Below, piece after piece: positions 1 to 64,000 of a stretch of DNA of 64,000 bases; position 1 is the stretch's first letter; each line of letters starts with the position of its first letter. The stretch is from assembly GCF_016901575.1 (NCBI RefSeq), contig NZ_JACJKQ010000001.1, forward strand, positions 310,001 to 374,000. The letters are read 5' to 3'. The notes under the pieces were generated by a model. It had not been told where the DNA came from and did not search any database. It worked only from the letters and a program-made list of their open reading frames with translations. Made by a program: the position numbers and the translations under genes. The DNA is from Enorma phocaeensis (GTDB taxonomy: Bacteria; Actinomycetota; Coriobacteriia; Coriobacteriales; Coriobacteriaceae).

Positions 1-348
1 GCCTTTTGTGATCACTTTGCGCGCGGGACAAGCCATGTTGATATCGATGAGCGTCAGCCGCTCCCCGACTCGCTCCTGCACCGCCTCTACGGCGGAGGCG
101 AACTGCTCGGGCTTGCTGCCAAAGAGCTGCACGCATATCTGCGGCTCATCAGCCGCCGCCTCCACGAGGCGCCAGGTCTTATCGTTTGCATAGGCAAGCC
201 CCGCCACGCTCACCATTTCGGAGAACGCGAGCTTGGCGCCTCGCCGGCGGCACATGATGCGGTAGGCGGCGTCGGTTACGCCCGCCATCGGGGCGAGCAG
301 GAACGGCTGCTCGGCATAGCGATCGAGAAGATCGTCGGAAAACGACAT
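1..348 (-). CDS. dus: tRNA-dihydrouridine synthase, 5' part only (cut by window edge)
   Basis: This is the first 116 codons of a flavin enzyme that reduces uridine to dihydrouridine in tRNA. The N-terminus contains LAPMAGVTDAAYR, the FMN-phosphate loop of the Dus family. About 75 residues later comes INMACPARKV, matching the family INxGCPxxKV stretch with Ala in place of the usual Gly. The remainder, including the catalytic Cys, lies beyond position 1. The ATG is at 348-346. The gene follows lepA in the same direction after an 86-bp gap that holds a GC-rich hairpin. Which Dus subtype it is cannot be told from this fragment. Confidence 0.9.
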   Translation of the reverse strand, partial: MSFSDDLLDRYAEQPFLLAPMAGVTDAAYRIMCRRRGAKLAFSEMVSVAGLAYANDKTWRLVEAAADEPQICVQLFGSKPEQFASAVEAVQERVGERLTLIDINMACPARKVITKG

Positions 349-363
349 CGAACTCCCCCCAGT

Positions 364-390
364 GGGGCGCCCGGCAGACTCGGGCGCCCC
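364..390 (-). terminator. GC hairpin between lepA and dus
   Basis: Two perfect 10-base arms (364-373 and 381-390) flank a 7-base loop just downstream of lepA. No U-run follows on the minus strand, so it may be a U-less terminator, a pause or a processing site rather than a classic intrinsic terminator. Confidence 0.5.
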
Positions 391-434
391 GGCGTGAAAA
401 TAGGTCAATAAACGGCGTCGCGCGTTGGCCGAAA

Positions 435-2243
435 CTAGTCCTCGACCTTGAGAATGGCCAAGAAGGCCTCTTGCGGCACCTCCACCGAGCCGATGGCCTT
501 CATGCGCTTTTTGCCTTCCTTCTGCTTTTCGAGAAGCTTGCGCTTGCGCGAGATGTCGCCGCCATAGCACTTGGCAAGCACGTCTTTGCGACGCGCCTTC
601 ACCGTGGAGCGCGCGATGATCTTGTTGCCGATAGCGCCCTGGATGGGCACCTCGAAGAGCTGGCGCGGGATGATCTCCTTCAACTTGTCGCACAGCCCTC
701 GAGCAAGGGAGTAGGCCTTGTCCTTATGGACGATGAAGGAGAGCGCGTCCACCTCGTCGCCCGAAAGCAGGATGTCGAGTTTCACCAGGTCGGAAGGACG
801 GTAGTCCGCAAACTCATAGTCAAGCGATGCATAGCCCTTCGTACGGCTCTTGAGCTGATCGAAGAAGTCGAGGATGAGCTCGGCGAGCGGCATGTCGAAA
901 TGCATCTCCACCGATTTTTGCGACAGGTGAACCATGTCGCTCATGACCGCGCGGTGTTCGATGGCGAGCTGCATGACGGCGCCGGTGTACTCGGGAGGCA
1001 CGATGATCTTGGCGTTGAGATAGGGCTCCTCGATATGGTCGATGCGCGTGACGTCCGGGAGGTCCTGCGGGCTGCGCACGTCGATCATGGTCCCATCGGT
1101 CTTATACACGTGGTAGTCGACGCTGGGACTTGTCGCGATAAGGTCGAGGTCGAACTCGCGCTCGAGGCGCTCCTTGACGACCTCCATGTGCAGCAGGCCC
1201 AAAAAGCCCACGCGGAAGCCGAAGCCGAGCGCGACGGAGGTCTCGGGGCTCCAGGTAAGCGAGGGGTCGTTTACATGCAGCTTCTCGAGGGCGTCGCGCA
1301 GGTTCTCATAGTCCTTGTTATCGATGGGAAAGATACCGGTGTACACCATGGGCTTCGCCTCGCGATAGCCCGGAAGCGGCTCGGGGCACGAGCGGTCACG
1401 GTAGGTCAGGGTGTCGCCGACGCGAACTGCCTCGGGGTCCTTGAGGCCCGTGACGACAAAGCCGACCTCGCCGACCGTGAGGGCCTCCACCATGGTCTCG
1501 GCAGGACGTTTCACGCCCACGCCATCGACCAAAAAGTCAGCCCCCGCCTGCATCATGCGGAGCTGGTCGCCCTTGCGAATAGAGCCGTCGAAGACGCGTA
1601 CCGTCGCGACGACGCCTCGATACTCGTCAAAGTAGGAGTCGAGGATGAGGGCCTTCAGGGGCGCATTCGGGTCACCTTGCGGCGGAGAGATGAGAAAGAC
1701 GATGGCTTCAAGCAGGTCATGGATGCCCTCGCCGGTCTTGCCCGACACGCACACGGCATCGTCGGCGGGGACGGCGAGCTCGTCCTCGATCTCGACCTTG
1801 ACCTCTTCGGGATGCGCGCTCGGAAGGTCGATCTTGTTGATGACGGGAACGATGTCGAGATCCGCGTTCATCGCCAGCGAGGCGTTAGAGACCGTCTGCG
1901 CCTCGACTCCCTGCGTCGCGTCGACCACGAGCACCGCGCCCTCGCATGCGGCAAGCGAGCGCGACACCTCGTAGGTGAAGTCGACGTGCCCAGGTGTGTC
2001 GATGAGGTTGAACTGATAAGTCTCGCCATCGTCGGCGGTATACATGACGCGCACGGCGTTCGACTTGATGGTGATGCCGCGCTCGCGCTCGATGTCCATG
2101 GTGTCGAGCAGCTGCGACGTCATGTCGCGCTCCTCCACCGTATGGGTGAGCTCGAGAATGCGGTCTGAAATGGTGGACTTTCCATGGTCGATATGGGCGA
2201 CGATGGAGAAGTTCCTGATGTGGGAGATGTCTTGCGTATTCAT
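435..2243 (-). CDS. lepA: Elongation factor 4 (LepA), ribosomal back-translocase GTPase
   Basis: This 602-residue translational GTPase acts on stalled or mistranslocated ribosomes. The N-terminus shows the P-loop AHIDHGKST, switch-I RGITIKS and the G3 motif DTPGHVDF, and the C-terminal part is LepA-type. An in-frame extension upstream to 2315 runs through the rpsT terminator and is not family-like. I therefore start at ATG 2243 ([21 protein letters not shown]), which gives the usual ~600-residue length. The ribosome site there is weak. It follows rpsT after an intrinsic terminator, so some lepA transcription is readthrough or comes from an unseen promoter. Confidence 0.97.
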
Positions 2244-2260
2244 GTCGCCAATCTTATCAA

Positions 2261-2288
2261 ACAAAAAGGCCCCGCCAGAGCAGGGCCT
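2261..2288 (-). terminator. Intrinsic terminator after rpsT
   Basis: On the minus strand an 8-bp stem (2281-2288 with 2267-2274, one G-U pair) with a 6-base loop is followed directly by five U residues. It sits between rpsT and lepA and is a canonical Rho-independent terminator. Confidence 0.9.
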
Positions 2289-2343
2289 CGAACACTCACG
2301 ATGGGGTGCAGGCAAAAGCCGTCACGCTAATGCGAAGAACGTC

Positions 2344-2607
2344 CTAGTTGAGGCCCTTCACGATGCGGGCGACACCGGACTTGCGGTTCGCGGCCTGGTT
2401 CTTGTGGATGATGCCCTTGGCAGCAGCCTGGTCAAGGCGCTTGTAGGCACGGGCAGCGGCGGTCTTGGCGGCCTCGGCGTTGCCCTCCTCAACTGCAGCC
2501 TGGACGTTCTTGATGAGCGTCTTGAGCTCGGAACGCACCGCGCGGTTGCGGATGCGGGCCTTCTCATTGGTGCGGATACGCTTCTTCTGAGACTTGATGT
2601 TTGCCAC
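2344..2607 (-). CDS. rpsT: 30S ribosomal protein S20
   Basis: This 87-residue basic protein binds 16S rRNA in the 30S body. It has the family N-terminus MANIKSQKKRIRTNEKARIRN and a long helical pattern rich in Lys, Arg and Ala. It is monocistronic in appearance, with an extended -10 promoter at 2684-2692 upstream and an intrinsic terminator downstream. Its length is normal for S20. Confidence 0.98.
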   Translation of the reverse strand: MANIKSQKKRIRTNEKARIRNRAVRSELKTLIKNVQAAVEEGNAEAAKTAAARAYKRLDQAAAKGIIHKNQAANRKSGVARIVKGLN

Positions 2608-2683
2608 TTCTGGTGATCCTTTCGAGTTATTCTACCAGCTTCACTATCCGGCCTCTGAGACACGGTTGAGGTCACAAGTGGCG

Positions 2684-2692
2684 AGTATAGCA
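2684..2692 (-). promoter_or_regulatory. Extended -10 promoter of rpsT
   Basis: On the minus strand TGC precedes TATACT, an extended -10 box about 75 bp upstream of the rpsT start. No good -35 hexamer is visible 16-18 bp further up, as expected for an extended -10 promoter. Confidence 0.6.
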
Positions 2693-2767
2693 TGTTTCAG
2701 CAGGTGAGAGAAGTGGTGATGATGTGAAATTGCAGGATGTGCCCGAACTCCGCCCGCGCCGTCAGCG

Positions 2768-3742
2768 CTATCGCGACACGATGTCGATCACCCACGCTGC
2801 AAGGGCCGTCTCGGAATCGCGCGAGCCCTTGAGGGCGGACTCGACCTCGACGGCGCGGCGGAGGTCGTCGACGAGCTCGTCTGAGGAGAAGCGACGCGCC
2901 CATCCCAGGTGGTTTTTGACCAGCCATGTTTGAACGCCCAGGTGGGCGGCAAGGTCTCTCCCCTGCCCGCGCGCGTCGAGCGCCTTGGCATACATGAGCT
3001 CGCGCAGCCGAGAGCAGATGAGCGAATAGGTTCGAATCTCGCTGCGAGGCGGGAGCAGCCGGAGCAGCTCAAGGGTGCGCGGCAGGTCCCGGGCGCTCAT
3101 CGCATCGAGGAAGTCCCACGGCTTCACCTCTGCCGTGCGCACAACCAGCCGCTCCACGTCGTCGCGCCCGATCTCGGGCGCATCCACCATCTGAGAGAGG
3201 CGCCTGAGCTCGTTGTCGAGCATGCGCGTGTTCTCTCCGACACGAGAGACGAGCTCCTCCGCCGCCGAAGACGAAATGGCCTTGCCATACCTCCGGACCA
3301 TGCTCTGGACCTGCTTGGGGACCTCCCAGCGCTTCTTCGAGGCGCAGTCGATGACCGCCTTGGGGCCGACCTTCTGCACGGCCTTATACAGGCGGGTGCT
3401 CTTGGCGAGCGAGGTGGCGACCACGAGGCAGACCGTGGTCGGCGCCGGGTCTGCGAGATAGGTCACAAGCATCTCGCTCATGGGCTTTGCAAGCTTGTCG
3501 CAACCCTTGAGGATCACGAGGCGAAAATCCGAACCCATGGGAAAGGTGTTGAGGGACGAGAGGACGTCGTCGGGCTCTTGGTCCCGTTGCATATCCCGCT
3601 CGTCCAGGTTGAAATCGGCCATCCCCGAAGCCTCGAGACGAGCTTTGAGACGTGCGATCGCGGTGTCTCGCTTCACCTCGTCGGCGCCAACGATAAGGTA
3701 TGCGGGAAGAAGCGCTGCCTCGGCCACGGCGCCTCCGTTCAT
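2768..3742 (-). CDS. holA: DNA polymerase III, delta subunit
   Basis: This 324-residue clamp-loader wrench subunit opens the beta sliding clamp. The N-terminal AAA+-like region (YLIVGADEVKRDTAIARL) lacks a true P-loop, as is usual in HolA. The C-terminal half is the helical collar domain (RRLSQMVDAPEIGRDDV). It lies 27 bp downstream of comEC, a common association in Gram-positive and actinobacterial genomes (comEA-comEC-holA-rpsT). Length is normal and the ATG is at 3742. Confidence 0.96.
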   Translation of the reverse strand: MNGGAVAEAALLPAYLIVGADEVKRDTAIARLKARLEASGMADFNLDERDMQRDQEPDDVLSSLNTFPMGSDFRLVILKGCDKLAKPMSEMLVTYLADPAPTTVCLVVATSLAKSTRLYKAVQKVGPKAVIDCASKKRWEVPKQVQSMVRRYGKAISSSAAEELVSRVGENTRMLDNELRRLSQMVDAPEIGRDDVERLVVRTAEVKPWDFLDAMSARDLPRTLELLRLLPPRSEIRTYSLICSRLRELMYAKALDARGQGRDLAAHLGVQTWLVKNHLGWARRFSSDELVDDLRRAVEVESALKGSRDSETALAAWVIDIVSR

Positions 3743-3769
3743 GCTCGGTGACAGGTAACTGGGCCCATT

Positions 3770-6157
3770 CTACCCTTCGGTGCGCGCCGTGCCTAAGACG
3801 AACCCGCCTTCTTCGGGAGCGAGGCTGACATCTCCCGCATCGGCGGTGCAGACAAAGCGGACCCCCGCATCGGCCAGCGTCTCCACGGTCGACGCCGCGG
3901 GATGCCCGTACGGGTTGTCCCTGCCGGCGCTCGCGACCCCCACCTGAGGATCGAGCAAATCCAAAAGCTCTTCGTCGACCGACGCCGCAGACCCGTGATG
4001 CCCCAGCTTGAGCACATCGACATGGCCGAGCATATCCGCCGCCACAAGCTCGTCCGCCTCGGCGTCGCCGGTGAGCAGGACGCCGAAGCCATCTTCGCCA
4101 TAGCGCACAGACAGCACGAGCGAGTCCTCGTTCTCCTCGCCAGAGACCGGACCCTCGGGCAGCACGACCGTGGCCTCAAACCCCCCGACAGAAAGCCGGT
4201 CGCCAGCCTCCAGCTCGATGGGAACAACCGATCGCTCCTCGAGCTCGGGAGGTATGCCCCGGGAGGCGCCGCGGGCCACATAGACCGCCCCCACCGGCAT
4301 GAGGTCCAAAACACGAGGCAGGCCTCCCCAGTGATCCAGGTCCCAGTGCGTTATGAGCACGGCATCGATTCCAAACACGCCGTTGCGAATCAGGGCGGAC
4401 GCCGTCGCCTCGTCGACCCCCGCGTCGACAAGCAGCGTAGACGGCCCGTCTCGAACGAGGATGGCGTCTCCTTGGCCTACATCGAGCACGGTCACCGCAG
4501 GCGGGGCGAACCACGTCCAGCGCGCCGCATGGCACGCGGCGACAAGGAGGGCCGACGACCCAAAGGCTGCCATGGCCCGCCTTGTAGGGCATCGCCATGC
4601 GAGGTAAACGGCAGCGGCAGCCAGGTAGGCGACAACTTGGCCCTTAGAACCGACGTCCACCGGCAGCGAGGCGAAGGGGATTGCCGATAGCGCCTCTGCG
4701 ATGAATATCGAAAGCCGGGACAGGGCGATGGCCGGCAGAAGCACCACCTGGGAGACGCCGACGGGGGCAAGCAGCATGGCGACGCCCACCGCCGGAAGGC
4801 CTAACACCAACAACGCACTCATCGGCGGGCCAAGCAGCAGGTTCGCGATCGGCGCGATGAGCGACGCCTCGCCAAAGATGGGCAGCGTGAGCGGAAGGGT
4901 CGCCCATTGCGCACAGAGCGTGAGGGAGAGCGCCGACGCGAGCATCTCGGGAGCTCCGAGCCGCTCCAGCACAAACGATAGATATCCGCCCATGAGCAGG
5001 ATGAACAGGACGCTTGCCGCCGACAGCTGAAAACCCAGATCAAACACTATCCCCGGCCAAATCATCGCCAGCGCCACGATGGAGAGCATGAGGCCCGACA
5101 GCCCGTGCGGTCGCCGTCCGGCAAGTCCAGATCCCAAAGACGCCCCGACCATGACCAAAGACCTGAGAGCAGAGGCCGCCCCTCCTGTAAAGACGACGTA
5201 GCCAGCCATGATCATAAGAAGCACCGCCGAGCAGGCACGCCTCGACCAGCCCGTCTTTCCCAGGATCGCTCCGACGAGCGCCGAGACAAGGGCGAGATGG
5301 CTGCCTGAAACCGCCACGAGATGTGTGGTACCGGTCTGCGAGAACGCCTCTGACGCATCGGTCTTGTTGAGCTCCGTCGTCCTGCCGCACACTATCCCTG
5401 CAATCAGGGCGCGCGCGTCCGATGCCGCCGGGTCGATGGCCTTTAGCGCTGCATCTCGCATGATCGACACGGGGCTCCGAACCTCTGGCATCTTGTTCGA
5501 CAGGATGCGCACGGCCCGCACCGTCGCGACCTCCCCCGCCATATACGACCTCATGCCCCACGCGTCCCGAGCGAGCTCCTCTCGCCTACCAATCAGTTGA
5601 AGCTCGCTGCCGTCTTCAAATGCCCCGTCCGACGAAAGCCGCACCTTTGCGACGAGACCACCATCCGAATCGAGAACGCGGGCAGAGGCGAGTGCCCCAT
5701 AGGAACTCAGCGAAGCGTCCCCCTCGATGACAAAGGTAAATGAACCTGGCGAGACGCCCTGCAGCGATTTCCAGGCCAGCTGACGCGCCCAGATGGACCC
5801 CTGCGCGCAGACGGCGACGATCGCGATGCAGGGACCAGCCCAGACCAACCAGCGAGAAAGCAGCCGTGCCCCTGGAAGATGCCGTAACCGGACGCCCATG
5901 GCGACTCCCACAGCGAGCACGCCCGCTCCGAGCACCGCCATCAGTGCCGCCAGCGGCTCTGCGCCCCCGCCCGTCACAGACACAGCCGCCCCGACAGAGC
6001 CTGCCTCTCGCGAAGAGCAGAACGACTCCCATCCCGCCTGCATGACGACGCAAGAGCTCAAAAGCGCTCCAACGGCGCCTCCCGTCGAAGGGGGCAGATA
6101 CGGGCGGGGAGGCAGGCTGCGGTCGGCACGACTCCTGCGTCTTCCCCCTATACGCAT
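3770..6157 (-). CDS. comEC: ComEC/Rec2 DNA-uptake channel protein
   Basis: This 795-residue polytopic membrane protein carries single-stranded DNA across the membrane during natural transformation. It has an N-terminal membrane/OB region, a central competence domain (TGTTHLVAVSGSHLALVSAL, residues about 275-295) with many hydrophobic segments, and a C-terminal metallo-beta-lactamase domain starting near VTVLDVGQGDAILV with ITHWDLDHWGG and LKLGHHGS metal-binding motifs. The start overlaps the end of comEA by 10 bp, which indicates translational coupling. All three domains are intact, so the protein looks functional. Confidence 0.96.
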   Translation of the reverse strand: MRIGGRRRSRADRSLPPRPYLPPSTGGAVGALLSSCVVMQAGWESFCSSREAGSVGAAVSVTGGGAEPLAALMAVLGAGVLAVGVAMGVRLRHLPGARLLSRWLVWAGPCIAIVAVCAQGSIWARQLAWKSLQGVSPGSFTFVIEGDASLSSYGALASARVLDSDGGLVAKVRLSSDGAFEDGSELQLIGRREELARDAWGMRSYMAGEVATVRAVRILSNKMPEVRSPVSIMRDAALKAIDPAASDARALIAGIVCGRTTELNKTDASEAFSQTGTTHLVAVSGSHLALVSALVGAILGKTGWSRRACSAVLLMIMAGYVVFTGGAASALRSLVMVGASLGSGLAGRRPHGLSGLMLSIVALAMIWPGIVFDLGFQLSAASVLFILLMGGYLSFVLERLGAPEMLASALSLTLCAQWATLPLTLPIFGEASLIAPIANLLLGPPMSALLVLGLPAVGVAMLLAPVGVSQVVLLPAIALSRLSIFIAEALSAIPFASLPVDVGSKGQVVAYLAAAAVYLAWRCPTRRAMAAFGSSALLVAACHAARWTWFAPPAVTVLDVGQGDAILVRDGPSTLLVDAGVDEATASALIRNGVFGIDAVLITHWDLDHWGGLPRVLDLMPVGAVYVARGASRGIPPELEERSVVPIELEAGDRLSVGGFEATVVLPEGPVSGEENEDSLVLSVRYGEDGFGVLLTGDAEADELVAADMLGHVDVLKLGHHGSAASVDEELLDLLDPQVGVASAGRDNPYGHPAASTVETLADAGVRFVCTADAGDVSLAPEEGGFVLGTARTEG

Positions 6158-6894
6158 ATCGCGTCTTTCAGATTCTCGAATTTCTTCTCGCCGATACCCG
6201 ATACGCGCATGATGTCTTCGGTGGAGGCAAAGGGCCCGTTCTCCTCCCGGTCTTTGATGATCGCCTCGGCGGTCGCCGGACCCACGCCCGGCAAGGCATC
6301 GAGGGCGGAGGCGTCCGCGGTATTGATGTTCACCAGGCCGGAGCCGTCGGAGGCCGCGGATACGTCCTGCCCGAAGCTGGACCCGCTCCCCTCCGCAGCC
6401 GACGCCTCGCCCACGCGCGGCACATGAACCTTCTGGCCGTCGACCAACAGGGCAGCTCGATTGATGGCGGAAAGATCGGCATCCTCCGCATAACCTCCAG
6501 CCGCCAGAACGGCGTCGTCTACCCGCGAACCTGCAGGAAGCCGGGCCACCGTCGGCGCCACGACAGCGCCCGTGACGTCGACGACGACCTCCTGGATCTC
6601 CGACCCATCCGATAACTGCCCGTCGCCCCGACTCGATTCCGGCTCAGCTTCAGACGGCGCGTCGTCTACGGCCTCCTCAGATGAGGTGCTGCGGGAACGA
6701 TCCGGCTCCAAATCGCTCGCGTCGTCGCGCGAGATATACACCTCGCCGCCTCCGACAGCGACTCCCCCTACAAGCGCGATGGCACAAGCAACCATCAGGC
6801 AGATCACGCCTAAGAGCAAGCCGGGCCGCTGCCGCACGACATGGATGAATCGCCGAGAGGGCTTTGGCCCCTGGCTCCAATCGATCTGCGCCAT
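6148..6894 (-). CDS. comEA: ComEA, DNA receptor for competence
   Basis: This 248-residue membrane-anchored protein binds double-stranded DNA outside the cell and passes it to ComEC. About 25 cytoplasmic residues are followed by one membrane segment (LLLGVICLMVACAIALVGGV), then an acidic Ser/Asp/Glu-rich linker, a SLBB domain (VDVTGAVVAPTVARLPAGSR) and a C-terminal pair of helix-hairpin-helix motifs (NINTADASALDALPGVGPAT, IMRVSGIGEKKFENL). ATG at 6894 is preceded by GGGGGTGATC, nearly the full anti-16S complement, but these bases sit inside a strong hairpin. Confidence 0.96.
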   Translation of the reverse strand: MAQIDWSQGPKPSRRFIHVVRQRPGLLLGVICLMVACAIALVGGVAVGGGEVYISRDDASDLEPDRSRSTSSEEAVDDAPSEAEPESSRGDGQLSDGSEIQEVVVDVTGAVVAPTVARLPAGSRVDDAVLAAGGYAEDADLSAINRAALLVDGQKVHVPRVGEASAAEGSGSSFGQDVSAASDGSGLVNINTADASALDALPGVGPATAEAIIKDREENGPFASTEDIMRVSGIGEKKFENLKDAICV

Positions 6895-6901
6895 AGAAGA
6901 T

Positions 6902-6937
6902 CACCCCCATATCCATGTTGGCATGGACATGGGGGTG
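6902..6937 (-). promoter_or_regulatory. Hairpin burying the comEA ribosome binding site
   Basis: In the mRNA (minus strand) a 16-bp stem, 6937-6922 with 6917-6902, has a single G-U pair and a 4-base loop CCAA. The 3' arm ends in GGGGGTG, which together with the next ATC forms the Shine-Dalgarno sequence of comEA, 8-14 bases before its ATG. The UCUUCU that follows is a poor U-tract, so RBS occlusion fits better than termination. Confidence 0.6.
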
Positions 6938-7121
6938 CGAAACCAACCGTGTGGCACATCGGAAGCGCGACCTTACAGAGGCCTCTCCCAAATCTTCCCT
7001 TCTCCGATCGCTGCATCACGACGATGCTCGACAGGATGGGCTCGCGGCGCCGCCTCGGCCCCCGAGAGACACCGAGGGGGCAGCTCGACAAGGCTCATGG
7101 AAGGAGGCTCGTCGGGACTGC

Positions 7122-8351
7122 CTACGCGCGGGGAGCGAGCTCCTCGTGGCGCTCCCTGAGCATACGGGGCGCCCGGTAGGAGCCGCTCTCAAAGTCGATG
7201 TACTCCACCGCATCAACCAGCTGATCGATCATGGCCTCGTGGTCAAAGAGCTCCCAGGCGGCATGAACGTCATCGAGCTTCGCATGGGTCTCGGGACGCC
7301 GCGGCATGAAGAGGGTGCAGCAGTCCGGCGCCGTCTCGCAGGAGATGTCGTACGTGCCGATCTCCTGAGCGCGAGCAATGATCTCCTGCTTGTCCGAGCC
7401 GATGAGCGGGCGAAAGACGGGGATGTCCACGACTTCGTTGACCGCCATGATGTTCTCGAGCGTCTGCGACGCGACCTGTCCGAGCGACTCGCCGGTAACG
7501 ATCGCCTTCGCTCCCTCGATGCGGGCGATGCGCTCTGCGACGGCATACATGATGCGTCGATACATGATCACACGCAGCGCACTCGGGCACGCAAGGGAGA
7601 TCTCGCGCTGGCAATCGCCAAAGGGCACCACGTAGAGGCGCCCCACCTGAATCGCAGGCGCGAAGGCACGAATGATGTCTTGGCAGAGATATTCGCTCGT
7701 GTCTGCGGTCTGGGGCCTTCCCGAAAAGTGCACGGGCACGCAGACCGCGCCGCGGCGCGCGATCATCCAGGTTGCAACCGGAGAGTCGATGCCTGACGAA
7801 AGGAGCGTGACGACCTTGCCGGCGCTGCCCACGGGAAGCCCGCCCACGCCGCGCTCGGAGCGCGCATAGACGTAGACGCTGCCTTGCACTACAAGGACGT
7901 GGACGATCACGTCGGGATTGTGCATCAGCACCTTTTTCTCGGGAAACGCCTCGCAGAGGACCTCGCCCACCTGCGCATTCAGCTCGAGCGAGGTGAGTTC
8001 ATAGTCGGTATTCGACCGCTTGGCCTGCACTTTGAAAGACTCGAAGGGCTCTGCCTCCCTGAGCGCGGTCACTGCGGCACGGCAATACTCGCCAGGGTCG
8101 CGATTGGTGTGGAAGGCAAGCGAGACGCGCGCCACCCCGGGGATGCGCAGCAGCGTCGAAAAGGCACGCTCCGCCTCGCCCACAACGGAAAAGGTCACAA
8201 GGATATGGCCCGAGATACGGGTGACGCACGAGACGGAAAAGGCGGCCAGGGCCGCCTTGATGGAGTCCATGAGGATGTGCTCGAAGTGGGAGCGGTTTTT
8301 GCCCTTAAGGCCCACCTCATGGTAGTGGACCAGGCAGACGCGACTCGCCAT
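7122..8351 (-). CDS. thiI: tRNA 4-thiouridine synthase ThiI (no rhodanese domain)
   Basis: This 409-residue enzyme adenylates U8 of tRNA for sulfur transfer and can also serve thiamine thiazole synthesis. It starts MASRVCLVHYHEVGLKGKNR, followed by the THUMP domain and then the PP-loop SSGIDSPVATWMI. It ends without the C-terminal rhodanese domain of E. coli ThiI, like Bacillus ThiI, which uses a separate cysteine desulfurase. The ATG at 8351 is one base beyond the rpoZ stop, with AAGGTGG inside the end of rpoZ, so the two are coupled. Confidence 0.95.
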   Translation of the reverse strand: MASRVCLVHYHEVGLKGKNRSHFEHILMDSIKAALAAFSVSCVTRISGHILVTFSVVGEAERAFSTLLRIPGVARVSLAFHTNRDPGEYCRAAVTALREAEPFESFKVQAKRSNTDYELTSLELNAQVGEVLCEAFPEKKVLMHNPDVIVHVLVVQGSVYVYARSERGVGGLPVGSAGKVVTLLSSGIDSPVATWMIARRGAVCVPVHFSGRPQTADTSEYLCQDIIRAFAPAIQVGRLYVVPFGDCQREISLACPSALRVIMYRRIMYAVAERIARIEGAKAIVTGESLGQVASQTLENIMAVNEVVDIPVFRPLIGSDKQEIIARAQEIGTYDISCETAPDCCTLFMPRRPETHAKLDDVHAAWELFDHEAMIDQLVDAVEYIDFESGSYRAPRMLRERHEELAPRA

Positions 8352-8352
8352 G

Positions 8353-8634
8353 CTACGCGCCAGCCACCTTGTGGCCGAGCGCGCGCTCGAACTTTTGGTG
8401 GTCATAGGAGATGTCGCCGTCAACGATCTCCTCCATGGCCATGGAGATGGTGTCCTTGCCGGAGAGGGCAATGGTGATGTCATCGATATCCTGCGCTGCG
8501 AGCACGCGGTTGTGCTGGCCGCGAAGCATGCTGTTGATGTCGCAGGCACGCTTGGAAGCGAGTGCGGCGAGCAGGAAACGGTTGTTGTCGGTCTTAGCGA
8601 GAAGATCATCGATAGGCGGCTTGACGACAGACAT
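8353..8634 (-). CDS. rpoZ: RNA polymerase omega subunit
   Basis: This 93-residue subunit helps beta' fold and assemble. It has the family core LLAALASKRACDINSM and a short C-terminal extension. It lies between gmk (3 bp upstream) and thiI, the usual actinobacterial order mihF-gmk-rpoZ. The ATG is at 8634. Confidence 0.96.
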   Translation of the reverse strand: MSVVKPPIDDLLAKTDNNRFLLAALASKRACDINSMLRGQHNRVLAAQDIDDITIALSGKDTISMAMEEIVDGDISYDHQKFERALGHKVAGA

Positions 8635-8637
8635 GCC

Positions 8638-9207
8638 TTAGATCCTTTCGTACGATTGAAGTATGGAGACGAACTCTTCGCATGTGCGATCAAGGTCATC
8701 GTTCACGAGCACCTCGTCGTAGCGATCAGCGAGATCGAGCTCGTGGCGCGCGTTAGCAAGCCGAAGCTCCACCGAATCCGACGTCTCGGTGCCACGGCCG
8801 ACAAGGCGGTCGCGAAGCACCTCGAGCGACGGCGGCTTGATGAAAATCAGCACCGCGTCGGGAAAACGATCCTTGACCTGTAGGGCCCCCTGAACATCGA
8901 TCTCCAGGATGACCGACTTGCCCGAGGAAAGCCTGTCCTCGACCTCGCTCACCAGGGTGCCATAACAGTTGCCGTGAACATGAGCCCATTCGACGAACTC
9001 GCCCGCATCGACGCGGCGCTGGAACTCATCAGGACTCAAAAAGTGGTAATCCACGCCATCGACCTCGCCGGGACGAGGGGAACGTGTGGTTGCCGAAACC
9101 GTCAGGCCCAGCTGAGGCATGCGGCCGCGAGCAAGCGCGACCAGCGTGCCCTTGCCGGCACCTGACGGTCCAGAAACAACGAAGAGTTTGGAGCTGGTGC
9201 TGTCCAC
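8638..9207 (-). CDS. gmk: Guanylate kinase
   Basis: This 189-residue kinase phosphorylates GMP to GDP. The P-loop is VVSGPSGAGKGTLV near residue 10, and ATTRSPRPGEVDGVDYHF is the GMP-binding region. The start is GTG at 9207, overlapping the mihF stop by one base. Length is normal. Confidence 0.97.
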   Translation of the reverse strand: MDSTSSKLFVVSGPSGAGKGTLVALARGRMPQLGLTVSATTRSPRPGEVDGVDYHFLSPDEFQRRVDAGEFVEWAHVHGNCYGTLVSEVEDRLSSGKSVILEIDVQGALQVKDRFPDAVLIFIKPPSLEVLRDRLVGRGTETSDSVELRLANARHELDLADRYDEVLVNDDLDRTCEEFVSILQSYERI

Positions 9208-9515
9208 TATTTGGTGAGCGCCTCGAGCAGCTGCTCGCGCTGACGCACGCCGAGGCCCTGGACGCGACGCGTGGCGGAGATGCCGAGCTCGTCCATGATC
9301 TTGGCGGCCTTTGCCTTGCCATAGCCGGGCAGAGACTCGATGAGCGTGGAGACCTTCATACGAGAGGCGATGGGATCGTCCGAGTTGAGGACGGACTCAA
9401 GGGTGACCTCGTTCTTCTTAATCTTCTCGCGGAGCTCGGCACGGGCGTGACGGGCAGCAGCGGCCTTCTCGAGAGCGGCCTTGCGCTGCTCATCAGTGAG
9501 CTGAGGAAGCGCCAT
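9207..9515 (-). CDS. mihF: Actinobacterial integration host factor (mIHF)
   Basis: This 102-residue nucleoid-associated DNA-binding protein has the mIHF pattern: an N-terminal Ala-rich helix (AALEKAAAARHARAELREK) and a C-terminal H2TH-like region (LPGYGKAKAAKIMDELGISA, RRVQGLG). The chosen ATG at 9515 has GGAGGT six bases upstream; an upstream in-frame start at 9545 lacks such a site. The family is confined to Actinomycetota, so it is one of the best taxonomic clues in the window. Confidence 0.95.
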   Translation of the reverse strand: MALPQLTDEQRKAALEKAAAARHARAELREKIKKNEVTLESVLNSDDPIASRMKVSTLIESLPGYGKAKAAKIMDELGISATRRVQGLGVRQREQLLEALTK

Positions 9516-9687
9516 TAGAACCTCCAAATACGTGATGGGATACATACGATTTCATATGGTCAGATGGGTTATCTATACCCACCCAATCAAAACCGGAACC
9601 ATACCTTATACGATTGACCTGCAAAGTTCAAGAGAATCGCTGGTACAGACCGCGACGAGAACGCCTATTTCATAGAACGTCCGCGAT

Positions 9688-9712
9688 GGGTGCGCGCGAC
9701 GGGCGCGCACCC
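9688..9712 (-). terminator. Hairpin after pyrF
   Basis: A perfect 10-bp stem (9688-9697 with 9703-9712) has a 5-base loop and begins 12 bp past the pyrF stop. The bases that follow on the minus strand are AUCGCGG, not a U-run, so it resembles the U-less hairpin after lepA. Confidence 0.55.
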
Positions 9713-9723
9713 AAAAGGGACGT

Positions 9724-10443
9724 TTAGGCCGCAACAAGCTCGGACACGATGGCCTCGAATGCGGCGACGGGGTCTTCTGCGCCCGTGATCGGTCGGCCGA
9801 TGACGAGGTGGCTTGCGCCGCGCGCAACGGCCTCGGCAGGGGTCGCCACACGGCTCTGGTCGCCCAGGTCTGCCCCGGCAGGGCGGACGCCCGGGGTGAC
9901 GACCAGCGCGTCCGGGCCGAGCAGCTCGCGCATGGCAGCGGCCTCCTCAGGCGAGCAGACCACGCCATCGATGCCGTTGGCCTTGGCAAGGCCTGCAAGG
10001 CGAGCCGCCTCGTCGGCCACGGGCAGGCCGACGCCGATCTCTTCAAGAGCCGCGGCGTTCATGCTGGTCAATACCGTGATGGCGAGAAGCTTGGTGCGCT
10101 CGCCGCGAACCTCGGCAGCAGCTTGTGCCCCCTCGCGCGCGGCGGCAAGCATGGCTCCCGAACCGAGGCCATGCACCGTGAGCAGGTCGGCACCCGTCAG
10201 CGAGGCAGAGCGTGCGGCCCCCCGAACCTGATGCGGGATATCGTGCAGCTTGAGGTCGAGAAACACCTTGAACCCAAGATCGGAAAACTCACGGACGATG
10301 CTTGGACCCTCGGCATAGAAAAGCGTCATGCCGACCTTCAGCCACCGGGCGTGGCCAGAAAGGCCGTGCGCAAGGCGAAGCGCCTCTTCGCGACCACAGT
10401 CTATGGCGACGATGATGCGCTCGCGCGCCTCTTGATCTAGCAT
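9724..10443 (-). CDS. pyrF: Orotidine 5'-phosphate decarboxylase
   Basis: This 239-residue enzyme catalyses the last step of UMP synthesis (OMP to UMP). The catalytic stretch FLDLKLHDIPHQV is near residue 60 and the phosphate-binding loop GVRPAGADLGDQSRV is near the C-terminus. The ATG at 10443 overlaps the pyrD stop by 7 bp. An upstream in-frame extension within pyrD is rejected because the enzyme fold begins only at MLDQEARERIIVAID. Confidence 0.97.
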   Translation of the reverse strand: MLDQEARERIIVAIDCGREEALRLAHGLSGHARWLKVGMTLFYAEGPSIVREFSDLGFKVFLDLKLHDIPHQVRGAARSASLTGADLLTVHGLGSGAMLAAAREGAQAAAEVRGERTKLLAITVLTSMNAAALEEIGVGLPVADEAARLAGLAKANGIDGVVCSPEEAAAMRELLGPDALVVTPGVRPAGADLGDQSRVATPAEAVARGASHLVIGRPITGAEDPVAAFEAIVSELVAA

Positions 10444-11360
10444 TCGAGAGCTCCAATCAGCTCGTTGATGTCGCTCACGCCCTGAGACTCCGCCCACGCC
10501 TCGAGTTCTTCGAGGATGCGCACCGAAGACGCAGGGTCGACAAAGTTGGACATGCCCACCGACACGGCGGTAGCACCCGCAAGGATGAACTCCGCAGCGT
10601 CCTCGCCCGTCATGACGCCGCCCACGCCGCATACGGGGATGTCGACGGCGCGTGCGACCTCCCAGACCATGCGCACCGCGATGGGGTGAAGCAACGGGCC
10701 GGACAGGCCGCCCGTCGGCTTGGAAAGCTTGGAGCGACGCGTATGGACATCGATCGCCATGCCGGGGATGGAGTTGATGACCGTGAGGCCGTCGGCGCCC
10801 TCGGCCTCAAGGGCGCGGGCGATCTCGGGCAGGCGGACGGGGGCCATCTTCACAAGCAGGGGGCGCTTCGTGATGGGCCGGCAGGCTCGCATGACCTCGG
10901 CAGCGCCTTCAGGGGTGGAGCCGCAGGCAGCGCCGCCTGCGGCGATGTTCGGGCAGCTCACGTTGAGCTCGAATCCCGCCGCCCAAGGGCAAAGCTCCTC
11001 AAAGAGCTCCAGAGCAGCGACATATTCCTCGGTCGAATGCCCCGCCACCTGACAGATGACCGCAGTGCCCTTGGAGGCGAGGTCGGCAAGGTAATCGCCC
11101 GATTCGGCGACGAGGCCGCGAACTCCGGGATTTTGCAGGCCGACGGAGTTCATCATGCCGCCGCGAACCTCGGTCATGCGGGGCTTGGGATTGCCCGGCC
11201 ACGGCTCGGACGCGCAGCCCTTCGTCGTAATCGCACCAAGCCGGGACACGTCGAAGAAGTTCTCGAACTGCCACCCGAATCCAAAGGTGCCAGAAGCGGT
11301 ATTGATAGGGTTCTTCATGGAAATGCCGGCGAAATCGACGGCCATGGACACCTTGCTCAC
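10437..11360 (-). CDS. pyrD: Dihydroorotate dehydrogenase, type 1B catalytic subunit
   Basis: This 307-residue FMN enzyme oxidises dihydroorotate. INTASGTFGFG and FELNVSCPN (the class-1 catalytic Cys) are present. The PyrK partner encoded just upstream makes it the NAD-linked 1B type. The start is GTG at 11360 with GGAGGT six bases upstream, and GTGA overlaps the pyrK stop by 4 bp. The encoded complex is PyrD2-PyrK2 in the cytoplasm. Confidence 0.96.
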   Translation of the reverse strand: MSKVSMAVDFAGISMKNPINTASGTFGFGWQFENFFDVSRLGAITTKGCASEPWPGNPKPRMTEVRGGMMNSVGLQNPGVRGLVAESGDYLADLASKGTAVICQVAGHSTEEYVAALELFEELCPWAAGFELNVSCPNIAAGGAACGSTPEGAAEVMRACRPITKRPLLVKMAPVRLPEIARALEAEGADGLTVINSIPGMAIDVHTRRSKLSKPTGGLSGPLLHPIAVRMVWEVARAVDIPVCGVGGVMTGEDAAEFILAGATAVSVGMSNFVDPASSVRILEELEAWAESQGVSDINELIGALEC

Positions 11361-12148
11361 CAGACGACCTCCTTCGCATCGAAGACGGGGCCGCACATGC
11401 AGGCACCCTTCATGCCACCCGTGGTCTCGACGGCACACGTCGCGCATGCGCCGAAGCCGCAGCTCATCATACGCTCAAGCGAAGCCTCGCAGGGAACGCC
11501 GGCGTCTGCCGAGGCGGCCGCGACCTTGGCCATCATGGGTTCGGGACCGCAGGTTGCCACATAGCCATAGCCACCCTGAGCCAGCAGCTCGGATGCCGGG
11601 TCGGTGCAGAAGCCACAATGCCCCTCGGACCCATCATCGGTGCAGATCGAGACCGATGCGGCGCCGAGGCGCTTGAAATCCTCGACGCCGACGAGCTTGC
11701 CGGCAGTCGCGGAGCCGAGGCACACGTCGAAGGCGATTCCCGCGGAAGCGAGCTCGCGTGCAAGGCAAAGGACCGGAGGGACGCCGATTCCACCAGCAAC
11801 CAGAAGGGCGCGGCCGCAGCCCTCCGGGACGGTCCAACCGCGTCCGCCAGGCCCCAGCAGGTCAGAAGTAGAGCCCGCGCCCATCTGCGACAGGCGACGC
11901 GTTCCATCGCCGACGACCGCATACCAGATGGTCACGGTTCCCGCCTCGGGGTCCGCCGACTCATAACTCAGCGGAACGCGCAGCAGCGACATGGCGTTTC
12001 CAGGCACGGCGATATTCACGAATTGACCGGGTTTGATGGCGCGCGCAAGCTCCGGAGCCGAAATGACCAGCGAGAAGATGCCGTCGGCGATCTCGTCGTT
12101 GGACACAACCGTAAAGGTGTGCTTACGGGCCGGTGAGGGTGTTGGCAT
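11357..12148 (-). CDS. pyrK: Dihydroorotate dehydrogenase electron-transfer subunit
   Basis: This 263-residue protein passes electrons from PyrD to NAD through FAD and a [2Fe-2S] cluster. It has the ferredoxin-reductase fold (IKPGQFVNI, LLVAGGIGVPPVLCLA). A Cys cluster near residue 230 (SCGFGACATCAVET, then CMCGP) is the iron-sulfur site. It is the first gene of a second pyr unit with its own -10 box and leader hairpin, 151 bp after pyrC. Confidence 0.95.
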   Translation of the reverse strand: MPTPSPARKHTFTVVSNDEIADGIFSLVISAPELARAIKPGQFVNIAVPGNAMSLLRVPLSYESADPEAGTVTIWYAVVGDGTRRLSQMGAGSTSDLLGPGGRGWTVPEGCGRALLVAGGIGVPPVLCLARELASAGIAFDVCLGSATAGKLVGVEDFKRLGAASVSICTDDGSEGHCGFCTDPASELLAQGGYGYVATCGPEPMMAKVAAASADAGVPCEASLERMMSCGFGACATCAVETTGGMKGACMCGPVFDAKEVVW

Positions 12149-12174
12149 AGCGCTCCTCTCTCTATATTGACGAT

Positions 12175-12205
12175 GGGACGGGGTTGGTAGCCAACCATCC
12201 GTCCC
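12175..12205 (-). promoter_or_regulatory. Leader hairpin of pyrK-pyrD-pyrF
   Basis: In the pyrK leader, arms GGGACGG/CCGTCCC enclose GGTTGG/CCAACC with a CTA loop, giving a two-part stem of 13 bp with a 2-base bulge. It is followed by UAUAGAGAGAGGAGCGC just before the ATG. There is no U-run. A role in pyrimidine control is inference. Confidence 0.5.
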
Positions 12206-12230
12206 TCTGCCAGCAGGTCGCTGTCTTCAC

Positions 12231-12236
12231 ATTGTA
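12231..12236 (-). promoter_or_regulatory. Probable -10 box for pyrK-pyrD-pyrF
   Basis: TACAAT on the minus strand lies 83 bp before the pyrK start and just after the pyrC terminator. The -35 region is not convincing. Confidence 0.45.
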
Positions 12237-12250
12237 TGAGATGCATGCCC

Positions 12251-12283
12251 AAAACGGGGCGGCACATTGGCGAGGCCGCCCCG
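12251..12283 (-). terminator. Intrinsic terminator after pyrC
   Basis: A 9-bp GC stem (12275-12283 with 12255-12263) is followed by UUUU on the minus strand, 17 bp after the pyrC stop. It separates pyrR-pyrB-pyrC from pyrK-pyrD-pyrF. Confidence 0.8.
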
Positions 12284-12299
12284 AGAGGTGCAAATTGTC

Positions 12300-13589
12300 C
12301 TAGCAGACGACGCCGTCGCACAGGGTGCGCTTGCCGCCTACGAACACGTTGGTCGCGCGGCCGCAGACCTCGGTGCCGGCAAAGCCGCAGTTGTCAGCCT
12401 TGGACTCATAGCCCTCGGCGCCAACGGTCCAGGTGACCTCGGGGTCGAAGACCGTAATGTCCGCGACCGAGCCGGCCGCGATGCTCACCGGGTCGAGGCC
12501 CAGAATGCGACGCGGGGCGATGGACATGAGCTCGACCATGCGGGCGTAGCCGATCTTGCCCGTCTTCACCAAGTTGGTGTTGACAAGAGCGAGGGATGCC
12601 TCGATGCCGGTCATTCCAAACGGGGCGAGTTCGAACTCGCGCGCCTTCTCCCAGGCGGCATGCGGGGCGTGATCGGTCACGATGGCATCGACGGAGCCGT
12701 CGACTACGCCCTCGATGATGGCGGCGGCGTCTTCGGCGGTGCGCAGCGGCGGGTTGACCTTGAGCGCGGTGTCATAGGTCTCGCCGATGGCGTCCTCGGT
12801 CAGGAACATATGGTGCGGGGTCGCCTCGCAGGTGACCGGCAGGCCCTCCTCCTTGGCCGCACGCACCAGATCGAGTCCGCGAGCGGTGGAGATATGCTGG
12901 ATATGCAGCTTGGCGCCGGTCAGGCGGGCGATGGCGATGTCGCGGGCGATCTGAATCTCCTCGCCCTCCGCAGGCCAGCCCAGAAGGCCGAGACGAGTGG
13001 AGACGACGCCCTCGTTCACCTGGCCCTCGCCCACCAGGTCATCGTCCTGGCAGTGGCTCATAAAGACCTTGTCGAACATCTTGCCGTAGTCCATGGCGCG
13101 ACGCAGCATGCCTGCACCCTGGACGCCGTGACCGTCGTCGGTGAACGCGACGGCACCGTGGGCGACCATGTCGCCCATCTCGGAGATGATCTCGCCCTTG
13201 AGGCCGCGGGTCATGGCGCCTGCGGGGAACACGCGGCAATGCCCCTCGCGCTCGGCGACGGACTTCACGTACTCGACCGTGACGCCGTTGTCGGTCACGG
13301 GATCGGTGTTGGGCATGGAGCACACGCCGGTCATGCCGCCCTTGGCGGCCGCGCGGGTCTCGCTCTCGATGGTGCCCTTATGCTCGTAGCCAGGCTCGCG
13401 CAGATGCACGTGCATGTCCACGAGACCCGGAACAAGCACCTTGCCGGAAAGGTCGATGACCTCGGCGCCGTCAGCGGAGAGGTTCTCCCCCACCTCGGCG
13501 ATGCGGTCGTTCTCGATCTTCACGTCGACGATGCCGTCGATGCCCGCGACGGGATCGACGACATGGGCGGATTTAAGCAGAAAGGCCAT
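12300..13589 (-). CDS. pyrC: Dihydroorotase
   Basis: This 429-residue zinc amidohydrolase (class I) cyclises carbamoyl-aspartate to dihydroorotate. The metal-binding motif VDMHVHLREPGYEHK is near residue 57 and VTDHAPHA is near residue 300. The ATG at 13589 has GGAGGT upstream and overlaps the end of pyrB by 17 bp. An upstream in-frame extension reads only antisense-like residues within pyrB. Confidence 0.97.
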   Translation of the reverse strand: MAFLLKSAHVVDPVAGIDGIVDVKIENDRIAEVGENLSADGAEVIDLSGKVLVPGLVDMHVHLREPGYEHKGTIESETRAAAKGGMTGVCSMPNTDPVTDNGVTVEYVKSVAEREGHCRVFPAGAMTRGLKGEIISEMGDMVAHGAVAFTDDGHGVQGAGMLRRAMDYGKMFDKVFMSHCQDDDLVGEGQVNEGVVSTRLGLLGWPAEGEEIQIARDIAIARLTGAKLHIQHISTARGLDLVRAAKEEGLPVTCEATPHHMFLTEDAIGETYDTALKVNPPLRTAEDAAAIIEGVVDGSVDAIVTDHAPHAAWEKAREFELAPFGMTGIEASLALVNTNLVKTGKIGYARMVELMSIAPRRILGLDPVSIAAGSVADITVFDPEVTWTVGAEGYESKADNCGFAGTEVCGRATNVFVGGKRTLCDGVVC

Positions 13590-14517
13590 TGTCGGCACCT
13601 CCAAGCAGCAGATACAGGGCAGCCATACGCACGCAGATGCCAGCGTAGACCTGGTCGAGGATGACCGAACGCTCGGGGTGGTCGGCCATGTAGGAATCAA
13701 ACTCCACGCCACGGTTGATGGGGCCGGGGTGGCAGATGATGGCGTCCGGCTTCATGAGGCGCTCGCGCTTCTTCGTAAGGCCGAAAAGCTCGTGATACTC
13801 GCGCAGGCTCGGGAACGGCGCGCCTTCCAGGCGCTCGCGCTGGATGCGCAGCATGTAGACCACGTCGAGCTCAGGAAGAACGTCGTCGAGCGAATAGCTC
13901 ACGTGGTCGGCACCGAGCACATCGGGGCGAGCGGGCAGCAGCGTGCCGGGAGCGACCACGGTCACCTCGGCGCCCATAATCTTGAGCGCGGGGATGAGCG
14001 AGCCGCAGACGCGGGAGTGTCCGATGTCCCCCACGATGCCCACCTTGAGGCCGTCGAAGCTGCCCTTGCGCTCCCAGATGGAATACAGGTCGAGCAGCGC
14101 CTGCGTGGGATGGCCATGCTTGCCGTCGCCGGCGTCGATCACGTGGGCGGGCGAGTTCTGCGTGACGATGTAGGGGGCGCCCGCATGCTTGTCGCGGATG
14201 ATGATCATGTCGATCTTGTAGGCATTGAGCGTCATGACGGTATCGATGAGGCTCTCGCCTTTCACCGTGCTCGTGGAGGAGCCGCCGAAGTTGAGGCTAT
14301 CGGCAGAAAGACGCTTTTCAGCGAGCTCGAAGGAGCTGCGGGTACGCGTCGAGGGCTCGTTGAACATGTTCACGACGGTCTTGCCCTTGAGCGTGGGAAC
14401 CTTTTTGATGGCGCGCTCATTGACCTCAGAGAACGCCTTGGCGGTCTCCAGGATGGTCATGATATCGGTATCGGAATACTCGGTGATGTCGATCAGGTGC
14501 TTATGGTTGAAGGCCAT
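13573..14517 (-). CDS. pyrB: Aspartate carbamoyltransferase, catalytic chain
   Basis: This 314-residue enzyme makes carbamoyl-aspartate. The carbamoyl-phosphate site is NEPSTRTRSSFELA, with HPTQALLDLYSI and CHPGPINRGVE further on. No pyrI regulatory chain is nearby, as is usual in Gram-positives, so control is likely at the RNA level through PyrR. The ATG is 3 bp past the pyrR stop with GGAGGTGA inside the pyrR 3' end. Confidence 0.97.
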   Translation of the reverse strand: MAFNHKHLIDITEYSDTDIMTILETAKAFSEVNERAIKKVPTLKGKTVVNMFNEPSTRTRSSFELAEKRLSADSLNFGGSSTSTVKGESLIDTVMTLNAYKIDMIIIRDKHAGAPYIVTQNSPAHVIDAGDGKHGHPTQALLDLYSIWERKGSFDGLKVGIVGDIGHSRVCGSLIPALKIMGAEVTVVAPGTLLPARPDVLGADHVSYSLDDVLPELDVVYMLRIQRERLEGAPFPSLREYHELFGLTKKRERLMKPDAIICHPGPINRGVEFDSYMADHPERSVILDQVYAGICVRMAALYLLLGGADNGLSA

Positions 14518-14520
14518 CGC

Positions 14521-15249
<729 letters not shown>

Positions 15250-15264
15250 TTAAAGGTCGAGCTG

Positions 15265-15270
15265 ATTATA
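15265..15270 (-). promoter_or_regulatory. -10 box of the pyrR-pyrB-pyrC operon
   Basis: A perfect TATAAT on the minus strand lies 163 bp upstream of pyrR and directly before the attenuator-like leader. No good -35 hexamer is visible at the standard spacing. Confidence 0.65.
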
Positions 15271-15481
15271 CACGCTTGTATCAACACCGTGTTGAGCAAT
15301 TCTCGTGATTTCCGCCAAGTGGCACGTATCGCTCCTCATACGTTTGCACTTTTCCCCGATGGAGCGTTAGATATCTCCACGTTCCCCGTGCTCCGCCTCA
15401 GATGCGCCTGAACACCCGGCTACATCTCGCATAAGCAGAACTGTATAAAAGTTGGCAGATACTTGTATATTATTGCAGAAA
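15271..15481. other. Intergenic stretch between pyr promoter and exporter terminator
   Basis: No open frame with family resemblance is seen. The right end (about 15440-15475) is AT-rich with TATATT and TATAAA strings on either strand but no convincing gene to drive. The left end is the upstream region of the pyrR promoter. Confidence 0.5.
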
Positions 15482-15509
15482 GCCCCATGCGCTACGCAGC
15501 GCATGGGGC
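15482..15509 (-). terminator. Terminator after the ABC exporter operon
   Basis: A perfect 12-bp stem (15498-15509 with 15482-15493) with a 4-base loop is followed on the minus strand by UUUCUG. It lies 73 bp past the ATPase gene. Confidence 0.75.
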
Positions 15510-15581
15510 AATCTGGATCGTGGAGATGCGTCGAGCATCATGGCATGAAACAGCGACGCACCAAGAGCATGTCCGTGACGC

Positions 15582-16904
15582 CTAGTCGACAAGCCGCGAA
15601 AGCATCGCGGCGGCCTCGGCCTTCGTGCATACATCGTTTGCGCGAATGGCGTCGGTCTTCACCACGCCGCTGGACACCGCCCACGCCACGGCAGGCTGGG
15701 CCCAGCTGGGAGTGTCCTGCCAATCGTCGAGCGCAGGCGCCTCGGGAGCGCCCTGCCATTTAAAGAGCATCTGAATCATCTCCGCGCGGGTCGCGGCATC
15801 CGTGGGTCGGAACATCTCATCAGGCAGGTTGCCTCCAACGACATCGTGTTCGCGCGCCCATGCAATGGCTTTCCGGCAGAACAGCGATGCTACCGCGTCG
15901 GAAAACGGCGCGTCGATAGAAACGCCCGCGGCGCGCGCGATGGCGCACACGCCTTGAGCGCGCTTGAAGGGGTCGTTGGGCCCAAAATGATTCACATCTC
16001 GACCGTCCATGAAGCGCTGCCGCACCGCCTGCTCCACAGCGGACAGATACCAGTCCTCAGGATCGACGTCGACATATTGAGCAAGCAGCTCAGGCAGCGG
16101 CTTTGCCGATGAGATCGGGGCATCCTCTCCCGAGGCGCCGTCCCCGCCAAACTGGTTGCGATACGCCTGGCAGACCTCCTTCACGGGCCCGTCCATGCGC
16201 ATGTCGCCCTTTTCGATCCAGATGGCGCGCTGGCAGATGCGCTCGACCTGACGCATGGAATGGCTCACGAAGAGAACGGTGACGTCGCCCGACTCGATGA
16301 AGTGCTGGATGCGCCGCTCGCATTTCTCCTGAAAGAACACGTCGCCGACCGAGAGGGTCTCATCGACGATGAGGATATCGGGCTCGGTGATGGTCGCGAT
16401 GGCGAACGCGATGCGCGCAACCATGCCGCTCGAATAGTTTTTCAGGGGCATGTCGACGAAGTCGCGCAGCTCGGCGAACTCGACGATCTCATCGAAGTGC
16501 TCGTCGATAAAGCTCTTGGTATAGCCCAAAAGCGAGCCGTTGAGATAGATGTTCTCACGTGCCGTGAGCTCCATGTCGAAGCCGGCGCCGAGCTCGATGA
16601 GCGGCGCGATGTTGCCGCGAACGATGCACTCGCCCTCACTGGGCTCGAGTACGCCAGCTATGATCTTGAGCATGGTCGACTTGCCCGAGCCGTTCGTGCC
16701 GACAAGGCCGACGACCTCGCCGCGGTGGACGGTAAACGAGATGTGCTTGAGCGCACGGAACTCTTTGAAGAAGAGCTCGTGACGCATGATCTTGATGAAG
16801 TACTCCTTGAGGTTGTTCAGCTGTTCGGACGCCATGTTGAAGATCATGGTGACGTCCTTGACCTCAATGGCGCTGTCCTTCTGGGTGGTTTCGGTGGTTG
16901 CCAT
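15582..16904 (-). CDS. Polysaccharide-export ABC ATPase with C-terminal SLH-like repeats
   Basis: This 440-residue protein belongs to the Wzt/TagH group that powers export of undecaprenyl-linked glycans. Residues about 12-255 hold Walker A GLVGTNGSGKST, the group's signature NYSSGMVARIAFA and Walker B PDILIVDETLSVGD. Residues about 277-440 read as three S-layer-homology repeats (key segments RKAIAWAREHDVVGG, FRPTDAATRAEMIQML, AQPAVAWAVSSGVV, TKAEAAAMLSRL). No membrane segment separates the halves, so these repeats should be cytoplasmic, whereas SLH domains normally bind wall glycans outside. The ATG at 16904 has GAGGACC upstream; the permease gene is 13 bp upstream. Confidence 0.9.
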   Translation of the reverse strand: MATTETTQKDSAIEVKDVTMIFNMASEQLNNLKEYFIKIMRHELFFKEFRALKHISFTVHRGEVVGLVGTNGSGKSTMLKIIAGVLEPSEGECIVRGNIAPLIELGAGFDMELTARENIYLNGSLLGYTKSFIDEHFDEIVEFAELRDFVDMPLKNYSSGMVARIAFAIATITEPDILIVDETLSVGDVFFQEKCERRIQHFIESGDVTVLFVSHSMRQVERICQRAIWIEKGDMRMDGPVKEVCQAYRNQFGGDGASGEDAPISSAKPLPELLAQYVDVDPEDWYLSAVEQAVRQRFMDGRDVNHFGPNDPFKRAQGVCAIARAAGVSIDAPFSDAVASLFCRKAIAWAREHDVVGGNLPDEMFRPTDAATRAEMIQMLFKWQGAPEAPALDDWQDTPSWAQPAVAWAVSSGVVKTDAIRANDVCTKAEAAAMLSRLVD

Positions 16905-16917
16905 ATAAGGTCCTCTT

Positions 16918-17748
16918 CTAGATGTACAGGATGAACTTATGCTCGGTCTTGTGGAAGACGGCATAGCCGATAACGATCATCAAGACGGCCCAACCAGCGC
17001 ACAGCGCCACAGTGACGGGTTCTGGATTGGTTTGCCACAACAGAATCTGGCGCATGAAGTTGATGTAGTTATACATGGGGTTGGCATACATGAACAGCTG
17101 CAGGAGATGCGGCATGGCCTTGATGTAGTCGTCAGTCCAAAAGATGGGCGTAAAGTAGGTCCACGCCGTGATGACAACGCTCCAGAGATGGCGAACGTCG
17201 CGGAAGAAGACCGTGAGCGCCGAGAGCAAGAGGCCCAGGCCCGCACAGAAGACCATGAGGAGCAGAAGGCCCAGCGGCAGCCAGATAAGGTGCCAGGTCG
17301 GAATGATGCGGAACCACAGCATGACAAGCGCCACGGCGATAAGCGAGAAGCCGTAGTTCACAAGGGCGAAGAGCACCTTTTGGATGGGAAACACAAAGCG
17401 GTGCACCTTCACCTTCTTCAGAAGCGAAGACGCGTCGATGATTGAAGAGAGGGCGGTCGACGTCGACTCAGACATCAAGGCAAAGGTGACGTTACCAATG
17501 ATCAAGTAGAGCGGATACAACTCTGGGGTGACGCTTCCGTTGCGGCCCTGTGCGAAGATGGTGCTGAACACGACCGCCATGACGATCATCATGAGCAATG
17601 GGTTCAGAACGCTCCACGCTACGCCGAGCACTGAGCGGCGATATTTGATTTTGAAGTCCTTGGTCACGAGCTCGCGCAGAATGAAGAGGTCTTTCTGCGT
17701 GTCAGTTCTCGCATGGGAAAGCTTGGATTGTTGTGTGTTATCGGCCAC
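16918..17748 (-). CDS. ABC-2 type polysaccharide export permease (Wzm/TagG-like)
   Basis: This 276-residue membrane protein has a cytoplasmic N-terminus with the family motif FILRELVTKDFKIKYRRSVL, then SVLNPLLMMIVMAVVF and about six hydrophobic segments. It ends in a short basic tail. With the ATPase 13 bp downstream it forms a two-gene exporter for a wall or surface polysaccharide. No glycosyltransferase genes flank it, so the substrate is unknown. An extended -10 box lies at 17794-17802. Confidence 0.92.
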   Translation of the reverse strand: MADNTQQSKLSHARTDTQKDLFILRELVTKDFKIKYRRSVLGVAWSVLNPLLMMIVMAVVFSTIFAQGRNGSVTPELYPLYLIIGNVTFALMSESTSTALSSIIDASSLLKKVKVHRFVFPIQKVLFALVNYGFSLIAVALVMLWFRIIPTWHLIWLPLGLLLLMVFCAGLGLLLSALTVFFRDVRHLWSVVITAWTYFTPIFWTDDYIKAMPHLLQLFMYANPMYNYINFMRQILLWQTNPEPVTVALCAGWAVLMIVIGYAVFHKTEHKFILYI

Positions 17749-17793
17749 AGGCGATGCTCCTTGGCAACCTTCGGGGACGGTTCACGGGTTGTC

Positions 17794-17802
17794 ATTCTAG
17801 CA
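17794..17802 (-). promoter_or_regulatory. Extended -10 promoter of the ABC exporter operon
   Basis: TGC-TAGAAT on the minus strand lies about 45 bp upstream of the permease start, with an A-rich tract above it. Confidence 0.55.
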
Positions 17803-17826
17803 CAGCAAATTTTTTCAAATTCCTCC

Positions 17827-17854
17827 TTGCCATTCGCCACGAGTTTTGTATACT
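17827..17854 (+). promoter_or_regulatory. Promoter of tRNA-Asn
   Basis: TTGCCA (17827-17832) and TATACT (17849-17854) are separated by 16 bp on the plus strand, 30 bp before the tRNA 5' end. Confidence 0.75.
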
Positions 17855-17884
17855 ACTTCTTGTTGCTTGCGAGCACCAACCAAT

Positions 17885-17959
17885 TCCTCGGTAGCTCAAT
17901 GGTAGAGCACGCGGCTGTTAACCGCGCTGTTGTAGGTTCGAGTCCTACCCGGGGAGCCA
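17885..17959 (+). tRNA. tRNA-Asn (anticodon GTT)
   Basis: This 75-base gene has a complete cloverleaf. The acceptor arm TCCTCGG pairs with CCGGGGA (one T-G pair), the anticodon loop is CTGTTAA (GTT), the T-arm contains GGTTCGAGTCC, and CCA is encoded. It is one of only two plus-strand genes and has its own promoter and terminator. Confidence 0.97.
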
Positions 17960-17968
17960 GAATTTTTA

Positions 17969-17996
17969 AGCCCTAACCATCTGGTTGGGGCTTTTT
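17969..17996 (+). terminator. Intrinsic terminator of tRNA-Asn
   Basis: A 10-bp stem (17969-17978 with 17983-17992, one T-G pair) with loop ATCT runs into TTTT on the plus strand, 9 bp after the tRNA. Confidence 0.9.
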
Positions 17997-18170
17997 CGTA
18001 TTGATATGATATAGCGCGCCGCCCGCCCTCCGGTCGATGGGTCCGGCATGCCGTCGCCCTCTTCTGACCGTCACCCTCTTCAGCTAGAGCGGCTCCCGGC
18101 ACCCCCCCTCAGACCCGTTGCCGCCACACTTCTAAAACCATCCCGCCTGCCATCTCGCTGCAATCATCAC

Positions 18171-18195
18171 AAAAAGGCGGCCCCGCAGGGCCGCC
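18171..18195 (-). terminator. Intrinsic terminator after rpoD
   Basis: A perfect 8-bp GC stem (18188-18195 with 18176-18183) with a 4-base loop is followed by UUUUU on the minus strand, 50 bp past the rpoD stop. Confidence 0.9.
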
Positions 18196-18245
18196 CAATT
18201 ACGCATGCTATGCAGTTTCACCCTGCAAGCAGGGTCGCGACGTCA

Positions 18246-19580
<1,335 letters not shown>

Positions 19581-19683
19581 AGGCTCTCCCTTCCTTGCTC
19601 ATAGGGTTCAATACTTTATCACACCTTCTATACCCACGTGGCCATATCGACAAGCATTTTTTCATATTCGCGCCACGTAACAG

Positions 19684-21735
19684 CTAGGACTCAGAGGCGC
19701 CCTCCCCATCGAGCAGCCTGAACGGGTCCGCTACACCTTCGACAGCGCGCTCGAGTTCGTGAACCCGGGCGGCATCCTTTGTTGCCTGAATGGTGAGGGC
19801 GCGCCGGTCCTCGGCGGCAAGCGAACGGTCTTGCCTGAGCTTTGCCTGCGAGGCGCGCAGGCGCCGTCTCACGGTGTAGAGCTCGAGGGTGTCAAGCAGA
19901 AAGCCGATGTTGACCTCGGTGGGATGGCTGCTCGTCACGGCGATGGTGCCTGCTGAAACTAGCTGGGCCGCCTCGGGGCATACCGCCCGCGCGGCATCCA
20001 TTACCTGCACGGGCTCGGTTCCCTCCGGCGTGGCGAGCACCGCCCAGGCGATGGCCTCGTGCCGAGGGTCGACCCAGTCGATCTCGGTGATGCGCTCGGC
20101 GAAGGGCCGAAACACATCGGGATAGCTCGTCAGCAACGAAAGCAGCTCGCGCTCCCCCGCTATCGAGCGCCGCTCGAGATCGGTAAGCACGGGCATGGTA
20201 GCCGCCTGCTGCCGGGCGCTCTGGGCAGCCGTCGCGTCGTCGTAGGCGTCGGCGGGGACGTAATCCACAGGGACGTCGACCTCGTCTGCCCCGTCCATGA
20301 AATCGGGAGCAGGCGAAGCTCCCCGCCGGGGCGCATTCGAGGAGCCGCGCATGGTCTCGCGCCAGCCCGCGCTCCCCCCACGCGAGGCCTCGACGCGCTC
20401 ACGGGCGGCGGCGCGCTCGCGCTCGCGCCGCGAGGACACCTCCTCTTCGCGCTGCACGTCTCGAAACACCCTGCCAGCCGCAGAGCGCACCGCATCCAAA
20501 TCAAGACCGAGCCGGTCGGCGATCTGAATGTAGTACGAATCGATCATATAGCTCTGGCGCAGCGGATAGATGAGCCTGCAGGCATCTTGCAACGCCTTGG
20601 TGCGCCCGCCCGGCGTGGAGATGTCGCTACGGTCCTCCAGCTTGCGAAAGACGAAATCCATGAGCGGCTCCGCCGCAGAGATCCGCTCGCGGAGCGCGTC
20701 GCCGCCGTGGGCGGAGATGAACTCCATGGGGTCCTGGCCGTCGGGAAGCACCACGCAGCGAAGGTCCATGGAGTCTCGCTCGATAAACTGTATGGCTCGT
20801 TCAGCCGCCTTTTGGCCTGCGGCGTCGCCATCAAACAGGTATACGATGCGCTTCGCGAACCTCGTCAAGGTCTTGACGTGATGCTCGGTGAGCGCCGTTC
20901 CAAGCGTCGCCACCACGTTGCCGATGCCCGCCTCCCAGCAGGCGATGGCGTCGGTGTAGCCTTCGACGACGATTGCCTCCGCCTGCGCGACGATGTGCTC
21001 TTTAGCCCAGTTGAAGCCATAGAGGTTGCGCTTCTTATGGAAGAGCGGGGTCTCGGCGGTATTGAGGTACTTCGGCTCGCCCTGACCCATGATGCGGCCG
21101 CCGAAGGCGATGCAACGCCCCTGCTCGTCAAAGATGGGGAACATCACGCGGTCGAAAAAGCGGTCGGCAAGACCGCCGTTCGAGCGGCGCATGGCAACGT
21201 TGGCGTCGACCATCTCCTGCGGCGTGAAGCCGTGAGAGCTCAGGTGCGAGACGAGCGCGCCCCGGCCGGGCGCGAAGCCAAGGCGGTAGGTCCGGCACAC
21301 CGCGCCGCCCATGCCGCGAGAGGCAAAATAGGTGCGCGGGCGTGCATCCTTGCCCCGCATGAGCATCGTGTGGTAAAACGCCGCGGTCTCTTCGCATACG
21401 TCGATAAGCCGCGAGCGCCTCGTGCCGCGCTGGCGCCCGTCCTGCGTATCGTGGATCTCGATGCCCGCTCGATCGGCAAGGTAGCGAATGGATTCGGGAA
21501 AAGATAGGTTCTCGCGCTTCATCACATAGGAGAACACGTCCCCGCCCTCGCCGCATCCAAAGCAATGCCATACCTGCGTCGAGGGGATGATGTGAAACGA
21601 CGGCGTCTTCTCGCCGTGAAACGGGCAGCAGCCCCAGAACTCTTGCCCACGGGGCTGCAGCGGAACAGTCTCTTGAACCAGTTGGACCAGATCGGTGGCG
21701 GCGCGCACGCGCTCCCTGTCTTCATCGGTAATCAT
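19684..21735 (-). CDS. dnaG: DNA primase
   Basis: This 683-residue primase makes RNA primers at the replication fork. The N-terminal CHC2 zinc site uses C37, H40, C58 and C61 (CPFH, CFGC). The Toprim domain has VVEGYTDAIACWEAG and YLFDGDAAGQKAA. A long linker rich in Arg and Ala leads to a C-terminal helicase-binding region. ATGA overlaps the ribF stop by 4 bp. The order ribF-dnaG-rpoD resembles the macromolecular-synthesis operon with rpsU absent. Confidence 0.97.
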   Translation of the reverse strand: MITDEDRERVRAATDLVQLVQETVPLQPRGQEFWGCCPFHGEKTPSFHIIPSTQVWHCFGCGEGGDVFSYVMKRENLSFPESIRYLADRAGIEIHDTQDGRQRGTRRSRLIDVCEETAAFYHTMLMRGKDARPRTYFASRGMGGAVCRTYRLGFAPGRGALVSHLSSHGFTPQEMVDANVAMRRSNGGLADRFFDRVMFPIFDEQGRCIAFGGRIMGQGEPKYLNTAETPLFHKKRNLYGFNWAKEHIVAQAEAIVVEGYTDAIACWEAGIGNVVATLGTALTEHHVKTLTRFAKRIVYLFDGDAAGQKAAERAIQFIERDSMDLRCVVLPDGQDPMEFISAHGGDALRERISAAEPLMDFVFRKLEDRSDISTPGGRTKALQDACRLIYPLRQSYMIDSYYIQIADRLGLDLDAVRSAAGRVFRDVQREEEVSSRRERERAAARERVEASRGGSAGWRETMRGSSNAPRRGASPAPDFMDGADEVDVPVDYVPADAYDDATAAQSARQQAATMPVLTDLERRSIAGERELLSLLTSYPDVFRPFAERITEIDWVDPRHEAIAWAVLATPEGTEPVQVMDAARAVCPEAAQLVSAGTIAVTSSHPTEVNIGFLLDTLELYTVRRRLRASQAKLRQDRSLAAEDRRALTIQATKDAARVHELERAVEGVADPFRLLDGEGASES

Positions 21736-22730
21736 GCGAGCGCAACACCCCGATTCCCGAAGTGGTCTTGAACCGTCTGGATGTTATGAAGGACGACGGA
21801 GATGAGCTCGTCGACCGAGGCGAAGCTCTGCGACGGACGCAGGAAGGCGTCGAAGACAAGCGCTATCTCGCTGCCGTAGATGTCGCCCGTAAAGCCGATG
21901 AGGTTAGCCTCGAGCGATGCGACGCCCGGACATCCGCGAAACATCGGGGGCACGCCGACATTGATGGCGGCGGGCCACACGACCCCCTCGACAAGAGCGA
22001 GCCCGCTGTAGACGCCATCTGCAGGCGCCTGCCGGCCAGGCTCGACGCGAATGTCTGCCGTGGGAAAACCCATGCTCGTGCCCTTGCCCCTGCCGGTATG
22101 AACGCGCCCGCTGACCATGAAGCGCCGCCCGAGCTCGCGACGGACCGAGTCGAGATCGGCCTTCTCAAGATAGCTGCGAATACGCGTGGCGGAGACAGGC
22201 GTGCCGTCGTCGGTCACCAGTTCGTGGCCCTCGACGCAGATGCCGCGGCTCGCACACCATGACGTGATGACCGGAACCGTCGACGCCCCACGCGCCCCCA
22301 GCCGAAAATCACTCCCCACGTGCACCGCGCGGATGTCGCACACCGGAAGCAGCACCTCGTCAAAGAAACGAGCGTGGTCGAGCGATGCGAGCTCGCGGGT
22401 GAACGGGACGACGATGACCCCGTCGACGCCCGAGGCGGCAAGGGCGCGCAGGCGGTCGTCGGTCCCCATGAGCGCCTTCGCGGGATGCGCAGAGACGACC
22501 TGGTCGGGATCGGGGTCAAACGTGACCGCGTACGCAGAGACGCCCCTGCGACGGGCATCCTGGACCGTCCGATCCAGAAGGTGCGCATGCCCCACGTGCA
22601 GGCCGTCGAACACGCCGATGGCGATGACGGCAGACCCGAGATCCATGTCGGCGTCGCCCAGGCGCCAGACGGGAGCCGAAGAAGACTCGACCAGAAAGTC
22701 GCGGCGAAGCTCAGCGACGTCGGGCATCAT
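21732..22730 (-). CDS. ribF: Bifunctional riboflavin kinase / FAD synthetase
   Basis: This 332-residue enzyme turns riboflavin into FMN and FAD. The nucleotidyltransferase half has GVFDGLHVGHAHLL near residue 40, and the kinase half has GRVHTGRGKGTSMGFPTADI near residue 215. I choose ATG 22730, which overlaps the truB stop as ATGA and has GGAGGTG seven bases upstream. A TTG two codons earlier is open but worse placed. Confidence 0.96.
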   Translation of the reverse strand: MMPDVAELRRDFLVESSSAPVWRLGDADMDLGSAVIAIGVFDGLHVGHAHLLDRTVQDARRRGVSAYAVTFDPDPDQVVSAHPAKALMGTDDRLRALAASGVDGVIVVPFTRELASLDHARFFDEVLLPVCDIRAVHVGSDFRLGARGASTVPVITSWCASRGICVEGHELVTDDGTPVSATRIRSYLEKADLDSVRRELGRRFMVSGRVHTGRGKGTSMGFPTADIRVEPGRQAPADGVYSGLALVEGVVWPAAINVGVPPMFRGCPGVASLEANLIGFTGDIYGSEIALVFDAFLRPSQSFASVDELISVVLHNIQTVQDHFGNRGVALA

Positions 22731-23668
22731 AGGCAAACACCTCCGATTCCTTGCGGGAAGACTTCCTTCATGACGACAGCTCGACCGTCGAACTGGGCTA
22801 TCGCCCGAAGCTCATCATTGGCGACGAGGCACATCCGGGAGCCCGGCTGCAGCAACTCGGGACGCTCGCGCAGAAGCGCCGGCGACAGGCGGCGTCCGCA
22901 CAGGACGTCGGCGAGGGCGGCCTCCCCGATCGCCACGGCGGGAAGCCCGAGCACGCGGACCGGGTCGAGGGCGCGCTCGCGCGCAAGGTCGGGCGATGCG
23001 TCGTCGAGCGCGATGCACTCCCCCAACGACACCGAGCCAGAGGTCGTACGACGAAGCGCAAAAAGGTGGGCGGCGCTGCCCAGGGAACGGCCGAGGTCTC
23101 GTGCGAGCGCGCGAATATAGGTTCCTTTGCTCACCGTGAAGGCGACCGTCCATACGCAGCCGTCGCCTTCCGCGGCGACATCGAGGAGCACGGCAGAGAT
23201 GACCTCGATCTCTCGGGCAGGAAGCTCGACGTCCTCTCCGGCACGCGCGCGCTTATACGAGCGGACGCCTCCGACCGAGATGGCGGAGAACGCCGGCGGC
23301 ACCTGCATATGCGTGCCGACAAGGCACGAGACCGTCTCGCCGGCGACGTCACGGTCAAGAAGCTGACGGGGAACAGGAGCGCTTCTCGTGACCTCGCCCT
23401 CGGCGTCATCGGTGTTGGTTTCGCAGCCGAACGAGATGGCGGCGACGTATGACTTCGAATCGAGCGTGATCGAGCCGAGCAGGCGCGTCGCCTGCCCCAC
23501 GCCGACCACCATGACGCCCGAGGCGGCGGGGTCGAGCGTGCCTGCATGGCCGACGCGCCGCTCTGAGAGCAAGCGGCGCAGACGAGCGACGACATCATGC
23601 GAGGTGCACCCTACGGGCTTGTCGACGCCGAGCAACAGATTGAGTTGAGAGGGAGAGCGTTGTGCCAT
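22727..23668 (-). CDS. truB: tRNA pseudouridine-55 synthase
   Basis: This 313-residue enzyme makes psi55 in the T-loop of tRNAs. LLGVDKPVGCTSHDVVARLR and GHAGTLDPAASGVMVVGVG (with the catalytic Asp) are in the first 60 residues. It sits in the usual infB-rbfA-nrnA-truB-ribF order. Confidence 0.97.
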   Translation of the reverse strand: MAQRSPSQLNLLLGVDKPVGCTSHDVVARLRRLLSERRVGHAGTLDPAASGVMVVGVGQATRLLGSITLDSKSYVAAISFGCETNTDDAEGEVTRSAPVPRQLLDRDVAGETVSCLVGTHMQVPPAFSAISVGGVRSYKRARAGEDVELPAREIEVISAVLLDVAAEGDGCVWTVAFTVSKGTYIRALARDLGRSLGSAAHLFALRRTTSGSVSLGECIALDDASPDLARERALDPVRVLGLPAVAIGEAALADVLCGRRLSPALLRERPELLQPGSRMCLVANDELRAIAQFDGRAVVMKEVFPQGIGGVCL

Positions 23669-23682
23669 AGGCGGCCTCGTCC

Positions 23683-24732
23683 CTAAAGCTCGACGCGAAT
23701 GCCCGAGGGGTCGGCCCCTACGAGCGTCGCGAGCATGGGAAGAATCGCTGCAAGGGTGTCCTCGATGGTGCCGTGGTAGGTAAAGCCCGCAGCGGCCGCA
23801 TGGCCGCCGCCGTTAAAGTGGGAGGCGACCTCCGAGACGTCGAGCTCGCACTTCGAGCGCAGGTTGCCGCGCACCGTAGCGCCGTCGGGGCTTTCTTTGA
23901 GGAACAGGCAGACCTCGACGCCCATGACGGAGCGAACGACGTCCACAAGGCCGTCGCACTCGTCGGGCGTGACGCCACAGCGAGCGAGGTCCTCGGCGCG
24001 AGCATAGCTGTATGCGACGCGGCCGTCGGCAAACGTCTTGATGCGCCCCATGACAAGGCTCTCGAGGCGCAGGTACTCGATGCGCTGGCTCTGATACACC
24101 TCGAGCGCGATGCGCGCCGGCTCTGCGCCGCAGGCGACAAGGTGAGACGCGACGCAGAAAGCCTCGGGGTCGGCGTTTTGATACTGAAAACGGCCGGTGT
24201 CGGTGACCACGCCGCACAGCAGGCAGGTAGCGACCTCGGGCGTGACCTCGATGCCGACATCGCTCAAAAACTCGTCGATGAGCACGGCGCAGGCACACGA
24301 GTCGACGCGGCGCACAGAAACCTCGGCGAACTCGTTGCGCGCGGGATGATGGTCGAACGACACGATATGGCGCGCCCGGCGAGCGACCGCGGCGGCATCT
24401 TCCAACCGCTCGATGACCGGGCAGTCAACAGAGATAAAGAGGTCGGGGTCCTCGGCATAGCGAACCGCGGGCACGTATTCGTCGGCTCCTGCTAGGAACC
24501 GATAGATGCGCGGGACACAGGCGTCGTCCGCGAGGAGAAACGCGATGCGCTTCTCCGGATAGGCGCGGCGCAGAGCCAACCCGAGACCCAGGCCGGAGCC
24601 CAAGGCGTCGCCATCGGGGGACGTGTGTCCCGAGATGGCGATCGTCTGGGCATCCTCGATGAGCTCCAGAATCTGATGGCACGTCTCGGCAGATGCCTCA
24701 TGCGCGCCGCAAGAATCGGACCCCTTATGCAT
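23683..24732 (-). CDS. nrnA: NrnA-like DHH phosphoesterase (nanoRNase / pAp phosphatase)
   Basis: This 349-residue protein of the DHH-DHHA1 family degrades short oligoribonucleotides and dephosphorylates pAp. Motifs are GHTSPDGDALGSGLGL (motif I), ISVDCPV, SFDHHPARNEF (DHH) and the C-terminal HFNGGGHAAAAGF. The ATG at 24732 overlaps the rbfA stop by 8 bp. An in-frame stretch reading upstream to 25035 through rbfA is rejected. Confidence 0.94.
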   Translation of the reverse strand: MHKGSDSCGAHEASAETCHQILELIEDAQTIAISGHTSPDGDALGSGLGLGLALRRAYPEKRIAFLLADDACVPRIYRFLAGADEYVPAVRYAEDPDLFISVDCPVIERLEDAAAVARRARHIVSFDHHPARNEFAEVSVRRVDSCACAVLIDEFLSDVGIEVTPEVATCLLCGVVTDTGRFQYQNADPEAFCVASHLVACGAEPARIALEVYQSQRIEYLRLESLVMGRIKTFADGRVAYSYARAEDLARCGVTPDECDGLVDVVRSVMGVEVCLFLKESPDGATVRGNLRSKCELDVSEVASHFNGGGHAAAAGFTYHGTIEDTLAAILPMLATLVGADPSGIRVEL

Positions 24733-25150
24733 CGTGGCTTCCCTCCTGGACGTCCGTCTCCGCCTCTTCGGGGCGGATGGGATAGCCTTCCTCGTCCTTC
24801 TCCACCGCAAGCGTCGCGGGAACATTCTCGAGCGCCCGGGAGATGCGCTCCGCCTCGTCGGTGGAGCGGTCGATCCTGAAGTCGAGCTCGGGCACGACGC
24901 GCCAATCGAGCGAGCGCGCAAGAAGGCTGCGAATATGCCCGCGCGCGCTGGCGAGGGCCTCCATGACCTCGTCGTAGCGATCGCCGTCGCACGATACGAA
25001 GACGCGCGCAAACGACCGGTCGATGGAGACCTCAACGCCGGTAAGTGTCACAAGGTCGAGCCGGGGATCGGCGATCTCGAACAGAAGGATATACCCGAGC
25101 TTCTCGCGAAGCTGCTCGCCAAGGCGGCGAGTGGCGTTGTTCTGCTTCAT
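24725..25150 (-). CDS. rbfA: Ribosome-binding factor A
   Basis: This 141-residue 30S maturation factor has a KH-type fold. It starts MKQNNATRRLGEQLREKLGY, and ARGHIRSLLARSLDWRVVPE is the conserved central part. The acidic C-terminal tail of about 25 residues is longer than in E. coli. It lies 9 bp downstream of infB. Confidence 0.95.
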   Translation of the reverse strand: MKQNNATRRLGEQLREKLGYILLFEIADPRLDLVTLTGVEVSIDRSFARVFVSCDGDRYDEVMEALASARGHIRSLLARSLDWRVVPELDFRIDRSTDEAERISRALENVPATLAVEKDEEGYPIRPEEAETDVQEGSHDA

Positions 25151-25159
25151 AGACGCCCC

Positions 25160-27853
25160 TTACTCGGTGCGGGCGACCTCGACGACCTTGTAGGCCTCGA
25201 GCTGGTCGCCAACCTTGATGTCCTGGAACTTCTCGATGCCGAGACCGCACTCGTAGCCGGACTTGACGCTCTTGACGTCGTCCTTGAAGCGACGCATGGA
25301 GGCAAACGTGCCGTCGAACACCACGACGCCGTCGCGCACGACGCGCACCTTGTCGGAGCGCTCGATCTCGCCCTCGGTGACCATGCAGCCAGCGATGAGG
25401 CCGACCTTGGGAACGCGGAAGGTCTCGCGGACCTCGGCGATGCCGGTCTGGACTTCCTCTTCGGTGGGCTTGAGCATACCGATGCGGGCGGCGTCGATGT
25501 CCTCGATCGCCTTGTAGATGATCGAGTAGGTCTTGATCTGAACGTTCTCGCGCTCAGCGAGGTCGCGGGCCTTCGCCTGCGGACGCACGCCGAAGCCGAC
25601 GATGATCGCGTTCGAGGCAGCCGCCAGGATGACGTCGGTCTCGGAGATGGCGCCGACCGCGGAATGGATGATGTTGATGCGGACCTCGGACTGGTCCATC
25701 TTGCCGAGCGCGTCGGCGAGCGCCTCGATGGAGCCCTGGACGTCGGCCTTGACGACGAGGTTGAGCTCCTTGAGCTCGTTCTCGTTCATCTCATCGAAGA
25801 GCGTCTCGAGGGTGACATGCTTCACCTTGTTCTGCTCCTCGATGCGGGCCTTGAGCGCGCGCTGCTCCGCGAGGGCGCGGGCGTCGCGCTCGTCCTCGAA
25901 GACGCGGAACTCGTCGCCTGCGTTCGGCACGGAGTCCAGGCCCAGGATCTCGACGGCGTCAGACGGGGTCGCCTCGGCCTTGTTGTCGCCGTGCTGGTCG
26001 AGCATGGCACGTACGCGGCCATGGCTCATGCCGGCGACGATGGCGTCGCCGACGTGCAGGGTGCCGCGGTTCACGAGCACCGTCGCGACCGGGCCGCGGC
26101 CGCGGTCGAGCTTGCCCTCGATGATGTAGCCCGAGGCAAACGTGTCGGGGTTTGCCTTGAGCTCGAGCACGTCGGCCTGGAGCAGGATGGTCTCCAACAG
26201 GTCATCGATGCCGTCGCCCTTCTTGGCCGACACGTTCACGAACATGTTCTGGCCGCCCCACTCCTCGGGGATGACGCCGTACTCGACGAGCTCCTGGCGC
26301 ACGCGGTCAGGGTTGGCGTCGGGCTTGTCGCACTTGTTGACGGCGACGACGATGGGCACGCCCGCCGCCTTGGAGTGGTTGATGGCCTCGATGGTCTGGG
26401 GCATGACGCCGTCGTCGGCAGCGACCACGAGCACGACGACGTCGGTGATCTTGGCGCCGCGGGCGCGCATGGCGGTAAACGCCTCGTGGCCAGGGGTGTC
26501 GACGAAGGTGATCTGGCGGCCGCCGATCTCGACCTGAGAGGCGCCGATGTGCTGGGTGATGCCGCCGGCCTCGTGGCGGGCGACGCCGGTGTGGCGGATG
26601 GCGTCGAGCAGCGACGTCTTGCCATGGTCGACGTGGCCCATGACGGTGACCACCGGGGGACGCGGCTTCAGGTCTGACGGGTCGTCGTAGAAGCTGAAGG
26701 AGTTCTCCTCCTCCGGCGAGATGATGCGAATCTTGCGGCCGAGGTCGTCCGCCACGAGCTCAACCAGGTCGTTCGACATGGACTGCGTCATGGTGAGCGG
26801 CGTGCCCAGCAGGAAGAGGCGCTTGATGATGTCGTTGGCGGCGACGTCGAGGGCGTCGGCGAGCTCGGCGACGGTCACGCCCTCGGAGACGCGCACCGCA
26901 TCGAGCTCCTCGGGATTGATGCCCTGTGCGAGCGCCTCCTCGATCTTGCGCTCCTCACGAGCCTGCGCAGCCTCGCGCTCGCGCTTCTCCTTGCGCTTCT
27001 TGCGACGACCGGTGGACTCGCGGGACGCCTCCTCGACTGCCATGCGTGCCTCTTCGAGCACGCGCTCGCGGCTGTACTCCTCGGCCTCGCGCGCCATGCG
27101 GCTGTAGCGGTCTTCCTCGGTATGCTGCGAGGCGCCCTTGCGACGCTTGCCCTTGCCCGCCTTGTCGGGAGCGGGGAAGTTCACGCCGGCGGGAACCGCG
27201 GGAGCGCTCGAGCTCCTGCGCGTGCGCGCCGGGGCCTCGGTGCTCGCCTGGTTAGCAGGGGCGCCCGAGCGGCCGCGGCCGCCACGCTCGTTCTTGCGAC
27301 GCGTGCGCTCGGCGGCCTGGGCGGCCTTCTTGGCCTCCTCGGCCTCCTTCTTTTCCTTGAGGACGACCTCTTGGGTCGCGATCTGGTCGAGCAGCGAGCG
27401 GAATCGCGAGCCGGAGTCGGACGCAGGCACCGCGCGACGCTTCGCCTCGAGCTCCGCTTCCTTCGCGGCGGCGGCGGCGCGCTCACGCTCCTGGCGCTGA
27501 CGGTCGGCCTCGGCGGCGCGAGCGGCCTCCTCGGCGGCAAGCGCGGCCGTGGACAGGCGGCGCTCCTCTTCGCGACGCGCCTCTGCGGCAAGACGCTCGG
27601 CCTCGGCGGCCTCGGCCTTGGCGGCCTCCTCCGCGGCGGCAGCCTCCTCCTCGGCGCGACGCTTTGCCTCGATTTCGGCAGCACGGGCCTCGACGATGGG
27701 AGCAAGCTTCTTGCGCACCATGGACACATAGGCGTCCTCGAGCGCCGACGACGGCGACTTGGCGGGAATCTTCATGTCCTTCAGATGGCCCAACAGCTCC
27801 TTGGACGTCATTCCGAATTCTTTGGCCAGGCTGGAAACGCGGGTCCTTGCCAT
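25160..27853 (-). CDS. infB: Translation initiation factor IF-2
   Basis: This 897-residue GTPase positions fMet-tRNA on the ribosome. The N-terminal 360 residues contain an IF2-N motif ([20 protein letters not shown]) and a long Ala/Glu/Arg/Lys-rich segment. The G domain shows [22 protein letters not shown] and NKCDKP. The ATG at 27853 gives [14 protein letters not shown]; the codons above it have no support. It is in the rimP-nusA-infB-rbfA operon. Confidence 0.97.
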
Positions 27854-27954
27854 ATGCCACAACACCTACCTCTCTGGCTCACGCGAACGCGTGGGTAAGA
27901 TCTGACTCTCGGGTAACGGACGGTGCCGCGATCGGGCGCGGCTGCCTGCCGGCC

Positions 27955-29193
27955 CTAGATCAGGTCCTCCGCAGACTCGATGGCGTCAGGCTCATGCAGC
28001 CCGCAGAAGCGCGAACCGGGGCGCGCCTGGTTGCGGCAGCGCACGCCGTCCTCGCTTACGAACTCACAGCGCTGGGGCTCGTCGTCGGAGAGCAGGTCCT
28101 CGACCGGCTCGGGACGCGTGGGGATGTTCTTCAAGATGTCGGCGGCGAGCGTCTCGCTCTTGATGTCGATGTGCCAGCCGGTGAGGCGTGCCGCCAGGCG
28201 GGCGTTCTGGCCCTCCTTGCCGATGGCGAGCGACAGCTGGTCGTCGGGGACGATGACGCCGGCGTAGCTCTTCTCCTCATCGATGAGCACGCGGTTCACC
28301 TTCGCCGGCGACAGGGCGTTTGCGACGTAGACCGCAGGGTCCTCGTCCCACAAGATGACGTCGACGCGCTCGCCGCGAAGCTCGCCCACGACGGTGCGGA
28401 CGCGGCTGCCCTTCGGGCCGACGCAAGCACCGACCGGATCCAGGCGGTCGTCAAGCGAGTGCACGGCGACCTTGGAGCGCTGGCCAGGCTCGCGGGCAAT
28501 GGACTTGATCTCGACGGTCCCCTCGTAGATCTCGGGAACCTCGAGCTCGAAGAGGCGGCGGAGCAGCGCAGGATGGGTGCGGCTGATCACGATGGGCGGA
28601 CGGGAGTGCTCGCCGCGCACCGGCTGCACGGTTGAGTTGGGGTCGCGCACGTCGATGATGACGGCCTTCAGGCGCTGGTTGTGCAGGTAGCGCTCGCCCA
28701 TGGGGCGCTCGTTGCGCTCGTTCTCATAGCGGCGCTGGTCGAAATGGGGAAGCTCGGCCTCGACGCCCTCGCGGATCTTCACGATGGTGAAGTCGGGCGT
28801 GGACTGCAGCACGGTGCCGGTGATGATGTCGCCGATGCGCCCCGAGAACTCCTCGTAGATCTGCTGGCGGGCAGAATTGCGGACGATGGCGTTGATCTCG
28901 GCCTTGGCATGCTGGGCGGCGATGCGGCTCGTGCCCTTCGGGGTCACGTCGCGCTTGGTGTACTCGGTGTACTCGTCGGTCTCCTCGTCATAGGACTCCT
29001 CGACCGGCACGAGCTCGTAGACATAGACCTTGCCGGTGGCGCGGTCGATGGTGACCTCGGCGCCGAAGGGCAGGTGCAGAATGTCGGCATAGCTCTTGGC
29101 AAGCGACTGCTCCAAGCGGTCGATGAGGTACAGCTGGTCGATGTGCTTCTCCTGGCAGAGCTCCATGAGAGCTTCCATCATCTGCGATGCCAT
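27955..29193 (-). CDS. nusA: Transcription factor NusA with a Cys/His C-terminal tail
   Basis: This 412-residue protein controls pausing, termination and antitermination. It has the N-terminal polymerase-binding domain, S1 domain ([16 protein letters not shown]), KH1 ([18 protein letters not shown]) and KH2 ([17 protein letters not shown]). The last 40 residues add a C-x9-C-x10-C-x2-H pattern ([11 protein letters not shown] then CGLH) that ordinary NusA lacks. The ylxR gene that commonly sits between nusA and infB is absent; the 101-bp gap holds no gene. The ATG is 2 bp after the rimP stop. Confidence 0.95.
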
Positions 29194-29194
29194 G

Positions 29195-29692
29195 TCAGTT
29201 CTTCCCTTCCTTCGAGCCCTTGAAGTCATACACCGGCTTCAGGACGCACTTCTTGATCTCGTCATATGCAAAGGTCATGGTCGAGCCGTCTTCGAGCTCG
29301 AGCGTGGCGGCATGGTCGTCCGCCTGGGCGATGCGCCCGCCGAACTTCTTCCGGCCTTCGGTGGCGGTGGTGGTGAGCTGGCAGTCTTCGCCACAGAAGC
29401 GCACGAAGTCCTGGGGACGGCGGAGCGGTCTTGCCATGCCGGGAGAAGAGACCTCGAGGGTGTAGGCGCCGGGGACCGGGTCGATGCCCTCGACGACGTC
29501 GCTCACCCACGACGTATGCGCGGTGACCTCATCGAGCGTGAGGCTCTCTCCGTCGGCACCCTCGATGCGAACGCGGACCGTAGGCGCCTTCGTGGCACCG
29601 ACCACCTCGACGTCGACGATATCCGTCCCCTTCTCGGGCGCCTGGGCCTCAAGGGCATCGATGATGAGCTGCTCCACCTTGCTCTTGACCAT
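29195..29692 (-). CDS. rimP: Ribosome maturation factor RimP
   Basis: This 165-residue 30S assembly factor has the family core EVSSPGMARPLRRPQDFVRF. It is the first gene of the rimP-nusA-infB operon. The ATG at 29692 has GGGGAGGTG upstream, and a promoter lies at 29770-29797. Confidence 0.94.
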   Translation of the reverse strand: MVKSKVEQLIIDALEAQAPEKGTDIVDVEVVGATKAPTVRVRIEGADGESLTLDEVTAHTSWVSDVVEGIDPVPGAYTLEVSSPGMARPLRRPQDFVRFCGEDCQLTTTATEGRKKFGGRIAQADDHAATLELEDGSTMTFAYDEIKKCVLKPVYDFKGSKEGKN

Positions 29693-29769
29693 GCAACACC
29701 TCCCCATACAAGAAAGGAAGCACGGGCAAGCCCGCACTCCCTTTGCAGTACAACTTCATTTGCTGGTAC

Positions 29770-29797
29770 AGCATAGCACACGCTGCGGTTTTGTCAT
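29770..29797 (-). promoter_or_regulatory. Promoter of the rimP-nusA-infB operon
   Basis: On the minus strand ATGACA (29797-29792) and TATGCT (29775-29770) are 16 bp apart, and TGC directly precedes the -10 box. A leader of about 70 bases with a small GC hairpin (GCGGGC/GCCCG near 29725) precedes rimP. Confidence 0.7.
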
Positions 29798-29872
29798 CTT
29801 TACGCAGCCTGTGCCAGCGAGGAGCCCCAAGTTCCTCCTTAAAGAATTCACATTTCTCTCTTCCATAGAGAC

Positions 29873-29900
29873 GCGGGCGGCAGGATGTCCCGCCGCCCGC
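29873..29900 (-). terminator. Hairpin after leuS
   Basis: A perfect 9-bp GC stem (29892-29900 with 29873-29881) with a 10-base loop begins 30 bp past the leuS stop. The bases after it (GUCUCUAUGG) are not a U-run. Confidence 0.55.
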
Positions 29901-29929
29901 ATGCATGCGAATGCTCTCGAGCCGAAACC

Positions 29930-32503
29930 TTACTTGACGACCAGGTTCACCAGCTTGCCCGGCACGCAGATGGCCTTGACGACCGTCTTGCCCTCGATCC
30001 ACTTGGAGACGGCCTCCTCGGCGGCGGAGCGCATCTCGTCCTGGGTGGCGTCCGTCGGCACGTCCACGCGGGCGCGCAGCTTGCCGAGCACCTGAACGGC
30101 GATCTGGACGGTATCGGTGACCGCCTCGGCGAGGTCGAACTCGGGCCAGGGCGCAGTGTAGGCGTTGTCGGTGTGATGCAGCGCCTCGTGCCAGAGCTCG
30201 TCGGCCCAGAAGGGGCAGATGGGAGCCAGCAGCGAGACGATGTCGGTGGCGACGAGCCAGGAGAGCGCCTCGTCGGCGACCGAGGCGTCCTTCTCGCACG
30301 CGTTGAGATAGGCGCTCGCGGCGTTCACGAGCTCCATGATCGCAGAGATCGCGGTGTTGAACTGCTGGCGGTCAAAGTCGTCGGTGCACTTGGCGATGGT
30401 GCGGTGACGCTCGCGATACAGCTCGAGGGCGGCGGCGGAGAGCTTGCCCTTCTGCAGCTTGGCATCGGCGCTTCCAGCGAGGGCGAGCTGCCACACGATG
30501 CGCCAAGCGCGCTTGATGAAGCGGTTGGCGCCCGCAACGGCATCCTCGTCCCAGTCGAAGTCCTTCTCGGGGGGCGCGATGAACAGGATCGCGAGGCGCA
30601 TGGTGTCGGCACCGTAGGGCTCGATGACGCTCGAGGGCGGCACCACGTTGCCCTTGCTCTTCGACATGGTCTCGCCGTTGGCGTCCTTGACCATGCCCTG
30701 GCACAGCAGGTTGGTGAAGGGCTCGTCGACGTCGAGCATGCCGAGGTCGCGAAGGGCCTTGGTGAAGAAGCGGCTGTACAGCAGGTGAAGAATCGCGTGC
30801 TCGATGCCGCCGATGTAGTTGTCCACCGGCATCCAGCGGTCGGCAGCCTCGCGCGAGAAGGGAAGCTGGTCGTTGTGCGGGTCGCAGTAGCGCAGGTAAT
30901 ACCAGCTGGAGCACGTGAAGGTGTCCATGGTGTCGGTCTCGCGGCGAGCGGGACGGCCGCACACCGGGCAGGTGGTCTCAAAGAACTCGGGGCACTCCGC
31001 CAAGGTCTCGCCGGCAGCGAGGTCGAGCGTGTCGGGAAGGGTCACCGGCAGCTGGTCCTCGGGAACCGGGACGATGCCGCAGTGGTCGCAATGGACGGCG
31101 GGGATGGGGTTGCCCCAATAGCGCTGGCGGGAGATGAGCCAGTCGCGCAGGCGGAACTGCACCGAGCGACGGCCGGTGCCGGCCTCCTCCAGGTCGGCGA
31201 CGATGGCGGCCTCACCCTCGGAATGCTTGCCGCCGCGCATGCCGGTATACTTGCCCGACTGGACGAGCGTTCCCTCTGCGGCATGGGCGCAATCCCAATC
31301 GACCGACTCCGCATGGTAGGTGTCGATGGACTCCCCGGCCTCCTCGAGGGCCGCGAGCTCGTCATCCATGAGGATGATGGGGACGATGGGCAGGTCGTAC
31401 TTGCGTGCGAACTCAAAGTCGCGCTGGTCGCCACAGGGCACGGCCATGACGGCACCGGTGCCGTAGTCGGAGACGATGTAGTCGGCCACCCACACGGGGA
31501 CCTTCTGGCCCGACACCGGGTTCACCACATAGCGGCCCGTGAAGGCGCCGTGCTTCTCGAGCGTGCCCTGGGCGCGCTCGACGGCCGAGACCTTCTCGGC
31601 GCCTGCGACCACGCGGCGCACCGGCGTCTCGTACTCGGTACCCTCGACGAGCTCCATGAGGCCCTTGTACTCGGGGGCCAGCAGGAAGAACGTGCAGCCG
31701 AAAAGCGTGTCGGCGCGCGTGGTGAAAACGGTGATCTTCTCGTCGGTGGGGTTGCCGTCGGCGTCGCAGAGCGTGAAGTCGACCTCGGCGCCCTCGGAGC
31801 GGCCGATCCAGTTGGCCTGCATCTGCTTGACGCGCTCAGGCCAGCCGGGCAGCTTCTCGAGATCGTCGAGGAGCTCCTGGGCGTAGTCGGTGATCTTGAA
31901 ATACCACTGCTCGAGCTCGCGCTTCTCGGGCTCCGAGCCGCAGCGCCAGCACTTGCCCTCGGTCACCTGCTCGTTGGCGAGCACGGTGTTGCAGCCGGGG
32001 CACCAGTTGACGGGGCTCTTCTTGCGATAGACCAGCCCGCGCTCCCAGAGCTTCTCGAAGATCCACTGGCCCCAGCGGTAGTAATCGGGGTTGCAGGTCT
32101 TGACCAGGCGGTCCATGTCGTAGGAGAAGCCCATGCGGCGCATCGTCGCGAGCGCCTGGTCCATGTTCTTGTAGGTCCACTCCCCCGCCTGGGTGTTGTG
32201 CTTGATGGCGGCGTTCTCGGCGGGCAGGCCGAAGGCATCGAATCCGATGGGATGCAGGACGTCATACCCGCGCATGCGCGCCTGGCGCGCCATGGCGTCG
32301 CCGATGGTGTAGTTTCGAGCATGTCCCATGTGCAGGTCGCCCGAAGGGTACGGGAACATCTCGAGGACATACTTCTTCGGTTTCGAGGAGTCCTCCTCGA
32401 CGGCAAAGAGGTTCTCCTCGTCCCACGCGCGCACCCACTTGTTCTCAATGGCCTGCGCGTCATAGGCAGGAATCTCGTGCTGATGACTACCGCAGTCGCA
32501 CAT
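29930..32503 (-). CDS. leuS: Leucyl-tRNA synthetase
   Basis: This 857-residue class I synthetase has the HIGH region [16 protein letters not shown], the CP1 editing domain between about residues 220 and 420, and MSKSKGN at about residue 615. It charges tRNA-Leu. The ATG at 32503 has AAGGAGCG upstream. The leader is short with no T-box visible; an extended -10 box is at 32586-32594. Confidence 0.97.
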
Positions 32504-32585
32504 GATCGCTCCTTTTCCTATCTCTATCGAGCCCGGCGTCGCCGACATGCGGGGCAAACGGGCCGGTCAAGCGCTAACGTGCATG

Positions 32586-32594
32586 ATTCTAGCA
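32586..32594 (-). promoter_or_regulatory. Extended -10 promoter of leuS
   Basis: TGC-TAGAAT on the minus strand, identical to the exporter promoter, lies 83 bp before leuS. Confidence 0.55.
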
Positions 32595-32669
32595 AAAGTG
32601 CCCCTGCATGGCGTCGACGCGCGGAGCCACAACCTGTCGGACATCTTCCTCCGACGGGAAGGTATGGGC

Positions 32670-33968
32670 CTACGATTCGTCGTCGCTGCGGGACTGCTCG
32701 ATCGACAAGATGAGCTCGGCGTTGGCGACCTCGGTCTGGTTGAGAACGCCGTCCAGCGCATCGAATTCCTCTGCCGAGTAGCGCGGCTCATACCACGACT
32801 GCCCCTCGAAGTATTCCCTCAGCGCCTCGTTGGAGAACTCCCGTCCATGGCGCGCATAGATCTCGTTGCGCGCGATTTCAAGCTCCCAATCGGAGAGGCT
32901 CTCGAGCTCGTCGGCGGCATAGAGGCGCGTATCGCTGTCAGCAAGCACATAGTCGCCATCAGAGGCGGGAGCGGCCTGCTCGTCGTCTGCCTGCTCCTCC
33001 GCGTCGCCTGCGTCGCCTGCCGGCACGTCGACCGTAAACCTGACAGACGTGCCGCCTCGAAGCCCGCTCAGCTCGTCGAGATCGATGCGCAGGGTATGGG
33101 TTGCATCGTCCTGCGGAAGGCTGGAGGTGTATACGATGCGGCAGGTTCCCTCGTCGGCCGAGACCGAGAAGCGGTCGATGGTCACCTGAGACCCCGAGCT
33201 GCCATCAGCGGCCTCCTCGAGCACGAAGTCGCCAGCCGTGAGCGACCCGAGATCCACCTCGTCGTCGGAGATGAGCTCGAGGTCGAGCACCACCTGGGGA
33301 TAGCCGGCGGTGGAAATGGAGGTCGCCGAGAGGTCCAGCACGGTCGCGGCAGAATCATCCTGCTCCCGAGACGGGGCGTCTTGCGCGGCGTCCTGAGCGG
33401 GCGCGCCCGCCAGCGCGAACCACACCGCAGCCACGATGACGACAACGACGGCAACGCAGATGGCCGCAATCGCCGCGGGGGACAGCCCCCGCCGGCGCGG
33501 CGACCCAACCTCGTAGCAGGAGGATTCGGAGTCGGCGACGACGGGTTGCTGCATGGTGATGTCGAGCGGAGAGGGAGCGGCGGCGCCCTGCGGCCCCGGC
33601 TTTGCGCCGGAAGCAGACGATGGGCGGCCCGCAGCGAACGGCCTGCCCTTCTCAGCCGCGTCCGCATTCCCGACGGCGTCCCGGGGCGCCTCGGACGAGG
33701 CCGCGGCGGGAGATGGGGCGGCGCCCGCCGGCATGGCATGCGTTGCGGACGGATCGCCCGTCGCAGCAGCGCCGCGAGCCTTCACCCAGGTGGTCCGGCG
33801 CACCGAACCCGCACCGACGCTCGTGCGGAGCCGAGCGTCTTCGCTTGTCACGGCATCTTCCTCGACATGAGGCGACGGGCCCGCGCCTGGATGCACGACG
33901 CGGGCGCCGCACTTGGTGCAAAACTGATAGTCGTCTGGAAGCTTAGCGCCGCATTTCGAACAATACAT
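32670..33968 (-). CDS. Zinc-ribbon membrane protein with C-terminal YARHG domain
   Basis: This 432-residue protein of unknown role has an N-terminal zinc ribbon (MYCSKCGAKL, FCTKCGARV), about 135 residues of low-complexity Ala/Pro/Ser linker, one membrane segment (AIAAICVAVVVVIVAAVWFA) near residue 170, and an outside part of about 240 residues. The last 70 residues contain LEIARNEIYARHGREF and GQSWYEP, the YARHG domain found in surface proteins. The cytoplasmic ribbon, linker, membrane and exterior order suggests a sensor or wall-linked protein; that is inference. The ATG is at 33968. Confidence 0.8.
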   Translation of the reverse strand: MYCSKCGAKLPDDYQFCTKCGARVVHPGAGPSPHVEEDAVTSEDARLRTSVGAGSVRRTTWVKARGAAATGDPSATHAMPAGAAPSPAAASSEAPRDAVGNADAAEKGRPFAAGRPSSASGAKPGPQGAAAPSPLDITMQQPVVADSESSCYEVGSPRRRGLSPAAIAAICVAVVVVIVAAVWFALAGAPAQDAAQDAPSREQDDSAATVLDLSATSISTAGYPQVVLDLELISDDEVDLGSLTAGDFVLEEAADGSSGSQVTIDRFSVSADEGTCRIVYTSSLPQDDATHTLRIDLDELSGLRGGTSVRFTVDVPAGDAGDAEEQADDEQAAPASDGDYVLADSDTRLYAADELESLSDWELEIARNEIYARHGREFSNEALREYFEGQSWYEPRYSAEEFDALDGVLNQTEVANAELILSIEQSRSDDES

Positions 33969-34080
33969 CGACAGGCCACCTCATCTCGCGTCATGACTGC
34001 TCACAGTATACTCGATGCCCCGCCTCCCCTTTTCTCGTGCGCATCGACGCGCCTTCTGCCCGGAGCAATGGCTGGATAGC

Positions 34081-34108
34081 AAAGGAGCCGGCAGAAGCCG
34101 GCTCCTTT
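34081..34108 (-). terminator. Hairpin after guaB
   Basis: A perfect 12-bp stem (34081-34092 with 34097-34108) with an AGAA/UUCU loop begins 48 bp past the guaB stop. Its arms start with AAA and end with TTT, so short U-tracts are inside the stem in both directions. Confidence 0.65.
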
Positions 34109-34156
34109 GGATGCTTGCATGCTCAGGCTGCCATCGAAGAAGCGCCAGGCGAGCGC

Positions 34157-35671
34157 TTACTGGTAGCTTGCCACCTGGTGGTTGCGATCTTTCACCACGA
34201 CGTCGTGCGCGCCGCCCTCGACGATCGAGGTGGCGGAAACGAGCGTGAGGCGAGCCTTCTGCTGCAGCTCCTTGATGGTGAGCGCGCCGCAGTTGCACAT
34301 GGTGGACTTGATCTTGTAGAGCGTGGAGTTCACGCCGTCCTTGAGCGAGCCGGCATACGGCACATAGGAGTCGACGCCCTCCTCAAAGGCCAGCTTCGCC
34401 GCACCGCCTAGGTCATAGCGCTGCCAGTTGCGGGCGCGCGCGGAGCCCTCGCCCCAGTACTCCTTCATATACTGGCCGTTGACGTTGACGCGGGCCGTGG
34501 GGCTCTCGTCGAAGCGCGCGAAATAGCGGCCGAGCATGAGGAAGTCGGCGCCCATGGCAAGCGCAAGGGTCATGTGGTAGTCGTAGACGATGCCGCCGTC
34601 GGAGCATACGGGCACGTAGATGCCAGTCTCCTCGAAGTACTCGTCGCGGGCGCGGCACACGTCGATGAGCGCGGTTGCCTGGCCGCGGCCGATGCCCTTC
34701 GTCTCGCGGGTGATGCAGATCGAGCCGCCGCCGATACCCACCTTGATGAAGTCGGCCCCGCAGTCGGCGAGGAAGCGGAAGCCCTCGGCATCGACGACGT
34801 TGCCGGCGCCCACCTTGACGGAATCGCCGTAGTGCTCACGGATCCACTCGATGGTGAGCTTCTGCCACTCGCTGAAGCCCTCGGAGGAGTCGATGCACAG
34901 CGCATCGGCGCCGGCCTCGATCAGCAGCGGCACGCGCGTGGCGTAGTCGCGGGTGTTGATGCCGGCGCCCACCATGTAGCGCTTGTTGGTGTCGAGCATT
35001 TCGTTGGGGTTGGTCTTGTGGCTGTCGTAGTCCTTGCGGAACACGATGGCCATGAGGCAGTCGTCATCATCGACCACGGGCAGGGCGTTGAGCTTCTTGT
35101 CCCAGATGACGTCGTTGGCCTTCTTCAGGGTAATGTCCTTGTCGCCCACGATGAGCTGCTCGCGCGGCGTCATGAACGTAGCGACCTTCATGTTGGGATC
35201 ATCGCGGCTGGGACGATAGTCGCGGCTCGTGACGATGCCCAGCAGCTTGCCGTGCGCCGTGCCGTCGGCGGTGACGGGCATGGTGGAGTGGCCGGTCCTC
35301 TCCTTGAGGTCCATGACCTCGGCCATGGTCATGTCAGGGGTGAGGGTGGAATCGGAGACCACGAAGCCGGCCTTGTGGTCCTTGACGGCCTTCACCATGG
35401 CAGCCTCCTGCTCGGGAGTCTGGGAGCCGTAGATGAAGCTCATGCCGCCCTCGGTTGCCAGCGCGACGCCCATGTCCTCGCCCGAGACGGACTGCATGAT
35501 GGCGGAAACCATGGGGATGTTGAGCGAGATCGCCGGCTCCTCGCCGCGCTTGAAGCGGGTGAGCGGCGTCTTCAGCGACACGTTTGCGGGAATGCACTCA
35601 GAAGACGAATAGCCAGGAACGAGGAGATACTCGGAAAAGGTGTGGGACTCGCCAGGAAAAAACATTGCCAT
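34157..35671 (-). CDS. guaB: IMP dehydrogenase, Tritrichomonas-like type
   Basis: This 504-residue enzyme oxidises IMP to XMP, the committed step to GMP. It has a (beta/alpha)8 barrel with an inserted CBS pair (about residues 105-215). The catalytic loop is [15 protein letters not shown] with Cys at residue 319, and the Arg-Tyr dyad is R418-Y419 in NWQRYDLGG, followed by [11 protein letters not shown]. From memory these numbers equal those of the Tritrichomonas foetus enzyme (C319, R418, Y419), and long blocks look the same. The ATG at 35671 has AGAAGGAGG upstream. Confidence 0.95.
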
Positions 35672-35783
35672 GGATATTCCTCCTTCTGTTAGGTGCGGTC
35701 GCACCCCGGGCTCAGCGGCACCGAAGCGCCCCGCACGGCTGCGTGGACCAAGCCGCATGGCAAGGGCGGCTTGTTGGTAGGTT

Positions 35784-35789
35784 ATTGTA
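35784..35789 (-). promoter_or_regulatory. -10 box of guaB
   Basis: TACAAT on the minus strand lies 113 bp before guaB, divergent from the regulator promoter only about 25 bp away. The long leader contains the self-complementary GGTGCGACCGCACC near 35692. Confidence 0.45.
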
Positions 35790-35813
35790 GTGCACGGGAC
35801 GGCTCGTTTGTGC

Positions 35814-35822
35814 TGCTACAAT
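35814..35822 (+). promoter_or_regulatory. Extended -10 promoter of the ModE-like gene
   Basis: TGC-TACAAT on the plus strand lies 83 bp before the regulator start, facing away from the guaB promoter. Confidence 0.5.
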
Positions 35823-35904
35823 GCAGATTGTCGTATCATCACGAGGATTTTGCGGACGCCGGAAAAGAAGCCCAGCAAGTTCTTTAGCGTAAAGGAGCGC
35901 GCGG

Positions 35905-36237
35905 ATGGATCTCACCGCAAAGGCACGCGTCGTGGTTCGCAGCACGGACGCCTCGCTGCCCGGCGCCTTTGGTCTGGGCTGCGTTCAGCTGCTCGAAGGC
36001 GTGGCGCAGCTCGGCTCGCTCAACCGCGCCGCCAAGCAGCTCGGCATGGCATATTCGAAGGCGTGGCGCCTTGTAAACGAAGCCGAAGGGCACCTCGGTT
36101 GCAAGCTCATCCTGCGCGACGGGGCGCGCGGATCCTCGCTCACCGACGATGGAGAGCGCGTGCTCGTCGGATACCGCAAGCTCCAGCAAGAGGTCGACGA
36201 CCTCCTCGCGCGCAGGGTTCACGACTTGCTTGGATAG
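35905..36237 (+). CDS. ModE-type winged-helix regulator (stand-alone DNA-binding domain)
   Basis: This 110-residue protein consists only of the ModE N-terminal domain. [20 protein letters not shown] and QLGMAYSKAWRLVNEAE form the helix-turn-helix, and the wing ends at LTDDGERVLVGYRKL. The molybdate-binding TOBE domain of E. coli ModE is missing, so it may not sense molybdate itself. The start has AAAGGAG upstream. No molybdate transporter is adjacent; a molybdenum hydroxylase lies at 61-64 kb, too far to link. It is one of two plus-strand genes and is divergent from guaB. Confidence 0.85.
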   Translation: MDLTAKARVVVRSTDASLPGAFGLGCVQLLEGVAQLGSLNRAAKQLGMAYSKAWRLVNEAEGHLGCKLILRDGARGSSLTDDGERVLVGYRKLQQEVDDLLARRVHDLLG

Positions 36238-36323
36238 CGACTCCGAGGGGCCGGGCCTGGATGGCGCGAAGAAGCCAGTCCACGTGAGCCTATAGATAGG
36301 TCACTGAAAGGTGTCGGAATACC

Positions 36324-36459
36324 TCGTTTCGGTTTTATGCAGATTATTTCTGAACTGCCAAGTAGACCAGAATTCATAAAGCCAATTACCTGCGGTTTTC
36401 TTGAAATACAGCACTGTCTACCCAGCGGTCCAAGAATTATCTGCATAAAACCGAAACGA
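36324..36459. mobile_element. MITE-like 136-bp palindromic element
   Basis: Terminal inverted repeats of 21 bp match perfectly (36324-36344 with 36439-36459; core CGTTTCGGTTTTATGCAGAT). The interior is itself partly self-complementary (GTAGAC recurs on both arms), so the whole unit could fold as one long hairpin. It is clearly AT-richer than the flanks, has no transposase, and no clear target duplication is visible. It could be a non-autonomous insertion element or a structured RNA. Confidence 0.55.
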
Positions 36460-36506
36460 ACTGCCCCGAGCGCCAGATTGGCCGGACGGGAGATGCCACT
36501 TCAGAT

Positions 36507-36562
36507 GGGCGCGGCCCGTTGCAGGCGGGCGCGGACCGTTGCAGGCGGGCGCGGACCGTTGC
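36507..36562. repeat. Tandem repeat, 20-bp unit, nearly 3 copies
   Basis: The unit GGGCGCGGACCGTTGCAGGC occupies 36527-36546. It is preceded by a copy with one change (36507-36526) and followed by a 16-base partial copy (36547-36562). It lies 48 bp from the palindromic element in non-coding DNA. Confidence 0.85.
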
Positions 36563-36697
36563 GCTTCGGCTCAGGGCAAGTCTGCGCAGCCATAAGGGGC
36601 GCCGAAAGGCCCCTGCGTGGCACAGCGGCCTCTCGGGACCATTCAAGCAGGAAAACAGAACGCATTTCGCACGCCCCTGAACAATATGATCGTCAAG

Positions 36698-37273
36698 CTA
36701 GGACAAGAACGCCCTGAGGCCGATGATGATGAGCACGATGCCGCCCGCGAACTCGGCCTTGGGACCGAAATGCGAACCAAGGCGCCGGCCGACGGCGAGC
36801 ACGAGAAAGCAACACAGCAGCGTGGTCACGCCGATCGCGCCGCCGTACAGCACGATGTTGGCCCCGCTCGCGGCAAGCGAGACGCCCACCACGAACGCAT
36901 CGATGGACGTCGCGATCGCCTCAAAGAAAATGGTCCCGTACGTGAGGCCCTCGGTCGGGCAGCTCTCGGGTTCGCGAAGCTCGCGCACGGCCTCGACGAC
37001 CATCTTCCCGCCGACGAACGCAAGGATCACGAGCGACACGATGCCCGCGTACGCCTCGATAACGGGCGCGATCAAGGTTCCACCGAAGAACCCGGCGATG
37101 GGCATGGCCATCTGGAACAGGGCGAACATGGCCGGCATGGCGACCTTCTTGCTTGCCGGCATGTCGGGCTCGCAAAGCGAGTTGGAAAGCGTGACAGCCA
37201 TGGCGTCCATGGCAAGGGCAACGCCCAAGACAACCGCCTGAAGCAGGTCGGCGGAGCTAAACGAGAGATCCAC
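36698..37273 (-). CDS. mntP: Manganese efflux protein MntP family
   Basis: This 191-residue integral membrane protein of six helices has the two family repeats, each with a conserved Asp in a helix: VALAMDAMAVTLSNS and IATSIDAFVVGVSLA. It should export Mn(II). The start is GTG at 37273 with GGGAGGG upstream; the longer in-frame reading to 37510 overlaps the neighbouring gene and is rejected. No room exists for a yybP-ykoY riboswitch in the 68-bp gap. Confidence 0.88.
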   Translation of the reverse strand: MDLSFSSADLLQAVVLGVALAMDAMAVTLSNSLCEPDMPASKKVAMPAMFALFQMAMPIAGFFGGTLIAPVIEAYAGIVSLVILAFVGGKMVVEAVRELREPESCPTEGLTYGTIFFEAIATSIDAFVVGVSLAASGANIVLYGGAIGVTTLLCCFLVLAVGRRLGSHFGPKAEFAGGIVLIIIGLRAFLS

Positions 37274-37341
37274 TACACCCTCCCCGATGCATGGACGATC
37301 AAATGTCAACGAAGCGTCGAGCGGCCGCAAGCCGTACGGAC

Positions 37342-38460
37342 CTAGGGCTCGGGAGGATTGCAAAACAGGCGCAACGCCTGGTCGAGGCTGTCGACGATGG
37401 CAAGGGGGTCGTCCGTGCCGGCGAAGATCCGCACATAGCTGAGATCGCGCTTGATCGCGAGGCCGAGACGCGTGAGGGCGCCGCCCGCCGACGAGCGGCG
37501 GTTCGCGCACGCACAGACCTCGAGAAAGCGACGATGGCGGTCAAGCATGAGCTCGGCATGCGTGCCCTGGAGCGAAAAGTCGATCGCCGGGCCAAACCCG
37601 TGCAGCAGCACGTTCGGCGCCAGCGCGCGGTCGGGATGGCTCTTGAGCCCGGGATAGAACACATGGCCCACCGCGGGATGGCAGAACAGGTACTCGGCAA
37701 TGGCGTGGGCGTGGTCGAAATGGCGCTGCATGCGAGCGGGCAGCGAATCCAGTCCCTGGGAGATCGCATCGAGCGCCTGGTCGTCCAATGCCCCGCAGCC
37801 GGAGACGTCGTCAGGGTCTCCCAACCCGAAGGCAAGCAGTCGATAGGCCTCCTCGGCATCGGGGCTCACCAGGCGGCGGCGACCCCTGCCCTGCACAGAC
37901 CGCGCGACCGAGACGGCGACGACGGACCGCGACAGGCGGCCCGCCGCGACCCTGTCGAGTGCCTCGAGCGAGACGTGCGCGCCGAGCGAGATGGGACTGC
38001 ATCCGAAACACGAGGGCACGGTATTGTCCACGATGAGGATGGCGTTAACTGCAGAGGCTGCCTCGGCGAGCGCCCTCAGATGGGGAACCCGCAGGCCCAG
38101 GCAGCCGATGGAGCCCACGAACCAAAACAGGCGGTCCGCATGGATGCCGGCGGGATGCGCATACGAGGCGGGCGACCCCTGGGGAATGAGACGGGCCTCC
38201 TCGCCCTCGGGGTCGTCCATGCTCGCCTGCAAGAACGCCTGCGGCGTGGCATCGCTCAAGAAGACCACGTCATGGGCTGGAAAAAGCGAGGCGAATGAAG
38301 ACTCGAAGTCGTCGGCGCACACCACGAGACGATCATGGGGGCCGACAAGCCCCACCTTCGCCAGGAGGTCCGCCGTATTGCGCGCATACGAGAACCAGGT
38401 TGCGCGGGCACCCTGCACGTCGGCAAAGCGTCGCGCAAGCTCGACCTGAGACGCATGCAT
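37342..38460 (-). CDS. Cys/Met-metabolism PLP-fold protein lacking the PLP lysine
   Basis: This 372-residue protein resembles cystathionine gamma-synthase/lyase. SYARNTADLLAKVG matches the YxR region, and VDNTVPSCF keeps the Asp that contacts the PLP ring (D145). Where the family has S-A-T-K-Y, it reads A-L-D-R-V (R170), and no other lysine lies between residues 36 and 200. It therefore probably cannot form the normal Schiff base. The C-terminal domain still has HPAVGHVFYPGLKSHP. The ATG at 38460 has GGGAGGT upstream. It may be a pseudoenzyme, a regulator or a decaying gene. Confidence 0.75.
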   Translation of the reverse strand: MHASQVELARRFADVQGARATWFSYARNTADLLAKVGLVGPHDRLVVCADDFESSFASLFPAHDVVFLSDATPQAFLQASMDDPEGEEARLIPQGSPASYAHPAGIHADRLFWFVGSIGCLGLRVPHLRALAEAASAVNAILIVDNTVPSCFGCSPISLGAHVSLEALDRVAAGRLSRSVVAVSVARSVQGRGRRRLVSPDAEEAYRLLAFGLGDPDDVSGCGALDDQALDAISQGLDSLPARMQRHFDHAHAIAEYLFCHPAVGHVFYPGLKSHPDRALAPNVLLHGFGPAIDFSLQGTHAELMLDRHRRFLEVCACANRRSSAGGALTRLGLAIKRDLSYVRIFAGTDDPLAIVDSLDQALRLFCNPPEP

Positions 38461-38496
38461 GTGTACCTCCCAACCTGGTGCCCCACTAAACCTCAT

Positions 38497-38502
38497 CAGT
38501 AT
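38497..38502 (-). promoter_or_regulatory. -10 box upstream of the PLP-fold gene
   Basis: TATACT on the minus strand lies 37 bp before the start. TTGCGC is present above it but the spacing is only 14 bp. Confidence 0.4.
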
Positions 38503-38574
38503 ACCGTGTTCATCTTTGCGCAACTGCAGGGCGCGCCCTTTTTCTATATGGTCACGCATGGGATGCGCTGCCGG

Positions 38575-38940
38575 CTACCCGAGATCTTCACCGTTGCTTT
38601 CATAGGCGCGCTTGAACCACGTGAAGCTCTTCTTGGGAATCCGCTTCAGGCGCTCGCCGGACGCCGCGTCATAGTCGACGTACACCGCTCCGTAGCGCTT
38701 CTCGATATCCCCCGACGACGAGGGGATGTCGATGAGGCCCCAGCCGAGATAGCCGATGACCTCGGCGCCATCGAGCTCGACGGCGTCAGCCGGCGTATCT
38801 TCGGTGATGCCCGACGCCGAGACGCACTGCGAGCGATAGTAGCTGAACGCCGAGAAGTCGTTGCGCATGGAGGCGCTGGCGGAGAGCTCGGAGGCGCTCA
38901 TGTCGAGCTCGATGCCCCGATGCGCGACGTAGGACGTGTC
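38575..38940 (-). pseudogene. Remnant of a GH1 6-phospho-beta-glucosidase
   Basis: The last 50 residues (VIGYLGWGLIDIPSSSGDIE, KRYGAVYVDYD, KKSFTWFKRAYESNGEDL) are the typical C-terminus of a GH1 6-phospho-beta-glucosidase. Just before, GIELDMSASELSA and FSAFSYYRSQC match the middle of the same family. The roughly 90 residues between, which hold the ENG nucleophile, are deleted, and the N-terminal ~290 residues with the NEP acid/base are gone. It cannot be an active glycosidase. The remaining frame is open, so the deletions are in frame or recent. Confidence 0.8.
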
Positions 38941-39101
38941 GACAAGCGCCGAACGCAGCGTCGCGCGAATCGAAGAATGACGGCAAACACCTTTGGTTGT
39001 CGCCCCCAAAGGACGGAGCGTAAGAAACGCCGCTCCGCGGAAACGCCGACCACATGCACAAACGGTCCCCGTGCCGATGAGATGCCCGCCGGCAGGCTGC
39101 G

Positions 39102-40223
39102 TCACGCGCGCCCCTCGTCCCGAAACAGCAAGTCACGCCAAAGCTTGTGCTGGCGCGTCGCGAGCGACGCCGACGCCGACCGAGGCCCGACGGCATCCTC
39201 TGAAATGGAATCCGCAAGCGCGTTGAACAGTTGCCACGTATAGAGCTGCGTCTTCGTTATGGTGCGCACGTCCACTCCAATGGAACGCAGCGCGTTCGCT
39301 TTGCGGATATCAAGCTCACGCTGCCCGGCATCAGCGTGGTGCCGCTCGCTATCATATTCTATGCTTCGCCGGATACTTGAGATGTACAGGTCTCCCTCAA
39401 CGCTGCGACGACCCGCTATAACCTGCGCCCGCCGAGGAAGCTCAAAGATATGGTTGAGCTCCATGTCGCCTATGCCCCGCCCTCCGAGCCGACGCGGCAA
39501 GGCAAGAAGCGCAGCGAGCTGCGCCTCTTTGGGAGAACGTGCACCGCCGAGCACGAGGGACGCGACGCGGTTCGCCAGCGACCTGCTCCCATGCCCGGCT
39601 TTCTCCGCCATGGCTCGAAGCGCCTCCGGCGTGGTAAGCGGCGACCGCTCGAACAACGGGCTCATATTCTCCCGAACAGGTTCGTCCAAGACGGCAGGCT
39701 CGCAGGCGGCGCCCTCCGCCCCATTCCTATCGGCCCCGCCCGACATGAATGACGGGGCCTCGTGGACCGGCTGCACCAAGGCCTCCGTCCGAGCATCGAT
39801 ACCATAGCGTGCCGTGAGCTCCGAGGCGAGCATCCATAGCTGAGCCACGTCCTTCCCTCGAGCCATCTGCAGATAGAGCAATTCGGGTGAAAGCAGATAG
39901 ACTCCTTGGTCGAGCCTCAACAGCTCGCCCTCGAGCAGAGGCTTGAGCAGCTGGCTGCGCACGGGGCCGCGCCGACGCGACGCAGCACGCGTCACCACGC
40001 AGCAAAGCGGCGCCGAGCAGCCAAACACTTCGAGAAGCTGAGCGGCCCATCGCTGCGTCGGAGCCGCGATCCGACTGGCCAAGGTGTACGCCGAAACACG
40101 CTCCGAGCTCTCGATAAGCGGCACAAGGTCCTTCCGACGAAACAACTCCAACGCGGTAGCTCCGCCGATGACGACGGCCCCCGGCCTTTGGATATCGCGT
40201 CCATCCCCGCGACGAGGCATCAT
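39102..40223 (-). CDS. AbiEi-like / DUF559-like protein of unknown function
   Basis: This 373-residue protein has an N-terminal half (VIGGATALELFR, QGVYLLSPELLYLQMA) like the antitoxin-type domains of AbiEi-related proteins. The C-terminal part (RRSVEGDLYISSIRRSIEYD, ADAGQRELDIRKANAL) resembles the DUF559/Vsr-like PD-(D/E)XK nuclease fold. The middle is poorly conserved. Coriobacteria carry many such genes; their role is not known. No toxin gene is adjacent. The start is uncertain between ATG 40223 and GTG 40238. A repeat-type operator candidate lies upstream at 40385-40408. Confidence 0.65.
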   Translation of the reverse strand: MMPRRGDGRDIQRPGAVVIGGATALELFRRKDLVPLIESSERVSAYTLASRIAAPTQRWAAQLLEVFGCSAPLCCVVTRAASRRRGPVRSQLLKPLLEGELLRLDQGVYLLSPELLYLQMARGKDVAQLWMLASELTARYGIDARTEALVQPVHEAPSFMSGGADRNGAEGAACEPAVLDEPVRENMSPLFERSPLTTPEALRAMAEKAGHGSRSLANRVASLVLGGARSPKEAQLAALLALPRRLGGRGIGDMELNHIFELPRRAQVIAGRRSVEGDLYISSIRRSIEYDSERHHADAGQRELDIRKANALRSIGVDVRTITKTQLYTWQLFNALADSISEDAVGPRSASASLATRQHKLWRDLLFRDEGRA

Positions 40224-40384
40224 GACCACCGTCCCCACCTGCCTTCAAGCGCCGCCCGGTGCGTGATGGGACCATGATAGACCCCGCAGCGGACATAGAT
40301 GACAGGGACGAGCAACCCTCGAGGCGCCGAGCGCACTTCGACGGCAATCACAAGACGTTTCTTGTGGTGGCGCGGACCCATGTA

Positions 40385-40408
40385 GTTCAACAACTCGTTG
40401 AGTTCAAC
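40385..40408. promoter_or_regulatory. Repeat-type operator candidate upstream of the DUF559-like gene
   Basis: Two GTTCAAC copies lie 17 bp apart (40385-40391, 40402-40408) around CAAC-TC-GTTG (40391-40400). Read on the minus strand, TTGAAC, 17 bp and TACATG also form a promoter-like pair at the same place. A regulator bound there would block it. Confidence 0.35.
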
Positions 40409-40507
40409 GCACATTTTTGTCGAATACCTATCAAATGCAAATCTCGGCGAATTGTTGCACAGCACTTGACGAGTTTTTGCGTCTGATTCGTCGACATTGC
40501 ATGATAG

Positions 40508-40542
40508 AAAAAACGGGTTGCAACAAAGCGTTGCAACCCGTT
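40508..40542 (-). terminator. Intrinsic terminator of thrS
   Basis: A perfect 13-bp stem (40530-40542 with 40512-40524) with a 5-base loop is followed by U-rich sequence (40513-40508) on the minus strand. Confidence 0.85.
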
Positions 40543-40695
40543 ACGAACACCGATCGAGGCGCCTCGCGGGAACATCTCTGCTCACCCGTGTCGGAGGCAG
40601 TCGCGCCCCGCTTCGACTGCCTGTCAAAAGGCGAGGCGGCGCCCCGGAGCGGATTCAAGATCGAGAACGCCCGGCACGCTATCCGAGCCCGCGTC

Positions 40696-42459
40696 TTAGC
40701 GGCGCTCGTCGATCTCCTCGCGCACGCGAGCGATGAAGCTATCGAGCTCCTCGGCATGCGTCTCGTTGGAGCGGTCACGCACCGAGATGTTGCCCGCCTC
40801 GACCTCCTGCTCACCGATGATGAGCATGTAGGGCGGACGGTCGATGTTGCGCGCCTCGCGAATCTTATAGCCGACCTTCTCGTCACGCTCGTCGAGCACC
40901 GCGCGGATGCCGGCGGCCTCCAGGCGCTCGGTGACCCCGCGCGCGTAGTCGCGGCTCTTCTCGGAGACGGGAAGGACCTTCACCTGGCAAGGCGCGAGCC
41001 AGCAGGGGAACTTGCCCTCGAAGTGCTCGATCAGGATGCCGATGAAGCGCTCGATGGAGCCGAAGCACACGCGATGGAGCATGATCGGGCGCTTCTTGGA
41101 ACCGTCGGCGTCGACGTACTCGAGATCGAAGTTCTGGGGCATCTGGAAATCCAGCTGCACGGTGCCGCACTGCCAGGTGCGACCGAGCGAATCCTCCAGA
41201 TGGAAGTCGATCTTGGGGCCGTAGAAGGCGCCGTCCCCCTCGTTGATGACATAGTCCTTGCCAAGGCGCTCGAGCGCCTCCTTGAGACCGGCCTCGGCGC
41301 GCTCCCAATCCTCGTCGGAACCCATGGAGTCCTCGGGGCGCGTAGAGAGCTCGAGGTGGTAGGTGAAGCCGAACTTCTGGTACACCGAGTCGATAAGGTT
41401 CACCACGCCCACGATCTCGTCGGTCAGCTGGTCGGGACGCACGAAGAGATGGGCGTCGTCCTGGTTGAAGCAGCGCACGCGGAAGAGGCCGTGAAGCGCG
41501 CCGCGCAGCTCGTGACGATGGACGAGGCCGATCTCGCCGGCACGAATGGGCAGGTCGCGATAGCTGTGCGGATGGCTCTTGTACACGAGCACGCCGCCCG
41601 GGCAGTTCATCGGCTTGATGCAGTACTCCTCGTCGTCGATGATCGTGGAGTACATGTTGTCCTTGTAATGGTCCCAGTGGCCGGAGGTCTTCCACAGCTG
41701 CTTGTTCATGATGAGCGGCGTGGAGATCTCGACATAGCCGGCCTTGTGGTGGATCTCGCGCCAGTAGTCGAGCAGCTGGTTCTTGAGCACCATGCCGTTG
41801 GGAAGGAAGAACGGGAAGCCGGGGGCCTCGTCGCGCATCATGAAGATGTCCATCTCGCGGCCGATCTTGCGGTGGTCGCGCTTCTTGGCCTCCTCGAGCA
41901 GACGCAGGTGCTCGTCGAGCTCGTCCTTCGTGGCGAAGGCGGTGCCGTTCACGCGGGTGAGCATCTTGTTGGAGCTGTCGCCCTTCCAATAGGCGCCCGA
42001 CACGCCCGTGAGCTTGAACGCCTTGAGCGCCTTGGTGTAGGTGAGGTGCGGGCCCACGCACATGTCGATATACTCGCCCTGCTGGTAGAAGGTGATGCGA
42101 GCGTCCTCGGGAAGGTCGCCGATGTGCTCGACCTTGTACTTCTCGCCACGCTCCTGCATGAGGGCGACGGCCTCCTCGCGCGGGAGCTCGAAGACGGTGA
42201 ACTTGAGGTTCTCCTTCACGATCTTTTTCATCTCGGCCTCGATCGCCGGGAAGTCCTCCTCGGAGATCTTGGCGCCCTCGGGAAGGTCGATGTCGTAGTA
42301 GAAGCCGTTGTCGGTGGCGGGGCCATAGGCGAAATCTGCCTCGGGATAGAGGCGCTTGATCGCCTGCGCCATGATGTGCGCGGCGCTGTGGCGAACGACG
42401 TGCGTGACCTCCTCGGCCGGGCACTCGTCCACATGGCCGTCGTTATACAGAACCTTCAT
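40696..42459 (-). CDS. thrS: Threonyl-tRNA synthetase without TGS domain
   Basis: This 587-residue class II enzyme opens almost directly with the editing domain (VTHVVRHSAAHIMAQAIKRL). The ~60-residue N-terminal TGS domain of the usual ~640-residue ThrS is missing, and no frame upstream encodes it. The editing, catalytic (CIKPMNCPGGVLVYK, RHELRGALHGLFRVR) and anticodon-binding domains are complete. The leader of more than 200 bases contains an intrinsic terminator and large hairpins, pointing to attenuation. Confidence 0.95.
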   Translation of the reverse strand: MKVLYNDGHVDECPAEEVTHVVRHSAAHIMAQAIKRLYPEADFAYGPATDNGFYYDIDLPEGAKISEEDFPAIEAEMKKIVKENLKFTVFELPREEAVALMQERGEKYKVEHIGDLPEDARITFYQQGEYIDMCVGPHLTYTKALKAFKLTGVSGAYWKGDSSNKMLTRVNGTAFATKDELDEHLRLLEEAKKRDHRKIGREMDIFMMRDEAPGFPFFLPNGMVLKNQLLDYWREIHHKAGYVEISTPLIMNKQLWKTSGHWDHYKDNMYSTIIDDEEYCIKPMNCPGGVLVYKSHPHSYRDLPIRAGEIGLVHRHELRGALHGLFRVRCFNQDDAHLFVRPDQLTDEIVGVVNLIDSVYQKFGFTYHLELSTRPEDSMGSDEDWERAEAGLKEALERLGKDYVINEGDGAFYGPKIDFHLEDSLGRTWQCGTVQLDFQMPQNFDLEYVDADGSKKRPIMLHRVCFGSIERFIGILIEHFEGKFPCWLAPCQVKVLPVSEKSRDYARGVTERLEAAGIRAVLDERDEKVGYKIREARNIDRPPYMLIIGEQEVEAGNISVRDRSNETHAEELDSFIARVREEIDERR

Positions 42460-42497
42460 GGTGGCTACCTTTCTGGTCGAATGAGAAACCTGGATAA

Positions 42498-42617
42498 GGC
42501 GCTCTTCGCTGCCAGCTGGCAGAGAACGCCGACGTGCAAGAAAAACGCCCGGATGTGCACCCGAGCGGCATGTGGCGCCTGTCCGTGGCCCGCGGCCAGC
42601 TGGAAAGGACAGACGCC
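42498..42617 (-). promoter_or_regulatory. Structured thrS leader
   Basis: Three hairpins follow one another on the minus strand: an 11-bp stem (42607-42617 with 42574-42584), the terminator at 42541-42567, and an 8-bp stem with inner TGCC/GGCA pairing (42523-42530 with 42498-42505). A T-box core (TGGnACC) was looked for and not found, so the sensing mechanism is unknown. Confidence 0.5.
42541..42567 (-). terminator. Intrinsic terminator inside the thrS leader
   Basis: A 7-bp stem (42561-42567 with 42546-42552, one T-G pair) with an 8-base loop is followed by UUUUU, 82 bp before the thrS start. A terminator in this place would reduce thrS expression unless an alternative fold forms. Confidence 0.7.
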
Positions 42618-42785
42618 TAGATAGTCTGAGTGAAAACGCTCTGTCTCATCATGCAAAGCACGGAACGACAAGCCTTTCTGGTACGGCATCGGGCAGCCCG
42701 ATGCCCTGACGGAACTTCTACTGGTTTACCACAACCGCCCCTGGTCATGCACGGGAGAGGCGAAGTTCAAAGCATATGCATGTAG

Positions 42786-42806
42786 AAAGGCCCCGAACGG
42801 GGCCTT
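42786..42806 (-). terminator. Terminator after the small zinc-ribbon gene
   Basis: A perfect 8-bp stem AAGGCCCC/GGGGCCTT (42787-42794, 42799-42806) with a 4-base loop and UCUAC after it lies 7 bp beyond the stop codon. Confidence 0.7.
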
Positions 42807-42812
42807 GCCTGG

Positions 42813-43244
42813 CTATTGGATGTGCGTGCGGCAGTACGGGCACACCTTCCAGTGCGCGTCGAGCGGTCGCTTGCAGGAGGGGCAGACGTTGCGCACCTGC
42901 GTATTGCATACGGGGCACACGACGAAGTCCTTCTCGATCGGCGTCCCGCAGTTGGGGCAGGTGCCGTACTGGGCGAGCTGGCGCTCGCGCAGCGCCATGT
43001 CGAGCTCCTGCTCCTCGCGGTCTGCCAGGTAGGAATGCGGACGAAGTGCCATGTAGGCGATCAAGCCGGCAAACGGCACAAGCGAGAGCAGGCCCCATGC
43101 CCAGAAGAATTTGCTGCCTCGACGGTTGGCATCGACGAACACATAGATCACCGAGAGCGCGTAGAGCACCACGACAAACCCGATGAAGGCGTAGATGACA
43201 GCCATCACCTGTGGCGTCATGATCTCTTGGAGAATGGAAGACAT
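42813..43244 (-). CDS. Two-helix membrane protein with double zinc ribbon
   Basis: This 143-residue protein has two membrane segments (VIYAFIGFVVVLYALSVIYV and FFWAWGLLSLVPFAGLIAYM), an arrangement like phospholipase-D-nuclease N-terminal/cardiolipin-synthase anchor proteins. The C-terminal half has four CPxC knuckles (CPNC, CPVC, CPSC, CPYC), enough for two zinc ribbons. Function is unknown; such proteins may be anchors or sensors. The ATG at 43244 has AAAGGTG about ten bases upstream. Confidence 0.8.
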   Translation of the reverse strand: MSSILQEIMTPQVMAVIYAFIGFVVVLYALSVIYVFVDANRRGSKFFWAWGLLSLVPFAGLIAYMALRPHSYLADREEQELDMALRERQLAQYGTCPNCGTPIEKDFVVCPVCNTQVRNVCPSCKRPLDAHWKVCPYCRTHIQ

Positions 43245-43298
43245 AACTTGCAGCACCTTTCAATCCATCGCGGGCGCATAGGAACTATGAACGCTCGT

Positions 43299-43304
43299 AT
43301 TGTA
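43299..43304 (-). promoter_or_regulatory. -10 box of the small zinc-ribbon gene
   Basis: TACAAT on the minus strand has TGACGC 17 bp above it and lies 55 bp before the start. Confidence 0.5.
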
Positions 43305-43460
43305 TACCGAGTCGCTCCCCAGCGTCACGCCCTGTTACGCGAAGGACGCATGAGGATGACGCGCGTGGGGCCCCTCATCGAGGCGCGCCCGATGGCAGCT
43401 GGGCTCGACGGGGCGCCCGCGTCGCCGCACGCGCCCGCATCCTGCCGGGGCTCGCCAACC

Positions 43461-45224
43461 CTACACGCTCATCCACACGGTGGCATCCCCCGGAAGCTCG
43501 TCCCCCTCCAGCTCGGCAGAGGAAAGGACGACCTTGCCTGCGGGCAACGGTTCGGGGCGTTCACCAAAATTGGTGATGCACGCAAGGACGCCGTTCGCGC
43601 AGGGCCGTGAGAAACTTATGACCTGCGAGGGATCGGCGCCGAATGCCTCGGGCGCGACCCACGTCACCTCGAGGTCGCCGGTAGAGGTGAGCAGCTCGCG
43701 CCGCAACGCGATCGCCCTGCGATAGAGGGCAAGCAGAGAGCCGGGGTCAGCCTCTTGCCGGTCGACGGAAAAGTCAGCGAACCAGAGGGGCTGCGGGAGG
43801 TGCGGGGATGCGTGGCGAGGGCCGGCTGCCGAAGGGACGCTCTCAGAGAAGCCGAACGTGCCCGTCGCGCCGTCACCAAACCGAGCATCCCATGGAGCGG
43901 GCGCAGGACGGTCTTCGGAAGCCCATGGCAACGGTACGCGACATCCGTCGCGACCTTTAATCTTGCCGGCGTCGTGGGAATTGTTCGCCTGGGGATCTTC
44001 CAGACGGTCCCACGGTATGTCTGCGACCTCAAACAGGCCGAGCTCTTCGCCCTGATAGATGTAGACCGACCCTGGCAGCGCAAGCTCCATCAGAATGGCC
44101 GCCCGCGCACGACGGGCTCCCAGCCCGCGGTCCTCAAAGTAGCTGCGCCCGTCTCGCAAGAGCCAGTCGTTGACCAGCTGATGATGCGTGACCGCCGGCA
44201 CCTGCGGAAGCGCGTAGCGCGTCGCGTGGCGCGGCACGTCGTGGTTCGACATGACCCATGTTGTCGTTGAGCCGGAGCGACGAGCGGACTCAAGGCCCTC
44301 GTGAATGGCATGTTTGAAATCGGCGGCAGACCACAGCGCCTTGGCGAACTCAAAGTTGAAGACCTGCCCGAGCTCATCGGGCGAGGCGTAGAGATACTGA
44401 TGGTTGGGGTGGACCCACGCCTCGGCGACCGCAAACCGCGGGGGCTCGTATTCGTTGAAGATCTCGCGCCACTCCCGATAGATGTCATGCACCTCGGGAC
44501 GGTCCCAGAGAGGGTTGGTGCCGGATACGTCCAGCTGCCCCTTGACGGCATCGTCATCGTAGTCGGCAAGCGGCCTGCTGTCCAGATCTTTGGCAAGGGC
44601 GTGAGCGACATCTATGCGGAAGCCGTCGACGCCGCGGTCAGACCAAAAGCGGAGTGTGCGCTTGAACTCCTCATGGACGTCGGGGTTCTTCCAGTTCAGG
44701 TCAGGCTGCTCCTTCGCAAACAAATGCAGATACCATTCGCCGTCCTCGACGCGCTCCCACGCCGGGCCGCCGAAGGTGGACTGCCAGCCATTGGGAGGCA
44801 GCTCCCCATGCTCGCCTTGCCCTGGACGGAAGATGTATCGATCACGTTCGGGAGACCCCGGCCCGGCAGCGAGCGCCGCCTTGAACATGGCATGGCAATT
44901 CGAGGTATGGTTGGGCACGATGTCGACGATCACCTTGATGCCGGCGCCATGGGCGGCCGCTACGAGCTCGTCGAAGTCACCAAGCGTTCCCAGACGCGGG
45001 TCGACATTGCGGTAGTCGATGACGTCATAGCCGCCATCGGCGAGGTTCGAGGGATAAAACGGCGAAAGCCAGATTGCGTCGACCCCCAACGAGGCGAGGT
45101 AATCGATCTTGCTCGTGATGCCAGGAATATCTCCAAGGCCGTCCCCGTTTGCATCTTTGAAGCTGCGCGGATACACCTGGTACACCACGGCCTGCTTCCA
45201 CCATGCAGCATCGAAAACATCCAT
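43461..45224 (-). CDS. GH13 alpha-glucosidase (oligo-1,6-glucosidase type)
   Basis: This 587-residue cytoplasmic glycosidase has no signal peptide. It opens WWKQAVVYQVYPRSFKDANG and has the GH13 blocks VDIVPNHTS, GFRIDVAHAL (nucleophile Asp), AVAEAWVHP (acid/base Glu) and VMSNHDVPRHA. It probably releases glucose from short alpha-glucosides. The ATG at 45224 has GGAGGG seven bases upstream; a long upstream frame overlapping folC is rejected. No sugar transporter is adjacent. Confidence 0.92.
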   Translation of the reverse strand: MDVFDAAWWKQAVVYQVYPRSFKDANGDGLGDIPGITSKIDYLASLGVDAIWLSPFYPSNLADGGYDVIDYRNVDPRLGTLGDFDELVAAAHGAGIKVIVDIVPNHTSNCHAMFKAALAAGPGSPERDRYIFRPGQGEHGELPPNGWQSTFGGPAWERVEDGEWYLHLFAKEQPDLNWKNPDVHEEFKRTLRFWSDRGVDGFRIDVAHALAKDLDSRPLADYDDDAVKGQLDVSGTNPLWDRPEVHDIYREWREIFNEYEPPRFAVAEAWVHPNHQYLYASPDELGQVFNFEFAKALWSAADFKHAIHEGLESARRSGSTTTWVMSNHDVPRHATRYALPQVPAVTHHQLVNDWLLRDGRSYFEDRGLGARRARAAILMELALPGSVYIYQGEELGLFEVADIPWDRLEDPQANNSHDAGKIKGRDGCRVPLPWASEDRPAPAPWDARFGDGATGTFGFSESVPSAAGPRHASPHLPQPLWFADFSVDRQEADPGSLLALYRRAIALRRELLTSTGDLEVTWVAPEAFGADPSQVISFSRPCANGVLACITNFGERPEPLPAGKVVLSSAELEGDELPGDATVWMSV

Positions 45225-45372
45225 CGTCCGTCCCTCCGACATGACAATAATCTTCTGGTCAATGGTACCGGCTTTGCGTGAGGGGCGGCGCGGTATCGGG
45301 GGATATTTCTCATCGCAACATGTGGCCCGACAAAGCGCCGCGAGCACCGAGACCCCATATGGCCCGATGCTC

Positions 45373-46767
45373 CTAGGGGCGAAGGATGCCCGCGACCTCG
45401 CCAGCGAGGGTGATCGTGCCCGCCGCGACGAGCGGAAGGCCGAGTCCGCCCAACGCCTCGAGCGCATCGGCGACGGCGGGATAGGCCGCCACGAGGTCCG
45501 AGCCCGGACGCCCCGCCCGATCGAGCGCCGCAGCCACCTGTCGAGCAAGCTCATGCGCCGGCACGGCGCGATCCGAGGAGGTCTGGGTCACCGCGACGCG
45601 CGGAAACGCCGGGAGGAGCACGTCGAGGATGCCGGCGACGTCTTTATCCGCAAGGGCGGCGACGAGCAAGGTCGGGCGGTCCTCGATGTGCGGGGCGAGC
45701 TCATCGAGGGCGGAGACGAAGACCTCGCAGGACTGTGGATTGTGGCAGGCGTCCACCAGCGCGAACGGATCGGTGCGCACCACATCGAAGCGGCCCGGCG
45801 TCGGACACGAGAGCAGGCTGCGGGCAAGGCGGTCGGCGTCGAGGGGGCGCTCCAGATACGCCTCGGACAAACAGATGGCGCACGCGGCGTTTTGCGCCTG
45901 ATAGACCGGCTTCAGCAGACGCGCCTCGTAGGTCGCCCGCGGCGTGGAGCAGCGAAATACCGTTTCGTCCCCCAGCGACGCCGGCTCGTGGAGCAGCTCG
46001 TGCGACGAGACGACGGGCGTCACCGAACAGGCGTCGCACCGGTCCTCCATGACCTGTTGGACGCTCGGCTCATGCGTTCCCTCGCCCAGCACCACCGCGC
46101 GCCCCGGCTTGATGACCGCGGCCTTCTCGGCCGCGATCTGAGCGAGCGTGTCTCCCAGGATGCGCATGTGGTCAAGTCCGATTCCCGTGACGGCGACCGC
46201 CACCGGGTCCGTTGCGCTCGTGGCGTCCCAACGGCCGCCAAGGCCCACCTCGAGCACGGCGACGTCAATCGCACGCTCCGCAAAGATCACCAAGGCGGCA
46301 ACCGTCAGCAAGTCGAAGGGGGTTATGGTATAGGACATCTCCCCTGCCTCCGCCCGGCGCGCGTTGACGCGGCGGCCCGCCTCAAGCGCAGCCGACACGC
46401 CGTGGGCAAACTCCGCGTCTGAGACGACCCGCCCGTCAACCTCCATGCGCTCGGGATAGCGCACGAGCTGCGGCGAGGTATAGAGCGCCGCATGCAGGCC
46501 CTCTCCGGCAAGGATCGCTGCGCAGAAGCGCGCCGTGGAGGTCTTGCCGTTTGTACCCGCGACCTGGATGCAGTCGAAATGCTCGTCGGGACGCTCGAGC
46601 TCGTCGAGCATGTCGACGACGGTCTCCAGAAGCGGGCCGGCGTCGCCCGAGATGACACCGGTGTCCGCGGCAAGTGAGACCGCCTCGTCAAAGGCGAGCT
46701 CGGCAATATCAAACGGCACCTGATAGGCAGCGCCGCGATGCGGGCGCTGCGACGGAGTTGTAAGCAT
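45373..46767 (-). CDS. folC: Folylpolyglutamate / dihydrofolate synthase
   Basis: This 464-residue Mur-ligase-like enzyme adds glutamate to folates and, in many bacteria, to dihydropteroate. The P-loop IQVAGTNGKTSTARF is near residue 65, with LEVGLGGRWDATS and CHNPQSCEVFV following. It lies at the downstream end of the fhs-fchA-folD-folE-folC run, with a 130-bp gap after folE. Confidence 0.95.
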   Translation of the reverse strand: MLTTPSQRPHRGAAYQVPFDIAELAFDEAVSLAADTGVISGDAGPLLETVVDMLDELERPDEHFDCIQVAGTNGKTSTARFCAAILAGEGLHAALYTSPQLVRYPERMEVDGRVVSDAEFAHGVSAALEAGRRVNARRAEAGEMSYTITPFDLLTVAALVIFAERAIDVAVLEVGLGGRWDATSATDPVAVAVTGIGLDHMRILGDTLAQIAAEKAAVIKPGRAVVLGEGTHEPSVQQVMEDRCDACSVTPVVSSHELLHEPASLGDETVFRCSTPRATYEARLLKPVYQAQNAACAICLSEAYLERPLDADRLARSLLSCPTPGRFDVVRTDPFALVDACHNPQSCEVFVSALDELAPHIEDRPTLLVAALADKDVAGILDVLLPAFPRVAVTQTSSDRAVPAHELARQVAAALDRAGRPGSDLVAAYPAVADALEALGGLGLPLVAAGTITLAGEVAGILRP

Positions 46768-46897
46768 GAGAATCCTTCTAGATGGTGGCTGTGATACCTA
46801 GCGCAAGGACACAGGGGGCGGGCGGGAGGCGAACGCAAGCTGGCCGGAGACGGGCCACGCACAAGCGCTTGAGCCTGCGCGGGCACGCGCAAAGCCG

Positions 46898-47470
46898 CTA
46901 GCTCTTCAGACCCAGCAGACGCAGGGCCTCCTCACGCGTCTTGATGTCGGAGCGGAACGCGCCGCGCACCGCGGAGGACACCGTAAGCGCGCCGGCGCTC
47001 TTGATGCCGCGCATGGTCATGCAGGTATGCTCGGCCTCGAGCACCACGAGCGCCCCGAGCGGCTCGAGCTCGTCCATCATGGCGTCGGCGATCTGTGCCG
47101 TAAGGCGCTCCTGCAGCTGCATGCGTCGCGCATACCCGTTCACCATGCGGGCAATCTTCGAGAGGCCCGTGATCCGACCGGCACGCGGGATATACGCCAC
47201 GTGGGCGCGGCCGGTAAAGGGCAGGATGTGATGCTCGCACATCGAGGAGAAGGGGATGTCTCGAACGACGACCATCTCTTCGTTGTCGGACTCATGGAAC
47301 TGCTTGCGCAGGTGTGCGGCAGGATCCTCGTCATAGCCACCAAAGAGCTCGGCCGCCGCCCGAGCCACCCGGTCGGGGGTTTCCAGCAGCCCGGGTCGAT
47401 CGGGGTCTTCGCCCACCGCAAGCAGGAACTCCCTGATTGCCGCTTCGGCACGCGGTTTATCTACAGCCAT
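46898..47470 (-). CDS. folE: GTP cyclohydrolase I
   Basis: This 190-residue enzyme makes dihydroneopterin triphosphate, the first step of folate synthesis. The zinc/GTP site has [34 protein letters not shown] and [11 protein letters not shown]. The ATG at 47470 has GGAGAC upstream; an in-frame ATG eight codons higher is possible. It follows folD after a 162-bp gap containing a 7-bp hairpin (47499-47505 with 47524-47530). Confidence 0.96.
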
Positions 47471-47632
47471 GGTGTCTCCTATACTCCTCTTCATAGACGC
47501 CTCGCCATCAACGCTCTTTCAGAGCGAGGCGACCGATGTTCACCTCGACGATCGGGGCGGTGCCTGCGCGACGCTCGCGGACAGGCCGCACGGCGCGCCG
47601 CCCAAGACATGTCCCATCAAAAACCCGTCGCA

Positions 47633-48502
47633 TCAACCTGCCGCATGGTGCCCCGCAGCCCGTTCGGCCGCCTCGACGACATGGCTCATGAGGACCGCCG
47701 TGGTCACCGCCCCCACGCCGCCCGGAACCGGCGTGATGCGCGCCACCCGGTCCACGACCGCATCGAAGTCGACATCGCCTACGAGCTTGCCAGCCTCATC
47801 GTCCCAGTTGATGCCCACGTCAACGACCGTCTGCCTGCCGGACACGGCATCGGCGCCCACGGTGGCGGCATGGCCGGCCGCGACGACGAGCACATCGGCA
47901 CGGCGGCATTCCGCGGCTAGGTCGCGCGTACGGGTATGGCACATGGTCACGGTGGCATCGTGCGCCTGGAGCATCATCGCGACCGGACGGCCGATTACCA
48001 GCGACCGGCCGACGACGGTGACGCGCGCCCCCGCAAGCTCGACGCCCGACCGCACGAGAAGCTCGACCACACCTTGAGCGGTACATGGCGGGAAACCGAC
48101 CGGCTGCCCGGCAAAGACGCCGTAGAGCGACCCCGGCGTTATGCCGTCGACATCCTTCGCCGGGTCGAGCGCGGCGCAGGCCGCCGTCTCGTCGAGGGCC
48201 GCAGGCAACGGGCGAAACAGCAGGCATCCATGCAAAGACGAGTCGTCGTTCACCTCTTGGATGACGGAGCGCAGATCGTCTTGAGAGCACGAATCGGGCA
48301 GGACGAAGCGGCGGACCTCCACGCCAACCTTTTCCGCCCGCTTCATGGCGGCGCGCTCATAGGAGAGGTCGTCCGGCCTCTCCCCCACCCGCACCATGGC
48401 AAGCCCGGGCGCCACGCCGTCGAGCGCAAGGCGGGCGACGCGAGCCTGCAGCTCCTCGGTAATCTCGGTCGCGACGGGACCTCCGCGCAACAGCTCGGCC
48501 AT
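47633..48502 (-). CDS. folD: FolD: methylene-THF dehydrogenase with altered cyclohydrolase site
   Basis: This 289-residue protein has the FolD fold: VVGRSLVIGRPVAMML (dinucleotide-binding), DPAKDVDGI (Asp 119) and ITPVPGGVG. In E. coli FolD the active-site pair for cyclohydrolysis is Lys54 (in YVASK) and Gln98 (in VQLPLP). Here the equivalent run is YERAA (Ala52) and LFRPLP (Phe96), so both residues are gone, while the Tyr and Asp remain. A separate cyclohydrolase gene, fchA, ends 2 bp upstream. I choose ATG 48502 with AAAGGGGG above; GTG 48508 is also open. Confidence 0.93.
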   Translation of the reverse strand: MAELLRGGPVATEITEELQARVARLALDGVAPGLAMVRVGERPDDLSYERAAMKRAEKVGVEVRRFVLPDSCSQDDLRSVIQEVNDDSSLHGCLLFRPLPAALDETAACAALDPAKDVDGITPGSLYGVFAGQPVGFPPCTAQGVVELLVRSGVELAGARVTVVGRSLVIGRPVAMMLQAHDATVTMCHTRTRDLAAECRRADVLVVAAGHAATVGADAVSGRQTVVDVGINWDDEAGKLVGDVDFDAVVDRVARITPVPGGVGAVTTAVLMSHVVEAAERAAGHHAAG

Positions 48503-48504
48503 GG

Positions 48505-49137
48505 TCACGCCCCCTTTCGAATCGCCGTCGCCATGGCGCAGACCAAGGCGTCGGCTCGCGGGGCAAGGGTCACGAGATACCTGTCTGCCTCGGCTTCGAG
48601 CGAGCGGGCGACAGGGTCGTCGGGGAGCCCCGACGTGTTGACGAGCACCGTCACGTGCGCGGCACGCAGCGCCCCGGCGGCGAGCGCCGCCCCACAGCCG
48701 ACGTCGGAGCGCATGAGGGTGCTCGCCATGCCGCCCATGCGCTCAAGCAGCTCGATGGCATGCGCACATGAACGCATGATGCGAATAGGGACGTCGCAGG
48801 CGCCGCGCATGGCCTCTTCGATGCGCTCGGTGCGGGCGGGATCCTCGCGCGGAATCCTATAAGCCGCGGCGAGCGGCTCAAATGCCAGGGCGTCGGCCTC
48901 CACAAGACCAAGCAGCTCAACACGCACGCCCTCCGCCTCGGAGAGCACGTCGCGCAGCTGGTCCTCCACATCTGCGTAGCGAGGTTTGCCAACGGTGAAG
49001 TTGCCCGCCATGGAGCAGAGGGCAACGGCGAGGGCGCCCGCCATCGCGGCGGCACCGCCTCCACCCGGAGCCGGCACCTTGGCCGCCAGCTCGCGAGCAA
49101 ACTCATCACAGCTGAGCGATGTCAGCCCATCTACCAT
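48505..49137 (-). CDS. fchA: Methenyl-THF cyclohydrolase FchA (cyclodeaminase/cyclohydrolase family)
   Basis: This 210-residue mainly helical protein has the family N-terminus SCDEFARELAAKVPAPGGGG followed by AAAMAGALAVALCSMAGNFT. FchA interconverts methenyl-THF and 10-formyl-THF. It sits between fhs and folD, which make the substrate and product, so cyclohydrolase is favoured over formimino-THF cyclodeaminase. No histidine-degradation gene is near. Confidence 0.9.
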   Translation of the reverse strand: MVDGLTSLSCDEFARELAAKVPAPGGGGAAAMAGALAVALCSMAGNFTVGKPRYADVEDQLRDVLSEAEGVRVELLGLVEADALAFEPLAAAYRIPREDPARTERIEEAMRGACDVPIRIMRSCAHAIELLERMGGMASTLMRSDVGCGAALAAGALRAAHVTVLVNTSGLPDDPVARSLEAEADRYLVTLAPRADALVCAMATAIRKGA

Positions 49138-49296
49138 GCATCCCCCTTTTTCTAAAGAGCGCTTGACGAGAGCCTACAGACACAGGCCCGGCCCAATCGT
49201 CTGGCGAGGCGCCATCCGAAGGCGTCGCGACAAGCGCATGACGCCGCCGGACGCACTCGTCAAACGAATGAGCCGGGCAAACGGTGGTCGAAGCCG

Positions 49297-50970
49297 TTAG
49301 AAGAGGCCCACGATGGTGCCGTCTTCGAGCACGTCGATCTTCTCGGCCGCAGGCACCTTGGGCAGGCCGGGCATGGTCATGATGTCGCCGGTGAGCGCCA
49401 CCACGAAGCCCGCGCCGGCAGAGACCTTCAGGTTGCGGACCGTGATGCGGAAGTTCTCCGGTGCGCCCAGCCTATGCTGGTCGTCGGTGAAGGAGTACTG
49501 GGTCTTCGCGACGCAGACGGGCATGTTGCCAAAACCGTTCTCACGCAGCTGGCGCAGCTGCTTCTTCGCGCCAGGCGTGTAGTCGACGCCGTCTGCGTGA
49601 TAGATCTTGGTCGCGATGGCATCGAGCGCGTCCTCGATGTCGGCGCCGGACTCATAGGAGAAGTGGAACTCGTGCGGCTCCTCGCACAGGCGCATGACCT
49701 CCTGAGCAAGGGCCTCGCCGCCGACGCCGCCCTTGGCCCAGACCTCGGACAGGGCAACGTTGACGCCCAGCTCGCGGCATTTGTCCTCAACGAGCTTGAG
49801 CTCTGCGGCGGTATCCGTGGGGAACGCATTGATGGCGACCACCACGGGCAGGCCGTAGACGTCGCGGATGTTCGACACGTGACGCAGCAGGTTGGGGATG
49901 CCGGCCTCGAGCGCCTCGAGGTTCTCGGTCGTGAGCTCGGCCTTGGGGACGCCGCCGTTGTACTTGAGGGCGCGCACCGTGGCGACCACCACGACGGCAT
50001 CGGGGTCGAGGTTTGCCATACGGCACTTGATGTCGAGAAACTTCTCGGCTCCCAGGTCTGCACCGAAGCCGGCCTCGGTGACCACGTACTCGCCGAGCTT
50101 GAGAGCCGTCTCGGTAGCCTGTACGGAGTTGCAGCCATGGGCGATGTTGGCGAAGGGGCCGCCGTGGACGAAGGCGGGCGTGTGCTCGAGCGTCTGCACG
50201 AGGTTGGGCTTGATGGCATCCTTCAGCAACGCCGCCATGGCGCCCTCGGCCTTGAGGTCGGAGGCGGTGACGGGCTTGCCGTCATAGGTATAGGCGACGA
50301 CCATGCGCCCGAGGCGCGCCTTGAGGTCCATGAGGTCAGACGCCAGGCAGAACGCCGCCATGACCTCGGAGGCCACAGTGATGTCGAAGCCGTCTTCACG
50401 CGGGACGCCCTGCATGCGACCGCCGAGGCCGTCGACGATGTGGCGAAGCTGGCGATCGTTCATATCGACGGCGCGCTTCCATACGATCTGCTTGGGATCG
50501 ATGCCGAGGGCGTTGCCCTGCTGGATGTGATTGTCGAGCATGGCCGCGAGCAGGTTGTTGGCGGCGCCGATCGCATGGAAGTCGCCCGTAAAGTGCAGGT
50601 TGATGTCCTCCATAGGAACCACCTGGGCATAGCCGCCGCCTGCGGCGCCGCCCTTGATGCCGAAGACGGGGCCGAGCGAGGGCTCGCGAAGCGCGAGCAC
50701 CGCCTTTTTGCCCAAGCGCGAAAGGGCGTCGGCAAGGCCCACCGAAGTCGTGGTCTTGCCCTCGCCGGCAGGAGTGGGGTTGATCGCGGTGACCAACACG
50801 AGCTTCGCCTTGCGCGGGGCATCCTTCAAGGCATGGATATCGACCTTAGCCTTGTACTTTCCGTAGTGGTCCAGCTGATCCTCGGTAAGGCCCACCTTCG
50901 CGGCCACCTCGGAGATGGGCAGCATCTCCGCTTCCTGTGCGATCTCGATATCCGTCTTGTAGTCTGCCAT
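49297..50970 (-). CDS. fhs: Formate-tetrahydrofolate ligase
   Basis: This 557-residue ATP-dependent enzyme makes 10-formyl-THF from formate; the reaction is reversible and can yield ATP. The P-loop is [20 protein letters not shown] near residue 60, with the family blocks [20 protein letters not shown] and [14 protein letters not shown]. The ATG at 50970 has AAAGGGG upstream. A promoter (51031-51059) and a palindrome (51067-51080) precede it, so it opens the C1 run fhs-fchA-folD-folE-folC. Confidence 0.97.
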
Positions 50971-51030
50971 GCGCGAACCCCTTTCGATCGCCGTGTCCGG
51001 ACGCGCCATGCCAGATAGCGCGGTCATTCC

Positions 51031-51059
51031 AGTATGGCCTTCTCGGCCACATCCGTCGA
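51031..51059 (-). promoter_or_regulatory. Promoter of fhs
   Basis: On the minus strand TCGACG (51059-51054) and CATACT (51036-51031) are separated by exactly 17 bp, 61 bp before fhs. Confidence 0.55.
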
Positions 51060-51066
51060 GGGTGGC

Positions 51067-51080
51067 AGGTAAAATTACCT
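51067..51080. promoter_or_regulatory. Short palindrome above the fhs promoter
   Basis: AGGTAA-AA-TTACCT lies 7 bp upstream of the -35 box, centred near -50, a place typical of activator sites. No cognate regulator is known here. Confidence 0.35.
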
Positions 51081-51111
51081 CACTTCGCAACGGTCCTCGT
51101 CGAAGGGGCGT

Positions 51112-51135
51112 GCCCTGCCGTGGTCACGGCAGGGC
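51112..51135 (-). terminator. Hairpin after the unknown membrane gene
   Basis: A perfect 10-bp stem (51112-51121 with 51126-51135) with a 4-base loop starts 2 bp past the stop codon at 51138. No U-run follows. Confidence 0.6.
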
Positions 51136-51137
51136 CG

Positions 51138-52376
51138 CTACTCGCTTTGCTCGCGCTCCGCCTGCTCGCGAAGGAACCGCTTGAGCGCCGCCTCTGATTT
51201 ATCGGTGCGCATGGTCTCCATGAGCGACACGATCGTATCGGTATAGGGCCAATAGCGCTTGCCAAACGGAGCATGGCCTTCGAGCCATACGAGCTCGCTC
51301 GCCTGCACGTCCTCAGCGCGCTTCACCATGTCGGGCAGCGCGTCGACATAGGCGGACATCCATGCCCGCAGATGGTCCCATTCCCGAGCGTTCAGCTGTG
51401 CAAACGCGTCTTCAAACGGAACGCCTTCAAGCGATTCCACCTCGAAGGTCTCGTCGCGCGACGCCACGTCGCGGCACACGAGCTCGATGGTCGCGCGCTC
51501 CGCCTCTTCAACCGCGCGGCAGGCTTCCTGACGAGGCTCCTCGAAGGGTGCCCGCAGCTCTGCCTCACGCGACGCCGCCTCCTCGTCGAGGCGCTTCGTC
51601 TCGCGCTCTCGCAGCTCGACGCGGCTCTTTGCATCAGATATCTTGCCGTCGATGAGCTCGAGCTCGTCTTTCATGCGGCGTCCCTTGAACAGCCACCCGC
51701 GGGGGCGCGTCCAAGGCCGCGCGTACGCAAGCGCGACGGCGACGAGCCACGTGACGGCAAGCAGCGCGCGAAGTTCGACCGCGACGGGCACAAACGCCAG
51801 GCCTGCGGCACCGGCAACCCCGACAATGGCATAGGCGGCCTTATGTCCACCCTGTGCTGCGGATTTTCCCTCGCGGGCAGCAGCCTCGAGATACATCTGC
51901 TCCGGATGAGCCCTGCGCTCTTCGAGCTCTTGGATGCTGGCACGGTCCTCGGCGTTTGCGGCGGCATAGGAGGCCATCGTCGAGAGCGCCTTGGCATGGG
52001 ACTCGTCTGCATCGACCGCCGCCTGCGCCTGCGCATCAAGGTCTTCCAGTCGCGCCATCCAAGCCGCGCGCTTCTTGAGCAGGACGTCCAGACCGGATAG
52101 TCCAGACCAGTCCTCGCCCTCAAGCCACCAGCCCCAAGGGGCGTCGTCGTCTTGGCCTTGTAAATGAACGGCTGCCGTACCCAACGCATCAACGAGCGCA
52201 TGGCGGTCAAACGAGGCAGACTCCGGCATGCCGGTCATGGGGAGGCGCCGGTCGGCGTCAGTGAGCGACTCCAAGTCGATGGGTGGACGCGTCTTGAGCA
52301 GCGTAAGTTCTCGCTCGCCCGCGCAATAGGCAGCCCAGTGCTTTTGGAACTCCCGCATCTCCTCCAGGTTTGCCAT
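51138..52376 (-). CDS. Unknown membrane protein with coiled-coil flanks
   Basis: I do not recognise this 412-residue protein. An N-terminal soluble part rich in Trp and Asp leads to a coiled-coil-like stretch (MARLEDLDAQAQAAVDADE), then a hydrophobic hairpin of two segments (AYAIVGVAGAAGLAFVPVAV and LLAVTWLVAVALAYA) near residues 180-220. A second charged helical region (Glu/Arg/Lys-rich) follows, and a C-terminal part has WDHLRAWMSAYVDALPDM. Both ends are probably cytoplasmic. It separates two folate loci but no functional link is visible. The ATG at 52376 has GGGGGA upstream; another ATG at 52388 is possible. Confidence 0.7.
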   Translation of the reverse strand: MANLEEMREFQKHWAAYCAGERELTLLKTRPPIDLESLTDADRRLPMTGMPESASFDRHALVDALGTAAVHLQGQDDDAPWGWWLEGEDWSGLSGLDVLLKKRAAWMARLEDLDAQAQAAVDADESHAKALSTMASYAAANAEDRASIQELEERRAHPEQMYLEAAAREGKSAAQGGHKAAYAIVGVAGAAGLAFVPVAVELRALLAVTWLVAVALAYARPWTRPRGWLFKGRRMKDELELIDGKISDAKSRVELRERETKRLDEEAASREAELRAPFEEPRQEACRAVEEAERATIELVCRDVASRDETFEVESLEGVPFEDAFAQLNAREWDHLRAWMSAYVDALPDMVKRAEDVQASELVWLEGHAPFGKRYWPYTDTIVSLMETMRTDKSEAALKRFLREQAEREQSE

Positions 52377-52637
52377 GGCATCCCCCATCGATAGGTCGGC
52401 ATCTCGTTTTCGGTTCAGGTCTTCTGCCGTCTCTCCATACTACCGCGAAATCTCACACCCCGCGGAGACTTCACGGCAAGCGGCCGGGTCTCCCCTGGCC
52501 TTTGGCCCGTCATTGCGCCTCGGACACCCCATGGCCGTGGGAGAAGCCCTGAGCGGGCGTCCAGCGTCCACCCGAAATGACCAAGACCGGCCCTCACCCA
52601 GGCACACACTGCCCAGCTCTCGACGCCCCTGACCATC

Positions 52638-53234
52638 TCAACTGCCCACGCGCACAAGACCTATTTCCGAGACGACTTGATTAACGGGAACGTCATAGGG
52701 ACCGACCGCGCCTTCGTCAGCAAGGCTCGCGAGGAGCTGGGCTCGCCGACAAAGACCTATGGAGGAGCCCGGAAACTCGGCAAGAAACCTGTCGTAGTAG
52801 CCACCGCCATAGCCGAGCCGATACCCAGTCTCATCGAACGCGAGTCCGGGTACGAGCGCGACCGGATGGACGTAATCCGAGGGGGCTGCAAGCGTCGAAG
52901 GGTCCGCAGGGGGCTCGTCGATTCCAAAGGAGTTTCGAACGAGCCCATCGAGCCCACGAACCCCATGCCAGGCGAGCTCCCGCAAGCCCGGGACGCAGCG
53001 CGGCAAGGCGACGGCGACGCCTTCAGAAAGGAGCGCTCGAACCAGCGAGCGCGTATCGACCTCAGAACCAAACGAGAGGTACGTAAACACGGCGTCTACA
53101 TCACGCGCGCGCAACAACCCCATGACACGCATCCGGATGGTCTCATCCGCCTGCAAACGCTCGGAAGCGGGAATCGCGTCACGGACGGTCTTCATGCGGG
53201 CCCTCAGCCGAGTTTTGCCGCTATGAAGTTCCAC
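52638..53234 (-). CDS. 5-formyltetrahydrofolate cyclo-ligase
   Basis: This 198-residue enzyme converts 5-formyl-THF to 5,10-methenyl-THF with ATP. The basic N-terminus and the C-terminal motif YRLGYGGGYYDRFLAEF are characteristic. The start is GTG at 53234 with GAGGGGG upstream; an ATG 13 codons later would cut the N-terminal helix. It feeds the pool handled by FchA, FolD and Fhs encoded nearby. Confidence 0.93.
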   Translation of the reverse strand: MELHSGKTRLRARMKTVRDAIPASERLQADETIRMRVMGLLRARDVDAVFTYLSFGSEVDTRSLVRALLSEGVAVALPRCVPGLRELAWHGVRGLDGLVRNSFGIDEPPADPSTLAAPSDYVHPVALVPGLAFDETGYRLGYGGGYYDRFLAEFPGSSIGLCRRAQLLASLADEGAVGPYDVPVNQVVSEIGLVRVGS

Positions 53235-53293
53235 GGACAGCCCCCTCAGCCCATCGCTTTGAAATCACCAAAGGTGGCCACGCCACAAAGCGA

Positions 53294-53325
53294 GCGGTCG
53301 CCCCGAATCCAATCGGAGCGACCGC
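53294..53325 (-). terminator. Terminator after valS
   Basis: A 13-bp stem (53313-53325 with 53294-53306, one T-G pair) with a 6-base loop is followed by UCGCUUUG on the minus strand, 75 bp past valS. Confidence 0.7.
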
Positions 53326-53400
53326 GCATATAGCAACCGGGCCACATTCCCTCAGAACGAGAACGACACGGGCGCTTTGCCCCTGGACCTCGCTCGAGGA

Positions 53401-56100
53401 CTATGCGAAGTCTGCGAGCTGGGCGGTCAGGGCCTCGATCTCGGCGCGCAGCTCCTCGGCGCGCTCGCGCTTCTTGGCCACGACCTCGGGAGCAGCCTTG
53501 GCGACGAAGCCCTCGTTCGCAAGCGTCTTCTCGGCGCCGGCAAGCTCCTTCTCATCCTTGGCGATCGCCTTCTCGATGCGCGCCTTCTCGGCAGCGAAGT
53601 CGACGAGGTCGCCCACGATGACATACGCGTTGAAGTCGGGGCCTGCGAGCGCGATGGAACCCTCGGGTTTGCCGGCAAACTCGTCGTCGTGCGTGAGCGT
53701 CAGTGTGCCCACGCGCGCGAAGTCGCGGATGAAGGCGGTCATATCGGCAAGCGCCTCGCAGACGTCGGCACTGTGCCCGCACACCACGACATCCAGCTCC
53801 TCCTTGGGACTGATGCGGTAGCGGGCGCGCGTGGAGCGCACGTCGGTCACCACGGCGCGCGTGAGCTCGAAGGCGCGCTCGGCCGGCTCGTCGATCCAGC
53901 GCTCGTAGTCAGCCGGCTCGGGCCAGGCGGCGACCATGAGGGCCTCGGCGCGCTCGCCGTCCATGTCGAGGAAGCTCGCGGGCATGACGTCCCAGATGGC
54001 CTCGGTCACGAACGGCATGAGCGGATGCATGAGACGAAGGCTCGTGTCGAGCACGAAGATGAGGTTGCGCTGGGCCTGCAGGCGAGCGCCCTCATCCTTC
54101 AGGCGCGACTTCGTGACCTCGACGTACCAGTCGCAGACCTCGTTCCAGAAGAACGCCTGAACCGAGCGGGCGACGTCGCCGAACGTATAGCCCTCGATGC
54201 CTTCGGTCACGCCCTTCACGGTCTTGGCCAGGCGGCTGAACATCCAGGCGTCCGCGGCGGTCTCGGCCACAGGCTCGCCGGCGGTATAGCCATCCATGTT
54301 CATGAGCAGGAAGCGGCTCGCGTTCCAGATCTTGGTGACGAACGACTTTGCCTGCTCGGTGCGCGGGCTGCCCTTGAACTCATGCGTCTTCTTGTCGATG
54401 TCGGCGTCAAACTTCACGTCCTGGTTGTTGGTGAAGAGGCTCAGCAGGTTGAAGCGCATGGCGTCGGCGCCGTACATGTCCATGAGATCCATGGGATCCA
54501 CGCCGTTGCCCTTGGACTTGGACATGCGGCTGCCGTCCTTGGCGAGGATCGTCGGATAGATGACGACGTCATGGAACGGCTCCTCGCCCAGGAAGTACTC
54601 GGAGCTCATGATCATGCGCGCGACCCACAGCGCGATGATGTCGCGAGCCGTGACGAGGGCGGTCGTGGGATGATGCCCCTCGAGCCGCTCGGGATGCTGC
54701 GGCCAGCCCTGCGTGGCGAAAGTCCACAGCTGGCTCGAGAACCAGGTGTCGAGCACGTTCTCGTCCTGGTGCACATGGTGTCCGCCGCACTTGGGGCACA
54801 CGTCGGTATCCTCCATGAGGGCGTCCTCCCATCCGCAGTCCTCACAGTAGAAGACCGGGATGCGATGCCCCCACCACAGCTGACGCGAGATGCACCAGTC
54901 CTTGAGGTTCTCCATCCAGGTGAGGTAGCTCTGCTTCCAGCGATCGGCGTTGAAGCGCACGCGGCCGGACTCGACGGCCTCGACCGCAGGGCCCTTGAGC
55001 TTATCCACGGCGACGAACCACTGCTCAGAAAGCCAGGGCTCAAGCGTGGTATCGCAGCGATAGCAATGCATGACGGAGTGCTCGTGGTCTTCGATGTGAT
55101 CGAGCAGTCCGTGCTCCTCGAACCATGCCACGACCTTCTCGCGGCATTCGTCGCGCGTCAGGCCGGAGAACTCGCCGTAGCCGTCCACAACGACCGCATG
55201 CTCGTCGAAGATATTGATCTGCGGCAGGTCGTGAGCCTGGCCCATGGCGTAGTCGTTGGGGTCGTGAGCAGGCGTGACCTTGACGAAGCCCGAGCCAAAG
55301 CCCGCGTCGACATGCCAGTCCTCGAAGATGGGGATCTCGCGGTCGACGATGGGAAGCTTGACGGTCTTGCCCACGAACGCCGCCTTCTCGGGATCTTTGG
55401 GCGAGACGGCAACGCCGGTGTCGCCGAGCATGGTCTCGGGGCGGGTGGTGGCGACGACGATGTAGTCCTGGCCGTTCACGGGCTCGGTCAGCGGGTAGCG
55501 GAGATGCCACAGGTGACCCGCCTCGGTCTTATACTCCGCCTCGTCGTCAGAGATGGCGGTCGTGCAGCTCGGGCACCAGTTGACGATGCGCTTGCCGCGA
55601 TAGATGAGGCCGTCGTGGTACCAATCGCAGAAGACGCGGCGAACGGCCTCGGCGTAGTCGTCATCCATGGTGAAGCGCTCGTGCTCGAAATCGACCGAGC
55701 AGCCCATGCGCTTGATCTGCTCCTTGATGGTGCCGCCGTACTCATGCGTCCAGTCCCAGCACGCGTCGAGGAAGGCCTCGCGACCCATCTCGAGACGGTT
55801 CTTGCCCTCGCTCTTGAGCTTCTTGTCCACCTTGGTCTGCGTTGCGATGCCCGCGTGGTCGGTGCCCAAGATCCACTGCGTGGAGCGGCCGCGCATGCGC
55901 GCCTCGCGGACGATGGCGTCTTGGATGGAGTCATCGAGCGCATGGCCCATGTGAAGCTTGCCGGTCACGTTGGGCGGCGGAATCACGACCGTGCAGTCGC
56001 CCTTGCCCGCACGGCGCTGGTAATACCCGCCGTCGAGCCATTTCTGCAAAATCTTGGGCTCGTTCTCAGACGGGTCATATGTCTTGGGCATCTCTTCCAT
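53401..56100 (-). CDS. valS: Valyl-tRNA synthetase
   Basis: This 899-residue class I synthetase has the HIGH block PPPNVTGKLHMGHALDD, the CP1 editing domain (ATTRPETMLGDTGVAV), GSRMSKSKGNGVDP as the KMSKS loop, and a C-terminal coiled coil (KARIEKAIAKDEKELAGAE) that grips tRNA. The ATG at 56100 has GAGAGGAAG upstream; a longer in-frame reading to 56262 is not family-like. No T-box is seen upstream. Confidence 0.97.
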   Translation of the reverse strand: MEEMPKTYDPSENEPKILQKWLDGGYYQRRAGKGDCTVVIPPPNVTGKLHMGHALDDSIQDAIVREARMRGRSTQWILGTDHAGIATQTKVDKKLKSEGKNRLEMGREAFLDACWDWTHEYGGTIKEQIKRMGCSVDFEHERFTMDDDYAEAVRRVFCDWYHDGLIYRGKRIVNWCPSCTTAISDDEAEYKTEAGHLWHLRYPLTEPVNGQDYIVVATTRPETMLGDTGVAVSPKDPEKAAFVGKTVKLPIVDREIPIFEDWHVDAGFGSGFVKVTPAHDPNDYAMGQAHDLPQINIFDEHAVVVDGYGEFSGLTRDECREKVVAWFEEHGLLDHIEDHEHSVMHCYRCDTTLEPWLSEQWFVAVDKLKGPAVEAVESGRVRFNADRWKQSYLTWMENLKDWCISRQLWWGHRIPVFYCEDCGWEDALMEDTDVCPKCGGHHVHQDENVLDTWFSSQLWTFATQGWPQHPERLEGHHPTTALVTARDIIALWVARMIMSSEYFLGEEPFHDVVIYPTILAKDGSRMSKSKGNGVDPMDLMDMYGADAMRFNLLSLFTNNQDVKFDADIDKKTHEFKGSPRTEQAKSFVTKIWNASRFLLMNMDGYTAGEPVAETAADAWMFSRLAKTVKGVTEGIEGYTFGDVARSVQAFFWNEVCDWYVEVTKSRLKDEGARLQAQRNLIFVLDTSLRLMHPLMPFVTEAIWDVMPASFLDMDGERAEALMVAAWPEPADYERWIDEPAERAFELTRAVVTDVRSTRARYRISPKEELDVVVCGHSADVCEALADMTAFIRDFARVGTLTLTHDDEFAGKPEGSIALAGPDFNAYVIVGDLVDFAAEKARIEKAIAKDEKELAGAEKTLANEGFVAKAAPEVVAKKRERAEELRAEIEALTAQLADFA

Positions 56101-56268
56101 GAAAGGCTTCCTCTCGGGAATCGGTTGTCGAGGTTGCAAGCATGTTTCAGTGTTCGAGGTTACCACGAATGTCGGCCGTCGGCATAGCGCAGGCGCCGCG
56201 AAACGGGACAGGTACATATCGGGCCGCCCCTGTGCCACCCTTAGGGGACAGGCATCCTTCACGGATCA

Positions 56269-57102
56269 TCAGACCTCTCGCACGCTGCCGCAGCCGAGGT
56301 ATTCGATGCGGGGCCCCATGACATCTCGCATGAGCGAAAAGGACGGAATCCCCGTGCAGTGGAAGGTGCAGACCTTCGTCTTGCGCCTTGCAAACTCGCG
56401 GGCGAGTTCTAACGTCGCAGCCTCGCCCTCGGTGGTGCCTCCCGACGGATTGGTGAGATGCAGCCCTGCGACCACGACGTCGATTGGGGCGCCGGCGAGA
56501 CTCTCGGCGCAGTCCATGATGTTGAGGATTCCCGCATGGGAACAGCCCGCCACAAGGATGTTGCGGCCCCCTTCGCAGACCAGAAGGCTCTGCTCGTGGA
56601 TGAAGTCATCATGCTGAAAGCCCTCGCCCCGCCGAACATAGAGCTTGCTGTTGGAAGCGGGCATGGGATGGGGCCGCTTCGGACAGGAGAAGAGCCTGAG
56701 GCCGCCGCCCAGGTCGACGTCCCCGGCAACGACGCGCACCTGTGGCTCATCTCTCAGGGCGCCGTCAAGCCCGATGTCGTGATGGCGGCCAGGCGATCCC
56801 GACACGTGCCGCCCAAAGGCGCCTTGCCGCACAAAGACCGGTGCCTTGGCTGCGCGGTCGCGCGAAGCCTCGATGAAGGCGCCTAGGCCGCCGCCGTGGT
56901 CGTAGTGGCCATGGGAGATGACGGCAGCATCGGCCGAAAGCACATCGACGCCCAAAGCGTGGGCGTTGCGCAAGAAGGAGCCGTCGGGCCCCATGTCAAA
57001 GAGGACGCGGCGCTCCCCCGCTTCCAGCAACAGGCTCAGACCGTGCTTTGCGATGAGCCTGCTAGACGGCGTGGCGTTCTCGAGCAAGACGGTGACCTTC
57101 AT
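56269..57102 (-). CDS. Metallo-beta-lactamase-fold hydrolase
   Basis: This 277-residue soluble hydrolase has the metal motif ISHGHYDHGGGL near residue 65 and VAGCSHAGILNI further on, like the MBL subgroup annotated as dihydropterin-ribofuranosylaminobenzene phosphate synthase-like. The substrate is unknown. The ATG is at 57102. It is followed by valS after 168 bp, and the two may be separate units. Confidence 0.85.
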   Translation of the reverse strand: MKVTVLLENATPSSRLIAKHGLSLLLEAGERRVLFDMGPDGSFLRNAHALGVDVLSADAAVISHGHYDHGGGLGAFIEASRDRAAKAPVFVRQGAFGRHVSGSPGRHHDIGLDGALRDEPQVRVVAGDVDLGGGLRLFSCPKRPHPMPASNSKLYVRRGEGFQHDDFIHEQSLLVCEGGRNILVAGCSHAGILNIMDCAESLAGAPIDVVVAGLHLTNPSGGTTEGEAATLELAREFARRKTKVCTFHCTGIPSFSLMRDVMGPRIEYLGCGSVREV

Positions 57103-57291
57103 GAACTCCCCCTCCGAAGCAGCAGCCCCATACGACGCAGGGACGCGAAGCGCCCGAGCTCGCTATGAAAGACTATAGCGCGCAGCAGGGGTCGACGCCG
57201 TCGGCGGCCCTGTCGCCCGCGTGTCCGCGATGCGCTCCAACCATGCGGCGAATGTGTTGCTGGGGACGCGGGCGCCGCATATACGGCAAGT

Positions 57292-57319
57292 GCCCCAGCC
57301 GCACCGAAGCGGCTGGGGC
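57292..57319 (-). terminator. Hairpin after clpX
   Basis: A perfect 11-bp GC stem (57309-57319 with 57292-57302) with a 6-base loop lies 73 bp past the clpX stop, with no U-run after it (ACUUGCC). Confidence 0.55.
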
Positions 57320-57391
57320 ACCATGAAAGACGTCGCCATGCGCAAGCAACCGGAAGCGCCCGCACGGAAAGGCGGCACGCGCCCGCTCCCC

Positions 57392-58822
57392 TTATGCTGC
57401 AGAAAGCACGCGGCGGGGCTCCTCTTCGCCCCGGACGGCGGCGGCGGTCACCACGACCTTCTCGACGCCCTGCTCGCTCGGCAGGTCGAACATGGTCTTC
57501 TGCAGCAGCTGCTCGCAGATGGAACGCAGGCCGCGCGCGCCCGTCTTGCGCTCGAGCGCCAGATGCGCGATCTCGTGGAGCGCCTCGGGCTCGAACTCGA
57601 GGTCGCAGTCCTCGAGCTGGAACATGCGGCGGTACTGCTTCACGATGGCGTTGCGCGGCTCGGTGAGGATCGAGACGAGGTCGTCCTCGGTGAGTGCGCA
57701 GGTCTCGGTGATCACCGGCGTACGGCCGATGAACTCGGGGATCATGCCAAACGCGTTAAGGTCCTGAGGCAACACCTGGCGGAGCAGGTCGTTCTCGTCG
57801 GTCGACGTGGGGCCAGCGATCTCGGAGTTGAAGCCCACGCCCTTGTTGCCGACGCGGTCGGCGATGATCTTGTCGAGTCCCACGAAGGCGCCGCCGCAGA
57901 TAAACAGGATGTTCGTCGTGTCGATCTGCAAAAGCTCCTGCTGAGGATGCTTGCGCCCGCCGGTGGGAGGCACGCTTGCGACGGTTCCCTCGAGAATCTT
58001 CAGCAGCGCCTGCTGCACGCCCTCGCCCGAGACGTCGCGCGTGATGGACAGGTTCTCCGCCTTGCGGGCGACCTTGTCGATCTCGTCGATGTAGATGATG
58101 CCGACCTGCGCGCGCTCAATGTCGCCGTCGGCGGCATTGATGAGCTTGAGCAGGATGTTCTCGACATCCTCACCCACGTAGCCCGCCTCGGTAAGCGCGG
58201 TGGCGTCCGCGATGGCAAAGGGCACCTCGAGGATACGGGCGAGCGTCTGGGCAAGCAGGGTCTTGCCGGTACCCGTGGGACCCAGCAGCAAGATGTTCGA
58301 CTTGGCGAGCTCGACATCCGAAAGGTCGTCCGGGCCCGCAGCGTGCTTACCGATAGGCAGGCGCCCGTCCGCGCCGTCGGACTCGTCGCGAGCCCCCTCG
58401 GCAGCGCCGCCCTCGAGCACGCGGCGATAGTGGTTGTACACCGCCACCGACATGGCGCGCTTGGCGTCCTCCTGGCCCATCACGTACTGCGAGAGCTCGT
58501 CGTAGATCTCGTGCGGCGTGGGGACGCGATCGATGACCTGCTTGCCGTGATGGCCGTCATCGTCGGCCTCGTCGAGCTCAGCGAGCTGCGAACCCTGAAG
58601 GCCAAACGAATCGAGCATGTCGGAGAAGTCTCCGCCGCCGGCCATGAAGTCGTTAGCAAGAGACTCCTCGAGGATATCGACGCAGGCGGCGACGCACTCG
58701 TCGCAGATAAAGATGTCCGTGGGACCCTTCACCAGCTTGCGGACCTGGTCCTGTTCCTTGCCGCAGAACGAGCAGCGGATGGGACCGGTGGGATACTGGT
58801 CGCCACGAGAATCGTTAGGCAT
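57392..58822 (-). CDS. clpX: ClpX, ATPase subunit of the ClpXP protease
   Basis: This 476-residue AAA+ unfoldase has an N-terminal zinc domain with C17, C20, C40 and C43 (CSFC, CDEC). Walker A is [18 protein letters not shown] and Walker [11 protein letters not shown]. An acidic insert of about 40 residues (rich in Asp, Gly and Glu, around residue 140) is longer than in E. coli. It overlaps the clpP stop by one base, so the two subunits are coupled. Confidence 0.97.
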
Positions 58823-59445
58823 TATTCGTTCCCCTTCGCTGCCTGGTTGCGGGAGGTGATCACGCGGTCGACGATGCCGTACTCAAGGGCCTCGGCGGCA
58901 CGCATGTAGTGGTCACGCTCGGTGTCGCGCTCGACGCGCTCGAACGGCTGGCCGGTGGCGTCGGCGAGAATCTGGTTCAGGTTGCGGCGATTCTCTTTGA
59001 TCTCGCGCGCGACGATCTCGATCTCGGTCTGCTGGCCCTGGGCGCCGCCGCTCGGCTGATGGATCATCACCATGGAGTTCGGCAGGCAGAAGCGCTTGCC
59101 CTTCGCGCCATTCGCCAAAAGCACCGCCGCCATGGAGGCGGCCATGCCCACGCAGATGGTGGAGACGTCGGGCTTGATGAAGTTCATCGTGTCCAGAATC
59201 GCAAGGCCCGAATACACCTCGCCGCCGGGGGAATTGATGTAGAGGGAGATATCCTTCTCGGCGTCCTGGCTCTCGAGGTGCAGCAGCTGGGCGATCACGA
59301 GGTTCGCCGTCACCGAGTTGATCTCCTCGCCCAGAAAGACGATGCGGTCGTTGAGCAGGCGCGAATAGATGTCGTAGCTGCGCTCGCCGCGCGGGGTCTG
59401 CTCGATGACGTACGGGACAAGGGCTGATTCAATAGTGGGTCTCAT
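58822..59445 (-). CDS. clpP: ClpP, proteolytic subunit
   Basis: This 207-residue serine peptidase forms the degradation chamber. The active-site Ser is in [12 protein letters not shown], the His in [10 protein letters not shown], and the IGF-loop-binding pocket residues follow the norm. The ATG at 59445 has GGAGAT upstream. It sits in the tig-clpP-clpX order. A second clpP, common in actinobacteria, is not in this window. Confidence 0.97.
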
Positions 59446-59574
59446 GCGATCTCCAATCTGGATGTGCATACGTACAAAGTGCGGCGGCTGGACGCAGATG
59501 CGACCCAGCCACCGCAGACATGCCGGTCAACCGGAATGATACGTACCCGAAAATCGGATGTTCACACAGTGAGC

Positions 59575-60873
59575 CTACTCGGCGTCCTGCTCATCCTTCT
59601 TAGCGGTCTCGTCGACCTCAGTGACCTTGGCGGTCTCGACCAGCCAGTCGCAGGCCTTGGAGCGACGAAGCGAATCGCGGATGGCGGGGATGCGACCCTC
59701 GGCGATGAACTGGGCCTTGGTGGCCTCGGGGTCGGCAACGCCGGAGCGCTGGAACTCGCCGTCGATGTCCTCCTCGGTGACCTCGATCTTAAGCTCGCGA
59801 GCGAGCGCGTCGAGGGCGAGAGACTCGCGAGCGACGTCGTCGGCCTGATGATGCAGGTCGTCGATGAACTGCTGCGAAGAGATGTGCGAAGCCTGGAGCC
59901 AGGAATCGAGCGTCATGCCGCTGGCCTGCAGGTTCTGCAGGAAGTTCTGGCCAAGCTCGGAGAAGACGGACTGGGCATAGTCGGCGTCGACCTCCTCGAG
60001 GTCCAGGCGCTCGGCGAGAGCGGCCACGGCGCGGTTCTCCTTGAGGCCGGGCAGCTGGGAAGCCTTCTCCTGCTCGATCTCGGACTTGACGGCGTCGCGC
60101 ATGGCGGCGATGTCATCGAAGCCGAAGGAGGTCTTGACGAACTCGTCGGTGAGCTCGGGGAGCTTGCGGGCGCGGATGCCCTTCACGGTAACCTCGACGG
60201 CAGCCTCCTCGGCACCCTCGACCTCGGGAGTCCAAGAGATCTCCTTGGTCTCGTCGACGTTCATGCCGATGAGGCCCTCGTCGAAGGCGGCGGGCAGGTT
60301 GCCGGCGCCGACGGCGATCATGCGGGACTCGCCAGCGAGCGCCTCGGCGTTCTTGACGTTCTTGACCTCGGCGGTCACGAAGTCGCCGTTCTCGACGGCG
60401 CGGCCCTCGACATCCTCGAAGGTGGCGTGATAGCCCATGAGCATCTCGACCTGGGCGTCGATCTCGGACTCGGTGACCTCCGCGGGAGGCATCTCGATCT
60501 CGACGGGCTCGTAGGAGCTGAGCTCGACGACCTGGCGGAGCTTGAAGGTGACGGAGTAGGTATAGTCCTCGTGGTCCTTGGCGATGTCGATGTCGGCGTA
60601 CTCGGGCTCGCCCACCGGGACGATGTCCAGCTCGTTCAGGACGCTAGGCTCGCTGGAGCCGATGAGCTCGTTGGTGGCCTGAGCCAGGGTGGCCTGCGCA
60701 CCAAGCATGCTGTCGATGACGGGACGAGGGGCCTTGCCGGCGCGGAAGCCCGGGAAACGGTACTTCTTAGCAGCCTCGCGGTAGGCCTTCTTGATCGCGG
60801 AATCGACATCGGCGGCGGGGATGGTGACCGTCGCGACGAGCTTGCCGTCCTGCACCTCGGAAGTGATGTTCAA
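59575..60873 (-). CDS. tig: Trigger factor
   Basis: This 432-residue ribosome-bound chaperone has an N-terminal ribosome-binding domain with KYRFPGFRAGKAPRPVID (near the GFRxGKxP signature), a peptidyl-prolyl isomerase domain (AVENGDFVTAEVKN) and a helical C-terminal domain ending in an acidic tail. The start is TTG at 60873 with GGAGG five bases upstream; no ATG fits. A tRNA-Leu gene lies upstream in the same direction. Confidence 0.96.
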   Translation of the reverse strand: MNITSEVQDGKLVATVTIPAADVDSAIKKAYREAAKKYRFPGFRAGKAPRPVIDSMLGAQATLAQATNELIGSSEPSVLNELDIVPVGEPEYADIDIAKDHEDYTYSVTFKLRQVVELSSYEPVEIEMPPAEVTESEIDAQVEMLMGYHATFEDVEGRAVENGDFVTAEVKNVKNAEALAGESRMIAVGAGNLPAAFDEGLIGMNVDETKEISWTPEVEGAEEAAVEVTVKGIRARKLPELTDEFVKTSFGFDDIAAMRDAVKSEIEQEKASQLPGLKENRAVAALAERLDLEEVDADYAQSVFSELGQNFLQNLQASGMTLDSWLQASHISSQQFIDDLHHQADDVARESLALDALARELKIEVTEEDIDGEFQRSGVADPEATKAQFIAEGRIPAIRDSLRRSKACDWLVETAKVTEVDETAKKDEQDAE

Positions 60874-61005
60874 CGTTCCTCCTCTTACAAGCCCAGCTGG
60901 TCTCAGGTGCTGGGCACACCTCATGACACAAAGCGTCGCCCCTGCGTGCCCGCCGTGAGCAGGCCGAGGGCTGACCGTGCGCGCGGACCCGGTTGCCCGG
61001 GCGCG

Positions 61006-61089
<84 letters not shown>

Positions 61090-61109
61090 ATGATGCGCAC
61101 AGACTTTGC

Positions 61110-61118
61110 ATGATAGCA
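61110..61118 (-). promoter_or_regulatory. Extended -10 promoter of tRNA-Leu
   Basis: TGC-TATCAT on the minus strand lies 20 bp before the tRNA 5' end, the expected distance. Confidence 0.6.
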
Positions 61119-61216
61119 GAACACGCTGATTTGCGTGCGGAAACCCATCATATGGTGCCGCGACCATGCAGCGCGCACACTTTTTGCGCGCGCCGACGCG
61201 GTCGCGGCGAGATTTC

Positions 61217-63613
61217 CTACTCCCCGTGAAGCACCTTCTCGGCCGTGATGGGGAGCTCGCGCACCTGATGCCCGCAGGCATGCGCCACGGCGCTCGCGAT
61301 GGCGGGCGCCGGCGTGTTGATGACCACCTCTCCGATGGACTTCGCACCAAAGGGGCCGGTCGTCTCGTAGCTCGGCACGAAATCGACGCGGATGCTCGGC
61401 ACGTCGAGGCGCGTGGGCAGGCGATAGGTCATGAAAGACCGCGTGCGCATGCGGCCGGCGGGGCTGTACTGGACGTCCTCGGTGAGCGCCATGCCGATGC
61501 CCTGGGCTATGCCGCCCTCGGCCTGGACCCGGGCGAGGTTGGAGTTCGCGACCGTGCCGCAGTCCACCACGCCCACATAGTCCACCACGCGCACCTCGCC
61601 GGTCGCGCGGTCGACCTCGACCTCGGCGATGCCCGCCATGAAGGGCGGAGGGGAGGCCTCGGCGCCCTGGGCGGCGTGCGCCGTGAGCGCGTCGCCCTCG
61701 CCGCCCGCGACGCATGCGTTGGCAAACGCGGCGAGGTCCGTCTCGTGCAGGGGCGCGCCTCCGTTGGGAGCCGGCACGAAGAGGCGCTCGCCGTCGAAGC
61801 ACACGTCGGACGCGTCGACGCCCCACCTGCCGGCAGCGGTCAAGGCCATCTTCTCGCGAAGGGCGCGCGCGGCCTTGATCGTCGCGGCGCCGGTGATGTA
61901 GGTCGTCGAGCTTGCATAGGAGCCCGTGTCATAGGGGCTGACGTCGGTGTCGACGCCGCGCGTGACGATGCGCTCGACCGGGCACTCGAGCACCTCGGCG
62001 GCGAACTGAGCCAGAATGGTGTCGCAGCCCGTGCCCATGTCGGTCGCCCCGATCGAGAGCACGTAAAAGCCGCCCTCCTCGAGCCTCAGGTCCACCGAGC
62101 CGATATCGACGTTCAGGATGCACGAGCCCTGCATGGCGAGCGCCACGCCGAGGGCGCGGACCCGGCCCTGGCCGACCTCGCGGACCAGGCCCTTCTCGTG
62201 CCAGCCGATCATCTCCTGGGCACGACGGATGCAGCGGTCGAGCGAACAGCTGTTGAGGGTCTGCCCGTCGAACTGCGGCATGACCTCTCCTTCGCGCACG
62301 AGGTTGCGCAGCCTCAGGTCACAGGGGTCCATGCCGAGCTCGTCGGCGAGCTCGTTCACGGCGGACTCGAGCGCGAACAGGCCCTGCGTGGCGCCGTAGC
62401 CGCGATAGGCGCCCGCCGGCATGGTGTTGGTGTAGACCACCGTGAAGCCGAAACGCGTCGCGAGCGCGCGGTTGTAAAGCGGCAGCGACTTGTGGCCGGA
62501 CAGGCCGACCGTGGTGGGGCCGTGCTCGCCATAGGCCCCGGTGTTGGAGAGGGTCTCGAGGTCGATCGCCACGATCGTTCCGTCGCGGCGCGCGCCCAGG
62601 CGCACGTGCATCTGCATCTCGTGGCGCGAGTTCGACGCGGTGAAGGTCTCCTCACGTGAATAGATGATCTTCACCGGTCGGCCAAGGCGCGAGGCGGCGA
62701 ACGCCGCAAAGACTTCCAGGCAGCCGCTCTGCTTGGCGCCGAAACCGCCACCGATGCGGGGCTTCACCACACGCACCTGCGAGGGGGGAATCTCGAGCGC
62801 CGTGGAGATCATGCGTCGGATATGGAAGGGCACCTGCGTCGACGAGACGCACACGATGCGCCCATAGGCGTCCGTATAGGCGAAAGAGCGGAAGGTCTCC
62901 ATCATGGCCTGGGCGTTTGCCTTGGTATGGTAGGTGCGGTCGATGACCACCTCTGCCTGCTCGAACGCATCGTCGAGGTCGCCAAAGGCGCTGCCGCCCT
63001 GGGCGCAGATGTTGCGCTTCCGCTCGTTGTTGATCCATCCCGCATTGACGGTGTATCCATCCTCATCGTGGACCACCACGGGGTTGTCAACCGCCTGGGT
63101 GAAGTCGAGCACGGCGGGAAGCACCTCGTAGTCGACCCTCACCAGTCGGCAGGCGCGCTCGGCAGCGCGGTCGTTTTCGGCGACGACCAACGCGACCTCG
63201 TCGCCCACGTAGCGCACCACCGGATCGAGGATGAGGCGATCATAGGGCGACGCGACGGGATTCGACTGGCCGGCAAGCGAGAAGCGCGTCTGCGGCACGT
63301 CGTGGTAGGTAAAGACCGCGACCACGCCCGGCACCTTGAGGGCGCGCGAGGTGTCGATGGACCGGATGCGCGCATGCGCATGCGGCGAGTGGACGATCTT
63401 CATGACCAGGGCGTCGGCAGGCGCGATGTCTGCGGTATAAAGCGGCTTGCCCGCAAGCAGGGCGTAGGCGTCCTTCTTGACCACGGGCTGCGAGAGGTAC
63501 TTGAGGTCGCGCGTACGCTCTGGAGCGATGTCGCAGGTGGGGATTCCGGGCGCATCGCAATGGACGTCGCGCGCATCGTCGGCAGAGACTGCATGAGATC
63601 GGTTGCCGTTCAT
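61217..63613 (-). CDS. Xanthine dehydrogenase-type molybdopterin-binding subunit
   Basis: This 798-residue large subunit of a molybdenum hydroxylase has the first half opening DAYALLAGKPLYTADIAP, with PRIGGGFGAKQSG and PAGAYRGYGATQ in the middle. The C-terminal FGAKSIGE carries the catalytic Glu of the xanthine oxidase family. Substrate is probably a purine or other N-heterocycle. It begins directly after the stop of the iron-sulfur subunit. The FAD subunit is not in the window. A 7-bp repeat at 61171-61191 downstream may be part of its terminator. Confidence 0.92.
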   Translation of the reverse strand: MNGNRSHAVSADDARDVHCDAPGIPTCDIAPERTRDLKYLSQPVVKKDAYALLAGKPLYTADIAPADALVMKIVHSPHAHARIRSIDTSRALKVPGVVAVFTYHDVPQTRFSLAGQSNPVASPYDRLILDPVVRYVGDEVALVVAENDRAAERACRLVRVDYEVLPAVLDFTQAVDNPVVVHDEDGYTVNAGWINNERKRNICAQGGSAFGDLDDAFEQAEVVIDRTYHTKANAQAMMETFRSFAYTDAYGRIVCVSSTQVPFHIRRMISTALEIPPSQVRVVKPRIGGGFGAKQSGCLEVFAAFAASRLGRPVKIIYSREETFTASNSRHEMQMHVRLGARRDGTIVAIDLETLSNTGAYGEHGPTTVGLSGHKSLPLYNRALATRFGFTVVYTNTMPAGAYRGYGATQGLFALESAVNELADELGMDPCDLRLRNLVREGEVMPQFDGQTLNSCSLDRCIRRAQEMIGWHEKGLVREVGQGRVRALGVALAMQGSCILNVDIGSVDLRLEEGGFYVLSIGATDMGTGCDTILAQFAAEVLECPVERIVTRGVDTDVSPYDTGSYASSTTYITGAATIKAARALREKMALTAAGRWGVDASDVCFDGERLFVPAPNGGAPLHETDLAAFANACVAGGEGDALTAHAAQGAEASPPPFMAGIAEVEVDRATGEVRVVDYVGVVDCGTVANSNLARVQAEGGIAQGIGMALTEDVQYSPAGRMRTRSFMTYRLPTRLDVPSIRVDFVPSYETTGPFGAKSIGEVVINTPAPAIASAVAHACGHQVRELPITAEKVLHGE

Positions 63614-64000
63614 CTACGCCACCCCCTCTTTCTCAATCGAGGCATCCAGGACGGCAGCCGCCTCACGGGGCATGCCGAGATAGCGGCGAATTGCACGCAT
63701 CTGGCTCATGTAGCCGGTGCAGCGACAGAGATTGCCCGCCAGATAGCGGCGCACCTCGTCTTCGGTGGGAACGCGACCGGCGAGTTCGCGCTCAAACGCG
63801 AGCACCGTCATGATGAGGCCGGGCGAGCAGAAGCCGCACTGCTCGGCGCCCTCCTCCGCCATGCACACGGCAAAGGCATGGGACTCGCGCTGCAGCCCCT
63901 CGAGCGTGGTGACGTCGTGGCCGTCGACGCGGGCCGCGATGACCGAGCAGCTCAGCGTCGGCACGCCGTCGACCCAGACGGTGCACAGGCCGCAGTCGCT
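63614..64000 (-). CDS. Molybdenum hydroxylase [2Fe-2S] subunit, 3' part (cut by window edge)
   Basis: The last 128 residues of the small subunit are present. SDCGLCTVWVDG at the cut edge is the end of the plant-ferredoxin cluster site. EQCGFCSPGLIMTVLAF and LAGNLCRCTGYMS form the second [2Fe-2S] site (C-x2-C and C-x-C). Electrons pass from the molybdenum subunit through it. The N-terminus is beyond 64000. Confidence 0.93.
   Translation of the reverse strand, partial: SDCGLCTVWVDGVPTLSCSVIAARVDGHDVTTLEGLQRESHAFAVCMAEEGAEQCGFCSPGLIMTVLAFERELAGRVPTEDEVRRYLAGNLCRCTGYMSQMRAIRRYLGMPREAAAVLDASIEKEGVA

Follow-up and report, generated by a model that had tools for sequence, protein, structure and literature searches.

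FolD of Enorma phocaeensis, encoded beside FchA in the 64,000-nucleotide stretch of contig NZ_JACJKQ010000001.1 analyzed here (positions 310,001 to 374,000, hereafter the window), is very probably a methylenetetrahydrofolate dehydrogenase only, with the cyclohydrolase activity supplied by FchA. This reading, made in an original prediction from the DNA letters, is supported, as a predicted function, by the residue changes in FolD, by the presence of both genes in single copy in a 99.76% complete genome, by the overlap of the two genes, and by the co-occurrence of FolD type and fchA across genomes.

The cyclohydrolase step has been described as employing a Lys as general acid/base, which is positioned by a Gln, with an Asp positioning the pterin (PMC3338484). 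In Escherichia coli FolD, K54N retains about 19% of the dehydrogenase activity with undetectable cyclohydrolase, and Q98H retains about 1% of the cyclohydrolase and 8% of the dehydrogenase activity (PMC5688156); contrary to this E. coli result, near-normal cyclohydrolase activity is reported for Bombyx MTHFD K53A (PMC6443876). Position 47 here is equivalent to human Ser49, which PMC6443876 adds to the residues of the proposed site. In a phmmer search against solved structures, the whole of the window FolD can be aligned to human MTHFD1 and to bifunctional FolDs; both this search and MAFFT alignments put Ala in place of Lys54 and Phe in place of Gln98, just as predicted. Tyr50, Asp121, and the motifs for NAD(P) and folate (GRSxxxGRP and PVPGGVG) are intact, which upholds the claim that they are kept. 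Ser47 is replaced by Asp, and Glu51 and Arg99 are gained. The original prediction had the sites right but numbered them 48, 52, 96, and 119 by starting at an ATG two codons after the GTG; counting from the GTG itself yields Y50, A54, F98, and D121, identical to the E. coli numbers. No other Lys occupies the catalytic position, the check on which that prediction depended, K56 (Y+6) being the counterpart of E. coli K56. An error of alignment register was rejected, there being no gap in the stretch from Tyr to position 54 and agreement among three alignments, as was a sequencing error or chance, since 104 of 104 FolDs from fchA-carrying Coriobacteriales lack both residues and all keep the Tyr and the Asp.

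Scores above the cut-offs of PF00763 and PF02882, together with Tyr50, Asp121, and PVPGGVG, place the protein in the FolD/MTHFD family. It departs from bifunctional FolDs at both diagnostic positions (Ala54 instead of Lys and Phe98 instead of Gln), and the absence of Lys54 with retention of the dehydrogenase residues places it among monofunctional FolDs. None of the 25 NCBIfam bifunctional FolD models listed for it reaches its cut-off (best 255 bits versus 421). The AF2 model (pLDDT 96.6) superimposes on FolD/MTHFD structures with Z of about 40.

The genes are transcribed from the minus strand in the order fhs, fchA, folD, folE, and folC, with the 5-formyltetrahydrofolate cyclo-ligase gene farther upstream than fhs (Table 1). 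FolD comprises 291 residues from its GTG start and FchA 210 residues; as read from the sequence, the folD GTG lies in a GTGA shared with the fchA stop, and this 4-base overlap suggests translational coupling of the pair. The fhs open frame begins at TTG, and its family match spans residues 44 to 597.

Table 1. Features of the folD-fchA locus in the window, and FolD-FchA fusions found in other genomes (fusion coordinates refer to their own loci).
Feature	Coordinates	Strand	Description	Family evidence
folD	47633..48508	-	methylenetetrahydrofolate dehydrogenase without cyclohydrolase residues (predicted)	PF00763 105 bits, PF02882 180 bits, above cut-off
fchA	48505..49137	-	methenyltetrahydrofolate cyclohydrolase (predicted), FTCD_C family	PF04961 182 bits
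fhs	49297..51090	-	formate--tetrahydrofolate ligase	NF010030 938 bits (cut-off 652), PF01268 903 bits
folE	46898..47494	-	GTP cyclohydrolase I, downstream of folD, context only	TIGR00063 and PF01227, above cut-off
folC	45373..46767	-	folylpolyglutamate/dihydrofolate synthase, context only	TIGR01499 262 bits, above cut-off
5-formyltetrahydrofolate cyclo-ligase	52638..53234	-	context only	TIGR02727 135 bits (cut-off 84.9), PF01812
open frame, 416 aa	51138-52388	-	between fhs and the cyclo-ligase gene	no Pfam match at E 0.1
147-aa protein	42813-43256	-	C-terminal double zinc ribbon	weak PLDc_N membrane domain match
Fusion L047	1066-2751		Coriobacteriales; genome also with a separate folD and fchA pair	
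Fusion L208	888-2465		Candidatus Merdinaster equi	
Fusion L227	4453-5979		uncultured rumen Eubacterium	

FchA scores above the PF04961 cut-off, and its closest solved relative is 7vg4, a methenyltetrahydrofolate cyclohydrolase; every position that is invariant across 26 FchAs is retained. The FchA equivalog NF045657, the sole NCBIfam model that it matches, falls short of its cut-off (149 versus 275 bits), so the name FchA rests on genomic context and on this nearest solved relative. Searches of the whole genome with PF00763 and PF04961 return one gene each, hence no second FolD or second cyclohydrolase of these families, and a search for the formiminotransferase domain FTCD_N (PF07837) finds no match. 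FchA is thus the only visible source of cyclohydrolase. The original prediction further held that a bifunctional enzyme had been split into two; this is not so, as FchA is no fragment of FolD but belongs to the unrelated FTCD_C family, which has taken over the cyclohydrolase function.

That prediction also asked whether loss of the Lys and Gln tracks fchA across genomes; the correspondence is without exception in our Coriobacteriales and Clostridia samples. We searched 119 Coriobacteriales genomes from 57 genera for both families and read all 120 FolDs. All 16 genomes without PF04961 carry FolDs with both residues (K/Q), and all 103 with PF04961 carry FolDs without either (K/Q-less), with A, I, L, or V at position 54 and F, L, or M at position 98. 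One genus is mixed (11 K/Q genomes and 16 without K/Q), as are three families, and in each of these the K/Q-type genomes lack fchA every time. FolD was found in 94 of 98 Clostridia genomes, 59 with K and Q, all without PF04961, and 35 without the Lys, all with PF04961. Three of these 35 (L296, L300, and L302) have Gln at position 54 and keep Gln98, a milder form of the loss. The Lys54-keeping genomes of both groups are uniformly devoid of an FTCD_C gene (75/75). Among 47 Spirochaetia genomes, 38 have only a K/Q FolD and no PF04961, and one has a K/Q-less FolD with fchA adjoining. Seven further K/Q genomes of this class carry PF04961, mostly of a histidine-degradation or fused type: two of these genes adjoin an imidazolonepropionase-like gene and three lie in open frames of 557 to 614 codons. 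One Spirochaetia locus (L378:690-2190) keeps the FolD Lys, has Glu at position 98, and shows an FTCD_C gene overlapping downstream; here the two genes have been paired independently. Over the three classes, a missing Lys54 is accompanied by an FTCD_C gene in 139 of 139 genomes, 3 of which were preselected by a DNA motif of the K/Q-less FolD type; the converse, in which a kept Lys54 goes with a missing FTCD_C gene, breaks only in Spirochaetia. These counts are by genome rather than by independent events on a species tree, and the co-occurrence is owed in part to fchA and folD moving together.

A nucleotide pattern representing the K/Q-less motif recovered at least 117 loci; among the matches listed, most are from Clostridia, in which the type is common in Lachnospiraceae, with others from Erysipelotrichia, Coriobacteriia, Spirochaetia, Desulfovibrionia, Synergistia, and further classes. 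For 100 of the 117 motif-selected FolDs listed, drawn from several phyla, fchA lies in the same locus. Whole-genome searches of 30 motif-selected genomes, including 15 of the 17 without a nearby fchA, found PF04961 in 29. The remaining one, a Synergistaceae metagenome-assembled genome (L166), yields no PF04961 match despite its K/Q-less FolD, and its assembly may be incomplete. Of 216 loci that hold both genes, 210 have fchA upstream of folD in the same orientation, at a median gap of 14 bases.

A tree built with the trait columns masked and with five outside references places the K/Q-less FolDs, the window FolD among them, in one clade (support 100/100). Changes at neighboring positions are particular to this type, with co-varying S47>D, V51>E, and L99>R; position 47 is Ser in 76 of 76 K/Q FolDs, whereas 241 of 253 K/Q-less ones have Asp there. 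A single fully supported clade with such class-specific changes indicates that the loss is old, not local: judged by these sequences, it is an ancient feature common to one large FolD clade found in several phyla, and fchA and folD have probably spread together. In a quick tree, the K/Q FolDs of Coriobacteriales group with those of Clostridia with moderate support, which suggests replacement by transfer. Whether the K54>Q FolDs are sister to the K/Q-less clade or represent a separate loss is not distinguished by an AU test (p 0.31).

Three other explanations of these data deserve consideration. One is that the loss and fchA reflect shared descent only, with the fchA-folD cassette inherited or transferred as a block and no functional dependence between its members. 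The single clade speaks for this, and an independent-pairs test on the FolD gene tree offers one contrasting pair only and thus has no power. We nonetheless consider it very unlikely, because FchA stays in the genome even when it is not beside folD (in motif-selected genomes, and in G013, G055, G087, and G114 of the Coriobacteriales sample), because K/Q-type genomes in the mixed genera and families always lack fchA, because three FolD-FchA fusions exist, and because the three K54>Q FolDs, of uncertain place in the tree, also occur with PF04961. There is likewise little chance that FolD retains a useful cyclohydrolase activity by way of other residues (e.g., K56, R57, E51, or R99), with FchA as an accessory that speeds a slow step. 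Such a bifunctional FolD predicts an occasional loss of fchA, against the 139 of 139 sampled genomes that lack Lys54 and keep PF04961, and the E. coli K54N protein argues the same way; the Bombyx K53A report speaks for it, and the joint change of near-site residues in K/Q-less FolDs makes a rebuilt site conceivable.

The neighbor of FolD might instead be a formimino-tetrahydrofolate cyclodeaminase of histidine degradation that sits beside folD by chance, given that PF04961 covers cyclodeaminases as well and that the two Spirochaetia genes adjoining an imidazolonepropionase-like gene occur with FolDs that keep K and Q. We regard this as extremely improbable for the window. The lack of FTCD_N in its genome makes a histidine-degradation role of FchA unlikely and sets the protein apart from FTCD, the closest solved relative is a cyclohydrolase, and fchA overlaps folD and follows fhs in an order that recurs across phyla.

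For the preferred reading, a dehydrogenase-only FolD complemented by FchA, our inference as to enzyme activities, reaction directions, and cofactor is as follows. FolD would interconvert methylene- and methenyl-tetrahydrofolate (THF) with NAD(P) by means of Tyr50, Asp121, and an intact nucleotide domain, and its cyclohydrolase step would be inefficient owing to loss of the acid/base Lys54, the positioning Gln98, and the nearby Ser47. FchA, encoded just upstream with an overlap, would interconvert methenyl-THF and 10-formyl-THF, and Fhs would connect 10-formyl-THF with formate, such that Fhs, FchA, and FolD together would form a branch from formate to methylene-THF.

The fusions (Table 1) give strong support to a functional link between the two proteins. 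In each, a K/Q-less FolD domain is followed by a C-terminal FTCD_C domain in one frame, and Pfam confirms three domains per protein. A more speculative possibility, which we put forward tentatively and think rather less probable than not, is that the K/Q loss belongs to a wider remodeling of the active site (S47>D, V51>E, L99>R, and L40>R, with further changes at positions 267-270 and at 276) by which the dehydrogenase is adapted to FchA, possibly in a channeling complex; the two would then have been rejoined at least three times as fusions, amounting to a second, independently built bifunctional enzyme. A literature search, with subscription papers mostly outside its reach, returned no account of a cross-genome residue rule or of FolD-FchA fusions, and no Coriobacter papers on this FolD/FchA point.

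In these samples, the presence or absence of Lys54 serves as a one-residue rule that separates bifunctional from dehydrogenase-only FolDs. Such a rule would mend an annotation default, in that the NCBIfam FolD models listed for the window protein are all named bifunctional. Lys54 mediates the binding of carolacton to E. coli FolD, and the dehydrogenase activity that remains in K54N is insensitive to the compound (PMC5688156); on this basis, a carolacton-insensitive enzyme is predicted for the many anaerobes with a K/Q-less FolD.

Comparison with known systems places the window pair in a familiar setting. The fold, Tyr50, Asp121, and the nucleotide-binding domain are shared with bifunctional E. 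coli FolD (Z 37.7), from which the window protein differs in the replacement of Lys54 and Gln98 and in the presence of a separate FchA. Yeast Mtd1 (1edz), an NAD-dependent monofunctional dehydrogenase, resembles it in fold (Z 30) and in having one activity only, as predicted for the window protein; at 19% identity over 271 residues, versus 32-42% for bacterial and human FolD/MTHFD proteins, Mtd1 may represent a separate lineage. Peptostreptococcus productus has, as cited in PMC6443876, a monofunctional methylene-THF dehydrogenase that is NADP-dependent, a further enzyme described as lacking cyclohydrolase. The acetogen operon fhs-fchA-folD (e.g., in Clostridium autoethanogenum), used in PMC9618320, encodes the same trio of enzymes with an identical order of genes. 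Unlike acetogens, the window's genome contains no CdhC/AcsB-family gene and is not an acetogen by that test; an acetogenic role was rejected on this ground, MTHFR is present, and the role of the operon is presumably in formate and one-carbon supply. A parallel in kind is Clostridium perfringens, for which Aluri et al. in 2016 reportedly described a monofunctional FolD with cyclohydrolase supplied by FchA. As in the window, a FolD-family dehydrogenase, a separate FchA, and Fhs occur in that genome; some Clostridia FolDs have Gln54 and Gln98, milder than the Ala/Phe/Arg of the window, in an alignment that does not include the C. perfringens protein. That some microorganisms possess a separate FchA is also stated in PMC7219735, which cites the C. 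perfringens work. The arrangement of FolD with FchA is therefore known in principle from Clostridium, the window pair adds one more case, and the published work on E. coli FolD mutants and on C. perfringens FolD plus FchA fits the dehydrogenase-only reading.
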